This document shows positions 1 through 63,051 of a stretch of DNA of 63,051 nt, piece by piece. Under the pieces are notes generated by a model. It did not search any database. It was not told where the DNA came from and worked only from the letters and a program-made list of their open reading frames with translations. Source of the DNA: Sandaracinus sp. (GTDB lineage Bacteria > Myxococcota_A > Polyangia > Polyangiales > Houyiibacteriaceae); NCBI GenBank assembly GCA_002699025.1, contig PABA01000079.1:1-63051 (forward strand), read 5' to 3'. The position numbers were made by a program, and so were the translations under genes. Positions within the stretch are counted from its first letter, which is position 1. The number at the start of each line of letters is the position of its first letter.

Positions 1-49
1 TCGAGGCGCGGGGCACAGGGGGCACTCTCGGAGGGCGGGCTACTCGAGC

Positions 50-68
50 CGGCTGGAACGCCCAGCCG
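50..68 (-). terminator. hairpin downstream of the poly-glycine barrel gene
   Basis: A 7-bp inverted repeat (CGGCTGG / CCAGCCG) with a 5-nt loop lies about 40 nt after the stop codon of the minus-strand gene ending at 108. No U-tract follows it, so it is only a terminator-like hairpin. Confidence 0.3.
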
Positions 69-107
69 ACGTGTTCACGGTACAGGGCACGGGCACGGGT
101 TCAGCCC

Positions 108-1799
<1,692 letters not shown>

Positions 1800-1930
1800 C
1801 GTGTGCTCCCCATATCCACAAGCGTGCGCCGGCCCGGACGAGGGCCCGCGCGACGGCGATTCATAGCAGGGACGCGAGGATTTTGCTCGGATTCTGCGGT
1901 GTCCGGCCCGCGGCTCGCCGTGAGCGCGGC

Positions 1931-2389
1931 TCACCCGAACCTCGGGCCCCCGGCAGGCAGGCATCCCGGGCCGCGGAAGGAGAACGACGCCATGAGCTGG
2001 CTCTCCGCCGTCGGCAGCTCGAGGAGGTCCAGCTCGAGCCGCGGCCGGGCCGGGAGCTCGAAGGCCCTCAGGGCCCACTCGATCACGTCCTGGGCATGCT
2101 CCTCGGCGAGCCGCTGCGCGGTGGCCGGCCTGCGGACGGTGAACATCCAGCGATAGCCGGGCTGGACGACCCGGACGGCGTGGAGCGACGCCTTCCTGCG
2201 CTCCCGATGGACCGCGAGGGTGTAGAGGATGGCCTGCTGCAGGTCCGGCCCCTGCCAGCAGCGCTCCGGGAGGTCGAGGGTCGCGACGGCGAGGTGCGTG
2301 CGGCATCCGCTCCAGCGGGGTGGGGCCCGGCGGGGGGCGCGCCTCTTCGGGTTCTTCGGCGGGCGCTTCTTCGAGGTTCGACGGCTCAT
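1931..2389 (-). CDS. conserved-looking hypothetical protein, 152 aa
   Basis: I do not recognise a family. A basic N-terminus of about 25 residues (many Lys, Arg and Pro) precedes a compact mixed domain with Trp, Tyr and regular hydrophobic spacing (HLAVATLDLPERCWQGPD, then YTLAVHRERR and YRWMFTVRRP). This composition is unlike the Arg/Ala-rich antisense frames over the same bases. There is no signal peptide or membrane segment, so it is probably cytoplasmic. ATG 2389 has only a weak CGGGG ahead of it. It lies on the same strand between the OmpA gene and the poly-glycine barrel gene, with about 100 nt on either side. It could still be a chance frame in GC-rich DNA. Confidence 0.5.
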   Translation of the reverse strand: MSRRTSKKRPPKNPKRRAPRRAPPRWSGCRTHLAVATLDLPERCWQGPDLQQAILYTLAVHRERRKASLHAVRVVQPGYRWMFTVRRPATAQRLAEEHAQDVIEWALRAFELPARPRLELDLLELPTAESQLMASFSFRGPGCLPAGGPRFG

Positions 2390-2447
2390 GCCCCGAAGCA
2401 GAGCAGGCCGCGTGCCCGCCCGGTTTTCCCGAGCTTTCTCGCCATTC

Positions 2448-2490
2448 GGGGTGGCGGCCGCCGGCGGCCCGCCACCGGATCCGCCACCCC
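2448..2490 (-). terminator. strong hairpin after the OmpA gene
   Basis: A perfect 10-bp inverted repeat (GGGGTGGCGG at 2448-2457, CCGCCACCCC at 2481-2490) encloses a GC-rich loop that can fold again. It starts 3 nt beyond the OmpA stop codon on the minus strand. There is no U-tract, so it may end transcription in a factor-assisted way or protect the 3' end. Confidence 0.5.
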
Positions 2491-2493
2491 CGT

Positions 2494-3666
2494 TCAGGGG
2501 ATGGCGGCCTGTTGCTCGGCTCGGTAGCGCCGCGCAGCCTCGTCCGTCCGCACGAACTCCACGCGCCGGTTCGCCGCCCGGCCGGCGCGCGTCCGGTTCG
2601 ACTCGAGCGGCCGCGTCTCACCGTAGCCGCGGGCCACGAGGCGCGAGGACTCGATGCCCTGGCCGACCAGGTAATCCCGCACGGCGTTGGCCCGCCGGTC
2701 GGAGAGCCGCATGTTGTGCCGATCGCTCCCGCGACTGTCCGTGTGGCCCTGCACCTCGAGGGTGATCTCGGGGTAGTCCCGCAGCACCTGCGCCACCGTG
2801 TTCAGGAGGCCGTAGCTGTCCGGGAGGATGCGCGCCCGGTCGGTCGCGAAGTGGACCTTCTGGGTGATCCGGATGTGCGTCTCCGTGACCTGCACGTTCT
2901 GGTACACGCGCGGGCAGCCGGGCCCGGCCGACGCCGACTCCCCCTCCCCCGGATCCGCCGGGCCCGGCTCGTCGGGGCAGCGGTCCTGCGTGTCCTCGAG
3001 CGGGTCGCCGTCGTTGTTCGGGTCCGGGCAGCCGTCCTCGTCCTGCCAGCCGTCGCGATCCTCGGGCTCGATGACGCAGCGGTCGTCCACGTCGGGGACG
3101 CCGTCGAGATCGTCGTCCGGGTCCGGGCAGCCGTCGCCGTCGTAGCGCCCGTCCGCGTCCTCGGGCTCGACCGGGCAGAGGTCGCGGTCGTCGGGGATAC
3201 CGTCGCCGTCCGTGTCCTGGTCCTCGGGGCAGCCGTCCCCGTCCTCGACGGCGTCGAAGTCCTCCGGCTCGTCCGGGCACTCGTCGTCCGGATCGAGCAG
3301 CCCGTCCCCATCGCGATCGCCCGGCTGGGGCTCGGGCGCCGGCTCCGGGCGTCGCTCGACGACGATGTCGCGGGGGGCGCAGCGGGCCGCGGGGCTCAGG
3401 CGGAAGGCGGCCTGCACGTTCGGCTCGGCCACGACCACGTGCTCTTCGGCGCGCGAGGGGTCGCCCTGCTCGAGCTCCTCCTCGGCGAAGTGGAGGTGGG
3501 CCTGCGCCGTCGCCAGCTCGCGCGGCGCGCACTGATAGGCACCGTTGCGCTCCGCCTGCTCGAGCACGTCGCGGAGGCCCGCGATGCGCCCCTCGAGGGA
3601 CGAGGCCGCCTGGCAGCCGGCCAGGAGGACGAGCGCCGCGAGCGCTCCACCGAACCACGCGCGCAC
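2494..3666 (-). CDS. OmpA-family lipoprotein with thrombospondin type-3 repeats
   Basis: A 390-residue outer-membrane lipoprotein expected to bind peptidoglycan. The N-terminus has a lipoprotein signal ending in VLLAGC. Residues 20-110 are helical and resemble the product of the neighbouring upstream gene (DUF4398-type). About residues 114-250 hold Asp-rich calcium-binding TSP3 repeats (DGDGLLDPDDECPDEPED and variants). Residues 270-390 are an OmpA C-terminal domain with the HTDSRGS and LSDRRANAVRDYL motifs. GTG at 3666 places the lipobox well and has ATGGGG about 8 nt upstream. A TTG at 3672 that overlaps the previous stop is the alternative. It is coupled to the preceding lipoprotein gene (stop at 3669), so the two are probably made together as an envelope anchor. 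Confidence 0.93.
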   Translation of the reverse strand: MRAWFGGALAALVLLAGCQAASSLEGRIAGLRDVLEQAERNGAYQCAPRELATAQAHLHFAEEELEQGDPSRAEEHVVVAEPNVQAAFRLSPAARCAPRDIVVERRPEPAPEPQPGDRDGDGLLDPDDECPDEPEDFDAVEDGDGCPEDQDTDGDGIPDDRDLCPVEPEDADGRYDGDGCPDPDDDLDGVPDVDDRCVIEPEDRDGWQDEDGCPDPNNDGDPLEDTQDRCPDEPGPADPGEGESASAGPGCPRVYQNVQVTETHIRITQKVHFATDRARILPDSYGLLNTVAQVLRDYPEITLEVQGHTDSRGSDRHNMRLSDRRANAVRDYLVGQGIESSRLVARGYGETRPLESNRTRAGRAANRRVEFVRTDEAARRYRAEQQAAIP

Positions 3667-3668
3667 GC

Positions 3669-4013
3669 TCAACGCCCCATCTCGCGGAGGCGCCGCCGCG
3701 CCAGGTCCCGCGCCTTCACGCCGTACTCCTCGGCCACACCCGCGTGCCGGATCGCGTCCTGGTAGGAGGCCTCGGCGGCCTCCTCGCGCGCCTTCTTCAG
3801 GTGCTCCGCGGCGTAGTGGTACTCGTAGGGCGCGTGCTCGGCGGCGCCCGCCTCCTCCGCCTGCTCGACGACGCGCGAGGCCGGGAGCACGTGCACCGTG
3901 TAGATCGTCGGGCCGCAACCGGCGAAGAGCGTCCAGAGGAGCACGGCGAGCCAGCGGGGCAGGCGGGTGCGCGAGCGGGGATGCGGCTGGGGATGCGGCT
4001 GGGCGGCGGCCAT
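3669..4013 (-). CDS. small DUF4398-type lipoprotein
   Basis: A 114-residue protein. ATG 4013 gives a short basic, Pro/His-rich n-region, a hydrophobic helix and a lipobox (LLWTLFAGC). The mature part is a helical, charged domain (ASRVVEQAEEAGAAEHAPYE, later AAEHLKKAREEAAEASYQDA) of the type found in DUF4398 proteins. The same type of segment occurs at the start of the OmpA lipoprotein encoded immediately downstream, with 2 nt between this stop and the OmpA GTG. The pair is recurrent in Myxococcota and is inferred to form a periplasmic or outer-membrane complex. No strong ribosome-binding site is visible, and ATG 4115 is a less likely longer start. Confidence 0.8.
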   Translation of the reverse strand: MAAAQPHPQPHPRSRTRLPRWLAVLLWTLFAGCGPTIYTVHVLPASRVVEQAEEAGAAEHAPYEYHYAAEHLKKAREEAAEASYQDAIRHAGVAEEYGVKARDLARRRLREMGR

Positions 4014-4107
4014 GGTGCGAGCCGAAGGCGCAAAGCCCCGAGGCTCCGCGCGATCTCCCGAAAGGGCTATCAAGACGGGCCTTTGGCCGTCAACGGAGCG
4101 GCGCTCG

Positions 4108-4662
4108 TCAGGCACCGCGCCTCCCGCTGAGGTGGAGGCGCCAGACGAGGAAGACGATCCCCAGGAGGAGCACCGCGCCCATGACGATCCCGCCCTGCAG
4201 CAGGGGGCCGCCGCCGTAGGCTTCGAGGCCGAAGCCGCCCTCGTACTGGGCGAAGGTGCCCACGACGCCGAGCCGATCGCGCGCGACCACCACCACGGCG
4301 CCCGCAGCGAGGACGGCCAGGCCCACCAGGATGCCGCCGAGCGTCTCCCGCTGGCCGCGCACCATGCTGGCGCCGACGGCGAAGCCGAGCGCGCCGATCG
4401 TGCCGAGAACGAGGAAGCCGAGGAGCGCGAGCGCCGAGGGGATCCCGTGGACGTCCAGCGTGTAGAGGAGGAACCAGTCGCCGTGGAAGAGGTAGAAGTA
4501 GACGCCCACGGGGACCGGCACGAGCATCGTGAAGACCGCGAACGCCGCGAAGCTGCGGGTGAGGAGCGGCGGCCGCGGGCTCACCCGCAGCTCGACACGC
4601 GCAGCGAGCGCTGCCGCGATGCCGGTGGCGAACACCAGGCAGATGAGGGTGGGGAGAGGCAC
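4108..4662 (-). CDS. integral membrane protein, 184 aa
   Basis: No recognised family. Five hydrophobic stretches at about residues 3-22, 36-60, 75-100, 108-128 and 150-172 suggest a small polytopic inner-membrane protein. The C-terminus is basic (WRLHLSGRRGA). The start is a GTG at 4662, because no ATG is available in frame near the hydrophobic N-terminus. It is the first gene of the minus-strand series leading to the lipoprotein/OmpA pair, with about 95 nt between it and the next start, so co-transcription is possible but not shown. Confidence 0.75.
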   Translation of the reverse strand: MPLPTLICLVFATGIAAALAARVELRVSPRPPLLTRSFAAFAVFTMLVPVPVGVYFYLFHGDWFLLYTLDVHGIPSALALLGFLVLGTIGALGFAVGASMVRGQRETLGGILVGLAVLAAGAVVVVARDRLGVVGTFAQYEGGFGLEAYGGGPLLQGGIVMGAVLLLGIVFLVWRLHLSGRRGA

Positions 4663-5125
4663 CGTGAGCGGCGATCATAGTCGCCGAGCCGCCGCCACTC
4701 CAGCACGTCTTCCGCTCGCTGGCGCGCACGACTGCGCCGCGCTCCTCCCTGCGCGGCTTGCCAGCGCCTCGCCGTGGCCGGCGAGAGCTCGGCCTCGCTT
4801 TGCTGGGCTGCGGTGCTCGGGCTCCGCCGACCTGCTCCGCGGCGCCTCTAAGCTGGGAGGTCGGCTCGAGCCGGCAGCTCAGGCTCGCGGCTCGGGCTCG
4901 CGGCTCGGGCTCAGGCTCGGCTCGGGCTTCCCGCTCGGGCTCGGGCTCGGGCTCGCGGCTCGGGCTTCCCGCTTCGGCTCCAGCTCGCAGCTCGGGCCTC
5001 CCGCTCGGGCTCGTGCTCGCAGCTCGGGCTTCCCGCTTCGGCTCCAGCTCGCAGCTCGGGCTTCCCGCTCGGGCTGAGCTCGCAGCCAGGCTCTCGGCTC
5101 CTCCGCCCGGCCCCACCACCGCTCC
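4663..5125. other. 463-nt gene-free spacer
   Basis: No convincing gene is present. The right-hand half is a degenerate tandem repeat (next entry). The left part (4670-4850) is GC-rich with no clear hairpin. The long Arg/Ser/Glu-rich frames that cross it are products of the repeat. Confidence 0.7.
4858..5108. repeat. degenerate tandem repeat built on GCTCGGGCTTCCCGCTCGGG
   Basis: About 250 bp of imperfect copies of units related to GCTCGGGCTTCCCGCTC and GCTCCAGCTCGCAGCTCGGG, mixed with simpler CTCGGG hexamers. It begins about 18 nt after the stop codon of the minus-strand cytochrome-like gene (stop at 5126). It is the longest of the stop-proximal arrays in this window. Confidence 0.85.
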
Positions 5126-8100
5126 TCAGCGGAGGTCGACGGGATCCGCTCGGTGGGCCTGGGTCCAGCTCGCGCTCGTGAGCACGTCGGGGTTCACGGC
5201 GGCGTCGAGCTCCCGGCCGGTGATCGACCCGTGGCAGGTGCCGCAGAGGCCGTTGAAGAAGCGGCGGGGGAAGGACTGGTTGTTGTCCTCGCCCGGGTAG
5301 AACTGGAGCTGCTCGCGCTGCCGCACCTCGCCGGTGAAGAGGGGGTGCTCCTCGAACATCAGCGCGCCGCCCCCGCCGTCGGTCGGCTGCAGCAGGATCG
5401 GCGCGCCACCGGGGATGATCACCCGCACGGATCCGTCGGCGAAGGTCGGCGCGAAGCCGAGGTCGCGGTAGTCCACGAAGACCTCACCGAAGGAGTCGCT
5501 GACCACGTTCCCGGCCACGTCGGCGAAGCTCGTGGCTCCGGCGGGCGGCGGCTGCGCCTCGAGCACGCGCATGCCGCCGACTCGCGGATCGATGTCCCGG
5601 TCGGTCCGGATGTTCTCGAAGAGCAGGCTCCCGAGCATGGGCAGGTCGAGGACGTGCACCTCGGCCGCGCTCTCGCCCTCGACGATCCGCGTGTTGCCGT
5701 TGGCCTCGTCCGGGCGCGACTCGAAGACCTCGAACACGGGCCGCGAGTACACGGCGACGGGCTCCACGTTCACGAGCCCCGCCTCGCCACCGAGCACGCG
5801 CACCTCCTGGGTCAGCGGGTCGAGCTCGCAGAGCTCCCAGGCGTAGGGCCCGGCGCCCATGTCCATGGCCCCCGGATCGCACGCCACGAGCAGACGCCCG
5901 GTCGGGAGCGGCGCCGGCGAGCGGAACACGCCGCTCGTGGTCGAGCCCCCGGGCACGGAGGGGATGCCCCCGAAGGCCCCGGGCACGGGCACGTTCATCG
6001 AGTGGATGTAGTCCCGATCCCCCGCCGGCCGGTCCGACTGGTCGGGCCCGATCGAGCGGTTCACGACCACGATCGTGCCCTCGCCCTCGTTCGGCGTGAG
6101 CGAGCTCGCCACGAAGGCCAGGTTCCGGTTCGGCAGCTCGACGACCTCGGTCGCCGCGCGGAAGCCGACGCTCTCGCGCTGGGCGAAGAGCGGGTGGTAG
6201 TCGCCGCCGTCGAGGTTCTGGCGCCGGAGCGCGAGCATGTGGAACTCGGGCTCGCGCTTCTCGGTGGTGAAGATGAGCCGCCCGTCGCCCATGAAGCTCG
6301 GCGAGAGCTCCTGGTTGAGGAGGAAGGTCATCTGCCGCACCCCGCCCTCCTCGCGGATGAAGAGGTTCGCGTTCGGCTGCATGGCCGCGGGCGTGCGCGT
6401 CGGCCCGCGGTACTCGACCATCCCGTCGACGTTGCCGCGCGTGCTCGCGAAGACGAGGCGCCCGTCCGGCGCCCAGGCCGGATCGAAGTCGTGCACGAGG
6501 ATGCCGTTCTCCTCGTCCATGCCGTAGGCGATGTCCGGGACCGGCTCGCAGCCCGTGCCGTCCGTGCCCATCCAGTAGAGCCGAAGCGGCTCGGCCGCGC
6601 TCGAGCGCGCCGCGAAGGCCAGCCGCTGGCCGTCCCAGCTCACCGCCGGGTTCCGCACGTCGACGTCCCCGCCGAGCCCGCACGCCGCGAGGAGGCTCGT
6701 CGAGCTGCCGAAGTCCACGTCGACGCTGCCGTCGGCGTTCGCCGTCACGGGCGCCTGCCGGAGATCGGCGCCGCCGCGGAACGTGTCGAAGTCGCGCACG
6801 TCGCCCACGCCGCTCGGGCGCGCGACCCAGACGATCGAGTCGACGACCGAGTCCTCGGGCAGCACGTCGCCCTCGAGGATGGCCTGCTCACGCTCGATCT
6901 CGTGCCAGCGTGCGAGCACGCAGTAGGCGGGGATCTCGTTGAGGTCGCCGTCGTCCGCGTCGACCCCATCGCAGAGCGCGGCGTTCGCCGGGTTCAGGGA
7001 GCCGCCGCCGCTGAAGTCCTCGAAGAGCGAGCCGCCGCGGTGCGGGATGCCCGCGCCGCCCTCGACGTCGAGCGGCGGGTAGAGGTTCTTCGCGATGATG
7101 CGGCTGTCGTTCGGATCCGGGGACTCGACCGCGAGCTGCAGGAGCGAGGCCTCGTAGTTCCGATGGGTCGCGATGCGCGAGAACACGCCCTGGGCGCCGC
7201 CCTGCAGGCGCAGGTCGTGGAACATGGACGGCGAGTGGCAGTTGAGGAACATGCAGCCCTTGCGCACGAGCACCGGCTGCACCCGGTTCGCGAAGTAGCG
7301 CAGCCCCGGATCCGGATCGTCGTCGACGAGGAGCTCGGGGCGCCGGTCGGCGATGTCCTGGGCCCAGTCGCGGAGCGTCACGTAGCGGGGGTCCTCCGTG
7401 TTCGCGAGGACGTTGCCGCCCTCGTGGTAGACGCCGCCGCTGAGCATGGAGAGGGGCCGGCGGAGGAGGCCCGAGGTGGAGACCGGCGTCGTCACGTGGC
7501 TGAGCGTCGTGAAGTAGTTCCAGCGCATCTCCTCGTCGGTCTCGCCGCAGGTGAGGTAGAGGTCCGCGAAGCTGTTGCCGTGACAGCGCGAGCCCGCGCA
7601 GCTCTCCTGGAGCACCGGCATCACCTCCTCGCGGAAGCGCCGGAAGGAGTCCGCGTCCTCGGGCGCCACGCTCGGGTCGAAGCCCGCCCCGTGGCCCACG
7701 CCGCGCACGCACTCGCCGAGGTTGCCCTGGAGCGTCTCGTCCGGAGCGCCGGTGCGCGCTGCGCCCTCCTCGATCCAGCGCTTCAGCTCGGCGTAGCCGC
7801 GCGAGTCCGTGCGGATGAGCGTGCCCGCGGCGTGGCGGATGTCGGTCTCGATTCGCGCGAAGCGCTCGCCGGTGATGGGGTCCGGATCCCAGGTCTCGAC
7901 CGTGACCTCGACGTCCTCGCCGCCCTTCAGGAGCAGGTTGCCCACGGTGTAGGGGCCGTAGGGCGCGAGCACGTCCCGGCGCCGCATGAGCGCGTCGTAG
8001 CTCGAGAGATCGAGGTTGCCGGTCGCGGCGCCGTCCACGTCGACGTGGCAGCCGTTCGTCTGCTGGGCGCAGCCGAAGTCGAGCACCGGCTGGATGCGCT

Positions 8101-8248
8101 CCTGGAAGTAGGAGCCGCCCGGCGGGGGCTGCTCCTCGCAGCCGCTCGCGACGCCGAGGGCGCAGAGCAGGAGCAAGGGGGCCCAGGAGCGACGCGCCGG
8201 GGCACGGCTTCGACTCGCGCGGAGTTCGTTCTCTCGCATTCTTCCCAT
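5126..8248 (-). CDS. large c-type cytochrome-like beta-propeller lipoprotein (1040 aa)
   Basis: An exported protein of unknown role. The lipoprotein signal ends at Cys37 (LGVASGC). Three related segments follow the pattern Phe-x-x-x-Val/Ile-x-Pro-Val-Leu then Cys-(x)n-Cys-His: CX6CH at residues 60-68, CX4CH (CAGSRCH) near 217 and CX4CH (CMFLNCH) near 331. They resemble planctomycete-type cytochrome c domains. About residues 500-900 contain TolB-like propeller strands (AVSWDGQRLAFAARS, DPAWAPDGRLVFAS). A canonical CXXCH (LCGTCHGS) lies near residue 1000. The family resembles hydrazine-synthase-alpha-like proteins found widely outside anammox bacteria (inference). A second in-frame ATG at 8239 has the better upstream GGATGG. 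A terminator-like hairpin separates it from the HEAT gene, so it probably has its own promoter. Confidence 0.85.
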   Translation of the reverse strand: MGRMRENELRASRSRAPARRSWAPLLLLCALGVASGCEEQPPPGGSYFQERIQPVLDFGCAQQTNGCHVDVDGAATGNLDLSSYDALMRRRDVLAPYGPYTVGNLLLKGGEDVEVTVETWDPDPITGERFARIETDIRHAAGTLIRTDSRGYAELKRWIEEGAARTGAPDETLQGNLGECVRGVGHGAGFDPSVAPEDADSFRRFREEVMPVLQESCAGSRCHGNSFADLYLTCGETDEEMRWNYFTTLSHVTTPVSTSGLLRRPLSMLSGGVYHEGGNVLANTEDPRYVTLRDWAQDIADRRPELLVDDDPDPGLRYFANRVQPVLVRKGCMFLNCHSPSMFHDLRLQGGAQGVFSRIATHRNYEASLLQLAVESPDPNDSRIIAKNLYPPLDVEGGAGIPHRGGSLFEDFSGGGSLNPANAALCDGVDADDGDLNEIPAYCVLARWHEIEREQAILEGDVLPEDSVVDSIVWVARPSGVGDVRDFDTFRGGADLRQAPVTANADGSVDVDFGSSTSLLAACGLGGDVDVRNPAVSWDGQRLAFAARSSAAEPLRLYWMGTDGTGCEPVPDIAYGMDEENGILVHDFDPAWAPDGRLVFASTRGNVDGMVEYRGPTRTPAAMQPNANLFIREEGGVRQMTFLLNQELSPSFMGDGRLIFTTEKREPEFHMLALRRQNLDGGDYHPLFAQRESVGFRAATEVVELPNRNLAFVASSLTPNEGEGTIVVVNRSIGPDQSDRPAGDRDYIHSMNVPVPGAFGGIPSVPGGSTTSGVFRSPAPLPTGRLLVACDPGAMDMGAGPYAWELCELDPLTQEVRVLGGEAGLVNVEPVAVYSRPVFEVFESRPDEANGNTRIVEGESAAEVHVLDLPMLGSLLFENIRTDRDIDPRVGGMRVLEAQPPPAGATSFADVAGNVVSDSFGEVFVDYRDLGFAPTFADGSVRVIIPGGAPILLQPTDGGGGALMFEEHPLFTGEVRQREQLQFYPGEDNNQSFPRRFFNGLCGTCHGSITGRELDAAVNPDVLTSASWTQAHRADPVDLR

Positions 8249-8454
8249 CCAGCGGGGGGCGGCCCCGCGAACCAGATTCTACCCGAGACGGCTAGGGTCG
8301 GGGGCCGTGCGAGGCGAAACCCGGACGGTTCCCCATGCCGCGTCGAACGCACCCTTCGGGCTGAGCCGAACGAGCGGTGGTGAGGCGGCGGAGTGGGGGC
8401 TCCGGGCGGCGCGACCCCGGGCGAGGCCGCGCCACAGACCCCCGGAACGCGGAA

Positions 8455-8485
8455 GAGGCCCCGACGCACCATGCGCCGAGGCCCC
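8455..8485 (-). terminator. intrinsic-type terminator after the HEAT-repeat gene
   Basis: Read on the minus strand, a 14-bp stem with three G-U wobbles and a UGG loop forms about 30 nt after the stop of the HEAT gene, followed by UUCC. On the plus strand the same three positions are A-C mismatches, so the hairpin is stable only in minus-strand RNA, which fits its position. Confidence 0.65.
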
Positions 8486-8517
8486 TCCCTACCGATGATC
8501 GTGTCGGCGGTGCACGC

Positions 8518-9429
8518 TCACATCAGGAGGGCGACCTCGAGGGCGTCGAGCACGAGGCTCTCCGTCTCCGTGGTCATGGCCTCCCGCAGAGCGCCGCGGG
8601 CGTCCGCCCCACCGATATGACCGAGGGCCCAGGCCGCGGCCTGGCGCACCCGGAGGCTCTCGTCGCCCCGAAGGAGGGCAGCGAGGGCCGGCACGGACTC
8701 GGCGAGCCGCATCTGACCGACGATCCGAGCGGCGCGCATGCGCACCATCGTGTCGTCGTCGCCGAGGGCGCCGAGCAGGGCGTCGTGCTCACGGAAGAAG
8801 TTCACCTTGAGCACCTGGTCGATGGCGGCCCGGCGGACCTCCACGTTCGTGTCCGCCAGCGCCTGCCCGAGGACGGCGTTGCCGCCCGGGTGGTTCAGCC
8901 GGCCGAGGGCGCGAACGACGGCCTCGCGGACGACGCTCTCCCCCTCGCGGTCGAAGGCGTCGGTGAGCGGCTCGAGCCCGTTCGGGTCGAGGAACTCACC
9001 GATGGCCCGCGCCGCCCGCGCCCGGCGGACCGGGCTCGAGTCGGACTCGAGGGCGGTGACCATGCGGTTCATGATCGCGGGGATGGCGAAGGGACGATGC
9101 CGCAGCCACCAGGCCGAGATCCGCCGCACCTCCGGGTCCTCGCTCTCGAGCAGGTTGCGCTCGAGCAGCGGGACGCAGGCGTGGCACTCGACCCGCTCGC
9201 CGTACTCGAGGAGCGCGATGAGCCCCTCGGTCGACGCGGTCTGGATACCGTTCATCATCTCTTCGCGCGTCGGGGCCTGCGCCCCGGGCGAGAGCTCGCC
9301 GCGCTCCCGGTCGTGGACCACGACCTCGGTCGGCTCGCCATCTTCCTGAGCGCTCGCCAGGGTCGGCACCGCGAGGGCGGCGACCAGGCTGAGGAGCACC
9401 CAACGAGACATGGTGTTCTTGCTGTTCAT
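8518..9429 (-). CDS. secreted HEAT-repeat protein
   Basis: A 303-residue protein with a Sec signal peptide (residues 1-28, ending TLASAQ). Helical HEAT-type repeats run from about residue 60 to the end, with typical lines such as VRRARAARAIGEFLDP, VREAVVRALGRLNHPGG, VRMRAARIVGQMR and VRQAAAWALGHIGGADAR. Such solenoids act as protein-binding scaffolds. A CHAC motif near residue 85 might be a metal or heme contact but is not CXXCH. ATG 9429 has GAGGAG 7 nt upstream. It starts 21 nt after the stop of the 734-aa cytochrome-like gene, so the two form an operon. I infer that the scaffold binds that protein outside the cytoplasm. Confidence 0.92.
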   Translation of the reverse strand: MNSKNTMSRWVLLSLVAALAVPTLASAQEDGEPTEVVVHDRERGELSPGAQAPTREEMMNGIQTASTEGLIALLEYGERVECHACVPLLERNLLESEDPEVRRISAWWLRHRPFAIPAIMNRMVTALESDSSPVRRARAARAIGEFLDPNGLEPLTDAFDREGESVVREAVVRALGRLNHPGGNAVLGQALADTNVEVRRAAIDQVLKVNFFREHDALLGALGDDDTMVRMRAARIVGQMRLAESVPALAALLRGDESLRVRQAAAWALGHIGGADARGALREAMTTETESLVLDALEVALLM

Positions 9430-9450
9430 GACGTGTCTCCTCTTCGGCTC

Positions 9451-11655
9451 TCAGTCGTACTCGCGGGCGCCCCAGGCGTCCGCGCCTTCGACGTTGCGAC
9501 GGGACCAGTACTGACCACCGAGGTCGGCCATCTGAATGAGCATCAGACGCTCCTCGCGGGTCAGGTCGACGCCGACGTCCTCGGGGTGGCTGCCACCCTC
9601 CCAGGCCCAGTCGCCGTCGTCGGTCTCGCTGTTGATGTTCAGCACCTCGATGAGGCGCGACGTGCGGGCCAGGCCCGGGGTGACCCACTCCGGCGGCGTG
9701 TCGCCGGTCGCGACCGAGTCGCCCATCATCGCCGACGGGTAGAGCAGCGTGACGTACGAGGCCGGATACGTGTGCGTGTCCATCTCGTAGTAGACCTCGA
9801 GCGGCTCGTCCGTGAGCAGGAGATAGGGGATCTCGTACTCGAGCATCTCGCCGTCGTCGGTGGTCGTCGTGACGGTGTAGAAGCGGCCCGCGAAGGGGTC
9901 GTCCGCGCCGCCGTCGTGGCAGCTCACGCAGTTCTCATCGAAGATGTCCTGCAGGTTCGGGCCGCTCGCGGCGCCGTACCAGGGCAGCTCGGTGCGATCG
10001 GGGATGGCCGCGTTGAAGTCCTGCGGGCCGGCCTGCTGGGCGAGGGTCGTCGGACCCATGCGCGGCAGGACCTGACCGGTGCGGTCCTCGTGGCAGCCAC
10101 CGCAGCGACGCTCCTCACCGGGCATGGCCTGGATCCAGAGCATCTGGTTGCGGATGGCCATGCCGTAGCGGTCGAGCGCCTGCAGGTGGTAGGGCAGGCG
10201 ACCGGGCACGGCGGCCTCCCAGGAGCCGTCGTCGTAGACCTCGGCCTCACCGACGATGGCGGCGCCCTCGTGCATGGTCAGGCCGAACTCGCGGACCGGG
10301 CCGATCTCCGAGGAGAAGCCCTCGATGATGCGGACGCGCGTCGTCTGGTCGAGCGCCTCGTCGAGCGAGGTGCCGTCGAACTGGCCGCCGCGCACACGCT
10401 CGTTCAGGCCGGTGACGGTGACGTCGACCGAACCCAGGATGGCGGGCTCGCTCTCGTCCGGCGTCGGGCCGACGAAGCCCCGGCGAACCGGCGGGATGTC
10501 GCGCGGCCGGACCGGGATGGCGTAGGTGTCCCAAAAGCTCGGGTCGTCGTAGACGAGGGTGCGGCGGCGCGTCTCCGGGTCCCAGAGGTAGATGCCGAAG
10601 TTCGGCGCCGTCTCCGCGAGCTCGTTGCGCTCGTTCACGTCTCCGTCGGCCCAGGCGACCAGGAACTGGCCGTCGTTCAGCGGGAAGGGCCGGCGGTAGC
10701 GGCCGACGCCGCTCGGGGGGCTCGCCTCGCCGGTCGGGACCTGCGGGGTGAGCACGTCGAAGCGGGCGTTCTGCTCGTCGATGAGCACGCCGTCGACGCC
10801 GCCTTCGGCGCGCGCGTCCAGGTGGACGAGGGCGCCCGCCTGGATGGTGCCGCGGCGGCTGGTGACGACGCCGATGAACTGGCCCGGGTCGATCTCCTGG
10901 AACTGCACGAGGCTGTTGCCCGGCTTACCGCCCGTGCCGGCGAGGCCGACCATCTGCGTGCAGTCCGGGTTCATGGCCATCAGCTTGACGTCGTTGAGCG
11001 GGCCGAGGTGCTCCCAGCGCGAGAAGCCCACGCGGCCGTCGCTCATCAGGAACGGGTCGGCGGAGTGCGAGAGGTTCTGCGCGCAGAGGCGCCGGTCGGC
11101 GTCGCCCGCGTCCACGCTGATGGTGGCGAGCTGGGTGACCACGCGGCTGTGGTTGTACTCGTCCGCGCGGGTGCCCATCTCGGTGAAGGGCTGGTTGGTC
11201 ACGAAGGCGATGCGGTCGCCCGGGACGAAGATGGGCTTGACGTCGTGCCAGTCACCGAAGGTGAGCTGGCGAACGCCCGAGCCATCCACGTTCGCGACGT
11301 AGACGTGGTAGTGGCGGCTGTCGGCCGTGCGCATCGAGAACACCACCTGCGTGGCGTCGAAGCTCAGGTCCATGCCGTTGATGTCGACGCCCTCGAACTC
11401 CTCCGTGAGGTTGGTGAGGGTGCCGTCCGGCGTGGGCGGCGAGAGCACGTAGAGCCCGCCTCCGGGCTCGTAGCGCAGGTAGTCGATCGTCTGGCCGTTG
11501 CCACCCGTGACGTTGTGGCCGCCTCCCTCCGTGATGAACGCTCTCTTCACGAAGACGACGGCTTGGACGCCGGGTAGAACGCTGTCGTCGGGGTCGCCCC
11601 CCGAGCACGCCAGGAGCAACGTCGCCAGGGCGACGCTCATCCAGGTTCTGTTCAT
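9451..11655 (-). CDS. hydrazine-synthase-alpha-like diheme beta-propeller lipoprotein
   Basis: A 734-residue exported protein. ATG 11655 is chosen because it follows AGGAGG by 5-6 nt and leads straight into a lipoprotein signal (VALATLLLAC). The N-terminal half is TolB/YVTN-like propeller sequence (LSFDATQVVFSMRTADSRHY, then VKPIFVPGDRIAFVTN). Two canonical heme-attachment motifs follow, CGGCH near residue 516 and CVSCH near 576. A Tyr-rich C-terminal region (YPASYVTLLYPSAMMGDS) lies between and after them. This architecture matches the hydrazine synthase alpha-subunit-related family. There is no sign of the beta or gamma subunits or other anammox genes, so the substrate is unknown. It heads the operon with the HEAT gene and is divergent from the CcdA-thioredoxin gene. 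Confidence 0.9.
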   Translation of the reverse strand: MNRTWMSVALATLLLACSGGDPDDSVLPGVQAVVFVKRAFITEGGGHNVTGGNGQTIDYLRYEPGGGLYVLSPPTPDGTLTNLTEEFEGVDINGMDLSFDATQVVFSMRTADSRHYHVYVANVDGSGVRQLTFGDWHDVKPIFVPGDRIAFVTNQPFTEMGTRADEYNHSRVVTQLATISVDAGDADRRLCAQNLSHSADPFLMSDGRVGFSRWEHLGPLNDVKLMAMNPDCTQMVGLAGTGGKPGNSLVQFQEIDPGQFIGVVTSRRGTIQAGALVHLDARAEGGVDGVLIDEQNARFDVLTPQVPTGEASPPSGVGRYRRPFPLNDGQFLVAWADGDVNERNELAETAPNFGIYLWDPETRRRTLVYDDPSFWDTYAIPVRPRDIPPVRRGFVGPTPDESEPAILGSVDVTVTGLNERVRGGQFDGTSLDEALDQTTRVRIIEGFSSEIGPVREFGLTMHEGAAIVGEAEVYDDGSWEAAVPGRLPYHLQALDRYGMAIRNQMLWIQAMPGEERRCGGCHEDRTGQVLPRMGPTTLAQQAGPQDFNAAIPDRTELPWYGAASGPNLQDIFDENCVSCHDGGADDPFAGRFYTVTTTTDDGEMLEYEIPYLLLTDEPLEVYYEMDTHTYPASYVTLLYPSAMMGDSVATGDTPPEWVTPGLARTSRLIEVLNINSETDDGDWAWEGGSHPEDVGVDLTREERLMLIQMADLGGQYWSRRNVEGADAWGAREYD

Positions 11656-11903
11656 GGTTGCCTCCTCGGTCATCGGCGCTCCGAACATGTGCAAAACTCG
11701 ATCCCAGCTAAAAGCCCAATGATTTCCATGGGAGGTCTCTCGGCGGGTTGGGGGTCTGCACCCCCAAAGGGCTCTCCATGGGGGTCCGCGCCCCCGGAGT
11801 TTCCCCCGCCGAAACAGGGGTGAACGGGCCTCTCGCCGCTCCGTATGAGCGACCCCTCGGCGGGCAGTACCCCTCGCGCGTGCGCGGTGCTAGGAAAGGA
11901 GCG

Positions 11904-13232
11904 ATGCGTACGCTCTCCCGCTGGCTGACCGGCCTCGCCGCCGGCGCCCTCGCCTGGGGCGTGGCGGCCCCCGCCCAGGCCGACATCCTCGGCGACATCG
12001 CCGGCGACTTCGAATCCGCCCTGAGCAGCGGCAGCTACGCCTGGGCGCTCCTCTTGATCTTCGGCGCGGGCCTCGCCACGGCCCTGACGCCCTGCGTCTA
12101 TCCGATGATCGCCATCACCGTGTCGATCTTCGGCGCGCGCCAGGCGAAGTCGAAGGCCGAGGGCGCCCTGCTCTCCTTCAGCTTCGTGCTCGGCATCGCC
12201 GCGCTCTTCACGCCGCTCGGCATCATCAGCGCGCTGACCGGGAGCGCCATGGGCAGCGCGCTGGCGAACCCCTGGGTCCTCGCCGTGCTGGCCATCCTCT
12301 TCCTCGCGATGGCCCTGAGCATGTTCGGCGCCTGGGACATGAACCTCCCGCCCGCGCTCCAGAACAAGCTCGCCCAGGTGGGGGGCGCCGGCTACAAGGG
12401 CGCCTTCGGCGTGGGCTTCGTGAACGGGCTCATCGCCGCGCCCTGCACGGGCCCGGTCCTGACGGTGCTGCTGACCTACGTCGGCACGACCCAGTCGGTG
12501 GCCTTCGGCGCGCTCAGCCTCTTCGTCTACTCGCTGGGCCTGGGGGTGCTCTTCTTCGTCGTCGGCACCTTCGCGGTGAGCCTTCCGAAGTCGGGCAAGT
12601 GGCTCGACCACGTGAAGAGCTTCTTCGGCGTGGTGATGCTCGTGCTCGCCTTCTACTACCTGCGCAGCATCCTCCCGCTCCCGCGCCCGGTCGTGCGCGA
12701 GACGCTCTGGCTGGCCATCCCGGCCGGGCTGCTGCTCTTCGGGGTCGCCGTCGGCGCGATCCACCTCTCCTTCAAGGAGGGCACGAAGCTCCAGAAGGCG
12801 CGGAAGGCCGTGGGCGTGACGGCGGCCGTGGTCGGCGGGCTCGGGCTGATCTTCTGGCTCGAGGCGCTCCCGGCGGGCGCGCACATCGAGTGGATCGAGG
12901 ACTACGAGGCGGGCTTCGCGATGGCCGAGGAGACCGGCAAGCCGATGCTGGTCGACTTCGGCGCCGACTGGTGCGGCGCCTGCAACGACCTCGAGCACGA
13001 GGCCATGAGCGACCCGCGGGTGGTCGCCGAGGCGCAGCGCTTCGTGCCCGTGCGCGTCGACCTGAGCGCGGATCAGGCTACGCCGGAGAAGTGGGCGCTC
13101 CTGCGGGAGCGCTACGAGCAGCCGGGCTTGCCCCTGGTGGTGATGCACGGCGCGGACGGGGACGAGGCGCATCGGGTGACCGGGCTCGTGAGCGCGGACG
13201 AGTTCCTCGAGATGCTCCGCGCCACGAATTGA
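11904..13232 (+). CDS. dsbD: CcdA-thioredoxin (DsbD-like) thiol:disulfide interchange protein
   Basis: A 442-residue inner-membrane reductant carrier that moves electrons from cytoplasmic thioredoxin to exported proteins. A signal peptide (residues 1-26) precedes eight or so membrane segments carrying the paired CcdA cysteines in TPC (Cys64) and APC (Cys181). The C-terminus is a thioredoxin domain with WCGAC (Cys357, Cys360) and a cis-Pro (QPGLPLVV). Classical DsbD has an additional N-terminal Ig-like domain of about 120 residues with its own cysteine pair; it is missing here. ATG 11904 has AGGA 8 nt upstream. Head-to-head with the diheme protein gene, it could supply reducing power for heme attachment (inference). 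The symbol is by resemblance. Confidence 0.9.
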   Translation: MRTLSRWLTGLAAGALAWGVAAPAQADILGDIAGDFESALSSGSYAWALLLIFGAGLATALTPCVYPMIAITVSIFGARQAKSKAEGALLSFSFVLGIAALFTPLGIISALTGSAMGSALANPWVLAVLAILFLAMALSMFGAWDMNLPPALQNKLAQVGGAGYKGAFGVGFVNGLIAAPCTGPVLTVLLTYVGTTQSVAFGALSLFVYSLGLGVLFFVVGTFAVSLPKSGKWLDHVKSFFGVVMLVLAFYYLRSILPLPRPVVRETLWLAIPAGLLLFGVAVGAIHLSFKEGTKLQKARKAVGVTAAVVGGLGLIFWLEALPAGAHIEWIEDYEAGFAMAEETGKPMLVDFGADWCGACNDLEHEAMSDPRVVAEAQRFVPVRVDLSADQATPEKWALLRERYEQPGLPLVVMHGADGDEAHRVTGLVSADEFLEMLRATN

Positions 13233-13670
13233 CGCGGGGACGGCGCTCGCATCACGTGGCGCCGCCCACGCTGAGCGCGGCCGAGGCGCTGGCGGAGCAC
13301 GCGGGGGCCTGCGGCGCGGATGGGTTCACGCGACCGACCCGCCCCGAGCTCACCCGATAGCCCATCGGATCGCTCGCCGGCGCGCGCGGTGGCCAGTCGC
13401 GGGGCCAGCGACCAGCCGGGGAGCCGCTCAAAGCTACGGCGCCACTGGACCGGATTCCGTGCGCACGGAAAGGGCGCGAGCGGAGCGGACGCCACGTGAC
13501 GAACGCGCGTCGAATGGCGCCAACGGGAGGCGCCGGGCGGGCGGCACGCCGGTTGCGTAGACGCGCCCACCTCGCCGCCGGAGCCACGCCTCGGGCTCGC
13601 TCCCGCGCGGCGCTCCCCACCGCGGCCTCCGCGCCGCGACGCACGTACGCACGAGAAGAAGAACAGAACG
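13233..13670. other. 438-nt gene-free spacer
   Basis: I see no credible gene, tRNA or repeat here. Open frames that cross it are Arg/Pro/Ala-rich. It should contain the promoter of the P-domain lipoprotein gene at 13671, but I cannot place -35/-10 boxes with confidence. Confidence 0.6.
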
Positions 13671-14756
13671 ATGGACCGCTTCGCCTTCCCCCTCCTCCTC
13701 ACCGCCGTCCTCCTCGCGGGCCTCGGCCTCCAGGCCTGCGCCGCGCAGCCCGCCGCGAAGGGCGACGAAGAGGCCGCCCCGCTCATGGGCGCCCTCGACT
13801 CCTTCCGTTCGCCCACGCTCCAGGGCGAGCTCCCCTTCGGCGAGCCGGCGCCCGCGGCGATCCGCGACGACGCGCGCTTCCACGCCTGGGACTTCGCGCT
13901 CGACGGCGCCGCCTCCGTGCGCCTCGTGACCGGCCCCGTCGACGGCGGCGGGGAGACCGACACGGTCGTCTACCTCTACCGCGAGGGCCCGCGCGGCTGG
14001 GGCTCCACCATCGCGAAGAACGACGACGCGCCCGGCACGTTCTTCTCGGATCTGGCGGTCGAGCTCGAGGCGGGCACCTACCGCGTGCTCGTGAAGGGCT
14101 ACTCGCGCTGGACGCGCGGACCCTTCGAGCTCCTCGGCCTCTGCGAGGGCGCCGGCTGCCCGGGCGCCTCCGAGCCCTCCCTCGGCGCCGAGGGCGACGA
14201 CTGCTCGGCCGAGCTCGCCTGCGCGGAGGGCCTCCGCTGCGAGGGCGTCGCGCGCGAGAGCGGCCTCGGCAAGTGCATCGACCCGGCGCCGATCGCCGGT
14301 GAGGGCGCGAGCTGCTCCGAGGAGGCGCCTTGCGCCGCCGGGCTGCTCTGCGCCGGCTTCGGCATGTGCGTCCCCGAGTGGATGCGCGGGAGCTTCACGC
14401 GCGCCCCCGACCTCGCCATCCCCGACGCGGACGCGCGCGGCGCGAGCGACGAGATCGTCGCCTACGGCCTCGCCACCGTCGACATGGGCGTCGAGGTCGA
14501 GGCCTTCATCCGCCACCCCTACCCCGGCGACCTCCTCGTCACGCTGAGCAACCCGCTCGGCACCGAGGCCACCGTCTTCGACGGCGAGGTCGACTACTGG
14601 TGGGGCGAGGACCTGCGCCTCGAGGGCCCCGTGCTCGGCTTCTCCGGCGACGAGGACGTCAACGGCGTCTGGACCCTGAAGGTCGTCGACCGGCTGGCGC
14701 GGGACGTGGGCACGCTCGAGGAGTGGACGCTCACGGTCACGTCCCGCTGGGACTAG
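13671..14756 (+). CDS. P-domain lipoprotein with Cys-rich linker
   Basis: A 361-residue lipoprotein with the signal ending in AGLGLQAC. About residues 30-150 form a beta-rich pre-peptidase-like domain (HAWDFALDGAASVRLVTG, LEAGTYRVLVKGYSRW). A linker holds ten or so cysteines in two Dickkopf-like clusters. About residues 240-361 are a proprotein convertase P-domain (IPDADARGASDEIVAYGLAT, then HPYPGDLLVTLSNP and VNGVWTLKVVDRLARD). P-domains usually stabilise subtilisin-like proteases, but there is no protease domain here, so it may be a surface-binding or inhibitor protein. ATG 13671 has AGAAGAAG upstream. It converges on hppD, with only 8 nt between the two stop codons. Confidence 0.88.
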   Translation: MDRFAFPLLLTAVLLAGLGLQACAAQPAAKGDEEAAPLMGALDSFRSPTLQGELPFGEPAPAAIRDDARFHAWDFALDGAASVRLVTGPVDGGGETDTVVYLYREGPRGWGSTIAKNDDAPGTFFSDLAVELEAGTYRVLVKGYSRWTRGPFELLGLCEGAGCPGASEPSLGAEGDDCSAELACAEGLRCEGVARESGLGKCIDPAPIAGEGASCSEEAPCAAGLLCAGFGMCVPEWMRGSFTRAPDLAIPDADARGASDEIVAYGLATVDMGVEVEAFIRHPYPGDLLVTLSNPLGTEATVFDGEVDYWWGEDLRLEGPVLGFSGDEDVNGVWTLKVVDRLARDVGTLEEWTLTVTSRWD

Positions 14757-14764
14757 CCTAGTAC

Positions 14765-15913
14765 CTAGATGCGCCCCTCGGCCTTCTGCTGGCGCTCGAT
14801 GCTCTCGAAGAGCGCGCGGAAGTTGCCGCCGCCGAAGCCCTTGTCGCCCTTGCGCTCGATGATCTCGAAGAAGAAGGGCCCGGCCTCGCGCTCGTCGTGC
14901 GTCGACGCCGAGTCCTGCAGGAAGATCTGCAGCAGGTAGCTGTTCTTCCCCTTCCCATCGACGAGGATCTGCAGCTCCCGCAGCTCGTCCATGTCCTCGT
15001 CGATGGCGCCGATCTCGAGCTCCTCGAGGCGCGCCGGGAGCATGTCGTAGTAGACGCCCGGCGTCGGGAAGAAGTCGACGCCCCGCTCGCGCAGCCCGCG
15101 CACGGCCTTCTGGATCGCGTTCACGGCGAGCGCCGCGTGCTGGATGCCGTCGCCGCGCTGGTCCTCCGCGAAGAGGTAGATCTGCGACTTCTTGAAGAAG
15201 GGCCGGAGCGGCTCGTTGTTCGCGAACTTCACGCCGCTCTTCGGATCCCACATCACCTGCGAGCGGAGCCCCGAGCCCTCGGGCCGGTCGGGCGCCACGT
15301 CGTTCGTGTGGAACTCGATGTCCCAGTAGCGCTCGAAGCCCATCACGTGCTCCATCCAGAGCAGCGCCGGGCTCATGGTCTCGAAGTTCGACGTGATGTG
15401 GTCGATGTGGTCGAAGCCGTAGGCGTTGTCGCCGCCCTTCGGCGTCTCGTGCTCCTCGAAGCCCGGCACGAGGCGCGGGTAGGCCTCGTCGCGCTGCACG
15501 AAGCGGAAGGTGCTCGAGCCGAAGGGCGTCGTGATCGAGAAGGTGCGCAGCGTGCCGCCGCCGTCCTCGTAGGTCTCGATCTCCTGCATGGGCGTCCCGC
15601 CCCGCGCGTCGAGCAGGCGGAAGGTCTTCTCGATGTCCTCCACCTCGAAGACGATACTGCCGACGCCGTCCGGGTGCCGCTTCAGCCACCGCCAAGCCCG
15701 GCCGCCCTCCCCCAGCGGCGCGCTCACGAGCACGTTCACGTCACCGGCGCGGAAGAGGAGCGAGCGCTGCTTGCCCGCCTCCTCGAGCGCCTTCGAGCTC
15801 TGGCCGATCTCCGCGAAGTCGAGCTTCTTCGTGTAGAACGCGCGGCTCCGCTCGAGGTCGTGCACGTAGTAGTGGATCGCTTCGATGCGCTTGATGCCGA
15901 GGGACTCGACCAT
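14765..15913 (-). CDS. hppD: 4-hydroxyphenylpyruvate dioxygenase
   Basis: Converts 4-hydroxyphenylpyruvate to homogentisate in tyrosine degradation; a cytoplasmic Fe(II) enzyme of 382 residues, the usual length. It consists of two vicinal-oxygen-chelate modules. The iron ligands are visible as His in DHIDHITSN (about 166), His in GIQHAALAV (about 258) and Glu in PFFFEIIER (about 350). The C-terminal GFGGGNFRALFESIE helix that gates the active site is intact. ATG 15913 has AAGGAG 7 nt upstream. It is the last of three same-strand genes, 97 nt downstream of maiA, and together they form a tyrosine catabolic operon. Confidence 0.97.
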   Translation of the reverse strand: MVESLGIKRIEAIHYYVHDLERSRAFYTKKLDFAEIGQSSKALEEAGKQRSLLFRAGDVNVLVSAPLGEGGRAWRWLKRHPDGVGSIVFEVEDIEKTFRLLDARGGTPMQEIETYEDGGGTLRTFSITTPFGSSTFRFVQRDEAYPRLVPGFEEHETPKGGDNAYGFDHIDHITSNFETMSPALLWMEHVMGFERYWDIEFHTNDVAPDRPEGSGLRSQVMWDPKSGVKFANNEPLRPFFKKSQIYLFAEDQRGDGIQHAALAVNAIQKAVRGLRERGVDFFPTPGVYYDMLPARLEELEIGAIDEDMDELRELQILVDGKGKNSYLLQIFLQDSASTHDEREAGPFFFEIIERKGDKGFGGGNFRALFESIERQQKAEGRI

Positions 15914-16010
15914 GGGGCTTCTCCTTCGAGGCGGATGAGGGTCCGCGGCAGGCGGACGGCTTCAGGGGATGAGGGCGTGCAGTCGCGGGCGGCCGCGCGC
16001 GAGCCCACGC

Positions 16011-16691
16011 TCAGGATGGCTCGGCGGACGGCGCGTCCGGCTGCCGGTCGGGGTGCGCGGCCTGGAACGCCGGGAGGCTCGCGCAGCGCGCCTCGGCGCG
16101 CAGGAGCGTCGGGTAGGCGTCGACGTCCACGTCGAAGCGGCGCGCGTTGTAGAGCTGCGGCACGAGGCAGACGTCCGCGACGCTCGGCCGGTCCCCGACC
16201 AGGTAGGCGCCGGCCGTCTCCTTCGCGAGCTTCTCCATGGCGCCCAGGCCCTTGGCGATCACGCCGCGCGCGTGGGCCACCTTGTCGCCGCCGAGCGAGT
16301 CGACGAGCAGGAGCGTCGCGAAGTTCTGGAGCGGCTGGATGCCGGCGTTGACGATCTCGGCATGCTCCCAGGCGCGGGCGCGGGCCCAGGCGTCCGCGGG
16401 GACGAGCGCCTTCTCGGGGTAGGCGTCCTCGAGGAAGTGCAGGATGGCGAGCGACTGGGTCAGGCGGCGAGTGAGCGCGCCCTCCTCCCACTCGAGCACG
16501 GGCACCTGCTGGAGCGTGTTGACGCCCGCGTAGTCGTCCGAGCGCTGCTCGCCCTCGCGCAGGTGGATCGAGCGGACCTCGTAGGCGAGGCCCTTGTGCT
16601 CGAGGGCGATGCGGACCCGCCAGCTGCAGCTGCTCCGCCAGTAGGCGTAGAGCCGCAGCGGGGGGAGCGCGCCGCTCTCGGCCTCGCTCAC
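16011..16691 (-). CDS. maiA: maleylacetoacetate isomerase (zeta-class GST)
   Basis: A 226-residue glutathione-dependent enzyme that isomerises maleylacetoacetate to fumarylacetoacetate. The thioredoxin-like N-terminal domain carries the diagnostic SSCSWRVRIAL motif, and the NTLQQVPVLEWEEG and LTQSLAILHFLED glutathione-site segments are present. The helical C-terminal domain follows (VGDRPSVADVCLVPQLYNA). The GTG at 16691 overlaps the stop of fahA (GTGA), so translation is probably coupled. The enzyme sits in the cytoplasm between the substrates of hppD and fahA. Confidence 0.94.
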   Translation of the reverse strand: MSEAESGALPPLRLYAYWRSSCSWRVRIALEHKGLAYEVRSIHLREGEQRSDDYAGVNTLQQVPVLEWEEGALTRRLTQSLAILHFLEDAYPEKALVPADAWARARAWEHAEIVNAGIQPLQNFATLLLVDSLGGDKVAHARGVIAKGLGAMEKLAKETAGAYLVGDRPSVADVCLVPQLYNARRFDVDVDAYPTLLRAEARCASLPAFQAAHPDRQPDAPSAEPS

Positions 16692-17665
16692 GCCTCGACG
16701 ACCTTCTGCGCGATGGTGCCGAAGAGGTTCCGGCCCTCCGTGTCGCGCATCTCGATCGTGACCTCGTCGCCGGCCTTCAGGAACGCCGTGGTCGGCTTCC
16801 CGTCCTTCAGGATCTCGCGCATGCGCCGCTCGGCGAGGCAGCTCACGCCGCGGGCCTCGTCCTCGTTGGAGACCGTGCCGCTCCCGAGGATGGTGCCGGC
16901 GGTGAAGGCGCGGGTCTTCGTGATGTGCTGGATGAGGTCGCGGAAGGAGAAGTGCATCTCCGGGCCGGCCGCCGGGTCGCCCGCGAGGTCGCCGTTGAGC
17001 GTCGTGCGCATGGTCAGGTGGACGCGGCCCTCCTTCCAGGCGTCGCCGAGCTCGTCGGGCGTGATCGCGAAGGGCGAGAACGCCGTGGCGGGCTTCGAGT
17101 TGAAGAAGCCGAAGTTCTTCTTGAGCTCCGCGGGGATCAGGTTCCGCAGCGTGACGTCGTTGCAGAGCATGAGGAGCTTCACGTGCCGGTCCGCGTCGTC
17201 CTTCTTCACGCCGCGGGGCGTGTCGCCGAGCACGACGCAGATCTCCGCCTCGAAGTCGAGGCCCCACTCGGGGTTCGGCAGCTCGATGTCGTCGGTGGGC
17301 GCGAGGAGCACGCCGCTCCCGCCCTGGTAGACGAGCGGGTCGGTCTCGAGGGTCTCGGGGGGCTCGGCGTTCCGGGCCTTCCGGACGAGGACGATGTGGT
17401 TGATGTAGGCGGAGCCGTCGACCCACTCGTAGGCGCGGGGGAGCGGGGCGTGGAGCTTCGCGACGTCGAGGGGCTGGCCCTCGACCTCGCCGGCGTCGAG
17501 CTTCTTCGCGAGGGCGCGGAGCTTCGGCTCGGCCTCGTCCCAGGTGTCGAGGGCGGCCTGGAGCGTGGGGGCGATGCCCTCGGCCGGGGTGATCTTGGTG
17601 CCGTCGTGGCTGACGACGACGAGCTTTCCGTCGCGGGTTCCGTCGCGGAGCGTGGCGAGCCTCAT
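16688..17665 (-). CDS. fahA: fumarylacetoacetate hydrolase family protein
   Basis: A 325-residue cytoplasmic hydrolase that splits fumarylacetoacetate into fumarate and acetoacetate, the final step of tyrosine degradation. The FAH catalytic fold is shown by LDFEAEICVVLGD (metal-binding acidic residues), MLCNDVTLRNL, FGFFNSKPATAFSPFAITPD and GTILGSGTVSNEDE. The length fits the short bacterial form rather than the 420-residue eukaryotic one. It leads the fahA-maiA-hppD operon, and its stop overlaps the maiA start. Homogentisate dioxygenase, needed between hppD and maiA, is not in the window. Confidence 0.94.
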   Translation of the reverse strand: MRLATLRDGTRDGKLVVVSHDGTKITPAEGIAPTLQAALDTWDEAEPKLRALAKKLDAGEVEGQPLDVAKLHAPLPRAYEWVDGSAYINHIVLVRKARNAEPPETLETDPLVYQGGSGVLLAPTDDIELPNPEWGLDFEAEICVVLGDTPRGVKKDDADRHVKLLMLCNDVTLRNLIPAELKKNFGFFNSKPATAFSPFAITPDELGDAWKEGRVHLTMRTTLNGDLAGDPAAGPEMHFSFRDLIQHITKTRAFTAGTILGSGTVSNEDEARGVSCLAERRMREILKDGKPTTAFLKAGDEVTIEMRDTEGRNLFGTIAQKVVEA

Positions 17666-17804
17666 GGCGCCGGGAGTAGACGCTCGACCTCGAAATCACA
17701 AGGGTTCTCGGGGCGCTCCAGTGAGTCAGCGCAAAGGCGAGGCGGGCTCCCGAACGAAGACGCGCGCTTGTCCGCGGGTCGGGACGGCGCTACCTGTGTC
17801 GGAG

Positions 17805-18077
17805 ATGGAACGTGAGAAGGTCGAGGGGGAGATCGAGCGCCTGCGCGGGCTCCGGAAGGACCTCGACCGCGACTGGAGCCACCTGAAGTACTACGCGATC
17901 CCGATGGTGCTGGCCGGGCCCGCGTTCTTCCTCTGGGGAGCCATCGCGTCGTCCCTCGTCGTCCTGGGGACGGCGTCCGTGCTGGCGACCGCCGCGTACC
18001 TGATCGGTGTGCGCCGCAAGGAGTACGAGGGCGAGATCGAGCTCTGGCAGGAGCAGCTCGGCCGCCTCGAGGAGTGA
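17805..18077 (+). CDS. small two-helix membrane protein flanked by coiled coils
   Basis: A 90-residue protein of no recognised family. A charged helix (MEREKVEGEIERLRGLRKDL) precedes two hydrophobic segments at about residues 31-48 and 50-68, followed by another amphipathic helix (YEGEIELWQEQLGRLEE). The topology suggests a hairpin in the inner membrane with both ends in the cytoplasm. The ATG directly follows GGAG with no spacer, so an upstream GTG at 17796 is possible. It is divergent from fahA, and a tandem repeat begins 8 nt after its stop codon. Confidence 0.75.
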   Translation: MEREKVEGEIERLRGLRKDLDRDWSHLKYYAIPMVLAGPAFFLWGAIASSLVVLGTASVLATAAYLIGVRRKEYEGEIELWQEQLGRLEE

Positions 18078-18085
18078 GCCCGGGG

Positions 18086-18192
18086 CCGCGCGGAGCGTGA
18101 ACGGGACCGCGCGGAGCGTGAACGGGACCGCGCGGGTGGACGGGACCGCGCGGATGGGCGGGACCGCGCGGAGCGTGAACGACGCCGCGCGG
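18086..18192. repeat. tandem array of 21/18-bp units, CCGCGCGGAGCGTGAACGGG
   Basis: Five units of 21, 21, 18, 18 and about 21 bp start 8 nt after the stop codon at 18077. All unit lengths are multiples of three. The long units carry GAGCGTGAAC and the short ones a 3-bp deletion of it. Confidence 0.9.
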
Positions 18193-18514
18193 AGGTCGCG
18201 GCCACGGCCATCGGGGGGGGGCGCGAGCCCGAGCACGGTGGAGTACCGCTCGCCTCGACGGGACGCCCCCGGCGACCCCAGCGTCGCGACGTGGAGAACG
18301 ACCGCGGCACACCGCCCTCGCCGCGCTGCTTCTGCGAGATGGCCTCCTACCTCGGGTGCATGGACTGCACGGCGACCTACTACGCGCGCGGCCGGCACCG
18401 GCCGGGAGCGCAGGCCTGGTACCTCGCGGCGCTCGTCCTCGCCTTGGGGGAGAACGTGGTCGCCGGTGGTGAACGGCGTTTGTGAAAGCTCACGGAAGCT
18501 CCTACGATGAGGCC
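18193..18514. other. repeat-adjacent spacer
   Basis: Besides the possible short frame at 18291-18485, nothing is recognisable. A run of GGGGGGG at about 18214 and ordinary GC-rich sequence make up the rest. Confidence 0.5.
18291..18485 (+). CDS. possible 64-aa Cys-rich small protein
   Basis: A weak candidate. The frame from GTG 18291 keeps a high G+C third position and a non-shadow composition: a cysteine cluster (PRCFCEMASYLGCMDC) followed by a hydrophobic stretch (AWYLAALVLAL). An alternative start is ATG 18339. It overlaps the first bases of the longest reading of the next gene but not its preferred start. No good ribosome-binding site is visible. Confidence 0.25.
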   Translation: MENDRGTPPSPRCFCEMASYLGCMDCTATYYARGRHRPGAQAWYLAALVLALGENVVAGGERRL

Positions 18515-19327
18515 ATGTTGCGCGTCGCCGGCGCCCTGAGCGTCGCGGGTCTGCTGTGCGTGCTCCTCGGGGAGCGCGCCGTGGCGCAGTCCGTCGACGC
18601 CCCCTCCCCGCTCGAGTCTGCTCGGCAGGCCTACGAGCAGGCCCGCTTCGAGGAGGCCGTGCTCATCCTCGGGGAGGCGGAGCGCGAGGCCACGCTGGAC
18701 GCCGAGGGGGTCGCGCGGCTGCTCGAGCTCCGAGCCCTGAGCGCCTTCGGCCTCCGCGACGAGGCCCTCGTGGAGCGCACGCTGCGGCAGCTCGCCGCGC
18801 TCGACGACGAGCGCCCCATCCCCGACGAGACGCCCCCCCCGCTGCGCGAACGCTGGGAGGCCGCGCGGGAGGCGCCGCCCCGGGTGGAGCTCGGCGCCGT
18901 CGCCGTGACCCGAGCCGACGACGGCGGCCTCCGCGTGCGAGCCGAGGCGAGCGGCGACCTGGGCGGGCTTCGGCGCGGCTGGCGCATCCGGGCGCGCGTC
19001 GGGGGCGGGGCCTTCATGGCGAGCGACGGCATCGAGGTGGCGCTGCCGAGCGGCACGGGCGAGGTCGAGGTGGAGGTGCTCGCGCTCGGCCCGGGCGGCG
19101 CGGTGGTCGCCCGGCTCACGGGGCGCCGGAACGCGCCGCCGCTCCCGACCACGCCACCGCCGATCACCGAGCCGGATCCCGATCGACGGCAGCGTCGCCT
19201 GGTCGCCGGGACGACGGCGGCCGTGCTGGTGCTGATGGCCGTCGGCATCGGTCTCTCGGTCGGGCTCCGCCGGGATGATGGGTCGCAAACGACGGTCCTC
19301 GAGGGCCCCTTCTTCGGAGAGCCATGA
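18515..19327 (+). CDS. exported TPR-like protein with C-terminal membrane anchor
   Basis: A 270-residue protein with a signal-type N-terminus (cleavage near AVAQS). A helical TPR-like region covers about residues 30-110 (LESARQAYEQARFEEAVLIL, LLELRALSAFGLRDEALVER). A beta-sandwich-like domain spans about 125-215, followed by a Pro/Thr linker, one membrane helix (AGTTAAVLVLMAVGIGLSVG) and a short tail. ATG 18515 is preferred, with GATGAGG just upstream; GTG 18482 would add 11 residues and spoil the signal. The stop overlaps the ATG of the kinase gene (ATGA), so the two are translationally coupled. I infer a partner or input subunit for the kinase. Confidence 0.85.
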   Translation: MLRVAGALSVAGLLCVLLGERAVAQSVDAPSPLESARQAYEQARFEEAVLILGEAEREATLDAEGVARLLELRALSAFGLRDEALVERTLRQLAALDDERPIPDETPPPLRERWEAAREAPPRVELGAVAVTRADDGGLRVRAEASGDLGGLRRGWRIRARVGGGAFMASDGIEVALPSGTGEVEVEVLALGPGGAVVARLTGRRNAPPLPTTPPPITEPDPDRRQRRLVAGTTAAVLVLMAVGIGLSVGLRRDDGSQTTVLEGPFFGEP

Positions 19328-21714
19328 GCGCGGCCCGCCCGGAGGAGAACGCGGCCGCCGAGGCGCTGCCCGACGACGAGGGGCCCTCGTCGGAGGACAT
19401 GGTGGTGTCGCCGCCGAGCGCGCCGACCGAGACGAGCGCGGCGCGGGAGGACGAGGAGGAAGGCGACGACACGCTCCTCGAGGACGCCCCGGACGACCTG
19501 GCGAGGCTCACGGCGAAGCCGCCGCCCCCGCGGCCGGTTCCGCGGGCGAGCGGGCTGACACGGCGGAAGGAGCGCTCGGAGCGCAAGCGCATCGCGGCCG
19601 CACGGGTCGTCGACGGGGCGCCGGGAGCGGACGGCTCGTCGGAGGCCGAGAGCGCGAGCGACGCGCTCGCGGGGGCGAGCGCATCGGCGAAGAGCACACC
19701 GGCGAATGGCGCACCGGCGAAGAGCACTCCGCCGAAGAGCGCATCGGCGAGCGAGGCCGCGAGCGCCGCGCCGGGCCCGGCGGCCCCGAACGGGAGCGTG
19801 AAGGCCTCGCAAGCCGCCGCTTCGCAATCCGCCGCTTCGCAATCCGCCGCTTCGCGAGCCGGTGCCGCGCAAGCGACCGCCGCGAAGGCAGCCGGCGCCC
19901 CCAAGGCCACCGACGACGTCGACACCGTCGAAGACGTCCGCCGGCGCGCGCGGGTCCGGAAGGCGGAGCGCGCGAAGGCGGCCGCGTCGAAGGGCGAGGC
20001 GAAGAAGACGCCCGGTCCCTGGGAGGACGACACGGTGCTCGAGAGCCGCGCCGAGCTCGGCCCCCTCCCGAGCAGCCGGCGCGGGCCCGAGGACGTCGAG
20101 CGCATCGGGCGCTACCGCGTGCTCAAGCACATCGAGTCGGGCGGCTTCGCGAACGTGTACCTCGGACGGCTCGTGGGCCTCGCGGGCTTCGGGCGCTTCG
20201 TGGCCCTCAAGCGCATCCACGACCACCTGGCGCAGCAGCACGAGTTCGTGGAGATGTTCCTCGACGAGGCGCGGCTCGCGTCCGCCATCGACCACCCGAA
20301 CGTGTGCGCGCCGATCGACTTCGGACGCACGGAGGACGGCGCCTACTACCTCGCGATGGACTACCTCCTCGGCGAGCCCCTCACCTCCATCCGCCGGGCC
20401 GTGGGACGCGCCCGCGAGGAGGTCGGGCCGGAGGACATGGCCTTCGCCGTGCGGGTGGTGGCGGACGCAGCGCACGGGCTCCACGCGGCGCACGAGGCGC
20501 ACGACGTCCGGGGGCGGCCGCTCGAGGTGGTGCACCGGGACGTGGCGCCGGGGAACCTCTTCGTGCTCTACAGCGGGCACGTGAAGGTCGTGGACTTCGG
20601 CATCGCGCACGCCGCGCGGAAGCTGCACACGACGAAGAACGGCATCTTCAAGGGGCACCTGGCGTTCGCGGCGCCGGAGCAGGTGCGGGCCGAGCCCGTC
20701 GACCGGCGGACGGATGTGTGGTCGCTCGGCGTGATCCTCTGGGAGATGCTCGCGCGCCGGCGGCTCTTCCGGCAGAGCCACGAGCTGGCCCTGATCAACG
20801 CGATCCTGGTGGACCCGGTCCCGCGCCTCGACGAGCTGGCGCCCTGGGTCCCCGAGCCGCTGGTGGAGCTCGTGCACCGGTGCCTGGAGCGGGACCGGGA
20901 GAAGCGGCCGGAGACGGCGCTCGAGCTGGCGCTCGAGCTCGAACGGCAGCTCGGCGCGCTCGGCGAGCCGATGGGCGTGCACGAGGTCGGCAGCTACGTC
21001 TGCGCGCTCCTGCCCGATCGGGCGCATCAGAAGCATCGCGAGCTCTGGGCGCTGGCCGGGGACCTGCAAGCGGAGGCGTCGTCCGAGCAGGCGCTGCCTC
21101 CGAGCGAGCCGCCCCCGCCACCGCGCGTGCCGGGCCAGCGGGCCATCGAGACCGCCGAGCTGCCGGCCCTCGACGCGCCGGCCGCGCCGCCCGCCTGGAA
21201 GCGCGCCCTCCCCTGGGTGGCGGTCGTGGCGGCCGCGGCGCTCTTCTTCCTGCTCGGCCGTGGCGTGGCGGGCAGCGGCGACGATCCGGACGCGGCGCCG
21301 AGCGCGGCGGCGCCGGCGCGGGCCGACGAGGGCGCGCGGGACGAGACGGGCGGGGACGAGGCGGAGAGCGGCACGACGCCGGGCGGCGCCGTGGAGATCC
21401 CCGAGGACGAGATCGCGACCGAGAGCGAGGAGCCCGAGCAGGTCGAAGCCGGCGAAGTGGCGCAGGAGCGCGGACGGGCGCGACGGCGGAGGCGGGCGGC
21501 GCGGGCGAACGGCTTCGTGAGCGTGACGACCGTCGGCGGCTGGGCCGAGGTCTATCACGGGCGGCGTCGGCTCGGCGTGACGCCGGGGCGCTTCGAGCTG
21601 CCGTCCGGACGCCGCCGGCTGCGCATCGTGCCGAACGGCGGCGGGCGAGCGCGCTTCGTCTGGGTACGGGTCCCGCCGGGCGGTCAGACGCGCACCCGCG
21701 TCGAGCTCCGATGA
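19324..21714 (+). CDS. transmembrane Ser/Thr protein kinase
   Basis: A 796-residue kinase. Residues 1-255 are a low-complexity Ala/Ser/Lys/Glu region with internal repeats. The kinase domain covers about 258-540: a P-loop ESGGFANVYLG in which the usual last Gly is Ala, VALKRI, HRDVAPGN near 402, DFG near 424 and AAPEQ. Ala replaces the catalytic-loop Lys of canonical HRDLKPEN, a change common in myxobacterial kinases, so activity is still expected. A membrane helix lies at about 624-645. The periplasmic part ends in a PEGA-like domain (GWAEVYHGRRRLGVTPGRFE). It is coupled to the preceding TPR-like protein gene. Targets are unknown. Confidence 0.94.
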   Translation: MSAARPEENAAAEALPDDEGPSSEDMVVSPPSAPTETSAAREDEEEGDDTLLEDAPDDLARLTAKPPPPRPVPRASGLTRRKERSERKRIAAARVVDGAPGADGSSEAESASDALAGASASAKSTPANGAPAKSTPPKSASASEAASAAPGPAAPNGSVKASQAAASQSAASQSAASRAGAAQATAAKAAGAPKATDDVDTVEDVRRRARVRKAERAKAAASKGEAKKTPGPWEDDTVLESRAELGPLPSSRRGPEDVERIGRYRVLKHIESGGFANVYLGRLVGLAGFGRFVALKRIHDHLAQQHEFVEMFLDEARLASAIDHPNVCAPIDFGRTEDGAYYLAMDYLLGEPLTSIRRAVGRAREEVGPEDMAFAVRVVADAAHGLHAAHEAHDVRGRPLEVVHRDVAPGNLFVLYSGHVKVVDFGIAHAARKLHTTKNGIFKGHLAFAAPEQVRAEPVDRRTDVWSLGVILWEMLARRRLFRQSHELALINAILVDPVPRLDELAPWVPEPLVELVHRCLERDREKRPETALELALELERQLGALGEPMGVHEVGSYVCALLPDRAHQKHRELWALAGDLQAEASSEQALPPSEPPPPPRVPGQRAIETAELPALDAPAAPPAWKRALPWVAVVAAAALFFLLGRGVAGSGDDPDAAPSAAAPARADEGARDETGGDEAESGTTPGGAVEIPEDEIATESEEPEQVEAGEVAQERGRARRRRRAARANGFVSVTTVGGWAEVYHGRRRLGVTPGRFELPSGRRRLRIVPNGGGRARFVWVRVPPGGQTRTRVELR
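19672..19866 (+). repeat. in-frame repeats in the kinase N-terminal region
   Basis: Two short-period repeats lie in the coding sequence: copies based on GGCGAAGAGCACACCGGCGA (about 19684-19760), and 15-bp units based on CCGCTTCGCAATCCG (about 19818-19860). The second gives an ASQSA-type peptide repeat. Both keep the reading frame and lengthen the disordered linker. Confidence 0.8.
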
Positions 21715-21734
21715 GGCGGGCTCCGATGAGGCGA
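21705..21734. repeat. 15-bp tandem duplication across the kinase stop codon
   Basis: Two copies of GCTCCGATGAGGCG(G/A) in tandem. The first contains the last codons and the TGA (21712-21714) of the kinase gene. A third partial copy (GCTCGG) follows. Confidence 0.9.
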
Positions 21735-21769
21735 GCTCGGCTCGCGACGCCGACGCGTCCGGGGGGCGC

Positions 21770-22816
21770 TCAGGAGTCGTCGGCGACCGACGCGACGTCG
21801 CAGACGTAGGGGAACGGGTCGGCGCAGGGGCGGTCGCGCCAGCCGACCGGCTCGATGGAGGAGACCGAACGGACGCAGCGCGGCGGGGTGTTGTCCGGGT
21901 CACCGCCGGTCCAGGGGAGGTAGTCGGTCTGCTCGGTGCCATCGAGCCAGAACCAGGTGTCGTCGCCGTCCTTGTCCTCGAGCCCGATCCAGAACTCGTC
22001 GATCTCGAGGACGAGGCGCATGGCCTCGCGCACGGCGACGTCCTCCTCCTCTTGGTCGAGCTTGGCGAGGCGGCGGCCGCGATCGGCGCAGGCGGTGACG
22101 GCCTCGTCCCAGGCGATGGCGTCCGGACAGAGGAGGTAGCGATCGTCGCCCCGCACCAGCTCGCGGCAGGGCGCGCACGCGGTCGCTTCGTCGATGGCGC
22201 CGTCGCAGTCCTCGTCGCGGTTCGTGCAGCGTTCGGGGGCTGTCGGCGCGACGTCCGGATCGTCGTCGTCGCAGTCGCCGGGGGTGGCCACGTGGTCGAG
22301 GGGCGGCGTGCAGGCGAGCACCTCGAGCGCCGCGTCCCCCGCACCGTCTCCGTCGCGATCCGGGTAGAAGGGCTGGAGCACGCAGGCCTCCGGGCCCGCG
22401 TCCAGGGCGCCTCCGTCGCCCGAGAGGCAGCGGCCCGAGAGGCAGGACGCGGGCGCACAGCGGGGCTGCTCCGTGCGGGCGGCGAGGCGGACGACGGCCT
22501 CCTCGGTCGCCGCGTGGGGCAGGCTGAGGTCCGCGCAGCCCTCGGCGTACTCCACGCAGGCCGAGTCCGTGGCGACGACGTGGATGGCTGCGGGGCCCGG
22601 GTCCAGGCGGAGCTCCCGGGGGGTGTCGCCGCGGGCGACGCGGAAGGCGGCGACCGTCTCGCCCGGTGCCGCGCAGGTGCCCCGCTCGACGGAGACGAGA
22701 TAGGTGGTCCCCGGGCGTTCGTCCGGGCCGAGGACCAGACGCCAGCTCAAACGCATCTCGCCGTCGTCGCCGCAAGACAACGCCGCCAGCAGGAGCACTG
22801 GCCACCATCCACGCAC
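21770..22816 (-). CDS. C-type-lectin-domain lipoprotein
   Basis: A 348-residue exported protein. GTG 22816 gives a short lipoprotein signal (VLLLAALSC); ATG 22888 would add 24 atypical residues. After a beta-rich N-terminal domain comes a Cys-rich stretch and an Asp-rich MopE-like calcium-binding segment (CDDDDPDVAPTAPERC, CTNRDEDCDGAIDEA). About residues 225-345 form a C-type lectin-like domain: YLLCPDAIAWDEAVTACADR, the EFWIGLEDKDGDDTWFWLDG core and the closing CADPFPYVCD. Such domains bind sugars or proteins, often with calcium. It is divergent from argE across a 134-nt promoter region. The role is probably adhesion or surface recognition (inference). Confidence 0.88.
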   Translation of the reverse strand: MRGWWPVLLLAALSCGDDGEMRLSWRLVLGPDERPGTTYLVSVERGTCAAPGETVAAFRVARGDTPRELRLDPGPAAIHVVATDSACVEYAEGCADLSLPHAATEEAVVRLAARTEQPRCAPASCLSGRCLSGDGGALDAGPEACVLQPFYPDRDGDGAGDAALEVLACTPPLDHVATPGDCDDDDPDVAPTAPERCTNRDEDCDGAIDEATACAPCRELVRGDDRYLLCPDAIAWDEAVTACADRGRRLAKLDQEEEDVAVREAMRLVLEIDEFWIGLEDKDGDDTWFWLDGTEQTDYLPWTGGDPDNTPPRCVRSVSSIEPVGWRDRPCADPFPYVCDVASVADDS

Positions 22817-22950
22817 GCCGGGAATGTACACGAGCGCCGGGAGCGTGGCCCGAACGGGGGAGGCATGTCGTCGGGCTCCGCCCGGCACGGGCGAGGGTGC
22901 GCGGGGGCTCGTCCGCGGCGGGCCCCGGGCCCAGCGTGTAGGGTGAGCGC

Positions 22951-24126
22951 ATGTCTGCGACGCCTCCGCCTGTCGACGCCGCCCTCCACGAGCTCCGCCG
23001 GCTCGTCGCGTTCCCGACCATCACGCGCGGGCCGAACCTCGAGCTCATCGAGCACGCGCGGGAGCGCCTCGAGGGGCTCGGCGTGCCGTGTCATCGGACC
23101 TTCGACGACACGGGGACGAAGGCGAACCTCTTCGCGAGCTTCGGGCCCACCGACCGGCCCGGGGTCGTGCTCAGCGGGCATACGGACGTCGTGCCCGTGG
23201 AGGGGCAGGACTGGTCGAGCGACCCCTTCGAGGTGGTGGAGCGGGAGGGCCGCCACTACGGGCGTGGCACCGCGGACATGAAGAGCTTCCTCGCCGTGCC
23301 GCTGGCGATGGCCGAGTGGATCGCCGGACAGGAGCTGAAGCGGCCGCTGCACCTGGCGCTGTCCTACGACGAGGAGATCGGCTGCGTGGGGGTGCGGCGG
23401 ATGCTGGCGAAGCTCGGGGAGTACTGCGCGACGCCGGCGGCATGCATCGTCGGGGAGCCGACCGGGATGCGGGTGATGACCGGGCACAAGGGCAAGCGGA
23501 TGCTGCGGTGTCGGGTGAAGGGGGTGGCCGGGCACAGCTCGCATCCGGAGCGCGGAGTGAACGCGATCGAGCACGCGGCCGAGCTGGTGGTGCGGCTGAG
23601 GGCCGTGGCGCGGCGGCTGATGCGAGAGGGGCCCTTCGACGAGGGGTTCGACCCGCCGTTCACGACGCTGCAGACCGGGACGATTCGCGGGGGCGTGGCC
23701 GTGAACATCGTGCCGGCCGATTGCGTGTTCGAGCTCGAGGTGCGGCACCTGCCGGGGCACGCGCCGGAGGCGATCCTGGAGGAGGCGAAGGCGTTCGCGG
23801 AGCGGGAGCTCTTGCCGGAGATGCGGGCGGTGTCGGAGGAAGCCGGGTTCGCATGGGAAGAGGTCGTGCGGTACCCGGGGCTCGACACGCCGGTGGACGC
23901 GGACGTGGTGAAGATGGTGAGCGGGCTGGTCGGGGAGGAGGCGCCGGGGCGGGTGAGCTTCGGGTCCGAGGCCGGGCTCTTCTCGGGGCTGGGGGTGCCG
24001 AGCGTGGTGTGCGGACCCGGGAGCATCGCGCAGGCGCATCGGCCCGACGAGTTCGTGGAGCGGGAGCAGGTGGCGCGGTGTCAGGAGATGGTGGAGCGGC
24101 TGGTGGCGCAGCTGGCGACCGCTTGA
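22951..24126 (+). CDS. argE: acetylornithine deacetylase
   Basis: A 391-residue M20-family metallohydrolase that releases ornithine and acetate from N-acetylornithine in arginine synthesis. Metal-binding and catalytic motifs are visible: SGHTDVVPVEGQDW (about residues 75-88), the RGTADMKSFLAV segment, DEEIGCVGVRRML with the catalytic Glu, GEPTGMRVMTGHKG, and the C-terminal GPGSIAQAHRPDEFV carrying the last His ligand. The motif set fits ArgE better than succinyl-diaminopimelate desuccinylase, but the two can be confused. ATG 22951 has AGGGTGAG upstream. A terminator follows. argC is also in this window, at 52-53 kb on the other strand. Confidence 0.92.
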   Translation: MSATPPPVDAALHELRRLVAFPTITRGPNLELIEHARERLEGLGVPCHRTFDDTGTKANLFASFGPTDRPGVVLSGHTDVVPVEGQDWSSDPFEVVEREGRHYGRGTADMKSFLAVPLAMAEWIAGQELKRPLHLALSYDEEIGCVGVRRMLAKLGEYCATPAACIVGEPTGMRVMTGHKGKRMLRCRVKGVAGHSSHPERGVNAIEHAAELVVRLRAVARRLMREGPFDEGFDPPFTTLQTGTIRGGVAVNIVPADCVFELEVRHLPGHAPEAILEEAKAFAERELLPEMRAVSEEAGFAWEEVVRYPGLDTPVDADVVKMVSGLVGEEAPGRVSFGSEAGLFSGLGVPSVVCGPGSIAQAHRPDEFVEREQVARCQEMVERLVAQLATA

Positions 24127-24152
24127 GCCGTGATTAGGGTGGGCGCGCGTGG

Positions 24153-24183
24153 AGGGCCCCGTCGCTCTGAGGCGGGCCCTTTT
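24153..24183 (+). terminator. intrinsic terminator after argE
   Basis: AGGGCCC (24153-24159) pairs with GGGCCCT (24174-24180) across a 14-nt loop and is followed by TTTT. It lies 27 nt after the argE stop and before tRNA-Arg. Confidence 0.85.
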
Positions 24184-24226
24184 CGGTGCGGCCGGGTCGT
24201 GCTAGCGACCGTACGCAGTCGGATAC

Positions 24227-24303
24227 GCCCCCGTAGCTCAGTCGGATAGAGCAACGGTTTCCTAAACCGGAGGTCGGAGGTTCGAATCCTCCCGGGGGCG
24301 CCA
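24227..24303 (+). tRNA. tRNA-Arg (anticodon CCT)
   Basis: A 77-nt cloverleaf with acceptor GCCCCCG/CGGGGGC, discriminator G and encoded CCA. The D-arm is GCTC/GAGC, the anticodon loop TTCCTAA, the variable loop AGGTC and the T-arm GGAGG-TTCGAAT-CCTCC. It reads AGG codons. Pair 27-43 is an A-G mismatch, and the other four anticodon-stem pairs are intact. Confidence 0.97.
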
Positions 24304-24399
24304 CTCTTGGGCCCGGTGCGGGCAGGTCTGCGCCTCCACCTCTCGCCCATCGAGCAGGTCATCCCGGAACGGTCGACCGAGGCGTGACTGCCACGACCC

Positions 24400-27300
24400 T
24401 CAGAGGCCCATCACGTAGGAGGGGGCGCCGGCGTGATTGCGGGCGGTGGTGGTTCCATCCCCGAGCTGACGCTCGCTGTTGCGGCCCCAGCAGGTGACGT
24501 CGCGGGCGCCCGCGATCTCGACGAGGGCGCAGGAGCCGTTGTCGCCGACCACGACCTCGATGGCGCCGAAGATGGGCGTGTCGGTCTCGTCGACGACGTC
24601 GACGGGGACGCCGCTGGTGGTGATGGCCCCGGCGCCCGTCGGGTCGTTCCCCCAGCACTGCACGCCGCCCGCCGCGACCGCGCAGCAGTGGTAGTCGCGG
24701 CAGTCGAGGTCGGTCGCGGCCAGCCCGCCGAGGTTCACCTGGCGCGCGTAGGCGGTGCGGACGCCACCGGTCCCGTTGGCGTTCGTGCTCCCCCAGCACC
24801 AGACGTCGCCGTCGCTCTGCCGCAGGCACCCCCCGTCCGTGTAGACGGCGACCTGCACGCCATCGGGAACGGGCGTGTCCATGCCTCCGTCGTCGAACAC
24901 CACCGGCTCGGGCGTGGAGCTCGAGCCGTTCGTGCCGTCGCCGCTCCGGTCGAAGCTGTCGCTCCCCCAGCAGTAGGTCACCCCGCCGGAGGTCGCCGCG
25001 CATGCGTGGGAGAAGGCGGTGTCGACGTCGATGGCGTCGCTCAAGCCCACGACCGGCGCGGGCGTCGCGGGGTCGGCGGGCATGGCGCCGCGGCCGAGCA
25101 CACTGAACCCGCCGCCGCCGTTGTTGGCGCCCCAGGTATAGACCTGGCCGTTCTCCCGGAGCGCCATGGCCACGTCGCTCCCGACGACGATCTTCACCCA
25201 GTCCCCGACCACGTCGTCGACGCTCGCCAGGATGCGCGTCGGCGCTCCCAGGGCGGTTCCGGTGGAGCTGCCGCCCGGCGCGCAGCTCCCCCCGCCGCAG
25301 CGGCCCCAGCAGTAGATGTCCCGCGCGCCGTCGGGCCCGACGACCATGCAGTAGGTGTTGATGGAGCTTCCGTTGCCCCAGCCCTCGAAATCCCACACGG
25401 GCGCGAGCCCGCGGTCGTTCACCTCGGCTTCGCCGCGCACGCCGGGTGTCGGGAAGAGGTTGTTGTAGTTGCCCCCCCAGCACTGGAACACGCCCCCCTC
25501 GCGCGTTGCGCAGAAGGCGAAGGCCGCCGGGTGGATGGTCTGGAGCTCGGTGTCGACGCAGGTGCCGGCTTCGCAGCGCTGCGCGCCAGGGCAGCTCGCG
25601 CCGCAGGCGCCGCAGTGGGTGGCACTGGTGAGCAGGTCGGTCTCGCAGCCGGTGGCGGGGTTGCGATCGCAGTCGCCGACGTCGGCCATGACGCACTCGC
25701 AGCTCCCCTCGATGGCGGGGGGCGGGAGGCAAACGCCGGTCAGCGCGGTGGGGTTGGCGTCGCAGCGCGCGGTCTCGGCGGCGTCGTCGTCGACGGTGCC
25801 GCTGCAGTCGTCGTCGAGGCCGTTGCAGAAGTCGGTGGCGTCGGGGTTCACGGAGCCGGCGGCGTCGTCGCAGTCGCCGCGCACGCGCACGTGGTCGGCG
25901 CTCGGGGCCTCGCACTGCATCACGCCCACGGCGTCGTCCGCGGCGTAGCCGTCCATGTCGCCGTCGGGGTACCAGACGGTGTCCGGGTGGATGTCGGCGG
26001 CGCCGTCGTCGCAGTCGTCGGGGTTCGAGGCCCAGCTGCCGGTCGCGGGGGGCGCGCAGCCCGAGACGGGGGCCATGGTGCCGTCGCCGTAGTCGTCCTC
26101 GTCGGCATCCGGGTACCAGTCGACGACCATGACGTCCTCGTCGGTCGTCATGTCGCAGTCGTCGTCGACCTCGTTGCAGAGCTCGTCGGCGCCCGGGTAG
26201 ATGTCGCCGCCACCGTCGCCGTCCGCGCAGTCGCCGGGGCTCTCGACCCAGCCGGCGGGGATGGCGTCTCGGCAGGCGCGCATGGACATGCTCGCGTCGC
26301 CGAAGCCGTCGTCGTCCTGGTCCCGGTAGACGAGGAGTGAGCCGAAGCCCCCCTCGTCGGTCTCCCCGTCGCAGTCGTCGTCGATCTCGTTGCAGAGCTC
26401 GAAGGCGCCGGGCCGGCGGGTCGCGTCGTCGTCGGCGCAGTCGCCGGCCACGAGCACGCGGCCGGGCTGACGCTCGTCCGAGGTGATCGCGTCGGACTCG
26501 TCTCCGTATCCGTCGCCGTCCGCGTCGGCGTACCAGCTCACCTCCTCGACGCCGACGTCGACCTCACCGTCACAGTCGTTGTCGACGCCGTCGGCGAGCT
26601 CGGGGGCACCGGGGTAGGCGTACTCGTCGAGGTCGTCGCAGTCGTCGCCGCCGCAGCCGTCGTCGGCGAAGCCGTCCCGGTCGTCGTCCTCGGTGTCGGC
26701 AGGCCCGAGCACGAGCGAGGGGACGCCGTCGCAGTCGTCGTCCCGGGCGTTGCAGAGCTCGGGGCCGACGGGGGTGATGGTGGCGTCGGAGTCGTCGCAG
26801 TCGAGCGGGAGGAGCGCATAGCCATCGGGGGGAGCGCATTGGACGAGCACGTCTCCGAGCGGGTCGCCGAAGCCGTCGCCGTCGGCGTCCTCGTACCAGG
26901 TGTGGTCGGAGAAGCCCTCGTCGGTCTGCGCGTCGCAGTCGTTGTCGGCGCCGTCGCAGATCTCGAGCTGGGCGCCATGGCGCTGGGCGTCGTCGTCCGC
27001 GCAGTCGAGGGTGGTGGTGGAGGCGCGGGCGGCGAAGGGGCAGACGGCGATGGACATGGATCCGTCGCCGTGGAGGTCGCTGTCGAGGTCGGCGTAGGCG
27101 TCCACCTGCTGGCCCTCGTCGGCGCGACCGTCGCAGTCGTCGTCGCGGAGGTTGCACGTCTCGGTGGCCTCCGGGTTCACGGCGAGGATGCCGTCGGCGC
27201 AGTCGGGGCCGCAGGTCTCGCCGTTGCAGCAGGCAGCGGAGACGAAGCCGTCGCGATCGACGTCGCGCTCGCCGACCGTGTCGGGGTCGCAGTCCTCGTC

Positions 27301-27681
27301 GTGGCCAGCGTCGTCGCAGATCTCGGCGTTGCCCGGGTAGCGGTCCGGGTCGGCGTCGTCGCAATCCTCGCCGCCGCAGCTCGCGTCCTCGAACCCGTCC
27401 CCGTCCGCGTCGGGGCAGCCCTCGCACATGCGCCCGGTCTCGTCACAGGCCCCCTCGCAGGGGTTGGCGCCGGAGAGGCAGCCGCGGGCGTCGGCGGAGG
27501 GATCGCCCGGGCGACAGAGCTCCTCGCCGTTGCAGAAGAGGCCGTCGTCGCAGTCGGCCGCGGCGGCGCAGGTGTCTCCGCCGGCGTCGGGCGTGGTGGA
27601 GGCGTCCATGGTCGCCCCGTCGTCGTCGCCACAGGCCACGAGCAGCGCGCCGAGCGCGCAGAAGATCGCCACTCGGCGCAT
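24400..27681 (-). CDS. giant MopE-like / RCC1-like lipoprotein
   Basis: A 1093-residue exported lipoprotein; ATG 27681 has GAGGGGG 7 nt upstream, and the signal ends LGALLVAC. About residues 100-650 hold roughly ten Asp/Cys-rich repeats of the MopE type (DADGDGFGD, then DCDD, PGA-E-CN-DDDCDG-TDE), expected to bind calcium or copper. About residues 720-1093 change to repeats of the RCC1/BNR-like propeller type, each with a C-W-G signature (VFQCWGGN, IYCWGRCGG, VTYCWGSDS, VWCWGSTN, VQCWGNDPTG, VTCWGRNSERQLGDG). This combination is typical of Myxococcota surface proteins. The next minus-strand gene upstream (beta-helix lipoprotein) lies about 100 nt away, so the two may form an operon. The ligand is unknown. 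Confidence 0.93.
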   Translation of the reverse strand: MRRVAIFCALGALLVACGDDDGATMDASTTPDAGGDTCAAAADCDDGLFCNGEELCRPGDPSADARGCLSGANPCEGACDETGRMCEGCPDADGDGFEDASCGGEDCDDADPDRYPGNAEICDDAGHDEDCDPDTVGERDVDRDGFVSAACCNGETCGPDCADGILAVNPEATETCNLRDDDCDGRADEGQQVDAYADLDSDLHGDGSMSIAVCPFAARASTTTLDCADDDAQRHGAQLEICDGADNDCDAQTDEGFSDHTWYEDADGDGFGDPLGDVLVQCAPPDGYALLPLDCDDSDATITPVGPELCNARDDDCDGVPSLVLGPADTEDDDRDGFADDGCGGDDCDDLDEYAYPGAPELADGVDNDCDGEVDVGVEEVSWYADADGDGYGDESDAITSDERQPGRVLVAGDCADDDATRRPGAFELCNEIDDDCDGETDEGGFGSLLVYRDQDDDGFGDASMSMRACRDAIPAGWVESPGDCADGDGGGDIYPGADELCNEVDDDCDMTTDEDVMVVDWYPDADEDDYGDGTMAPVSGCAPPATGSWASNPDDCDDGAADIHPDTVWYPDGDMDGYAADDAVGVMQCEAPSADHVRVRGDCDDAAGSVNPDATDFCNGLDDDCSGTVDDDAAETARCDANPTALTGVCLPPPAIEGSCECVMADVGDCDRNPATGCETDLLTSATHCGACGASCPGAQRCEAGTCVDTELQTIHPAAFAFCATREGGVFQCWGGNYNNLFPTPGVRGEAEVNDRGLAPVWDFEGWGNGSSINTYCMVVGPDGARDIYCWGRCGGGSCAPGGSSTGTALGAPTRILASVDDVVGDWVKIVVGSDVAMALRENGQVYTWGANNGGGGFSVLGRGAMPADPATPAPVVGLSDAIDVDTAFSHACAATSGGVTYCWGSDSFDRSGDGTNGSSSTPEPVVFDDGGMDTPVPDGVQVAVYTDGGCLRQSDGDVWCWGSTNANGTGGVRTAYARQVNLGGLAATDLDCRDYHCCAVAAGGVQCWGNDPTGAGAITTSGVPVDVVDETDTPIFGAIEVVVGDNGSCALVEIAGARDVTCWGRNSERQLGDGTTTARNHAGAPSYVMGL

Positions 27682-27779
27682 CGTCGTCCCCCTCCCCCGG
27701 CGACGCCGGGAACGGGAGGAGTCTCGGGGGCGCGCGGGAGGAGCGCAAGCGGGGCCTGCCGGACGCGGCGACGGATGGT

Positions 27780-29264
27780 TCAAGGGGCGGGGAAGGCGCC
27801 GATGGCGGCGGGCTCGGCGTAGCAGCGGCCGTCGAAGCCGGGCGGGAGGGGGAAGTCGATGGCGGTGGCGGCGGCGATGGCAGGGCTCCCGCTCTGGAGG
27901 GCGTAGTCGCCGCCGGCGCGGTCCACGAGGAGCGGGTCCTCCTGCACCAGCGCGCCGGCCTCGTCGATCTCGGCGGGGTAGCTCGGGCCGCTCCAGCCGG
28001 CGTCGCGATCGAGGGCCCACCAGAGGTTGTTCGCGAAGGTGAAGCTCTCGGGCGCGGTGCCGCCGCCGACGTTCACGAAGGTGCGGAGCGCGTCGACGTT
28101 CAGGACGAGCAGGTTGTTGGCGAAGACCCCGTCCCGCGAGGGCACGAAGCGGTCGCCGCTCGTCTCCTGGAGGATGCGCGTCACCCAGCCGCCCGCCGGC
28201 TCGATCACGGTGTTGTGCACGAAGCTGCAGGCGTCGCAGCCGACGAAGGCCACGGGGGCGCCGCTCTCGCTGCCGCCGCGCACGAAGACGTTGGCGACGA
28301 CGCGGATGCGCGCGGCCTCGTGGGGGGCGTCGAGGGGGCGGAAGAACTCGAGGCCGGTGGAGCCGCCGGCGTTCACGGCGCGACCCGGGATGTCCTCGAA
28401 GAGGTTGCCGTGGACGAGCGTGTCGGCGCTGCCGCCCTTGGCCTGGATGGCGTTGCGGACGGTGGAGCGGAAGCGGTTGCCGTGGATGAGGCCGCGGTGG
28501 CAGCCGACCATGTCGACGATCTCACCCATGTCGCAGCCGCCGACGTCGGAGTCGAGGATCCAGAAGTCGTCGACGCCGCTCATCTTGATGCAGTCGTTGT
28601 TGCCGCCGCTGCCGGCGCCGTCGATGGTGATCCCGCGGAGCACGATGAACTCGGCGGGGGTGTCGTAGCTGCCGCCGTCGTCGAGGTTCATGCCGTGCAC
28701 CCCGGCGCCGCGGAGCTCGAGGCCCTCGAGGACGAGGTAGCGGGCGTCGCTGAGGCGGAGGACCGTGCCGCTGCCGCCGGCGTCGAGCACGACCGCGCCC
28801 TCGGCGACGACGGCGATGGGGCGGCCGGGCTCGCCCTGGACGCCGCTGGCGCTGACGGGCGGGTAGGTGCCGGCGCGGACGAGGATGCGCGTGCCGGGAG
28901 TCGCCGCGTCGAGGGCGCTCTCGACGTCCTGGAAGGGGCGCTCCTCGGAGCCGTCTCCGTCGGCGGGGCCCGCGGCGTCGACGTACCAGGTGCGCTCCCA
29001 GGTGACGCCCTCGTCGATGGGGGCGGGGAGCGCGCAGGCGGGGTCGGGGCCGGCGTCCGTGCCCGGGCCCGCGTCCGGGCCGGGGCCGGCGTCGTCGCCC
29101 GCTCCGGCGTCGAGCTCGCTGCCGCCGTCTCGGTCGGAGCCGCCGTCGACCGCCCCGCCCGCGTCGCGACCGCCGCCGGCGTCCGGGTCGGCGCCGTCGT
29201 CGTCCCCGCAGGCGACGAGGAGGAGCGAGGCGAAGACGGCGAGAGCGGGGTTCACGCGAGCCAT
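27780..29264 (-). CDS. right-handed parallel beta-helix lipoprotein
   Basis: A 494-residue protein with a lipoprotein signal ending in LLLVAC, a long Asp/Gly/Ala/Pro linker (repeated DAG), and from about residue 90 a beta-helix. Typical segments are DGSEERPFQDVESALDAATP and GTRILVRAGTYPP (a DUF1565-like start), then repeated strand-turn units such as LVLEGLELRGAGVHGMN, GLIHGNRFRSTVRNAIQA and VVANVFVRGG. Such folds occur in pectate-lyase-like and other carbohydrate-acting or surface proteins; I cannot name an active site. It sits between apt and the giant MopE/RCC1 gene on the same strand. Confidence 0.88.
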   Translation of the reverse strand: MARVNPALAVFASLLLVACGDDDGADPDAGGGRDAGGAVDGGSDRDGGSELDAGAGDDAGPGPDAGPGTDAGPDPACALPAPIDEGVTWERTWYVDAAGPADGDGSEERPFQDVESALDAATPGTRILVRAGTYPPVSASGVQGEPGRPIAVVAEGAVVLDAGGSGTVLRLSDARYLVLEGLELRGAGVHGMNLDDGGSYDTPAEFIVLRGITIDGAGSGGNNDCIKMSGVDDFWILDSDVGGCDMGEIVDMVGCHRGLIHGNRFRSTVRNAIQAKGGSADTLVHGNLFEDIPGRAVNAGGSTGLEFFRPLDAPHEAARIRVVANVFVRGGSESGAPVAFVGCDACSFVHNTVIEPAGGWVTRILQETSGDRFVPSRDGVFANNLLVLNVDALRTFVNVGGGTAPESFTFANNLWWALDRDAGWSGPSYPAEIDEAGALVQEDPLLVDRAGGDYALQSGSPAIAAATAIDFPLPPGFDGRCYAEPAAIGAFPAP

Positions 29265-29328
29265 CCCCGGAGCATGGCGGGCGCCCGGTGGGCGGCGTGA
29301 CCGGGGAGAGCCGGACGCGCGCCCGCGC

Positions 29329-29862
29329 TCAGTAGCGCACGAGGCTGTGCACGGGGTGCGGCGCGAGCTCGTGCGCGCCCTCGAGGAAGCCGAGCTCCAC
29401 CACGAACGCGAAGCCGGCCACCGTGCCGCCGAGCTTCTCGACGAGCTCGGCCGTCGCCTTCGCCGTGCCGCCCGTCGCGACCAGGTCGTCCACGATGAGC
29501 ACGCGCGCCCCCTCGTGCAGCGCGTCCACGTGCATCTCGAGGGCGTCCTTGCCGTACTCGAGCGCGTACTCGACCTTCACGGTCTCCGCCGGCAGCTTCC
29601 CGGGCTTGCGCGCCGGCACGAAGGGCAGGTGCATCTTCGCCGCCAGCGCCGCGCCGAAGATGAAGCCGCGCGACTCCATGCCCACCACCGTGTCCGCCTC
29701 GAGGTCCTGGAGGCGCTCGCCGAGGAGATCGAGCGAGGCGTTGAAGGCCTTCGGGTGCGCGAGCAGCGGCGTGATGTCCTTGAAGAGGATCCCGGGCTTC
29801 GGGAAGTTGGGGACGTCGCGGATCTGCGACTTCACGAGCTCGATGCGGGGGTCGGTGGTCAT
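29329..29862 (-). CDS. apt: adenine phosphoribosyltransferase
   Basis: A 177-residue cytoplasmic enzyme that makes AMP from adenine and PRPP (purine salvage). The PRPP-binding motif VLIVDDLVATGGT lies near residue 119, and the GMESRGFIFGAALA and ARKPGKLPAETVKVEY segments are characteristic. The length is normal. The ATG overlaps the TGA of surE by 4 nt (ATGA), so translation is coupled and nucleotide dephosphorylation and base salvage are co-expressed. Confidence 0.97.
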   Translation of the reverse strand: MTTDPRIELVKSQIRDVPNFPKPGILFKDITPLLAHPKAFNASLDLLGERLQDLEADTVVGMESRGFIFGAALAAKMHLPFVPARKPGKLPAETVKVEYALEYGKDALEMHVDALHEGARVLIVDDLVATGGTAKATAELVEKLGGTVAGFAFVVELGFLEGAHELAPHPVHSLVRY

Positions 29863-30638
29863 GCTTCGTCCTCGTCCTCGCCGGCCACGTAGGCGGCGAT
29901 GCCGAACTGGTCCGGGTCGGTGGCCTCGATGCGGAGGGGCGTCACGGAGATGAAGCCCTCGTCCACGGCGTCCGTGTCGGAGCCGTCCAGGGGCTCGTGG
30001 CGGGGCCCGCCCGGGCCGCCGATCCAGTAGTACTCGCGGCCGCGCGGATCGTCGCGCACCTCGACGCCCTCGGCGTAGTGGCGGAGGCCGAGGCGCGTCG
30101 CGCGCACGCCCTTCTCGCCGCCGCCGCGCGGGAAGTTCACGTTCAGGAGCGGCGCGTGGCCCTCGGGCTTGGGCGCCTCGTGGAAGCGGAGCGCGAGGGA
30201 GGCGGCGTGGCCGGCGGCGCGCATGAGGGCCGCCTCGTCGGCGCGCCCCACGAGGCTGAAGGCGATGGAGGGGACGCCGCGGAGGGCGGCCTCCCGGGCG
30301 GCGGCGACGGTGCCGGAGTAGACGACGTCGGAGGCGAGGTTCGGCCCGTGGTTGATGCCGCTGCAGCAGAGGTCCGGGCGCCGCGGGAGCAGGTCGCGGC
30401 GGAAGAGGGCCACGTAGACGCAGTCCACGGGGGTCCCGTCGATGCTGTGGAGCTGGTCGCCGAGGCGCTCGTGGCGGAGCGGCCGGTGGAGCGAGATGGC
30501 GTGGCTCTGGGCGCTCTGCTCGTACTTCGGCGCGACGGTGACGACGTCGGCGATCTCGCGGAGCGCGTCGCGGAGCGCGAGGACGCCGGGGGCGTCGACG
30601 CCGTCGTCGTTCGAGAGGAGGATGAGCGGGCGCGTCAC
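29859..30638 (-). CDS. surE: 5'/3'-nucleotidase SurE
   Basis: A 259-residue metal-dependent nucleoside-monophosphate phosphatase (stationary-phase survival protein). The diagnostic LLSNDDGVDAPG lies at residues 6-17, with the metal-site and substrate loops YEQSAQSHAISLHRPL, GTPVDCVYVAL and SGINHGPNLASDVVYSGTVA. The C-terminal part carries the usual domain-swap hairpin and an acidic tail (GEDEDEA). The GTG start at 30638 is required because no ATG precedes LILLSNDDG. It is the first gene of the surE-apt pair. Confidence 0.96.
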   Translation of the reverse strand: MTRPLILLSNDDGVDAPGVLALRDALREIADVVTVAPKYEQSAQSHAISLHRPLRHERLGDQLHSIDGTPVDCVYVALFRRDLLPRRPDLCCSGINHGPNLASDVVYSGTVAAAREAALRGVPSIAFSLVGRADEAALMRAAGHAASLALRFHEAPKPEGHAPLLNVNFPRGGGEKGVRATRLGLRHYAEGVEVRDDPRGREYYWIGGPGGPRHEPLDGSDTDAVDEGFISVTPLRIEATDPDQFGIAAYVAGEDEDEA

Positions 30639-30790
30639 GGCGAGGCGTATACCGCGGATGCGAGCCCCCGGCGAGGCACGGGCGACCTCCGGCGCGCGCG
30701 AGGCCGGAGGAGCACATGGCGAGAGCGTGAGCCGCGCTCGGCGGGGGGCCGCACCCGGCGCGCCTCAGCCCGCGCGCTCGAGACGGCCCC

Positions 30791-31489
30791 TCAGCGGCGC
30801 GCCAGGGAGGGATCGTCCGTGGCGAGGAGGCGGCCGTCCGGGAGCGAGCGGGCCATGAGCCGGCCGTCGACGAGGGGCTCGAGGCGGAGGCGCTTGCCGG
30901 CGTCGCGGTAGCCCTGCCCCACCTGGCTCGGGTCGAGCTCCCAGTGAGCCGTCCCCGCGACCGTGACGGTCTCGCCCGCCTCGAAGGCGCCCTCCCGGTA
31001 GCGGATGCGCTTGTTGAAGATCCAGCCCTTGGTGCCGTGGCCTCGCTGGAGCAGGAACTCCTCGAGCTCGGGGCTCGGCCCGCGGAAGAGGCCCGTGCCC
31101 TCGCGGGCGTCGAGGTCCGTCGCGATCTCGAGGGCGCCCTTCACCCAGGCGACGCCGCTCTCGTCCTCGAGCAGGAAGGCGCTCGCCTCGGACTCGTCGA
31201 CGATGGTCTTCCAGCGCCCGTGGCGGCCCCGGTTCTCGTACTCCTGCACGAGCACCCGCCAGGCCGCGCAGCCCCGCCCGCTGAGGGGCGCCTGGAGCGG
31301 GGCCTCCTCGCCCTCGTACACGAGCCGGCCGCTGACGCGGACCATGTCGCCCTCGCTCACCTCGGCGATGCGCTGGAGCGGGTAGAGGCGGAGCGCGCGC
31401 TTGATCGCCGCGTCACGGCGAAACCACCAGACGAGGAACGCCATCACGCCGAAGGCGCCGAGGATGAGGATCAGGACGAAGGGCGGCAC
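30791..31489 (-). CDS. GIDE-domain membrane protein
   Basis: A 232-residue protein. One N-terminal membrane helix (VLILILGAFGVMAFLVWWF) is followed by a basic patch and a domain like that of the MULAN/GIDE family: EGDMVRVSGRLV, RGCAAWRVLVQEYE, RWKTIVDESEASAFLLEDES, then YREGAFEAGETVTVAGTAHW. Eukaryotic members end in a RING finger that makes them ubiquitin ligases; there is none here, so a ligase activity should not be inferred. GTG 31489 is chosen just before the membrane helix; GTG 31507 is the alternative. It follows ppc on the same strand after about 70 nt. Confidence 0.82.
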   Translation of the reverse strand: MPPFVLILILGAFGVMAFLVWWFRRDAAIKRALRLYPLQRIAEVSEGDMVRVSGRLVYEGEEAPLQAPLSGRGCAAWRVLVQEYENRGRHGRWKTIVDESEASAFLLEDESGVAWVKGALEIATDLDAREGTGLFRGPSPELEEFLLQRGHGTKGWIFNKRIRYREGAFEAGETVTVAGTAHWELDPSQVGQGYRDAGKRLRLEPLVDGRLMARSLPDGRLLATDDPSLARR

Positions 31490-31557
31490 GGCACGCAGGG
31501 TACACACGCGGCTGCCCGGCGCGAGTCGCCCGCTCGCGCTCGGCCCGCGCGCTCCCC

Positions 31558-34248
31558 TCAGCCGGTGTTGCGGAGCCCCGCGGCGATGCCTTGGACGGCG
31601 ACGCGGGCGACGGCATCCCAGGCTTCCGGCTCGTCCCCGCTGCGGGCGCGGCGCAGGGCCTCGACCTGCAGGTAGGAGAGCGGATCGACGTAGGGGTTGC
31701 GGAGCTCGATGGAGCCGCGGACGACCGGGTCGTCGTGGAGCAGCATGGGCGCGCCGCTCACGCGGAGCACGGCAGCGCGGGTGGCGTCGTGCTCGTGGCA
31801 GATGCGGCCGAAGACGCGCTCGCGGACGTCCTCGTCGGGGCAGAGCTCGGCGTAGCGGCGGCCGATGGCGAGGTCGACCTTCGCGAGGGTCATCTCGACG
31901 TTGTCGAGCAGATCGCGGAAGAAGGGCGAGCGGTCGTAGAGGCGGTGGAGCTGGGCCTCGCCGCCGTTCTCGAGCATGGCGCTCAGGCCCGTGCCGACGC
32001 CGTACCAGCCGGTGATGACGGTGCGGCACTGGCTCCAGGAGAAGACCCAGGGGATGGCGCGGAGATCGGAGAGCGAGAGCTCGCCGCCGCGGCGCTTGGC
32101 CGGGCGCGAGGCGATGTTGAGCTGGGCGATGGTGTGGAAGGGCGTCGCCGTCTCGAAGTAGGGGACGAGGCCCGGATCCTCGACGAGCTCCCGGTAGGCG
32201 TCGTGGCTGGCCTGGGCGAGGGCCTCGAGCGCTTCGCCCTCCCCTTCCATCTCGCGACGCGGCGCGTAGCGGGCCTCGAAGCGCGCGCCGACGGCGGCCC
32301 CGACGGTCTGCTCGAGGTAGCGCACGGCCAGGTCGGCCCCGCTGAAGTGGAACGCGCGCACCTCGCCCTGCTCGGTGAGCTTGGTGTCGCCGCCGAAGAC
32401 CTCCGGCGGGAGCGCGCGGATGGCGCGGTAGGTGGGGCCGCCGCCGCGCGAGACGGAGCCGCCGCGGCCGTGGAAGACGCGGAGCGCCACGCCGTGCTCG
32501 GCGCAGACCCGGGCGGCGACGCGCTGGGTCTCGAGGACGCCGACGCGGCTCGCGAGGATGCCGGCCTCCTTCATGGAGTCGGAGTAGCCGAGGATGAGCT
32601 CCTGCGTGTCGCCGCGGCGGCGCAGGTGCTCGCGGTAGGCCGGGTGCGCGAAGAGCCCGCGGAGGACGTCGGCGGACTCGCGGAGGGCGGCGCGCGTCTC
32701 GAAGAGGGGGACGATGTCGAGGTGGTCGGCGAGGCCGTGGAGCTCGGCGAGCTTCATGACCTCCAGCACGTCCGCCGGGGAGTGCGACATCGAGATGATG
32801 TAGGTGCCGATGGCCTCGCGGCCGAAGCGGGCCTGGAGCCGGCCGAGCGTGTCGAAGAGGCCGAGCAGGCGCGCCGCCTCGTCGGAGAGCTCGGCATCGC
32901 GCGGCGGGAGGCGGAGCTTCTGGAGGGCCTCGATGCGCTGCTCGGGGCCCATCTCGAGGTAGGCCGGCTCGCCGAGGAGCTCGGCGAGGACACGCCGGTG
33001 CATGCGGCTGTCCTCGCGCACGTCGAGGTTGGCGAGGGTGAAGCCGAAGGCGCGGACGCGCTGGATGAGGTCGAGGAGGGCGTCGTCGGGGAGCGCGGTG
33101 GCGCGGGCGGCGCGGAGCACGTCGCGGAGCACCTTCAGGTCGCGGAGGAAGTCCTCCGGGCGGGCGTAGGCACCGGCGGAGAAGCGCTTGGTGCGCTCGA
33201 GGCGCTCGCGCATGAAGGTGAGCAGGCGGCGGAGCGGCTCGTGGGGGTTGCGGCGCGCGGCCACGTGCGCGACCTCGGGGACGGCGGCGGCGGCGCGCTC
33301 GAGGGCCGCGTCGAGGCCGGCGTGGGGCGGGAGGCGGTGCGCGGCGGCGGCGAGGGGATCGACGAGGTCGTCGAGGTCGGCGAGGTAGCGATCGAGGCAG
33401 ATCCAGCGCTGGAGCTCGAGGGTGCGCTCGGTGACCCCGTCGTTGACGAAGGGGTTGCCGTCGCGGTCCGAGCCCATCCAGGAGCCGAACCAGACGGGCA
33501 CCGGGAGCTCGAGGGGGTCGACGGGGCCGTAGCTCGCCTCGAGGGCGCGGACGAGCTGGCGCTGGAGGCGGGGGACGGCGTCGAGGAGAACGTTGCGGAG
33601 GTACCAGAGGCCGGCCTTCACCTCCTCGAGGACGTCCGGGCGCTCGGGGCGCTCGGCGGCGTGCTCCCAGAGGGCCTCGACGCGGGCGCGGAGGGCGCGG
33701 GTGGCGTCGCTCTGTTGGGCCGGCGTGAGGTGGGCGCGGTCGCGCCGCTCGAGGAGCTCGCGGACGTCCGCGAGGAGGCGCTCGGTGGTGCGCCGGCGGG
33801 CCTCCGTGGGGTGGGCCGTGAAGACGAAGCCGAGGCGGACGTCGCCGAGGGCCGTGAGGACCTGCTCGCGGGTGGCGCCGCGGGTCTCGAGCTCGTCGAC
33901 GACCTGGAAGAGGGAGTGCTGGACGGCGGCGGGACCGGCGTCGAGCTCGCGGCGGCGGAGCTCCCGCATGCGGTGCACGTCCTCGGCCTGGTTCACGAGC
34001 TGGAAGTAGAGGGTGAAGGCGCGGCTGACCTCCAGGGCCATCGACGGGGAGAGCGCGGCGGCCTCGTCGGCGAGGACCCGGCGGGCCTGCATGCGGGAGG
34101 CCGGGTCGTCCGCGTCGTGGGCGCGCTTGGCGGCCTGGCGCATGCGCTCGACGTGCTCGAAGAGCGCATCGCCGCCGTGGGCGCGCAGCACTTCGCCGAG
34201 CGTATCGCCGAGCAGCCGGACGTCGGTGGAGAGGGAAGAGGGAGCCAT
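31558..34248 (-). CDS. ppc: phosphoenolpyruvate carboxylase
   Basis: An 896-residue cytoplasmic enzyme that fixes bicarbonate onto PEP to give oxaloacetate. The catalytic motifs are intact: FTAHPTEARRRT (about 139), WMGSDRDGNPFV, GYSDSMKEAG (about 551) and HGRGGSVSRGGGP (about 590). The conserved C-terminal Asn-Thr-Gly is present, so the chain is complete. ATG 34248 has AGGAG a few nt upstream. The 5' region is the repeat-rich spacer 34249-34878. Confidence 0.97.
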   Translation of the reverse strand: MAPSSLSTDVRLLGDTLGEVLRAHGGDALFEHVERMRQAAKRAHDADDPASRMQARRVLADEAAALSPSMALEVSRAFTLYFQLVNQAEDVHRMRELRRRELDAGPAAVQHSLFQVVDELETRGATREQVLTALGDVRLGFVFTAHPTEARRRTTERLLADVRELLERRDRAHLTPAQQSDATRALRARVEALWEHAAERPERPDVLEEVKAGLWYLRNVLLDAVPRLQRQLVRALEASYGPVDPLELPVPVWFGSWMGSDRDGNPFVNDGVTERTLELQRWICLDRYLADLDDLVDPLAAAAHRLPPHAGLDAALERAAAAVPEVAHVAARRNPHEPLRRLLTFMRERLERTKRFSAGAYARPEDFLRDLKVLRDVLRAARATALPDDALLDLIQRVRAFGFTLANLDVREDSRMHRRVLAELLGEPAYLEMGPEQRIEALQKLRLPPRDAELSDEAARLLGLFDTLGRLQARFGREAIGTYIISMSHSPADVLEVMKLAELHGLADHLDIVPLFETRAALRESADVLRGLFAHPAYREHLRRRGDTQELILGYSDSMKEAGILASRVGVLETQRVAARVCAEHGVALRVFHGRGGSVSRGGGPTYRAIRALPPEVFGGDTKLTEQGEVRAFHFSGADLAVRYLEQTVGAAVGARFEARYAPRREMEGEGEALEALAQASHDAYRELVEDPGLVPYFETATPFHTIAQLNIASRPAKRRGGELSLSDLRAIPWVFSWSQCRTVITGWYGVGTGLSAMLENGGEAQLHRLYDRSPFFRDLLDNVEMTLAKVDLAIGRRYAELCPDEDVRERVFGRICHEHDATRAAVLRVSGAPMLLHDDPVVRGSIELRNPYVDPLSYLQVEALRRARSGDEPEAWDAVARVAVQGIAAGLRNTG

Positions 34249-34344
34249 GGGCTCCTATTAGTACACCACGAGTGAGTCACCACCCTCCCCCACCGCGAAC
34301 CCGAGCCCCCACGCCAGGGGGAGGGACCGCACCTCCGCGAGCGA

Positions 34345-34407
34345 AGCGCGTGATGCAGCAAGACCGAAGCAGCGCGTGATGCAGCAAGACCGAAGCAGCG
34401 CGTGATG
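34345..34407. repeat. 26-bp tandem repeat
   Basis: Two full copies and one partial copy of a unit beginning AGCGCGTGATGCAGCAAGAC and ending CGAAGC, at 34345-34370, 34371-34396 and 34397 on. Confidence 0.95.
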
Positions 34408-34431
34408 GGGAGCGCCCCGGCCGTGACTCGG

Positions 34432-34597
34432 CGAAGGCACCACGCTGCCGAGGGAAGCGCCCCGGCCGCGAAGCGGCAAAGGCACCGTACTGCGAAGGGG
34501 GAGCGCCGGCCGCGGAGCGGCGAAGGCACCGCGCTGCCAAGGGGAGCGCCGCGGCCGCGGAGCGGCGAAGGCACCGGGCTGCGAAGGGGAGCGCCCC
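34432..34597. repeat. 45-bp tandem repeat, 3.7 copies
   Basis: Copies start at about 34432, 34477, 34521 and 34566 with (C)GAAGGCACC, continue with CTGC-AAGGGGAGCGCC and end with CCGCGGAGCGG. They are 44-45 bp long and differ at several positions. The last copy runs into the element that is shared with the tRNA-Val locus. Confidence 0.9.
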
Positions 34598-34630
34598 CAC
34601 ATCTACCGCGTAGCCCGGCCCCACGGAGCC

Positions 34631-34712
34631 GCCTTCGTGCATCGTCGAAGAACCGAGGCCTGTGACGCGAGCGTAGCGAGCGCCGAGGGCCCCACGGGCC
34701 CGCTGGTAAGCA
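34631..34712. repeat. 82-bp direct repeat, copy A
   Basis: Identical over 82 bp to 34755-34836. It begins GCCTTCGTGCATCGTCGAAG and ends CGCTGGTAAGCA, and it contains the hairpin GGGCCC-CAC-GGGCCC. The flank CCCACGGAGCC is nearly matched in copy B (CCCACGGGCCC). Confidence 0.95.
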
Positions 34713-34754
34713 CAAAATAGCGAGCGCAGCGAGCGGAAGACGCCCCACGGGCCC

Positions 34755-34836
34755 GCCTTCGTGCATCGTCGAAGAACCGAGGCCTGTGACGCGAGCGTAG
34801 CGAGCGCCGAGGGCCCCACGGGCCCGCTGGTAAGCA
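34755..34836. repeat. 82-bp direct repeat, copy B
   Basis: Identical to copy A at 34631-34712, with 42 bp between the copies. Its right end abuts the A-tract of the tRNA-Pro terminator. Confidence 0.95.
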
Positions 34837-34875
34837 AAAAAAAAAGACGGCCCGAGGCGAAAACCTCGGGCCGTC
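34836..34875 (-). terminator. intrinsic terminator of tRNA-Pro
   Basis: A perfect 12-bp stem (GACGGCCCGAGG / CCTCGGGCCGTC) with a 6-nt loop, followed on the minus strand by ten T (A-tract 34836-34845). It lies 4 nt after the CCA of tRNA-Pro and is the clearest terminator in the window. Confidence 0.97.
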
Positions 34876-34878
34876 GAA

Positions 34879-34955
34879 TGGTCGGGGCGACTGGATTCGA
34901 ACCAGCGACCCCCACACCCCCAGTATGGTGCGCTACCAGACTGCGCTACGCCCCG
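34879..34955 (-). tRNA. tRNA-Pro (anticodon GGG)
   Basis: A 77-nt cloverleaf on the minus strand with acceptor CGGGGCG/CGCCCCG, discriminator A and encoded CCA. The D-arm is GCGC/GCGC, the anticodon stem CCATA/TGTGG, the loop CTGGGGG and the T-arm GCTGG-TTCGAAT-CCAGT. The C1-G72 pair is typical of tRNA-Pro. It reads CCC/CCU codons. Confidence 0.97.
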
Positions 34956-35209
34956 GCCTGAAGCCGTTCGGGTGCGGGGAGGCGCACCTTACAACGGAAG
35001 GCGGAGGGCGCAAGGGGAAAGCATGACGAGCGCCGCAACCGCTTGAGATCCGACATGAATCGTGATTCCATCCCTTCCTCGTCAGCGCGGCCTCGGGGCC
35101 TCCTGGCGGGCGCACCGGGGGCCTTCGGGACGGGCTCGCGGGCGAAGGCGGGCGCCCCTGCGTCCGGCCTCGATGCGCGCCGACGCTTCGCCACGAGAAG
35201 GACCCTCCC

Positions 35210-35605
35210 ATGACCAAGGCCGAGATCATCGATGCGGTGTACGAGAAGGTCGGTGGCTTCTCCAAGAAGGAGGCCGCCGAGATCGTCGAGGCGGTCTTCG
35301 ATACGATGAAGGAGGTCCTGGCCGATGGGGAGAAGATCAAGATCTCCGGCTTCGGCAACTTCGTCGTGCGGCAGAAGAAGGAGCGCATCGGGCGGAACCC
35401 GCAGACCGGGGCGCCGATCCCGATCAGCGCCCGGCGCGTGCTGACCTTCAAGCCGAGCCAGGTGCTCAAGGGGATCCTGAACCCGCACAAAGAGCAGCTG
35501 AAGGCCGCGGCCGCGAAGGAGGCCGGGCTGCTGCCCGAGGGCGAGGCCGCCGGGGCCGCCGATGCGTCGGCGGGCGGGACCAACGAGGACGACGCGACCC
35601 CCTGA
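35210..35605 (+). CDS. ihfA: integration host factor alpha-like DNA-binding protein
   Basis: A 131-residue HU/IHF-family nucleoid protein that bends DNA. The core is complete: MTKAEIIDAVYEKVGGFSKK, KIKISGFGNFVVRQKKERIG and the arm RNPQTGAPIPISARRVLTFK with the DNA-intercalating Pro. The last ~35 residues (Ala, Glu, Gly and Asp) extend beyond the usual ~95-residue IHF-alpha. AAGGA stands 8 nt before ATG 35210. The merR gene follows after 6 nt. In many Deltaproteobacteria ihfA and a merR gene follow pheT; here they converge on it instead. Confidence 0.93.
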   Translation: MTKAEIIDAVYEKVGGFSKKEAAEIVEAVFDTMKEVLADGEKIKISGFGNFVVRQKKERIGRNPQTGAPIPISARRVLTFKPSQVLKGILNPHKEQLKAAAAKEAGLLPEGEAAGAADASAGGTNEDDATP

Positions 35606-35611
35606 TCGGCC

Positions 35612-36058
35612 GTGTCGGACCCCGCCGCGCTCCCGGACAAGGCCTTCTTCCGCATCGGTGAGGTGGCGGAGCTCGTCGGCGTGGAGCCGCACGTGCTGCG
35701 CTACTGGGAGACCGAGTTCCGGGCGCTGCGGCCGAAGAAGACGCGCGGAGGGCATCGGCACTACGCCCGGCGGGACGTGGAGATCGCGATGCGCATCCGG
35801 CAGCTGGTGCACGACCAGGGCTTCACGATCGCGGGCGCCAAGAGGCGCCTGAAGGAGCTCCGCGAGCATCGCCGAGGCGACGCCCCCGCCCCGGCCGCCG
35901 TGCGCGAGCTGGCCTACCGGACCGAGCTGCTGCGGCTGCGGGAGGAGCTCGGCGCCTTCCTCGACGAGCTGGACGCCGAGGACTTCGGGGAGAGCGAGCC
36001 GAAGACGGTCCGCGTGGAGCGCGTCGTCCAGAGCGCTCGCCCGCCGGCCGATCGCTGA
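35612..36058 (+). CDS. MerR-family transcriptional regulator
   Basis: A 148-residue regulator. The N-terminal winged helix-turn-helix is clear ([70 protein letters not shown]). A short helical dimerisation segment and an acidic/Arg tail follow. There are no metal-binding cysteines in the effector part, so it belongs to the small MerR group found next to ihfA, not to the metal sensors. The GTG start is 6 nt after the ihfA stop, so the two form an operon. Confidence 0.92.
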
Positions 36059-36203
36059 TCTCCCGGGCGGTCCTGCCGAGCGGAGTCCAGCGAGCTCCAC
36101 CGACCGATGGCCACGCGCGAGCCCCACGGCGGGGTGAGCCGAGCGCCCCGAGCACCGCCGGGGCGAGACGAATCCCGCGAGGCGTCGGCGACCACGCTTC
36201 TCC

Positions 36204-36229
36204 GGGGGACTCCTGCGAGGGATCCCCCC
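36204..36229. terminator. hairpin between convergent merR and pheT
   Basis: GGGGGA (36204-36209) pairs with TCCCCC (36223-36228) across a 13-nt loop in the 200-nt region where merR and pheT converge. No T-tract is present on either strand, so it is a weak bidirectional terminator candidate. Confidence 0.35.
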
Positions 36230-36252
36230 TTCCGCGCCAGACCGGTGGGCTG

Positions 36253-36266
36253 GCGCTAGCTAGCGC
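36253..36266. repeat. perfect 14-bp palindrome over the pheT stop codon
   Basis: GCGCTAGCTAGCGC reads the same on both strands and includes the TAG stop of pheT (36260-36262). CTAG is usually rare in bacteria, and here it occurs twice. Confidence 0.9.
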
Positions 36267-38812
36267 ACCTCGGCGCCGCAGCGCTGCTTGGCCGCCTTGG
36301 CGACCTTGCCGTGGATCTTGTCCACCTTCTTGTCCGTGAGGGTCGTCTCCGGGTCCCGGTAGCGGATGCGGAAGGCGAGGCTCTTCTTGCCCTCCGGGAG
36401 CTTCTCGCCCCGGTAGAGGTCGAAGAGCGTGACGGCCTCGGCCATCCCGCCGGACGCCTCCGCGAGGACCGAAGCGAGCTCGCCGGCCGGGAGCGCGTCG
36501 TCGACCAGGAGCGCGATGTCCCGCACGACGGCGGGCACGCGCGGCGGCTCGCTGGCCTGGGGCACGCCGAGCGCCTCGCAGGCCTGGAGCAGCGCCACCA
36601 CGTCGAGCTCGGCGTAATGACCGCGCACCTCGTCCAGCTCGAGGGCATCGCCCACGTCCGGGTGGAGCTCCCCGAGCACGCCGACGGAGCGACCGCCGAC
36701 GTCCACGCGGGCGCGGCGCTTCGGGTGGAGGAAGGGGGCGTCGAGGTCGTCGTCGACGACGAGCGTCGCCGTGGCGCCGAGGGCCCCCGCGACGAGCGCC
36801 TCCACGTGACCCTTCAGATCGTAGAAGTCGGCCGCGCGCTCCCCGCCGAGCCAGTCGCGGCGCGTGCCGGCGACGAAGATGCCGAGCATCGGGTGCTCGA
36901 GCGGGAGCACGGAGTCGCTCTGCATGCCGTGCAGGTGCCGCCCCCAGCCGTCGAGGCCCTCCTTCGCGGCGCCGAAGACGCGCCCGAGCTCGAAGAGCGC
37001 GACGGCCTCGACCTGGCGGCGGAGCGAGTGGGAGCCGGCCGCGGCGAGGCCGGGCAGCAGCGAGGTGCGCATCACGGAGCGCTCCTCGCTGAGCGGGTTC
37101 TGGAGGGCGACGGGCTCCCCGACGGCGCGCACCTTCTCGAGGTCGCGGGGCGCGACGAAGGCGTAGCTCACGGCCTCCATCAGGCCGGTCGAGGCGGCCG
37201 TCTCCCGGAGCCGACGCTCGAGCTGGATGCGGGCCGAGGTGCCGCTCCGCGAGGGCTGCACGGGAGGCACGACGGTCGGCACGCGCTCGTAGCCGTAGAC
37301 GCGACCGACCTCTTCCACGAGGTCCGCCTCGCGCGCCACGTCCGGGCGCCAGGTGGGCACGGCGACCTTCACGGCGTCCTCACCGTCCTCGAGGACCTCG
37401 AAGCCGAGGTCGCCGAGCACCTTCGCGGGCACCTCCTTCGGCACCTCGAGGCCGAGGAGGCCGTCGAGGACGTGGCGGCGGAGCGTGACCTCCTTCGCCT
37501 GCACGGGCGCCGGGTAGGCGTCGAGGCCCTCGGCGAGCGCGACGCCCCCGCCGAGCTCGGCCATGAGCGCGGCGGCGCGGGCGAGCACCCGGGGCACGTC
37601 ATTCGGGTCGACGCCGCGCTCGAAGCGGTGGCTCGCGTCCGTGTGCATGCCGAGGCGGCGCGAGGTGCGGCGCACGGCGCGCGGATCGAAGTAGGCGCAC
37701 TCGATGGCGACGTGCTGGGTGCCGTCGCCGATCTCGCTGTTCGCGCCGCCCATGACGCCGGCGAGCGCGACGGGCCCCTCGCCATCGCAGATGAGCAGGT
37801 CCCCCGGGGCGAGCTCGCGCTCTTCGTCGTCGAGGGTCGTCATGGTCTCGCCGGCCTCGGCGCCGCGCACGACGATGCGGCGGCCGCGGAGCGTCTCGAG
37901 GTCGAAGCCGTGGATGGGGTGGCCCGTCTCGAGCATCACCAGGTTCGTCGCGTCGACGAGGTTGGAGATCGAGCGGTGGCCGAGGCAGTGGAGCCGGTAG
38001 CGCAGCCAGAAGGGCGAGGGGCCGACCTTCACGGCGAGCACGAAGGCCGCGCCGTAGCGCGGGCAGCCCTCGGCGTCCTCGATGTCGACGGCGAAGGGGC
38101 CGAGCGCGTCGCTGGGGCCGTCCCAGGCGACCTCCGGGCCGTCCCCGCTCCAGGGGAGGCGGAAGGTCGTCTCCCCCTTCGGCACGACGGCGACGACGCC
38201 CTCGGCGTGGCGCGGCGTGGGCACGGGGGGCGGCGTGAAGGGCTTGCCCCAGGCGGCGCAGAGGTCGCGGGCGAGGCCGAGGTGGCCGAGGCAGTCGGGG
38301 CGGTTCGGCGTGAGGCCGATCTCGAAGACCACGTCGCCGACGGGGAGCGCCTCGGCGAGGGGCGTGCCGTTCGCGGGCGCGTCCGGGCCGAAGACGAAGA
38401 TGCCTTCGTGGCCGGCGCCGAGGTTCAGCTCGCGCTCGCTGCAGATCATGCCGCGGCTGAGCACGCCGCCGAGCTTCCGCTCGCCGATCTCGAAGACGCC
38501 TCCGTCCTCGGTGGGGAGCTTCGCGCCGACCTGGGCGAAGAGGACCTTGCCGCCGACCTCCGGGACGTTCGGCGCGCCGCAGACCACGGTGACGTCCTCG
38601 CCGCTCCCGTCGTCGACCTGGACGACCGTGAGCTTGTCGCGCTTCGGGTGCTTCTCCTTGGCGCGCACCTCCGCGACCACGACGAGGGGGGCGGCCTCGA
38701 AGCGCTCGAGGCCCTCCACCTCGAGCCCGAGGTCGGTCATCTTCTCGGCGAGCTCCTCCGGGGTCGCGTCGATCCCCGTGAGCTCCTTCAACCACTGGTA
38801 GCTGGCCTTCAT
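36260..38812 (-). CDS. pheT: phenylalanyl-tRNA synthetase beta subunit
   Basis: An 850-residue subunit of the alpha2-beta2 enzyme that charges tRNA-Phe. Domains in order: the B1/EMAP tRNA-binding region (about 40-150, with HPKRDKLTVVQVDDG and VVCGAPNV), the B3/4 editing region (SISNLVDATNLVMLETGHPI near 290), B5 (about 410-480), the class II-like core (LVEEVGRVYGYERVPTVVPP) and the C-terminal anticodon-binding FDX-ACB domain (VVRDIALLVDDALPAGELAS, LYRGEKLPEGKKSLAFRIRY). It follows pheS after 121 nt that contain a 15-bp tandem array. Confidence 0.97.
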   Translation of the reverse strand: MKASYQWLKELTGIDATPEELAEKMTDLGLEVEGLERFEAAPLVVVAEVRAKEKHPKRDKLTVVQVDDGSGEDVTVVCGAPNVPEVGGKVLFAQVGAKLPTEDGGVFEIGERKLGGVLSRGMICSERELNLGAGHEGIFVFGPDAPANGTPLAEALPVGDVVFEIGLTPNRPDCLGHLGLARDLCAAWGKPFTPPPVPTPRHAEGVVAVVPKGETTFRLPWSGDGPEVAWDGPSDALGPFAVDIEDAEGCPRYGAAFVLAVKVGPSPFWLRYRLHCLGHRSISNLVDATNLVMLETGHPIHGFDLETLRGRRIVVRGAEAGETMTTLDDEERELAPGDLLICDGEGPVALAGVMGGANSEIGDGTQHVAIECAYFDPRAVRRTSRRLGMHTDASHRFERGVDPNDVPRVLARAAALMAELGGGVALAEGLDAYPAPVQAKEVTLRRHVLDGLLGLEVPKEVPAKVLGDLGFEVLEDGEDAVKVAVPTWRPDVAREADLVEEVGRVYGYERVPTVVPPVQPSRSGTSARIQLERRLRETAASTGLMEAVSYAFVAPRDLEKVRAVGEPVALQNPLSEERSVMRTSLLPGLAAAGSHSLRRQVEAVALFELGRVFGAAKEGLDGWGRHLHGMQSDSVLPLEHPMLGIFVAGTRRDWLGGERAADFYDLKGHVEALVAGALGATATLVVDDDLDAPFLHPKRRARVDVGGRSVGVLGELHPDVGDALELDEVRGHYAELDVVALLQACEALGVPQASEPPRVPAVVRDIALLVDDALPAGELASVLAEASGGMAEAVTLFDLYRGEKLPEGKKSLAFRIRYRDPETTLTDKKVDKIHGKVAKAAKQRCGAEVR

Positions 38813-38833
38813 CGTTCTCTCGCTGGCTCGTCT

Positions 38834-38923
38834 CTGCGTCGGTCGGGGCTGCGTCGGTCGGGGCTGCGTCGGTCGGGGCTGCGTCGGTCGGGGCTGCGTC
38901 GGTCCGGGCTGCGTCGGTCCGGG
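38834..38923. repeat. 15-bp tandem array between pheS and pheT
   Basis: Six consecutive units of CTGCGTCGGTC(G/C)GGG: four with CGGGG, then two with CCGGG. It starts 10 nt after the pheS stop on the minus strand and ends 21 nt before the pheT start. Confidence 0.97.
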
Positions 38924-38933
38924 CTGGCCGCGC

Positions 38934-39965
38934 TCAGAAGCTCGACAAGAAGCGCACGTCGTTCTCGAAGAGGAGCTTGATGCTCGGCTTCCCCTCGCGG
39001 TCGACGACGCCGTACTTGACCATCGCCATGCGGTCGATGCCCATGCCGAAGGCGAAGCCGCTCACCTTCTCCGGGTCGTAGCCGACGTGCTCGAAGACGA
39101 CCGGGTGGATCATCCCGCAGCCGAGGATCTCCATCCAATCCTGCCCCGGCCGGCGCACGTCGACCTCGGCGCCGGGCTCGACGAAGGGGAAGTAGCTCGG
39201 GCGGAAGCGGACCTCGATGTCGGGGCCGAAGACGCGCTCGAGGAAGAGCGTGAGCACCCCCTTGAGGTGGGCGAAGCTGACGTGCTCGTCGACGAGGAAG
39301 CCCTCGAGCTGGTGGAACATCGGCGAGTGGGTCGCGTCGTCGTCGCGGCGGAAGACCGCGCCGGGGCTGACGACGGCGAGGGGCGGCGGGCGCCGGCTCA
39401 TCTCGCGGATCTGCACCGTGGAGGTGTGCGTGCGGAGCAGGGTCGTGACCGGGTCTCCCTCGTCCGTGTGGGTGAGGAAGAAGGTGTCCTGCATGTCGGT
39501 CGCCGGGTGGTCCGGCGGGAAGCCGAGCTTGTCGAAGCAGTTGGCGTGCGTATCGACCTCGGGGCCGTCCGCGACCTCGAAGCCGAGGCTCTGGAAGATG
39601 TCGAGGAGCTCGTGCTTGACGCGCGTGACCGGGTGCAGGCGCCCGGGCGTCGGCGCGCGGCCGGGGAGGCTCACGTCGAGCATGGGGCCCGAGAGCTCCG
39701 CCTCGCGCGCCTCGCGGGCGAGCGCCTCGAGGCGACCCTCGAAGCGCTCCTCGAGGCCGACCTTCACCGCGTTCACGGCCTTGCCGACCTCGGCGCGCCG
39801 CTCCTTGGGCACGTCGCGCATCTTCTTGAGCGCAGCGGAGAGCTGCCGCTGGAGCGCGGCGTTCGCCTCGCGGAGCTTCTGCTCACTCGGGGCCTCGTCG
39901 AGCTCGGCGCCGCGCGCGGCGACCGCTTCGAGCTCGGCCTTCAGGTCTTCGACGATGTCGGCCAT
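38934..39965 (-). CDS. pheS: phenylalanyl-tRNA synthetase alpha subunit
   Basis: A 343-residue catalytic subunit. An N-terminal coiled coil (about 1-95) that contacts tRNA is followed by the class II core: HPVTRVKHELLDIFQSLGF (motif 1), THTSTVQIREMSRRPPPLAV and FHQLEGFLVDEHVSFAHLKG (motif 2 region), and GFAFGMGIDRMAMVKYGV (motif 3). GCGMIHPVVFEHVGYDPE is the conserved Phe-binding segment. Length and motifs are normal. It lies downstream of rplT in the classical cluster. Confidence 0.97.
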   Translation of the reverse strand: MADIVEDLKAELEAVAARGAELDEAPSEQKLREANAALQRQLSAALKKMRDVPKERRAEVGKAVNAVKVGLEERFEGRLEALAREAREAELSGPMLDVSLPGRAPTPGRLHPVTRVKHELLDIFQSLGFEVADGPEVDTHANCFDKLGFPPDHPATDMQDTFFLTHTDEGDPVTTLLRTHTSTVQIREMSRRPPPLAVVSPGAVFRRDDDATHSPMFHQLEGFLVDEHVSFAHLKGVLTLFLERVFGPDIEVRFRPSYFPFVEPGAEVDVRRPGQDWMEILGCGMIHPVVFEHVGYDPEKVSGFAFGMGIDRMAMVKYGVVDREGKPSIKLLFENDVRFLSSF

Positions 39966-40017
39966 GACTGCGCTGTCCTACTACACCTGCCCGCGTTTGC
40001 GAGCCTTCGCTTGGGGA

Positions 40018-40128
40018 TCCTCGCCCGGAACTCGACGTCCCCGGAGCTCGAGCTCGCCCGGAGCCGAGCTCGCCCCGGCGTCGAGCGTGCCCGCGAGTCG
40101 AGCTCGTCCGTGAGTCGAGCTCGTCCGG
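40018..40128. repeat. degenerate GAGCTCG-based repeat between rplT and pheS
   Basis: Irregular copies built on CGAGCTCG(T/C)CCGG, with one clean 17-bp tandem pair, GAGTCGAGCTCGTCCG(T/G), at 40095-40128. It lies downstream of the rplT hairpin. Confidence 0.75.
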
Positions 40129-40132
40129 AATT

Positions 40133-40160
40133 GAAGACGGGCGACCCGAGTGGGCCGCCC
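40133..40160 (-). terminator. hairpin after rplT
   Basis: On the minus strand GGGCGGCCC (from 40160) pairs with GGGTCGCCC with one G-U wobble and an ACTC loop, followed by GTCTTCAATT. It lies 35 nt after the rplT stop and may limit read-through into pheST. Confidence 0.55.
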
Positions 40161-40195
40161 GCGTTCGGTCTCGCTCGTGCGAGGCGCGCGTCGTG

Positions 40196-40543
40196 TCAGC
40201 CCTGGACGGCGTCGACGACGGCCTTGAACCCGCCCGGATCGCGGAGCGCGAGATCCGCGAGGATCTTCCGGTCGAGGTCCACGCCGCTCTTCTTGAGGGC
40301 GGCGATGAACTTGCTGTAGCTCAGCCCGTGCTGGCGCACGGCGGCGTTGATGCGGGTGATCCAGAGCTTCCGGTACTCGCGCTTCTTGGCGCGGCGGTGC
40401 CGGTAGGCGTCCTCCCAGCCGTTGTGGACCTGCTCGATGGCCGAGCGGTACAGGCGGCTGCGGGCCCCGTAGTTGCCCCGGGCAAACTTCAGGATCTTCT
40501 TACGACGACGGCGGGCCTTGAAGCCCCTCTTGGCGCGCGGCAT
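40196..40543 (-). CDS. rplT: 50S ribosomal protein L20
   Basis: A 115-residue 23S rRNA-binding assembly protein. The basic N-terminal tail ([20 protein letters not shown]) and the conserved [20 protein letters not shown] segment are present, and the length is normal. In several bacteria L20 represses its own operon by binding leader RNA; the strong hairpin at 40895-40930 upstream of rpmI would be a place to look for that. The gene follows rpmI after 39 nt. Confidence 0.98.
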
Positions 40544-40582
40544 GGCGGTACTCCTCGTTCGCTTTCTACTCGGGAAGAACCG

Positions 40583-40798
40583 TTACTTCTTGTACGGCGC
40601 GTAGGGCATGAGGCGCTTGATCTCCTTCTCGTCGCAAGGCGCCACCATGGCGTTCTTGCGGAGACGGCGGAGACGCGCCGGGCTCTTGTCGCCCCGCATC
40701 ATGCGGTGCTGCTTGCCCGCCTTGGGCCGACGAACGCGGCCCGTGCCGGTGATCTTGAACCGCTTCGCGGCGGCTCGCTTGGTCTTCATCTTCGGCAT
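40583..40798 (-). CDS. rpmI: 50S ribosomal protein L35
   Basis: A 71-residue basic ribosomal protein with the standard N-terminus MPKMKTKRAAAKRFKITGTG and the KQHRMMRGDKSPARLRRLR core. The C-terminus (MPYAPYKK) is usual. GAGGAAG lies about 6 nt before ATG 40798. It is separated from infC by nearly 290 nt that hold a terminator and a promoter-like sequence. Confidence 0.97.
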   Translation of the reverse strand: MPKMKTKRAAAKRFKITGTGRVRRPKAGKQHRMMRGDKSPARLRRLRKNAMVAPCDEKEIKRLMPYAPYKK

Positions 40799-40861
40799 GG
40801 TTCTTCCTCGAATGGGGCTCCCGGCCCAGCGCGCACGCGGGTGGGAGCGGAAGGGTCGGGA

Positions 40862-40890
40862 GGTATGGCCGAGCCCCGGCGCGGGCGCAA
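40862..40890 (-). promoter_or_regulatory. putative promoter for rpmI-rplT-pheST
   Basis: On the minus strand TTGCGC (40890-40885) and CATACC (40867-40862) are 17 nt apart, about 65 nt before rpmI and directly after the infC terminator. The -35 box matches well and the -10 box only moderately. Support is mainly positional. Confidence 0.35.
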
Positions 40891-40894
40891 GACG

Positions 40895-40930
40895 AAAAAG
40901 CGGCCGGCGGGCCGAAGCCCACCGACCGCT
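40895..40930 (-). terminator. strong intrinsic terminator between infC and rpmI
   Basis: On the minus strand a 14-bp stem (two G-U wobbles) with a UUCG tetraloop is followed by UUUUU (40899-40895). It lies inside the classical infC-rpmI-rplT cluster. It either ends the thrS-infC transcript or acts as an attenuator that controls rpmI-rplT. Confidence 0.88.
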
Positions 40931-41041
40931 CGGTGCCGATCTGGAGCGCCGATTCTCGATGGATCGGGCGCGCGGCGTGCTGGCGGCGTGCCCGCTCCGT
41001 GCGTCGCTCCGGCTTCACCTGCTCGAAAGCGGGCAGGCACG

Positions 41042-41086
41042 GAGCCTCAGCCCACCGAGCCTCAGCCCACCGAGCCTCCGGGCCCG
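41042..41086. repeat. 15-bp repeat abutting the infC stop codon
   Basis: Two exact copies of GAGCCTCAGCCCACC and a third partial copy (GAGCCTC...). The array ends 1 nt from the TGA of infC at 41088. Confidence 0.9.
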
Positions 41087-41087
41087 G

Positions 41088-41651
41088 TCAGTCCTTCGGG
41101 CGCTGCTTCGGGGCCAGGAGCGCCGTCATGGTGCGGCCCTCCATGCGACCCGAGTTCTCGACGATCGCGAGGTCGCGCACGGCGTCGATGATCAGGTCGA
41201 TCTGACGCTTGGCCGTCTCGGGGTGCGTGATCTCCCGGCCGCGGAAGCGGACCGTGAGCTTCACCTTGTTCCCCTCCTCGAGGAAGCGCTGGACGTGCTT
41301 GATCTTGAAGGCGACGTCGTGATCGTCCGTCTTCGGGCGGAGCTTGATCTCCTTGAGGGCGATCTGCGACTGACGCTTCCGGGCTTCGTTCTGCTTCTTC
41401 TTCTCTTCGTACTTGAAGCGACCGAAGTCCATGATCTTGCAGACGGGCGGTCTCGCCTTCGGGTTCACCTCGACCAGGTCGAGGTCCTTCTCCCGCGCGA
41501 GCTTCTTCGCTTCGTGGGTCTGCATCACGCCGAGCATCTTCCCGTCGTCACCGACGACGCGCACCTCGGGCACGCGAATGCGATCGTTGACGCGGGGTCC
41601 GAGGTTCCGGCGATCTCGGGGGTCGTAGCGACCACGGCGGGGTCTGGCGAT
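41088..41651 (-). CDS. infC: translation initiation factor IF-3 (ATC start)
   Basis: A 187-residue initiation factor that checks the start codon and prevents premature subunit joining. The N-domain (PRVNDRIRVPEVRVVGDDGK, then VEVNPKARPPVCKIMDFGRF), the Lys-rich linker and the C-domain (VKLTVRFRGREITHPETAK) are complete only if translation begins upstream of GTG 41573. Going upstream in frame, no ATG, GTG or TTG is met before a TGA at 41657-41655. An ATC codon at 41651 lies 8 nt after AGGAGG. IF-3 genes often use rare AUU/AUC starts for autoregulation, so ATC is the inferred start. The gene follows thrS by 167 nt. Confidence 0.9.
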   Translation of the reverse strand: MARPRRGRYDPRDRRNLGPRVNDRIRVPEVRVVGDDGKMLGVMQTHEAKKLAREKDLDLVEVNPKARPPVCKIMDFGRFKYEEKKKQNEARKRQSQIALKEIKLRPKTDDHDVAFKIKHVQRFLEEGNKVKLTVRFRGREITHPETAKRQIDLIIDAVRDLAIVENSGRMEGRTMTALLAPKQRPKD

Positions 41652-41666
41652 GACTCATTCCTCCTG
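41649..41666 (-). promoter_or_regulatory. ribosome-binding site and ATC start of infC
   Basis: Minus-strand reading: AGGAGG, then AATGAGTC, then ATC GCC AGA. The ATG visible in the spacer is in another frame and would give an unrelated short peptide. The perfect Shine-Dalgarno at correct spacing decides for ATC. Confidence 0.8.
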
Positions 41667-41818
41667 ACGAGGGCCTCTGGCCCGTTGCACATGGGGGTGG
41701 GACCGACCACTCGCCGGGACCCCACCCAACACTTCATTAAGCCACTGTCTGGCCTCACGAACAAACCGACCCCCTTCGAGGACGGCCTGCGTTCGTCGGG
41801 CCGCGCGGCGTGGGGCGC

Positions 41819-43858
41819 TCAATCCGCGGCGCCCTCCCCGTCCGTTTCGGGGGCGCTCTTCGCGTCCGCGGGGGCGCGCAGGCTGGGCGCGAGGCGCTCG
41901 GCCTCGAGGCGCGCGATCACCTCGTCGAGCGGGAAGAAGCCGATGTCCTTGTTCTCGTCGCGCGAGCGGAGCGCCAGGCCGCGGCCCTCCTGCTCCTTGG
42001 CGCCGATGACGCCGATGTAGGGCACGCGCATGAGCCGGGCCGAGCGGATCTTCGCGCCGAGGCGCTCGTTGCTCGTGTCGGCGCTCACCCGGAAGCCGCG
42101 GCGCACGAGTTCGTCGCGCACCTCGAGGGCGTACTCGTCGAAGTCGCTGGCGACGGTGACGAGCGTGAGCTGCTCGGGCGCGAGCCAGACGGGGAAGTTC
42201 CCGCCGAGGTGCTCGATGAGGACGCCCATGAAGCGCTCGACGCTGCCGAGGACGGCGCGGTGGAGCATCACCGGGCGGTGCATCTCGTTGTCCGGGCCGA
42301 TGTAGCCGAGGTCGAAGCGCTCCGGGAGGTTGAAGTCGGCCTGGATCGTGCCGAGCTGCCAGGAGCGGCCGATGGCGTCCTCGAGGTGGAACTCGACCTT
42401 GGGCCCGTAGAAGGCGCCCTCCCCGTCGAGGATCTCGAAGTCGACGCCCTTGGCCTTCACGCCCTCGATGAGCGCGCTCTCGGCCATGTCCCAGACCTCG
42501 TCGCCGCCGATGCGCTTGTCCGGGCGCGTCGCGATGTAGATGCGCGCGTCGGCGAACTCGAAGTCGCCGTAGACCCGCTGCACCAGATCGATGAAGTCGC
42601 CGATCTCGCCGGCCACCTGCTCCTGCGTACAGAAGATGTGCGCGTCGTCCTGGGCGAAGGTGCGCACGCGCGTCAGCCCCTGGACCACGCCGCTCCGCTC
42701 GAAGCGATGCAGGCGCCCGAAGTCGGCGATGCGCATGGGCAGCTCGCGGTAGGAGCGGCGCGTCATCCCGAACATCAGGCAGTGGCTCGGGCAGTTCATG
42801 GGCTTCACGCCGAAGCGGAAGTGCTCCTGGAGCGTGTGCTCGCAGGCATGCGCGTCCTCCGGCGGCTCGTCCACGATGGCCTTCGAGGCGCGCTCGAGGT
42901 GCTCCTTCGAGGCCGCCAGGTACATGTTCTCGTAGTAGGCCGGGAGGTGGCCGCTCGTCTCGAAGAGCTCGTTGTCGAAGATCTGCGGCGTGATGACCTC
43001 TTCGTAGCCGTGGAGGTCGTAGAGCTCGCGGATGTAGTCGACGAGGAGATTGTAGACGCGGGCGCCGCGGGGCGTGAAGAAGGGCGAGGCCGGGGCGAGC
43101 GGGTGGAACTGGATGAGCTCCAGCTCCTTGCCGAGCTTGCGGTGGTCGCGCTTCTTCGCCTCCTCGAGCTGCTTGAGGTGCCGCTTGAGGAGCTTCGGCT
43201 TGGCGAAGGCCGTGCCGTAGATGCGCTGGAGCATCGGGTTGCGCTCGTCGCCGCGCCAGTAGGCGCCGGCCACGTGCGTGAGCTTGAAGGCCTTGAGGAA
43301 GCCCGTGCTCGGGACGTGCGGGCCCTCGCAGAGATCGACCCAGTCGCCGTGGCGGTAGACCGAGAGCTCCCCCTCGAGGCGCTCGAGGTGCTCGAGCTTG
43401 AAGGGCTCGTCGAGGTCCTTCAGGAGAGCGCGGAGCTCGTCCTTCGTCATGACCTCGCGGCGGAAGGGGGAGTCCTCCGCGATGATCTCGGCCATCTTCT
43501 CTTCGATGGCGCGGAGGTCGTCCTCGCCGAAGGTGCCGCCGGGGCGGTCGTAGTCGTAGTAGAAGCCGTTCGCCGTGGCCGGGCCGAAGGCGACCTTCGT
43601 GCCGGGGAAGAGCTTCTGCACGGCGTCGGCCATCACGTGGGCCGTCGAGTGCCGGATGATGGGCAGCGCGTCCGGCTCGTGGGCGCGGACCGGCTTCACC
43701 TCGGTGGTCCCCTCGGGCAGCGGCGTGTGGAGGTCGTAGAGCTCGCCGTCGACCTTCACGGCGACGATGTTCTTCTCGAGCTCGCCGCGCTCCTCGAGGA
43801 GCTCGCGCGCGGTGCGGCGACCGGCGGCGGGCGAGGCGCTGTGCTGCTGCTGCTCCAT
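41819..43858 (-). CDS. thrS: threonyl-tRNA synthetase
   Basis: A 679-residue class II synthetase. A TGS domain (about 25-85, IVAVKVDGELYDLHTPLPEG) precedes the editing domain (HSTAHVMADAVQKLFPGTKV, His-rich, near 105). The catalytic core has the zinc ligands in MNCPSHCLMF, motif 2 (RFERSGVVQGLTRVRTFAQD) and motif 3 (HRAVLGSVERFMGVLIEH). The C-terminal anticodon-binding domain ends in an acidic Ala/Glu tail. ATG 43858 is chosen because GGAG stands 7 nt upstream and the extra upstream frame is Pro/Arg-rich. It heads the thrS-infC part of the cluster after a structured leader. Confidence 0.97.
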   Translation of the reverse strand: MEQQQHSASPAAGRRTARELLEERGELEKNIVAVKVDGELYDLHTPLPEGTTEVKPVRAHEPDALPIIRHSTAHVMADAVQKLFPGTKVAFGPATANGFYYDYDRPGGTFGEDDLRAIEEKMAEIIAEDSPFRREVMTKDELRALLKDLDEPFKLEHLERLEGELSVYRHGDWVDLCEGPHVPSTGFLKAFKLTHVAGAYWRGDERNPMLQRIYGTAFAKPKLLKRHLKQLEEAKKRDHRKLGKELELIQFHPLAPASPFFTPRGARVYNLLVDYIRELYDLHGYEEVITPQIFDNELFETSGHLPAYYENMYLAASKEHLERASKAIVDEPPEDAHACEHTLQEHFRFGVKPMNCPSHCLMFGMTRRSYRELPMRIADFGRLHRFERSGVVQGLTRVRTFAQDDAHIFCTQEQVAGEIGDFIDLVQRVYGDFEFADARIYIATRPDKRIGGDEVWDMAESALIEGVKAKGVDFEILDGEGAFYGPKVEFHLEDAIGRSWQLGTIQADFNLPERFDLGYIGPDNEMHRPVMLHRAVLGSVERFMGVLIEHLGGNFPVWLAPEQLTLVTVASDFDEYALEVRDELVRRGFRVSADTSNERLGAKIRSARLMRVPYIGVIGAKEQEGRGLALRSRDENKDIGFFPLDEVIARLEAERLAPSLRAPADAKSAPETDGEGAAD

Positions 43859-44096
43859 CGGGGGTCTCCGGGTCGGGAAGGGGTCGGGGGAAACGAGAGA
43901 GGGTCTGAGAACGACCACGGCCGGGCGCCATCGAGGGCGTCCGGCCGTGAGGGGTGGCTTCGGTCCCACCGTCGGCGGTGGGGGGCTACTGCGTGCGTCC
44001 GCACGAGCTCACGGCCGGCTCAGGAGCCGGTGAGAGTCGTCGTGCGGGCAGTGCGGCGAAGCATGTTGGAACTGTAGGGCTTCCCGAGGGAAGCGG
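43859..44096 (-). promoter_or_regulatory. structured leader of thrS
   Basis: The 238 nt between tRNA-Val and thrS hold two strong hairpins. One has arms CCGCACGA (43999-44006) and TCGTGCGG (44040-44047) enclosing CTCAC/GTGAG and CCGGCT/AGCCGG steps, about 49 nt in all. The other is a 14-bp stem with one mismatch, CACGGCCGG...CCGGCCGTG, at about 43916-43949. GC-rich leaders like this may serve autoregulation by ThrRS, but no tRNA-Thr-like CGU loop is visible. Confidence 0.55.
44079..44094 (-). terminator. hairpin after tRNA-Val
   Basis: GCTTCC/GGAAGC with a CGAG loop, 3 nt beyond the tRNA end on the minus strand. It has no U-tract and could be a processing or weak termination signal. Confidence 0.4.
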
Positions 44097-44168
<72 letters not shown>

Positions 44169-44232
44169 GGGGGACGGGTTAGGTAGCTCCCGCCCTGGGG
44201 GCTGTCAAGCAAGAACGCGCCCGAAGGCGCGG

Positions 44233-44312
44233 CTGCGAAGAGCGGCGGCTGCGAAGAGCGGCGGCTGCGAAGAGCGGCGGCTGCGAAGAGCGGCGGCTGC
44301 AAAGACCGGGAA
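44233..44312. repeat. 16-bp tandem array, five units
   Basis: Four exact units of CTGCGAAGAGCGGCGG (44233-44296) and one degenerate unit. It lies about 65 nt upstream of tRNA-Val. Confidence 0.95.
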
Positions 44313-44370
44313 GCCGGGGGAGTGGGTGGGCGCGAAGCGCCGCTCAGGCCCACGGGGCGTCGCCGCCGTG

Positions 44371-44492
44371 CGAAGGGGAGCGTCCCGACGCCTGCCCCGT
44401 AGCCGGCCCCACGGAGCCGCCCACGGGGCGCGTCGAAGAACCGACCCGTGACGTGACCGCAGGTCGCGCCAAGCGGCCCACGGCCGCGCGGT
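44371..44492. repeat. dispersed element, copy near tRNA-Val
   Basis: Aligns with 34581-34712 over about 120 bp. Shared blocks in the same order are GCGAAGGGGAGCG, GGCCCCACGGAGCCGCC (17 bp identical), GTCGAAGAACCGA (13 bp identical), GTGACG and CCCACGG. Confidence 0.8.
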
Positions 44493-44493
44493 A

Positions 44494-44525
44494 GGGCGGT
44501 GGGGCGGTGGGGCGGTGGGGCGGTG
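44494..44525. repeat. 8-bp tandem array GGGCGGTG, four units
   Basis: Four exact copies about 17 nt after the stop codon of the minus-strand PLP enzyme gene. Confidence 0.95.
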
Positions 44526-44541
44526 GGGCGCGAAGCGCCGC

Positions 44542-45513
44542 TCAGGCGTACGCGTCGAAGAGGCCGAGGGCCCAGCGGAGCGTGTCCCGGTCGATGTTCT
44601 GGCCCGTGTGGACCAGCACGACGCGCTTGCCGGCGAGGCGCCCCTTGAGCTTCTCGGCCGCCGCGTAGGCCGCCGCCGCGGCGCCCTCGGCCACGTTGTG
44701 CGTCGTCTCGAGGGCCGTGCGCACGCCCTCCTTCATCTCGTCCTCGCTCACCGTGACCACGTCGTCGACCTGCCCCTTCACGATGCCGAAGGGGATCTCG
44801 AAGGTCTGCTTGGTCGCGAGGCCGTCCGCGAAGGTGTCCGCGCTCTCGACGGTCTCGGGCTCGCCGCTCCGGAGCGAGGCGACCATGGGCGCGGCGCGCT
44901 CGGCCTGGACGGCGATGATCTCCACGTCGGGCCGGATCGCGCGCATGGTCAGGACGACGCCGGCGAGCCCGCTCCCGCCCCCGACCGGCACGATGATCAC
45001 GTCGACGTCCGGGAGGTCCTCGCCGATCTCGAGCGCGTAGGTGCCGACGCCGGCGATGAGCAGCGGGTCGTTCGCCACGTGCACGAAGCGCAGGTCGTCG
45101 TTCTCCGCCCGCGCGCCGGCCTCGGCCATGGCCTCGTCGAAGTCGCGCCCGTGCACGTTCAGGTCGGCGCCCATGGCCTCCATGAGCGCGTTCTTCTCCG
45201 GGTTGTTGCGCTTGGGCACGTAGATGACGGCGCGCGAGCCGAAGGTGCGCGCGGCCCAGGCCATGGAGAGGCCGTGGGAGCCGCGGGTCGCCGTGATGAT
45301 GCCCTTGCGTCGCTCGGCGTCGCTGAGGTTCGCGAAGAGGTTCACGCCCCCGCGCACCTTGAAGGCGCCGATGGGGAGGTGGTTCTCGTGCTTCACGAAG
45401 GCGTCGAAGCCGAGCCGGGCGCTGAGCAGCGGGTAGCGGTAGAGGGGCGTCGGCCGAAGGTAGCGGTGGACGATCGGCCAGGCGCGGAGCACGTCGCGGA
45501 AGGTGACGGTCAT
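44542..45513 (-). CDS. PLP-dependent threonine dehydratase-like enzyme
   Basis: A 323-residue fold-type II PLP enzyme. The PLP Lys is Lys52 in PIGAFKVRGGVN, the substrate loop is ATRGSHGLSMAWAA, and the phosphate-binding Gly loop is PVGGGSGLAGVVL near residue 175. The length matches catabolic (short) threonine/serine dehydratases without a C-terminal ACT regulatory domain; serine racemase or threo-hydroxyaspartate dehydratase are alternatives. ATG 45513 starts directly at the conserved MTVTFRDVLRA. It is divergent from the M23 peptidase gene across about 157 nt. Confidence 0.88.
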   Translation of the reverse strand: MTVTFRDVLRAWPIVHRYLRPTPLYRYPLLSARLGFDAFVKHENHLPIGAFKVRGGVNLFANLSDAERRKGIITATRGSHGLSMAWAARTFGSRAVIYVPKRNNPEKNALMEAMGADLNVHGRDFDEAMAEAGARAENDDLRFVHVANDPLLIAGVGTYALEIGEDLPDVDVIIVPVGGGSGLAGVVLTMRAIRPDVEIIAVQAERAAPMVASLRSGEPETVESADTFADGLATKQTFEIPFGIVKGQVDDVVTVSEDEMKEGVRTALETTHNVAEGAAAAAYAAAEKLKGRLAGKRVVLVHTGQNIDRDTLRWALGLFDAYA

Positions 45514-45670
45514 GTGCAGCGGGGAGCGAGGATAGCGCGAGTCGGGGGTCGGGCGCGCCCCGGAGCGAGGCGTCGGCTGCGGGTAGCGCGTCGGGGCCTC
45601 CCCGTCGAGCGCCGGGCCGGGGCGCACGGGGGCTTTGCGATTGGGCCCGCGCCCGGTCAATCTCCTGCCC

Positions 45671-47212
45671 GTGGCCGAGCGGGAGCCGAGCGCGCCCCCC
45701 ACGCTGGGTGGGGCGGCCGGGAGCCGGGACGAGCCTGGCGCCAGCGCTTCGGAGGGCGGGAGCGATCCCCTCTCGCGGCCGCTGCCGTCCGTCGACATGC
45801 CGCTCCTGCGCGGGCAGGTCCGGGCCGAACGGGCCAAGCGGCTGGCGCTCGGGATCGCGCTGGGGGTGGGCGCGCTCGGGGCGCTGGCCTTCGCGATCCT
45901 CGGGAGCGACCTGAGCTTCGGCGGCGACGAGGAGGAGCCCGAGGCGCCGATCGAGGAGCCGGCCGCGCTGGCCACCGGGCCCCTGGAGCCGCTGCCCGAG
46001 GACGCGCTCTTCGCCGAGGAGCCGCTGGAGGCGGTGGAGCCGGAGGAGCCTCCGCCGCCCCCCGAGCCCGAGCCGGTGGAGAGCGAGGACGGGCTGCAGC
46101 GCTTCGAGACGCAGTTCGGCGACGCGCTCGGGTTCCGGCCGGCGCTGGTCGCCGCGGGGCTCAGCTCGAACGAGTGCGCCGACGTGGAGCAGGCCCTCGA
46201 CGGGGTGCTCGACTTCCGCCGCTGCCGCCCGGAGGACCGCATCGTCTACGAGCGCGATCCGGCCGGGGAGCTGGTCGGGCTCGAGTACCACGACGAGGCG
46301 ACGAGCTACGTAGTGGTGCAGCGCGATGACGAGGGCGCGCTCGAGGCCGAGCGCGTCGAGCGGGAGCTGGAGACGCAGCGGGTGGCGCGGAGCGGGGTGG
46401 TGCGGACCTCGCTCGGCGACGCCATCGAGAACGCCGGGCTCGGCCGGACGCTGGTGGGCGTCTTCGTGGAGGTCTTCGACGGGAAGGTGAACTTCTCGAC
46501 GCAGGCGCGGGCGGGGGATCGCTTCCGGGTGCTCGTGGAGGAGGAGCGCCTCGAGGGGGAGTTCCTCCGCTGGGGGCAGGTGCACGCGCTCGAGTACACG
46601 GGGCAGCGGGCCGGCGAGCTCCGCGCCTTCTGGTTCCACCCGCGGGGGCAGGAGCGGGGCAACTGGTACGACGAGACCGGGCGCGAGCTCCGCGGGAGCT
46701 GGCTGCGCGTGCCCTGCCGCTACGACCGGATCTCGTCGCCCTTCGACCCGCGGCGCATGCATCCCATCCTCCGGCGCATCCACCCGCACAACGGCGTGGA
46801 CTTCGCCGCGTCGACGGGGACGCCGGTCTGGGCCGCGGCGGACGGCACGGTGACCTGGGCCGGCCCGAAGGGCGCGAACGGCAACCTGGTCTCCATCCGG
46901 CACGAGGGCGGCTACATGACGCACTACGCCCACCTGCACCGCATCCAGCGGGGCATCCGGCGCGGGGTGCGCGTGGACCAGCGGCAGCTCATCGGGGCCG
47001 TGGGCACGACCGGGCGCTCGACGGGGCCGCACCTGCACTTCGGGCTCAAGCGGAACGGGCGCTTCCTCGACCCGATGGAGGTGCTGAACGGGCCGGGGCG
47101 CATGCTCCCGGCGGGGCAGCTCGGGCGCTTCCGGCGGCGCATGCGCGAGCTGCGCGCGGAGCTCGAGGCGGCGGGCGAGGAGCCGGCCGAGGGCGAAGAG
47201 CGCGGCGGCTGA
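45671..47212 (+). CDS. M23-family peptidoglycan endopeptidase (MepM-like)
   Basis: A 513-residue periplasmic, membrane-anchored enzyme. A membrane helix at about residues 56-76 (LALGIALGVGALGALAFAIL) is followed by an acidic Glu/Pro linker. A two-part inhibitory region typical of MepM/Csd3 comes next (about 130-330, DALGFRPALVAAGLSSNECA and SLGDAIENAGLGRTLVGVF). The LytM/M23 domain has its zinc ligands in HNGVDFAAST (near 373) and HLHFGLKRNG (near 454), so it should be active. GTG 45671 is chosen over TTG 45635 and ATG 45797 on codon usage. It ends in a tandem array. Confidence 0.9.
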   Translation: MAEREPSAPPTLGGAAGSRDEPGASASEGGSDPLSRPLPSVDMPLLRGQVRAERAKRLALGIALGVGALGALAFAILGSDLSFGGDEEEPEAPIEEPAALATGPLEPLPEDALFAEEPLEAVEPEEPPPPPEPEPVESEDGLQRFETQFGDALGFRPALVAAGLSSNECADVEQALDGVLDFRRCRPEDRIVYERDPAGELVGLEYHDEATSYVVVQRDDEGALEAERVERELETQRVARSGVVRTSLGDAIENAGLGRTLVGVFVEVFDGKVNFSTQARAGDRFRVLVEEERLEGEFLRWGQVHALEYTGQRAGELRAFWFHPRGQERGNWYDETGRELRGSWLRVPCRYDRISSPFDPRRMHPILRRIHPHNGVDFAASTGTPVWAAADGTVTWAGPKGANGNLVSIRHEGGYMTHYAHLHRIQRGIRRGVRVDQRQLIGAVGTTGRSTGPHLHFGLKRNGRFLDPMEVLNGPGRMLPAGQLGRFRRRMRELRAELEAAGEEPAEGEERGG

Positions 47213-47332
47213 GCGGAGGCAGCCGAGCAGAGCGGCGAGCGGAGGCAGCCGAGCAGAGCGGCCCGCGGAGGCAGCCGAGCGGAGACTGCCGAGCGGAGGC
47301 AGCCGAGTGGAGGCGGCCGAGCAGAGCGGCCC
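47211..47332. repeat. 14-bp array starting in the M23 gene stop codon
   Basis: About nine units based on GAGCGGAGGCAGCC and GAGCAGAGCGGC(CC), mostly 14 bp with a few 12 bp. The first unit begins at the second base of the TGA (47210-47212). Confidence 0.9.
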
Positions 47333-47471
47333 GCGCGCATGAGCGCGCGCATGAGTCCGCGCGGATCCAGAGGGAAGGCACGGGGGCGCGACCCGGTTTG
47401 AACTTCGGGGCGGGCCTACTACTCTCGCGCGTCCGCCGCGCGCCCTGCCGGCCCCTTCGCCTTCGCTTCCG

Positions 47472-49904
47472 ATGGAGCTCTCCCGCCGCCACGCCCTCAT
47501 CGCGCTCGGGCTCGTCCTGACGGGCCTCGCCGCCCTCGTGCTCTTCGGCATCGGGCAGTTCGGCATCTGGGACCCGTGGGAGCTGAACGCCGCGGACCTC
47601 GCGCGGGACCTGCTCGCCGGGGAGGCCGCCGAGAGCAAGCGCGCACCGCTGACCCCCTGGCTGACGGCGCGCTCCTTCGGGGTCTTCGGCGTGCACGAGT
47701 GGTCCGGGCGGCTCCCGGTGGCCCTCGGCGGGCTCCTGGCGATCGTCGCGGCGGCGGGCTGGGCCTGGCGCTTCGCGGGCCGGCGGGCGGCGCTCTACGC
47801 GGCGCTCGTGGCCGGCACCTCGCCGCTGCTCCTCTTCAACGCCCGGCAGATGCTCGGCGACGCCTGGGGCATGGCGGCGAGCGGGCTGGTCGGCCTCTGC
47901 GCAGCCGGCGCCGCCTTCCTCCCCTCGCAGGCGGAGGACGAGGCCACGCGGCGCAAGCACGCGGCGCTCTGGATCACGGGCCTGGTCGCGTCGGTGCTCC
48001 TGGCCGTCGTCGCCGCGGGCGCGCTCCAGGGCGCCCTCCCCCCGCTGGCGGCCGTGGCGCTCGTGCTCCTGCTCCGGGGCGTGGTCCCGCGGGACCCGGC
48101 GCGGCGCATGGGCGGCGGCGCGGTCATCGTGCTCGCCGCGGGCGTGACCCTCTTCGTGGTGCGCGCCGTCGTCGCCGACGCGGCCGGCTACAGCGCCTGG
48201 CTCGGAGGCGCGCCGCGCGGCGGGGATCCGCCCACCTTCGACGCGGCCCTCGAGCTCGTCTTCCACGCCTTCGCGCCGTGGAGCGCGCTCGTGCTCGTGG
48301 CCCTCGTGCGCATGCTCGCGCCGCCGCCCTCGGCCGAGGTGCCGACGGATGGGCCGGACGAGGGAGCCGAGGACGGCGCGAAGGGGGAAGCCGCGCGGCT
48401 GCGCATGCGCCGGCGCGCGCTCGGGGACGCGCGCCTCTCGCTCGTGCTCTGGGCCGCCCTCGGGTACGGCGCGCTCACCGTCTACACGGCGCGCTACGGG
48501 CCCGGGACCTTCCTCCCGCTGGTCGCGCTGGCGGCGGCGGTGGCCGTGCTGCTCCGCGACGTGGAGCTGAGCGAGCGCGCCTGGTGGCCCGAGGCCGTGA
48601 TCGGGATCCTCTTCGTGGGCCTGATCGTGCGCGACTTCGGCCTGTACCCGGCGAGCCCGATCCACGCGCTCCCGCTCGAGGGGCTCGAGACGCCGGAGGT
48701 CTTCGACCCGCGCAAGGGCTGGGCGATCGTCATGGGTCTCTTCGGCGTGGCCATCGGCCTCGCGCTCGGCTCGGCGCCGACGGGGGAGCCGCCCGATCTG
48801 CGCGCCCCCTACCGTTGGCTGCGGGATCAGTGGGTCCGCGGCGGGGCGCAACGCACGTGGCTGATCCTCGCCAGCCTCGTCGTGGGCGGCGCCGGCGCCT
48901 TCGGGGCCGTGTGCTGGGTGGCGGGCGACTCGCTGCCGCTCGCCTCCATCGCCATCCGCGTGGGGAAGAAGCTGGTGCTCCTGCCCGTCGTGATCCCGGT
49001 GGCCGTGGCCGCCGTGCCCCTGGCCTTCCAGGTGGTCCGGCGCATGGGCCACTTCCGCATGGTGCCGGTGCTGCTCGCCGGGGCCGTGGTCGGCGGCTGG
49101 GCGGCGCACGGGTACATCCCCCAGCTGAGCTCGCACTTCTCGCCGCGCGAGGTCTACGACAGCTACAACGAGCTCCACGGCGAGGGCGAGCCGCTGGCCG
49201 AGTACCGGGTGAGCGGGCGCGCCGCGGCCTACTACGCCGAGGGCGAGACGCGGGACCTCGAGAGCCAGTCCGAGCTGCTCGCCTACCTGGCGGAGGAGGG
49301 GCGGCGCTGGGCGGTGATCCCGGCCGACGAGCTCGCCTCGGTGAACCGGGCGTACCGGCAGGACGCCGGGGAGCACCTCTTCGTGGCCGACGCCCGGAGC
49401 GCGCGCGTGCTGCTGGTGACGAACCGGCCCATCGAGGGGCGCGAGAACCAGAACTTCATCGCCGGCGCCGTGCTCGACGAGGAGCCGAACCCGGAGCATC
49501 GGGTGGGCGGGCTCTTCGACGAGCGGATCGAGCTGATCGGCTACGACCTCGAGACGCCGCAGCCGGGCTACGTGGGCGCCGGGCAGAGCTTCACGGTGAC
49601 CTGGTACTGGCGGGCGCGGCAGCGGGTGCCCGGGAGCTACAAGATCTTCCTCCACATCGACGGGCAGGGGAACCGCATGAACGGCGACCACGACCCGGTG
49701 GAGGGGCGCTACCCGGTGCGGCTCTGGGACCAGGGCGACATCGTCGTCGACCGGCAGACGCTGACCGTGCCGGCCAACTACCGGCCGGGCCGCTACACGT
49801 TCTTCATCGGCTTCTACGCGGGCAGCAACCGGCTCGCCGTGACCCCGGAGGACATGGACGACGGCGACGATCGGCTGCGGGCCGGGCACGTCGTGGTCCG
49901 CTGA
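47472..49904 (+). CDS. GT39-like membrane glycosyltransferase
   Basis: An 810-residue polytopic protein of the GT-C fold (dolichyl-phosphate-mannose/ArnT-like). The N-terminal half shows the family pattern: an acidic loop after the first helix (WDPWELNAADLARDLL), a catalytic-loop-like RLPVALGGLLAIVAAAGWAW, and AGTSPLLLFNARQMLGDAWG. About 12 membrane segments follow to residue ~560. A soluble beta-rich periplasmic domain of about 250 residues ends the chain (GQSFTVTWYWRARQRVPGSY, VPANYRPGRYTFFIGFYAGS). The donor is probably a polyprenyl-phosphate sugar; the acceptor is unknown. It follows the M23 gene by 259 nt, so both may act on the cell surface. Confidence 0.85.
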   Translation: MELSRRHALIALGLVLTGLAALVLFGIGQFGIWDPWELNAADLARDLLAGEAAESKRAPLTPWLTARSFGVFGVHEWSGRLPVALGGLLAIVAAAGWAWRFAGRRAALYAALVAGTSPLLLFNARQMLGDAWGMAASGLVGLCAAGAAFLPSQAEDEATRRKHAALWITGLVASVLLAVVAAGALQGALPPLAAVALVLLLRGVVPRDPARRMGGGAVIVLAAGVTLFVVRAVVADAAGYSAWLGGAPRGGDPPTFDAALELVFHAFAPWSALVLVALVRMLAPPPSAEVPTDGPDEGAEDGAKGEAARLRMRRRALGDARLSLVLWAALGYGALTVYTARYGPGTFLPLVALAAAVAVLLRDVELSERAWWPEAVIGILFVGLIVRDFGLYPASPIHALPLEGLETPEVFDPRKGWAIVMGLFGVAIGLALGSAPTGEPPDLRAPYRWLRDQWVRGGAQRTWLILASLVVGGAGAFGAVCWVAGDSLPLASIAIRVGKKLVLLPVVIPVAVAAVPLAFQVVRRMGHFRMVPVLLAGAVVGGWAAHGYIPQLSSHFSPREVYDSYNELHGEGEPLAEYRVSGRAAAYYAEGETRDLESQSELLAYLAEEGRRWAVIPADELASVNRAYRQDAGEHLFVADARSARVLLVTNRPIEGRENQNFIAGAVLDEEPNPEHRVGGLFDERIELIGYDLETPQPGYVGAGQSFTVTWYWRARQRVPGSYKIFLHIDGQGNRMNGDHDPVEGRYPVRLWDQGDIVVDRQTLTVPANYRPGRYTFFIGFYAGSNRLAVTPEDMDDGDDRLRAGHVVVR

Positions 49905-49949
49905 GACGCGGGCGCAGGGCGGAGCCCCTCGGTCGGCCGGTCCCCCGGG

Positions 49950-50033
49950 CGGTCGGAGCGGGTCGGTCGCAGCGAGTCGGTCGCAGCGAATCGGTCGCAG
50001 CGAATCGGTCGCAGCAGATCGGTCGGAGCAGGT
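49950..50033. repeat. 14-bp tandem array, six units
   Basis: Units of CGGTCGCAGCGAAT and close variants at 49950, 49964, 49978, 49992, 50006 and 50020. It starts 45 nt after the glycosyltransferase stop. Confidence 0.95.
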
Positions 50034-50190
50034 CGGCGGTCTGTGGGCCACTCGGCCCGATTCGCCGGCGACCCCGCGCGTCGCGGACCGGCGGCGGCGA
50101 GGTCGTCGTGGGGGTGCTTGAACTCGCGGGGGGAGTCGTGGTCTGGTCCACCTGCTGGGGGGCGAGACGGCCTCCTTCGCCCTCCCCACG

Positions 50191-50547
50191 ATGGACGACG
50201 ACGAGCGCCGAGAGCACGCCCGCTACGCCACCCGGCTGGCCGTCGACGTGCAGAGCGGAGAGCACTTCCTCTTCGCCTACATCACGAACATCAGCGCCAT
50301 GGGGATCTTCGTGCGGACGAACGAGCCGCTCCCGGTCGGCACCGAGCTCACGCTCGCGTTCGGCGTCGAGCCGGGCCCGCGGGTGGAGCTCGACGGAACG
50401 GTGGTGTGGGTCAACCCCGTGCGCCTGGGGCCGGACAACTCCGGCATGGGCGTGCAGTTCGAGCCGCTGACGCCGGAGCAGCGCGAGACGCTGGTCGAGC
50501 TCGTGCGGAGCATCGCCTACCTGCACGAGCAGGCGCCGGACGCCTAG
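50191..50547 (+). CDS. PilZ-domain protein (TIGR02266 type)
   Basis: A 118-residue single-domain protein. A short charged N-terminus (MDDDERREHARYATRLAVDV) carries an RxxxR-like pattern, followed by a beta-barrel (FAYITNISAMGIFVRTNEPL, with a NIS-x-x-G variant of the D/NxSxxG motif) and a C-terminal helix. It matches the myxobacterial PilZ-like family (TIGR02266). Whether it binds cyclic di-GMP is uncertain, because the motif is degenerate. ATG 50191 follows a GC-rich leader. It faces a second PilZ gene on the other strand. Confidence 0.88.
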   Translation: MDDDERREHARYATRLAVDVQSGEHFLFAYITNISAMGIFVRTNEPLPVGTELTLAFGVEPGPRVELDGTVVWVNPVRLGPDNSGMGVQFEPLTPEQRETLVELVRSIAYLHEQAPDA

Positions 50548-50594
50548 TCCCCCGGGCCCGACGTCCCGGGGCCCCGTTCGCTCGGGGGAGCTCG

Positions 50595-51167
50595 CTACGC
50601 GGCGAAGCGGAAGGGCTGGACGGCGGCGCTGAGGAGGTCACCGCTCTCGGCGGCGCGGAAGGCGGCCTCGAGCTCGGCGTCCTCGAGGAGGAGCGCCTCG
50701 CTCACCTCGAAGGTGTTCACCCGATCGCCGAGGTCCTCCTCCCAGGTGAGCAGCGCGTCGACCCAGACGTGCTCGCGCCGCACCGGCGCCTTCCCGCCCG
50801 GCAGCGCCGGCGGCAGGTCGCCCAGGAAGAGCCGCAGGGCCTCGCGGACCTCTTCGGCGGTGTCCACGAGCTCCACGCCGAAGCCCGTGCGGTGGCGCTC
50901 CCCCTCCCGGCGGCGGAGGACGGCGTGGCGGACCTCCCCGAAGAGGTAGAAGGGCTCCGGGCAGCTCGGCAGGGCCAGCTCGATGACCAGCTCCTCGCCG
51001 GCCTCGAGGAGCAGCTCGGTGCGGAGAAAGAGGCCCTCCTCGCTCAGATCGCGCACGACGTGGGGGACCGGCTGGTCCCAGGCATCGGCGATGACCAGGC
51101 AGTCGAACTCCCCGGCGCGGCGGGGGGACTGGCGGCGTTCGATCACGACGTCGATGGGTTCGAGCAT
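50595..51167 (-). CDS. PilZ-domain protein
   Basis: A 190-residue protein. The N-terminus has a good cyclic-di-GMP signature: Arg-rich RRQSPRR (near residue 12-18) and DLSEEGLF (D-x-S-x-x-G, near 40). A barrel follows (ELVIELALPSCPEPFYLFGE, HRTGFGVELV). The C-terminal ~70 residues are acidic and helical and may be the output or partner-binding part. ATG 51167 has AGGAGG 6 nt upstream. It converges on the smaller PilZ gene, with 47 nt between their stops. Confidence 0.88.
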   Translation of the reverse strand: MLEPIDVVIERRQSPRRAGEFDCLVIADAWDQPVPHVVRDLSEEGLFLRTELLLEAGEELVIELALPSCPEPFYLFGEVRHAVLRRREGERHRTGFGVELVDTAEEVREALRLFLGDLPPALPGGKAPVRREHVWVDALLTWEEDLGDRVNTFEVSEALLLEDAELEAAFRAAESGDLLSAAVQPFRFAA

Positions 51168-51363
51168 GGAGGCCTCCTGCCCACACACTCCTACATGTAG
51201 GCAAGCGGGGTCCAGAAAGCGGCGAGACGCGTTCACGCACCGTCCCTCGGCGCCCGGCTCGCTCTTCGGCGCCCTCCCCTCCGCGCGCCCGGCGCGCTCG
51301 CTCTTGCCTCCCGGCCCTCCCCACTCGCTCCCCGCCACGCCCCCTCGGGGCCGACGAAGCCGC

Positions 51364-52296
51364 TCAGCCGGCGGTCGACGGGCGCGCCGGGGGCACGACC
51401 ACGGGCAGGTCGGCGAGGGGGATCCGCGAGCCCTCGTCGAGGCGCCAGCTCTCGCCCTCCCAGCGGCCCCGCGTGATCCACGCGCCGTCCGGCTCCACGT
51501 CGTAGATCCAGAGCCCCTCGCGCCCCTCCATGGTCGTCGAGCCGGCGCCGCAGAGCGGGACGCCGGTCTCCGGGACCCGGAGCGCGAAGCATTTGTGCAC
51601 GTGCCCGTGCACGATCGCCCCCCGCTCGAGCCGGGCCGTCGCCGCGAGGAGCGCGTCGGCGTTCTCGAGGCCGTGCTGCGGCGTGTCGGGCCGGCCGCTC
51701 GCGAGCCGCGGCGCGTAGTGGGTCATGACGAAGACGAAGCGCCCCGCCACCTTCGGATGCGTGAAGACGCGCTCGAGCGCCGCGAGCTGCGCGTCGGGGA
51801 CGCGCCCGCTCGATCGGAAGACCGGCGGGTTCGGCCGTGAGCTGTTCACGCAGACGACGGCGACGTGCTCCCCGAAGAGGCGCACCAGCGGCCAGACGCC
51901 GTCGGCCGCGAGCTCGGGCAGATCGTTGACGAGGAGATCGCCGAAGTGCGCCTCGAAGACCTCGAGGGCGTCCGGCAGGTAGACGTCGTGGTTGCCGGGG
52001 ACGGTCACGAAGCCGCCTGGCGCCGCCTCGAAGGGGCGCACGATGGCGCGCGCATGGGCCAGCTCCGGGGCCGTGCCGAGGGCCGTGTAGTCGCCCGAGC
52101 AGAGGGCCACGTCGACGTCGATGGCCTCCATGAACTCGGCGAGGCGCGCGAGCTTCTGGGGCGCCCGTGCGTAGTACTTCCGGCGTCGGAGGAAGAGGTT
52201 CGCGTAGCCGACGAAGCGCTTGTTGAGGAAGCGTCGCCAGGGCACCTCGCGGAAGCCGTCCTCGAGGTGGACGTCGCTGAAGTGGAGGAAGCGCAC
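51364..52296 (-). CDS. calcineurin-type metallophosphoesterase
   Basis: A 310-residue cytoplasmic phosphoesterase. The dinuclear metal motifs are in order: FSDVHLED (D-x-H), CSGDYTALG (GD), VPGNHDVY (GNHD), MTHYAPRL (H) and VHGHVHKCF (GHxH). The substrate is unknown; related proteins act on cyclic nucleotides, UDP-sugars or phospho-proteins. GTG 52296 is 12 nt after the argC stop, so argC and this gene form an operon, although no arginine-related role is known for the family. Confidence 0.9.
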   Translation of the reverse strand: MRFLHFSDVHLEDGFREVPWRRFLNKRFVGYANLFLRRRKYYARAPQKLARLAEFMEAIDVDVALCSGDYTALGTAPELAHARAIVRPFEAAPGGFVTVPGNHDVYLPDALEVFEAHFGDLLVNDLPELAADGVWPLVRLFGEHVAVVCVNSSRPNPPVFRSSGRVPDAQLAALERVFTHPKVAGRFVFVMTHYAPRLASGRPDTPQHGLENADALLAATARLERGAIVHGHVHKCFALRVPETGVPLCGAGSTTMEGREGLWIYDVEPDGAWITRGRWEGESWRLDEGSRIPLADLPVVVPPARPSTAG

Positions 52297-52307
52297 GGCG
52301 CCGATCT

Positions 52308-53354
52308 CTACGGCCAGGTCGCCGGGAGGGAAAGGCCCGCGCCCTCGTCGAAGCCGAGCCGCACGTTCGCGCACTGCACGGCGCCGCCGGCCGCGCCCTT
52401 CACGAGGTTGTCGATGGCGGCCATGGCGACGATGCGCCCGGTGCGCGGATCGTGCGTGTAGGCGAGGTGCACCCGATTGCTGCCGCGCACGTGGAGCGTG
52501 TCCGGGCAGGCGCCGGGCTCGCGGACGACGACGGAGGGGGAGCCTGCGTAGGCGGCGCGGGCGGCCTCGGTGCAGCGCTCGGCGGTCGTGCCCTCGGCGG
52601 CCCGCGTGTAGGCGGTCACCAGGATGCCGCGGGTCATGGGGGTCAGGTGCGGCGTGAAGAGCACCTTCAGCTCGGCGCCGGCGAGCGCGCCGAGCTCCTG
52701 CTCGATCTCCGGCGTGTGCCGGTGGCTGGCGATCTTGTAGGCGCGGATGCCCTCGGCGGCCTCGGGGAGGTGCGTGTTCGGGCGGGCGACCCGGCCGGCG
52801 CCGGAGACGCCGCTCTTGGCGTCGATGACGATCCCGTCGGCGGCGACCAGCCGCTCGCGGACGAGCGGGGCGAGGACCAGCGTGGCGGCCGTCGGGTAGC
52901 AGCCGGGCACGGCCACCAGATCCGCCTCGCGGATCGCCTCCCGGTGGAGCTCGACGAGCCCGTAGGCGGCCTGGCCGAAGATCGCCGGTGCCCCGTGCGG
53001 GCCGTACCACTGCTCGTAGACGGCCTGGTCGCGGAGGCGGAAGTCGGCGCTCAGGTCGAAGACCGGCAGGCCGCGCTCGCGGAGGGCGGCGACCGTGGGC
53101 GCGCTGGCGCCGTGGGGGAGCGCGCAGAAGGCCAGATCGGCGCGCTCGGCGACGGCGTCGGCGTCGAAGGCCTCGACGTCGCCCTCGAGGAAGCCGGCGA
53201 GGCTGGGCAGGACCTCGGCGATCTTCTGGCCCGCCTTGCTGTGACCGCAGATCGGTCCGGGCGCGAGGCGCGGGTGCGCGAGCAACAGACGCACGAGCTC
53301 GGCGCCCGTGTAGCCGGTGCCGCCGACGACGGCGGCGCGAAGGGGTCGATCCAT
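52308..53354 (-). CDS. argC: N-acetyl-gamma-glutamyl-phosphate reductase
   Basis: A 348-residue NADPH-dependent reductase, third step of arginine synthesis. The Rossmann motif AAVVGGTGYTGAELVRLLL opens the protein. The active-site Cys is near residue 151 in VPGCYPTAATL, with the conserved IDAKSGVSGAGR and HRHTPEIEQEL segments. ATG 53354 is preferred; a longer form from 53390 would add 12 unlikely residues. argE in this window acts two steps later. Confidence 0.96.
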   Translation of the reverse strand: MDRPLRAAVVGGTGYTGAELVRLLLAHPRLAPGPICGHSKAGQKIAEVLPSLAGFLEGDVEAFDADAVAERADLAFCALPHGASAPTVAALRERGLPVFDLSADFRLRDQAVYEQWYGPHGAPAIFGQAAYGLVELHREAIREADLVAVPGCYPTAATLVLAPLVRERLVAADGIVIDAKSGVSGAGRVARPNTHLPEAAEGIRAYKIASHRHTPEIEQELGALAGAELKVLFTPHLTPMTRGILVTAYTRAAEGTTAERCTEAARAAYAGSPSVVVREPGACPDTLHVRGSNRVHLAYTHDPRTGRIVAMAAIDNLVKGAAGGAVQCANVRLGFDEGAGLSLPATWP

Positions 53355-53497
53355 CGGGGGCGTGTTATGCGACGCGCCGCCTCGCCGCAACGCGCGACCG
53401 GGAGCGGGGGACCGCTGGGAGAAGGGCGACCTCCCTCGAACGAACCGGAGATCGGGCGACGGTGATGGACTGGCGGTGATGGACGGACGGAATGGCG

Positions 53498-53526
53498 CGA
53501 GGCCGCCCCGAGTGGGAGCGGCCTCG
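53498..53526 (-). terminator. hairpin after rpsI
   Basis: A perfect 9-bp stem CGAGGCCGC/GCGGCCTCG with an 11-nt loop, 28 nt after the rpsI stop on the minus strand. No U-tract follows. Confidence 0.55.
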
Positions 53527-53554
53527 TGCGGGCTCGGAAGAGCGCGAGCGGAGC

Positions 53555-53962
53555 TCAGCGCTTCGAGTACTGGAACTTCTTGCGGGCGCCGGGCTGACCG
53601 GGCTTCTTACGCTCCTTCTTCCGCGCGTCGCGGGTGAGGAGCCCGGCCTTCTTCAGGCTCGGCTTGAGGTCCACGTCCATCGCGACGAGGGCCCGGGAGA
53701 TGCCGTGGCGCACGGCCTCGGCCTGCGAGGAGGGGCCACCGCCGTCGACGTTCACCTTCACGTCGAACTTGCCGTGCTTCTCGATCGCGTCGAAGGGCTG
53801 CTCGATGATCATCCGGAGGACCTCCCGGGGGAAGTAGTCCTCGAAGGTGCGGCCGTTGACCTCGATCGTGCCCGTCCCCTCGGAGAGGAAGACGCGGGCG
53901 ACGGCGGTCTTGCGCTTGCCGGTGCCGTAGAAGCGGCCGTGAATCTGCTTGGGCTTCGCCAT
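53555..53962 (-). CDS. rpsI: 30S ribosomal protein S9
   Basis: A 135-residue ribosomal protein with the family hallmarks GRFYGTGKRKTAVARVFLSE, DVKVNVDGGGPSSQAEAVRH and the extended C-terminal tail ending FQYSKR, which reaches into the P site. It follows rplM after 22 nt, the standard L13-S9 operon. Confidence 0.98.
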   Translation of the reverse strand: MAKPKQIHGRFYGTGKRKTAVARVFLSEGTGTIEVNGRTFEDYFPREVLRMIIEQPFDAIEKHGKFDVKVNVDGGGPSSQAEAVRHGISRALVAMDVDLKPSLKKAGLLTRDARKKERKKPGQPGARKKFQYSKR

Positions 53963-53984
53963 GGGTCGTCTCGTCCGTAGTCGC

Positions 53985-54413
53985 TCAGAAGGTGAAGGGC
54001 TGGGGCTTCTGGGCCCCGTGGGGGTGCGTGGGACCGGCGTAGACCTTGAGCTTCTTGAGGCTCTTTCGGCCGATCGCGTTCTTCGGGAGCATCCCCTTGA
54101 CCGCCTTCTCGATGACGAACTCGGGGCGCCGGCCCAGGAGGTGGCCGTAGGGCTCGCTCTTGATGCCGCCGGGGTAGCCGCTGTGGTGATACCAGCGCTT
54201 GTCCGTGAGCTTGCGGCCCGTGAGCCCGACCTTCTCCGCGTTCACGACGACGACGAAGTCGCCGGCGTCGGCGTGCGGGGTGAACTCCGGCTTGTGCTTG
54301 CCGCGAAGGACGCTGGCGATGCGGGAGGCGAGACGGCCGAGGGGCACGTCGGTCGCGTCGACGACGAACCAGCGGCGCTCGATCTCGTGAGCCTTGGCGC
54401 TCTGGGTGAGCAT
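53985..54413 (-). CDS. rplM: 50S ribosomal protein L13
   Basis: A 142-residue ribosomal protein of normal length. [20 protein letters not shown], the [20 protein letters not shown] segment and the [20 protein letters not shown] signature are present. ATG 54413 has AAGG about 8 nt upstream. It is the first gene of the rplM-rpsI operon and divergent from the secreted repeat protein at 54693. Confidence 0.98.
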
Positions 54414-54692
54414 GGGAAAACCTTGCGAGAGAAGAGGGTCCGGGCGGCCGGGGCCGCGAAAGGGGTCGGCGGGAGCCGCCGAGGGGTGCGCCGGTCGCCG
54501 AAAGGGCGGCGAGAGCGCGGCGCGAGGGTGCTGAGCTGGCCGGGGCCAGGGGGCGGGTTGCTTAGCCGGGTGGTCTGGACGTGTCAAGCGAAGGCGGCCC
54601 GTTTTCGAGCCGCCAAATGAATGCGACCCTCCCCGAGGCGTCGATCTCCCGAACGGCGCCCCGCGCGCCCTCCCCAGCCCCCGGAGGTCATC

Positions 54693-55502
54693 ATGACCCG
54701 CTCGCTCTCCCTCACCGCCACCCTCGCCCTGGCCCTCTCCGTCGCCGCCCCCTCCCTGGCCGACGCCCAGGTGCGCGTGCGGACGAGCCGCCCCACGACC
54801 TCGGTCCCCGTCCAGACGACGCGGGTCCAGACGACCCGAGCTCGGGTCCCCGTCCAGACGACGCGCGTCCAGACGACCCGTGTCACCCCCATTCGGGTGA
54901 GCCCACGACCCGCGGTCCAGCTGAGCCCGCGGGTCCGCGTGCTCCGGGCGAACACCACGCTTCGCCGCCCGAACCCGGCGCCGACGACGGTGGTCCAGCC
55001 CGCCACGCCGGAGCCCGCCGGGGACGGTCAGCTCCGCTGCATGCTCCAGGAGAACGGCGCGCCCGCCGCCGGACAGGTCACGCTCCTCCAGAACGGCACG
55101 CCGGTCGCCGAGGGCGCCTGCGGCACGCTGCTGACGGCGCCTGCCGGGACCTACACGGCCGAGATGACGCTCACGGGCGCCGTCGATCAGCCGACGGTGC
55201 GGCGCACGGTCACGGTCCGCGAGGGCACGACGGTGAGCGCGACGGCGAGCTTCTCCACGGCGATCCTCGAGGTGCGCCTCGAGAAGAACGGCGAGCGGAT
55301 CCCCGGCAAGGCGGAGATCCGGGACGCCTCCGGGCGCCTCGTCGCCACCATCGGCAGCCACGTGGTCGCCCGCATCAGCACCGGGACCTACCGGGTGACG
55401 GCGACGGTCACGCCCGGCTACCGGCACGCGAACGGGAGCCGGACCTTCGACGGCGTGCGCCTCGTCCAGGGGCAGCGCCGGGCCCTGACCGCCCGCTTCT
55501 GA
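54693..55502 (+). CDS. secreted protein with VQTTR repeats and PEGA-like domains
   Basis: A 269-residue exported protein of unknown function. ATG 54693 has GGAGG 6 nt upstream, and a Sec signal (residues 1-26, LADAQ) follows. Residues 27-100 are basic and Thr/Pro/Val-rich with repeated [12 protein letters not shown] units, probably unfolded. The rest contains two or three beta-sandwich-like modules ([40 protein letters not shown]) similar to PEGA or carboxypeptidase-regulatory domains. It ends in Phe. The stop codon lies in the first unit of a 14-bp array. Confidence 0.8.
54797..54884 (+). repeat. in-frame repeat coding for VQTTR units
   Basis: GTCCAGACGAC(G/C)CG occurs four times, arranged as two copies of a longer repeat that each begin with CCCGTCCAGACGACGCG. 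Confidence 0.9.
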
Positions 55503-55559
55503 GCGGCTGCTCCAGAACGGCTGCTCCAGAACGGCTGCTTCCGAGCGGCTGCTTCGGGT
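55490..55559. repeat. 14-bp array across the stop codon at 55502
   Basis: Units at 55490 (CGCCCGCTTCTGAG, which contains the TGA), 55504, 55518, 55532 and 55546, based on CGGCTGCTCCAGAA. The first is a diverged unit that matches the fourth at 11 of 14 positions. Confidence 0.85.
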
Positions 55560-55655
55560 CGCCCGGGCCGCCGCGCCCGGGTCCCCGCGAGGCCGCTCCC
55601 GACGGCGGGGGCGGCCTCGTCGCGTCCCGGGGGCTCGTGAGTTAGGGTGCGCGCG

Positions 55656-58376
55656 ATGGAGGAGACCGGCAGCTCGGCGGGCCCGACGGAGCCCCAGCCG
55701 AAGGCGTCGGAGGAGGCGCCCGGGAGCTCCCCGTCGGAGGCCGGTGCCGATGGCGCGGGCGACGCGGCGATCGTCCCGGTGCGGCCATCCCGCGCCCCCG
55801 ATCCGGCGGCCAAGCCCTACGAGCCGAACGCGCTCCTCCGCTGGATCTACCGGCGCTACTTCTCCCACATCCACGTGGACGAGAGCTGGAGCGGCGCCGT
55901 CCGCGCCTCCGCGCGCCGCGGCGTCGTCGTCTACGTGATGCGCTCGCTGAGCTTCCTGGACTTCCTCTGCCTGGACTTCCTGGTGAAGCGCTTCGGGCTG
56001 CCGCTGGTCCGCTTCGTGAACGACCTCGGCCTCTGGATCCTCGAGCCCTTCGGCAAGGGGGACCGGCGCGTCGCCCTCGAGCGCCAGATCCCGGAGGAGC
56101 AGGCCCTCGGCGACGTCGTCCGCGAGGGCCACAGCGCCCTCCTCTTCCTCCGCAAGCCCCCGCGCATCGGCTCGACGACGCGAAAGGGGCAGGAGCTCGA
56201 GGGCGATCTCATCCGCACGCTCGTCGAATCGCAGCGGAAGATCGACGAGCCGATCCTCCTCGTCCCGCAGACCTTCGTCTGGACCAAGCGCCCGCCCGAT
56301 CGGAAGCGGGGCCTGGTCGACCTCTTCTTCGGCCCGGTCGAGTGGCCCGGGCGCATCCGCGTCTTCTTCCAGTTCCTGTTCAACTACCGGAACGCCCTGC
56401 TCCGCTCGGGCGAGCCCTTCGACCTCCAGGCCTTCATCGCCGAGCACCAGGACCTCACGGACGGGGAGATCGCCGACAAGGTCCGCTACGCGATGCTCCG
56501 GCGCATGGAGCGCGAGCGCACGCTGGTGCTCGGGCCGACGAAGAAGACGCCCACGCGCATCCAGGACGAGCTCCTTCGGAGCCCGCGCGTGCGGAAGGCC
56601 GTCGAGGAGGAGGCGCGGCGGCGCGAGGAGAGCGTGGCGACGGTGAAGCGGCGCGCGCGCAAGGACCTGAAGAAGCTCCAGGCCAACCAGATGCCATACA
56701 TGCTGAGCTTCCTGAACAAGCTGCTCAGCTGGGTCTTCAGCCGCATCTACGACGGCGTCGTCGTCGACAAGGAGGGCATCGAGCGGGTCCGCGAGGCGGC
56801 GCGGCACGGCACGCTGATCTACCTGCCGAGCCACAAGAGCCACGTCGACTACCTGGTGCTCAGCCACGTGCTCTACGCGCGGGCGCTCTCCCCGCCGCTC
56901 ATCGCCGCCGGCGACAACCTCAGCTTCTTCCCGCTCGGGCCGATCCTCCGGCGCGGCGGGGCGTTCTTCATCCGCCGCTCCTTCCGCGGCAAGAAGCTCT
57001 ACGCGGCGCTGGTCGACGCCTACATGCGGAAGCTGATCGTCGAGGGCTTCCCCATCGAGTTCTTCATCGAGGGCGGACGCTCGCGGACGGGCAAGCTCCT
57101 CGCGCCGAAGTACGGGCTGCTCACGATGATCGTCGACGCGGCGCTGAAGCTGCGCCTGAAGAAGGTCTACTTCGTGCCGATCTCCGTGGGCTACGAGCGC
57201 ATCATCGAGGAGACCTCGTACGTGCACGAGCTCGGCGGGGGCGAGAAGAAGAAGGAGAACGTCGGGGGGCTGCTGAAGACGCCGCAGGTGCTCCGCTCGA
57301 AGTACGGGCGGCTCTACGTGCAGTTCGGGAAGATCCTGCCCTTCGAGGACGTGCTCCAGGAGGTGCTCGGGGAGGAGCGGGCGAGCACGCGGCGGGGCAT
57401 CAAGCCGCCGGAGCGGCGGACCCTCGTGCAGCGGATCGCGCACCAGACGACCTACCAGATCGACCGGGTGACGGTGGTGACGCCGGCGGCGCTGGTGGCG
57501 ACGGCCCTGCTCGCCGAGCGGCGGCGGGGGATCACGACCGAGCTCCTCCGCGAGCGGGCGCGCGTGCTCCTGGGGGCCCTGCGGCGGCTCGGGGCGCGGG
57601 TGGCGGACTCGCTGCTCGCGGAGGACGGCGAGAGCCTGCGCGAGGAGACCTTCGAGGAGGCGGTGCAGCTCTTCCTGGACGCGAAGCTCCTGCGCTACGC
57701 GGAGAAGGGGGCGTCGCCGATCTACACGGTGCCCGACCCGCGGCGGCTGGCGCTCGAGTACTACAAGAACAACGTGCTCCACTTCTTCGTGCCGAGCGCG
57801 ATGATCTCGGCGGTCGTCGAGCAGGTCGGCGAGGAGGGGGAGCTCGAGGTGGCGGCGCTCCGCGAGGAGGTGCGCTGGCTCTCGCGGCTCTTCAAGTACG
57901 AGTTCATGTACCGGGCGGACGCGCCCTTCGAGGCGATCTTCGAGGACGCGCTGGGAACCATGGAGGGGGCCGGGGAGCTGGTGCGCGCGGGCGAGGACGG
58001 GGAGCGCGTGCGCGTCGGCGAGGGGGAGGCGGGCGCGCGGGTGCCGCTCTTCGCGTCGATGCTGCGGAGCTACTTCGAGGGCTACCTGCTCGCCGTGCGC
58101 GCGCTCCAGCAGGTGGGCGCGGATGGCGTCGAGCGGAAGGCCTGGATGAAGCGGGCGCTGACGATCGGGCAGCGGATGTACCTGGCCGGAGAGCTCGAGC
58201 GGCGGGAGGCCGTGTCGAAGCCGAAGATGGAGTCGGCGCTGAAGGCGCTGAAGGACCTCGGCGTGGTGGGCTTCGGAGCGGGCGAGACGCTGACGCCGCC
58301 GCGGGGGGAGGCGAGCGAGGCGGAGGTCGCCGAGGCGGTGGCGGAGCTCGAGGCGCGGCTGAGCCGCTTCGTCTGA
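55656..58376 (+). CDS. plsB: glycerol-3-phosphate acyltransferase (PlsB family)
   Basis: A 906-residue membrane-associated enzyme that makes 1-acyl-glycerol-3-phosphate in phospholipid synthesis. The acyltransferase block holds HKSHVD (the H-x4-D catalytic motif, about residue 392), [29 protein letters not shown] (about 470) and [16 protein letters not shown]. The C-terminal 350 residues are helical, as in E. coli PlsB (about 800 residues). An N-terminal extension of ~55 residues is Ser/Pro/Glu-rich. ATG 55656 has TAGGG 8 nt upstream. The last codons are part of a tandem array. Confidence 0.95.
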
Positions 58377-58545
58377 GCCGCTTCGTCCGCGTCGCTTCGT
58401 CCGCGTCGCTCCGTCCGCGTCGCTTCGTCCGCGCCGCTTCGTCCGCGCCGCTTCGTCCGCGCCGCTTCGTCCGTGCCGCTTCGTCCGCGGCCCTTCGTCT
58501 GCGCCGCTTCGTCTTCGCCGCTTCGTCTGCGCCGCTCGAACGAGC
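58362..58545. repeat. 14-bp tandem array running out of the plsB stop codon
   Basis: About 13 consecutive 14-bp units based on CGCCGCTTCGTCCG. Unit 1 (AGCCGCTTCGTCTG, 58362-58375) is the end of the plsB coding sequence, and the TGA spans its junction with unit 2 (AGCCGCTTCGTCCG). Later units drift (CGTCG, CGCCG, CGGCC). Confidence 0.95.
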
Positions 58546-58574
58546 CGGGGGTGCAGGCCGCTCGAACGAGCCGG
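58532..58574. repeat. two copies of CCGCTCGAACGAGCCGG
   Basis: A 17-bp element with an internal hairpin (GCTCG-AA-CGAGC) is present at 58532-58548 and 58558-58574, between convergent plsB and the DUF1552 gene. It may act as a transcription stop for either. Confidence 0.85.
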
Positions 58575-58598
58575 AGGAAGAGACGGAGCGCCGGGGAC

Positions 58599-59930
58599 TC
58601 AGGCCTTGAGATCGGCGAGCGGTCCGGGGCAGTGCTCGGGGTCGCCGAAGACCTCGGCGCGCGAGCCCATGGCGCGGGCGACCGAGAGGAAGACCTGCGA
58701 GACGCAGACCTCGCCTCCGCCGTAGCGGAGCTGACCGCCGCCCCGCAGCGCCCCGCCGGCGTCGCCGACGAGGACGAGGGGGATGTGGCTCGTGCCCTCG
58801 TGGTGCTTGCCGCCGCCGCTGTTCACCCAGAGCGCGACGGCCCGATCGGCGAGGGTCCCGTCGCCGTCTTCCTCGGCGGCGAGGCGCCCGAAGAGGTGCG
58901 CGATCTCGGCGGCCTTGAAGCGGATGATCGCCTCGTAGGCCTCGGTCGAGCGGTCCCGATCGTAGCCGTGCCCCACGTGGGCGACGCTCTCGTGGGCGTC
59001 GCCGGGGAAGCCGAGGAAGCCCCAGCCGACGTTGTGGGCGTCGCGGCCGAAGATCGACAGGTGCACCACGCGGGTGAGGCCGTAGGCGTAGGCGTGCGCG
59101 GCGACCTCGACGTGGTCGCGGACGGTCTCTCCGCGGAGGCCCGCCTCGCTCTCGCCCGGCGCCCCGGGGACGCCGCGGTCCATCAGCGCGGCGGCGCGGC
59201 CGGCGAGCTGCCCCTCGAGGTCGCGGAGGCTGCCGAGCATCTGCTCGAGCTTGGCGCGCTCGGGGCCGGCGAGGCGGCTCTCGGTGCGCCGCACGTCGTC
59301 GGTGAGGCCGTCCAGCACGCTGCGCTGCTCGGCGAGGGCCGCGAGCGCCTCCTCGGAGCTCCCGGCGGCGCCGAAGAGGCGGGTGAAGGCGCGCGCGGGT
59401 GAGGCCTCCGCCGGGAAGGGGCGGTAGGGGCCGTCGGCGCTGGTGGAGACGGCCGCGCGATCGCTCCGCGTGGAGAGGCCGAGGGCGACCGAAGGGAAGG
59501 GGTCGTCCCCGCCGACCTCGCGCGCGACGAAGCGGTCGATGGAGACGCCGCCGGGGTGGCGATGATCGCTCGGGGCGACGCTGAGGGTGGCCCAGCCGTT
59601 CCCGTGGAGGTTCCGTCCGTGGGGGTTGTAGAGCCGGCGGAGGACCGTGACCTTCTCGGCGAGGGGCGCGAGCGGGTCGAGCACGGCGGGGAGGCCGTCC
59701 GCGCGCGACGGGTCGAGGAGCGCCGGGTCGCGATCGCCGCCGCCTTGATGGTTCCAGCCGTTGCCGTCCGTGAGCACGAAGAGGAGGCGACGGGTCGGCG
59801 CCTCGCCGCGGGCGCGAGAGACCAGGCGCCCGACGAGGGGCCCGAGGAGCGCGGCGGCGCCGCCGAGGCCGAGGGTGCGCGCGAGCTCGCGGCGGGAGAG
59901 GCGGGAGAGGCGGGGAGAAGCGGTCTTCAT
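58599..59930 (-). CDS. DUF1552-family exported protein
   Basis: A 443-residue protein of a family with no known activity. The N-terminus looks like a Tat signal (SRRELARTLGLGGAAALLG). The body matches DUF1552: RLLFVLTDGNGWNHQGGG, NLHGNGWATLSVAPSDHRHP, GGVSIDRFVAREVGG, LGSLRDLEGQLAGR, and HEGTSHIPLVLVGDAGG with conserved His residues near the C-terminus, which suggest a metal-dependent hydrolase-like fold. ATG 59930 has GGAG 7 nt upstream. It is the third gene of the operon, 23 nt after the DUF1592 gene, its usual partner. Confidence 0.88.
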   Translation of the reverse strand: MKTASPRLSRLSRRELARTLGLGGAAALLGPLVGRLVSRARGEAPTRRLLFVLTDGNGWNHQGGGDRDPALLDPSRADGLPAVLDPLAPLAEKVTVLRRLYNPHGRNLHGNGWATLSVAPSDHRHPGGVSIDRFVAREVGGDDPFPSVALGLSTRSDRAAVSTSADGPYRPFPAEASPARAFTRLFGAAGSSEEALAALAEQRSVLDGLTDDVRRTESRLAGPERAKLEQMLGSLRDLEGQLAGRAAALMDRGVPGAPGESEAGLRGETVRDHVEVAAHAYAYGLTRVVHLSIFGRDAHNVGWGFLGFPGDAHESVAHVGHGYDRDRSTEAYEAIIRFKAAEIAHLFGRLAAEEDGDGTLADRAVALWVNSGGGKHHEGTSHIPLVLVGDAGGALRGGGQLRYGGGEVCVSQVFLSVARAMGSRAEVFGDPEHCPGPLADLKA

Positions 59931-59953
59931 CGGGGGTCTCCGGGTTGGGGCGC

Positions 59954-61750
59954 TCATTCGTCCCACTGGGGAGTGCGGGTGCGGTTGGAGTCGTGGGCGA
60001 GCATGTGGACGAGGAGCTCGCGGACGTCGCCGTCGCTCGCCTCGAAGCGGGCCTCGAGGTCGGTGAGGACGCAGGCGTCGCCGGCCTCCGGCGCGCGCCC
60101 GTGGACGAAGGTGAAGAGCCGGCGGACGAAGCAGGCGCGGACATCGGCGCTGGCCGCGAGGCGCTCGGCGAGGGTGGGGGCGTCGGGGACCGCGCCGTCG
60201 GTGCTCGCCGTGCCCTCGATGGCGCCGGCGGTGTCGATGGAGAAGCCGCCGGGCCAGGTCTCGCGGGGGAGGCCGAGCGAGTCGAAGGCGTCGAAGGGGT
60301 AGCCGAGCGGATCGGTCTGGGCGTGGCAGCCGGCGCAGACCGGATCGCCGAGGTGGCGGGCCCGGACCTCGCGCGGGGAGAGGGGCTCGCCGGCCTCCTC
60401 CTCGAAGCGGTCCTGCACCCCGGCGAGGTTGTTGTCGACGCTCGGAGGCGGATCCGGGACGGGCTGGCAGAAGAGCTGCTCGCGGATCCAGCGGCCGCGG
60501 TGGGTGGTCGAGTGGTGGGCGACGAGGAAGCCGCCGAGCATGAGCAGGCCGCGGCGACCGTCGGCGGTGGGGCCGGTCTCGACGGCCGGGCGGGGCTCGC
60601 CCCCGTAGTAGTCGCGGAGCGTGTTGAAGGTGTCGAACTCCTCCTCGCCGTCCGCGGGGGTGCGGCCGTAGACGGTCCAGTCTGCGCCGAGGAGCGTCTC
60701 GAGGCGGGCGTCGTCCTCCCAGAGCACCTGCCGCGCGAAGAGGATCGGCTCCTGCGCGAGCCAGCGGCCGAGCGACTCGGGGCTGCGATCGCGGACCGGG
60801 TGCCCCTCCGGGGCGGCGCGGCGGAGCTCGGCGATGGGCGCGTCCTTGATGCGATCGAGCTCGAGCCACTCGTGGAAGAAGCGGAGCAGCCCGTGGAGCC
60901 GGGCGGGGCTCCGGCCGTCGAGGTCGGCGACCTCCGCCGCGGCGGGCTCGCGCGCGAGGAGCCGGCGCACCTGGGCCTCGAGCGCGGCGCGCTCCCTCAG
61001 CGTGCCCGCGTCGGCGGCGGCGGCGAGCTCGGCGTCGGGCGGCGCGTCGGTGAGCGTGTAGGCGAGCCAATCGGCGAGCTCGTGGTCGCTCAGCTCGGCG
61101 GCGCCGCTCTCGGGGTCCAGCCTGCCGAGCTCGGAGCGGAAGAGGGTCGCGGGGGCAGAGAGGATGCGCTGCGCGAGGACCCGGAGCGCGCCGGCGTCGC
61201 CGTGCTCGGCGCGGGCCGCCTGGTGAGCGGCGCGGAGGGCGTCGCGCTCCTCCGGGGTGGCCGGGCGACGCCAGGCCGAGCGCGTGAGCCGATCGACGAC
61301 CTCGTCGGCGCAGGCGTCGTCCGCGGCGCCGTCGGCCGCGCAAGGGGGCAGGCCCTCGCCCGTCGCGACCATCCCCACGGCCATGGCGCGAGCGACGTCG
61401 ACGAGCTCGGCGAGGAAAGGCGTCGAGGCGTTCTGGATGTCCGGGCGCGAGCTGAAGGGCGCGCCGAGCGTCATGGTGCGGCCGAAGCGCGCGGCGAGGC
61501 CGGCGGGCGCGACGTCGGGCGCGATCTGCTCGAGGGGCGAGGCGAGCTGGCGCGGGTCGAGCTGCCAGAGGCGCGCAGGGGGCGGGCGGCAGTCGTCGCT
61601 GCCCGGGACCGGGACGCCGGGCGGGCGCGGGTTCTCGGGCGCCTCGGGCTCCGTCGGAGCGCCGGGGTCGCCCTCCCCGTCGCGGGAGAGGGTCCCGGAG
61701 CAGGCGGTGAGCGGGACGAGGAGCAGGAGCGAGGCGAGGCGGGCGCTCAT
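59954..61750 (-). CDS. DUF1592-family c-type cytochrome-like lipoprotein
   Basis: A 598-residue lipoprotein (signal ends LLVPLTAC). The domain order fits the DUF1595-DUF1592-DUF1588-DUF1585 architecture: VVDRLTRSAWRRPATPEERD, then LADWLAYTLTDAPPDAELAA, RRGLLMLGGFLVAHHSTTHR and the C-terminal CFVRRLFTFVHGRAPEAGD. One heme-attachment motif, CAGCH, is near residue 485 (DPVCAGCHAQTDPLGYPFDA). AAGGAG lies 8 nt before ATG 61750, and that ATG overlaps the upstream gene stop. The domain set is abundant in Planctomycetes and Myxococcota, and the function is unknown. Confidence 0.9.
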   Translation of the reverse strand: MSARLASLLLLVPLTACSGTLSRDGEGDPGAPTEPEAPENPRPPGVPVPGSDDCRPPPARLWQLDPRQLASPLEQIAPDVAPAGLAARFGRTMTLGAPFSSRPDIQNASTPFLAELVDVARAMAVGMVATGEGLPPCAADGAADDACADEVVDRLTRSAWRRPATPEERDALRAAHQAARAEHGDAGALRVLAQRILSAPATLFRSELGRLDPESGAAELSDHELADWLAYTLTDAPPDAELAAAADAGTLRERAALEAQVRRLLAREPAAAEVADLDGRSPARLHGLLRFFHEWLELDRIKDAPIAELRRAAPEGHPVRDRSPESLGRWLAQEPILFARQVLWEDDARLETLLGADWTVYGRTPADGEEEFDTFNTLRDYYGGEPRPAVETGPTADGRRGLLMLGGFLVAHHSTTHRGRWIREQLFCQPVPDPPPSVDNNLAGVQDRFEEEAGEPLSPREVRARHLGDPVCAGCHAQTDPLGYPFDAFDSLGLPRETWPGGFSIDTAGAIEGTASTDGAVPDAPTLAERLAASADVRACFVRRLFTFVHGRAPEAGDACVLTDLEARFEASDGDVRELLVHMLAHDSNRTRTPQWDE

Positions 61751-62895
61751 CGGGCGTCTCCTTCCAAGGGGGCGAAGGCGAAGACGCCCTTCGAGTCGGT
61801 GGTCAGGTAGGCGGTGCGCCCGGTGGGGCCACCGAAGGTGAGGTTGGTGATCCGGCCCCGGGCCCGGAGGCGACCGAGGCGCGCGCCGTCGGGGGCGTGG
61901 ACGACGACGGAGGAGTCGTTCGCCGCCACCCAGAGGGCGCCATCGGGGGCGACGGCCATGCCGTCCGGGGTGCGCACGTCGAAGTGGGCCTCGGGTGCGC
62001 CGAGCTCGCCGGCGGCGTCGACGGCGAAGCGATGGACGCGGGCCTGGCTGCGGTCCTGGTAGGCCGCGGCGGCGACGTAGAGCGTGCGCCCGTCGGCGCT
62101 CAGGGCGATGCCGTTGGGGTTCGGGATGCCGGCGTGGACCTCCTCGAGGGCGCCGTCCCGGTAGCGGTAGACGCCGCCCGGGGTCCCCTCCGGCGCGGCG
62201 CTGCAGCGCGGGTGCTCGTCGCAGCGGTTGGTGAAGTAGACGACGCCGTCGGCGCGGACGGCCCAGTCATTGGCGAAGCCCGGGGCGTCACCGGGCGCGA
62301 GCACGAGGAGCTCCTCCTCCCGCTCTCCGTCGACACGGAGCAGGGCCTGGCCCTCCCCGCGCGGCTCGAGGCAGTAGCGCCAGCCGTCTCCGTCGACGCC
62401 GCGGCATCTCCGGAGGGCGGGGGCGATCGGCTCCGTCGCGCCGTCCTCGACGCGCACCATCTGCTCCCGATCGAGCTCGACGTCGAGGGCGCCATCGCGC
62501 CAGCTCGGCAGATCGGTCCAGCGGCCCGTCGCGAGCACGCGCTCGGGGCTCTCGGGGTAGGCGCTCGCCGGTTCGACGGGCGTCCCCGCGTCGGGGGCGG
62601 GCGCCGCGTGGGCGTCCCCGGGGGCCGCGCCACCATCCCGGAGGCCGCCCGCGTCGCCATCCCGGAGGTCGCTCGCAGCGTCCGGGTGCCCCTCGGTGGG
62701 AGGGGCGTCGACCAGGGGCGCGGCGTCCGCGACCGCGGCGCCCTCCCCCGCCGTGCAGCCGAGGGCGACGGCGACGGCGAAGCCGAGCGCGAAGCCGACC
62801 GGACCGGGCGCGAGGCCGTGCGTGACGCTGCGCCCATCGCGGTGCGCGAGGTGAAGCGCGGGAAGGCTCGGTGTCGGAGGCGGCGGCGCGGGCAT
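61747..62895 (-). CDS. SMP-30/gluconolactonase-like beta-propeller lipoprotein
   Basis: A 382-residue exported protein. The signal ends in VAVALGC, but the n-region from ATG 62895 is unusually long (about 30 residues), so an internal start may be used. An Asp/Ala/Gly/Pro linker leads to a propeller of about 280 residues with SMP-30 lines: GVVYFTNRCDEHPRC, GVYRYRDGALEEVHAGIPNP, NGIALSADGRTLYVAAAAYQ, TPDGMAVAPDGALWVAANDS. Its stop overlaps the ATG of the DUF1592 gene. It may be a lactonase or a binding propeller for the same substrate as the other two proteins of the operon. Confidence 0.88.
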   Translation of the reverse strand: MPAPPPPTPSLPALHLAHRDGRSVTHGLAPGPVGFALGFAVAVALGCTAGEGAAVADAAPLVDAPPTEGHPDAASDLRDGDAGGLRDGGAAPGDAHAAPAPDAGTPVEPASAYPESPERVLATGRWTDLPSWRDGALDVELDREQMVRVEDGATEPIAPALRRCRGVDGDGWRYCLEPRGEGQALLRVDGEREEELLVLAPGDAPGFANDWAVRADGVVYFTNRCDEHPRCSAAPEGTPGGVYRYRDGALEEVHAGIPNPNGIALSADGRTLYVAAAAYQDRSQARVHRFAVDAAGELGAPEAHFDVRTPDGMAVAPDGALWVAANDSSVVVHAPDGARLGRLRARGRITNLTFGGPTGRTAYLTTDSKGVFAFAPLEGDAR

Positions 62896-63014
62896 CGCGT
62901 TCCGAGACGAGCGGCGCCGGGGAAGCGGGTCAGTTTTTCTCGCGGCCCATTTCTTCGAGCCGCTTCCCGCCGCGTTAGCGTCCAGGCATGTGGTGTCGGA
63001 GCCGCCCGCAGCCG

Positions 63015-63044
63015 GGCCCCCCTCACGAGCTTGCTCGGGGGGCC
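63015..63044. repeat. 8-bp inverted repeat at the window edge
   Basis: GGCCCCCC (63015-63022) and GGGGGGCC (63037-63044) with a 14-nt loop containing a smaller inverted repeat GAGC-TT-GCTC. It may be a terminator for a gene beyond the window. An ATG at 62989 opens a frame that runs off the edge and cannot be judged. Confidence 0.5.
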
Positions 63045-63051
63045 AGGCGAA

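Follow-up and report, generated by a model that had tools for sequence, protein, structure and literature searches.

Hydrazine synthase has, to our knowledge, long been considered an enzyme without relatives, and the occurrence of a diheme β-propeller lipoprotein resembling its α-subunit (HZS-α) in Sandaracinus sp. raises the question of whether the surrounding locus encodes a hydrazine synthase, another heme enzyme or an electron-transfer system. The locus lies in a 63,051-nucleotide stretch of DNA (contig PABA01000079.1 of assembly GCA_002699025.1), hereafter the window, from a host genome of 9.24 Mb in 238 contigs. Three genes, encoding P1, a HEAT protein (P2) and P3, follow one another in this order on the minus strand (Table 1). 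The initial annotation had placed P1, a diheme lipoprotein with two CXXCH motifs, beside the gene of a secreted HEAT protein, and this arrangement is confirmed, with a gap of 21 bp between the two genes and a purine-rich stretch ahead of the HEAT ATG. The gap between the HEAT gene and the P3 gene is 269 bp. As read from the sequence, the three genes are likely to share one transcript; scans of the locus for promoters and terminators gave no hits (approximately none and one, respectively, expected from shuffled sequences).

Table 1. Features of the P1–HEAT–P3 locus in the window
Feature	Position	Strand	Description
P1	9451..11655	minus	734-residue lipoprotein, lipobox Cys17; whole-length HZS-α fold (propeller, middle domain, C-terminal cytochrome domain), as predicted
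CGGCH of P1 (residues 518-522)	10090..10104	minus	place of heme αI; aligned with CSGCH of 5c2v
CVSCH of P1 (residues 576-580)	9916..9930	minus	place of heme αII; aligned with CAMCH of 5c2v
P2 (HEAT protein)	8518..9429	minus	303 residues; signal peptide, secreted; HEAT repeats; Cys82-x-x-Cys85
P3	5126..8248	minus	1040-residue lipoprotein, lipobox Cys37
P3 motifs			CX6CH, residues 60-68; CX4CH, 217-223; CX4CH, 332-338; CXXCH, 1002-1006
DsbD-type transmembrane and thioredoxin protein	11898..13232	plus	divergent from P1; Pfam DsbD_TM, E 3.9e-51

Profile comparison and structure prediction agree that the likeness of P1 to HZS-α is true homology over the whole length of the protein. The initial annotation had compared the architecture of P1 with that of HZS-α, and a search with the Pfam HZS_alpha model PF18582, which represents the middle domain, bears out the comparison (E 1.8e-14; 54.5 bits against a gathering cut-off of 26.6 bits). 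The single P1 sequence matches chain A of the hydrazine synthase structure (PDB 5c2v_A) at E 2.6e-5. The match strengthens to E 2.9e-17 with a profile of P1 orthologs, in colinear pieces that run over the propeller, the middle domain and the αI and αII regions to the last helix, and to E 7.5e-58 when fused relatives are added to the profile. A structure prediction of P1 alone, proposed earlier as a check, leads to the same protein. The AlphaFold2 model (mean pLDDT 78, pTM 0.75) finds its best PDB match in 5c2v_A (Z-score 31.4 over 567 residues, with model residues 28–724 placed on chain residues 54–802; Foldseek E 1.3e-26), and the next-best entries are TolB structures matched over the propeller only. 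Given that His587 of HZS-α is chain residue 560, P1 His690 aligns with chain residue 745, which corresponds to α-His772.

P3 was initially described as a second, larger propeller lipoprotein with four Cys...Cys-His motifs. The four motifs are present, one as CXXCH and three with wider spacing, but P3 is not just another propeller: it is a second HZS-α-type protein with three extra cytochrome-like repeats at its N-terminus. A P3 profile matches 5c2v at E 1.2e-7, and the P3 AlphaFold model (pLDDT 75) has its best PDB match in 5c2v, ahead of the TolB propellers (Z-score 32.6 over 465 residues, residues 374–1040 on chain residues 29–621). By profile and model, P3 therefore consists, behind its N-terminal part, of a propeller, a middle domain and an αI heme site and lacks the αII domain. 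P3 of the window scores 12.9 bits on PF18582, under the 26.6-bit cut-off; four of 24 P3 orthologs match the model at E-values up to 0.01, and a score of 31.3 bits was obtained for one P3 relative (G046:C119). A direct comparison of the P1 and P3 profiles gives a probability of 99.6%, which identifies the two proteins, at the level of sequence profiles, as paralogs. The N-terminal repeats of P3 stand in tandem (CX6CH, CX4CH and CX4CH) and match one another in pairwise profile comparisons with probabilities of 97%, 74% and 50%, with the C..CH motif and a later His in register. Model confidence is poor at the wider-spaced motifs (pLDDT below 50 in residues 56–109, 219–223 and 339–353).

The putative heme-binding residues are conserved almost without exception. 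Loss of the CXXCH motifs in close homologs, named in the initial annotation as an observation that would speak against its reading, is not seen, as both motifs are invariant in all 30 P1 sequences; invariance across approximately 30 divergent sequences rules out that the motifs arose by chance. The propeller residues Cys191 and Cys232 of P1 are likewise invariant across the 30 sequences, and His690 is kept in 29 of 29. All four P3 motifs occur in every aligned sequence (24 or 25), except for one loss of His68. His139, His275 and His403 of P3, each located downstream of one N-terminal C..CH motif, are also invariant and are the probable second heme ligands. The Cys82-x-x-Cys85 motif is found in all 29 HEAT proteins, and the lipobox Cys is invariant in both P1 and P3. 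Comparison with near relatives yields dN/dS values of approximately 0.2–0.5.

Despite its homology to HZS-α, the cassette is almost certainly not a hydrazine synthase. The NCBIfam model for the hydrazine synthase α-subunit (NF052339; curated equivalog cut-off 800 bits) gives 65.9 bits for P1 and 17.5 bits for P3, both below the cut-off. In hydrazine synthase, Tyr591 is the proximal ligand of heme αI, and the CXXCH residue His587 binds zinc (PMC12607021). The Tyr591 position, four residues past the CXXCH His, is occupied by Thr526 in P1 and by Thr or Ser in the orthologs shown (CHEDRT, CHESRS and similar). α-His772, the second ligand of heme αII (PMC12758564), has its counterpart in P1 His690, and P3 lacks the corresponding domain. 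Cys303, a zinc ligand of HZS-α, is not conserved in all anammox bacteria (PMC12758564), and the Cys303 stretch of 5c2v lies outside all P1 alignments obtained. No β, γ or fused β-γ gene was recognized in the cassette or among its neighbors, which upholds, for the β and γ portion, the initial statement that no other part of anammox metabolism is present. With these scores, no Tyr591 equivalent and no adjoining β or γ gene, a plain hydrazine synthase is rejected, and synthesis of hydrazine by the cassette is unlikely. A search with PF13447 (octaheme proteins of the HAO and hydrazine dehydrogenase type) returned no match in the host genome and none in the control genomes either.

The best β-γ match elsewhere in the host genome scores 43 bits against a cut-off of 1250 and lies on other contigs. 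Two unlinked gene pairs are found on contigs C114 and C5 (L108:9173-13416 and L109:8593-12479), each consisting of a lipoprotein-like frame of 556–608 residues followed by a protein of 739–808 residues with two CXXCH motifs and weak β-γ or CCP_MauG similarity. The propeller-diheme genes on these contigs were considered as missing β-γ partners and rejected on their weak matches and on the lack of an HZS-α gene nearby.

Within the genomes searched, the three-gene cassette is confined to a single class of Myxococcota. A search of 84,980 species genomes for relatives of P1 located 29 loci, all from Myxococcota, Myxococcales, Polyangia or unresolved Deltaproteobacteria or Proteobacteria bins. In 24 of these loci the sequence extends far enough downstream to show the gene order, and P1–HEAT–P3 on one strand is preserved without exception; the other five stop at a contig edge. 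Among 282 Myxococcota genomes, 24 contain P1, all from the class of the window (Polyangia), and the same 24 contain a full-length P3. P1 and P3 are neighbors by coordinates in 19 of these 24 genomes and lie on separate contigs in three; two genomes of one genus contain P1–HEAT without an adjacent P3 and carry P3 copies elsewhere. The HEAT gene is retained between P1 and P3 in class-level relatives. The suggestion that the system is specific to Myxococcota and relatives holds for the cassette in the genomes searched and fails for HZS-α-like proteins at large, which also occur in Bacteroidota and, according to the papers cited here, in Planctomycetota, Desulfobacterota and KSB1.

Functional hints from the neighboring genes are weak because no flanking gene is common to all families: clustering of the neighbors identified none that accompanies the trio in every one of them. 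The DsbD-type gene lies near P1 in Sandaracinaceae-type loci only, and Polyangiaceae-type loci flank the trio with a HisI-like and a response-regulator-like gene (names assigned by eye). Farther along the window, the minus strand carries at 14765-17665 a glutathione-transferase-like frame between a gene resembling VOC-type dioxygenases and one resembling fumarylacetoacetase; read by eye, these genes look like a tyrosine degradation set. Stand-alone P3 paralogs without P1 have surroundings of their own. Three of the five such loci read, from two families, place the paralog beside a gene for a β-eliminating lyase of the tryptophanase or tyrosine phenol-lyase type (L072:5987-10508, L073:4561-10159 and L075:6962-11541), and the surroundings of L073 include COX1, SCO-like and hemerythrin genes. 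Another stand-alone paralog (L071:2325-5494) has a DUF1552 and DUF1592/1588/1595/1585 pair downstream, genes that are common in Planctomycetota.

In other Myxococcota classes, the HZS-α-like protein is a single fused polypeptide, whose commonest form combines two CX4CH repeats, a propeller and the αI and αII motifs. In nine of the loci read, mostly from other classes, the fused protein has a propeller-diheme, β-γ-like neighbor within a few kb (L077, L093, L096, L097, L099 and L102-L105). The neighbor in L077 weakly matches NF052342, NF052340, NF052341 and 5c2v_B, and this locus also contains CCP/MauG-type and di-heme oxidoreductase genes. Fused proteins such as those of L077, L099 and L103 share the propeller, middle domain and αI site with both P1 and P3, the two CX4CH repeats with P3 and the αII motif with P1. 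They differ from the cassette in being one protein rather than two, in often having the β-γ-like neighbor and in having no HEAT protein matched nearby. By this comparison of sequences, the cassette looks like a split, β-γ-less derivative of the fused form. In the simplest reading, an ancestral gene would have been duplicated and the two copies would have lost complementary parts to give the trio: P1 would have kept the αI and αII sites, P3 would have kept the N-terminal repeats and the αI site, and the β-γ partner would have been replaced or lost. A further HZS-α-like subtype of approximately 1,055 residues (L091, L092 and L106) contains two CXXCH motifs without N-terminal heme repeats, and two of these three proteins have an apparent C-terminal membrane anchor.

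HZS-like proteins outside anammox are already known; the arrangement of paired α-type proteins with a HEAT protein is not, as far as searched. HZS-α of Kuenenia stuttgartiensis (PDB 5c2v) resembles P1 in whole-length fold, in the places of the two CXXCH motifs and in the His at the α-His772 place, and resembles P3 from the propeller to αI. The cassette differs in having two α-like proteins, a HEAT partner, lipoprotein anchors and three extra heme-like repeats in P3, and in lacking the Tyr591 equivalent and adjoining β and γ genes. HZS-like pairs of α and β-γ proteins are reported in Planctomycetota and Desulfobacterota, in clades I–IV (Hagglund et al., PMC12758564), and a wide hzs-like family with other substrates has been proposed (PMC10732223). 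These non-anammox proteins belong to the same superfamily and, like the cassette, do not conserve key HZS residues; a canonical heme c site is predicted at αI in the homolog modeled (PMC12758564 / PMC10732223). They are paired with a β-γ fusion, whereas the trio of the window is not, and clade I is reported without α-His772 (PMC12758564), whereas P1 keeps this His. The main text of PMC12758564 makes no mention of Myxococcota, and a full-text search of open-access journal papers for HZS-like proteins with Myxococcota found no paper on a paired-α and HEAT cassette. The Bacteroidota fusions (Parabacteroides distasonis WP_228002637.1 and Aureibacter tunicatorum WP_309942852.1) share the propeller, middle domain and two CXXCH motifs with P1 but are approximately 1,325 residues long, carry a C-terminal SUMF1/FGE-like domain and have other neighbors; phmmer alignments with such a fusion were shown over the FGE part only. 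The Bacteroidota fusions at L046:4762-8748 and L047:4723-8694 are plasmid proteins, one encoded beside ccsA and dihydroxyacetone kinase genes and the other beside two sulfatase genes.

We favor, at slightly better than even confidence, a reading of sequence and models in which the cassette forms one extracytoplasmic redox complex, with P1 and P3 on the HZS-α scaffold, the HEAT protein between them and approximately six hemes. The two paralogs would be lipid-anchored, and the CxxC-containing HEAT protein would most likely bridge them. All six motifs would carry c-type heme, and cytochrome c assembly genes are present in the host genome. The αI-type heme of P1, and probably that of P3, would have a His ligand and a sixth position that is vacant or only loosely occupied; a small substrate or redox partner would react there. 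The P1 αII heme, with ligands His580 and His690, would be low-spin, as would the N-terminal hemes of P3 (second ligands His139, His275 and His403), and these hemes would carry electrons to or from the αI site. The neighboring DsbD-type protein may supply reductant and keep cysteines reduced. Homology, predicted fold, gene linkage, co-occurrence and motif invariance are observed and favor this picture, in which the heme attachment, the ligand roles and the electron path are inferred. Counting against it are the poor model confidence at the wider-spaced P3 motifs, the two genomes in which P1–HEAT has no P3 beside it, and the PF18582 score of the window P3, which falls short of the cut-off. In the initial annotation, the system was proposed to be an extracytoplasmic oxidoreductase or electron-transfer system; the one ground for a putative enzymatic role is descent from a heme enzyme family. 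A bolder version, which we hold only tentatively, is that the cassette is a new kind of heme enzyme with two HZS-α-type subunits linked by the CxxC HEAT protein, which would work without β-γ, form bonds or carry out redox chemistry on a small molecule in a context other than anammox, and derive by splitting from an HZS-like fusion protein of the kind that other Myxococcota still have.

A complex without any catalytic site of its own, in which six hemes would conduct electrons from a quinol- or cytochrome-linked donor to an outside acceptor across or along the envelope, is a credible minority reading. Most of the motifs resemble bis-His electron-transfer hemes, P1 and P3 are both lipoproteins with an invariant lipobox Cys, and the Tyr ligand and β-γ partner of the enzyme are missing. 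Such a conduit is harder to reconcile with the retention of the αI domain and its CXXCH in both P1 and P3, for which no shared sixth-ligand His is seen, and the neighbors include no recognizable porin or outer-membrane barrel that is kept together with the trio.

MauG-type heme proteins and the Bacteroidota FGE fusions suggest another analogy, in which the cassette would oxidize or modify side chains of an envelope protein or polymer and bind its target through the propeller. This is improbable: the Bacteroidota relatives of P1 are indeed fused to a SUMF1/FGE-type domain, with one adjoining sulfatases, and the fused Myxococcota relative in L077 adjoins CCP/MauG-type genes, but the trio of the window has neither an FGE domain nor a sulfatase or MauG gene linked to it, and FGE-like domains serve many roles. 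Chemistry on small nitrogen species (NO, hydroxylamine or ammonia) in the manner of hydrazine synthase is more doubtful still and is judged very improbable. Whole-length homology to HZS-α and the αII ligand His retained in P1 would suit it; against it stand the 66 bits measured against a cut-off of 800, Thr or Ser at the Tyr591 position, and the β-γ genes, with none adjoining and only weak matches elsewhere in the genome (43 bits of 1250).

The favored reading of one extracytoplasmic redox complex bears on a standing question, the origin of hydrazine synthase. A conserved complex with the HZS-α fold, in bacteria that show no trace of the other anammox components and without the Tyr ligand, would offer a tractable comparison for the behavior of the scaffold when a β-γ partner is missing. 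Matches to the HZS-α domain in metagenomes do not equate to anammox. Myxococcota contain both the fused form with a β-γ partner and the split form, and the order of events is therefore open to study within one phylum.
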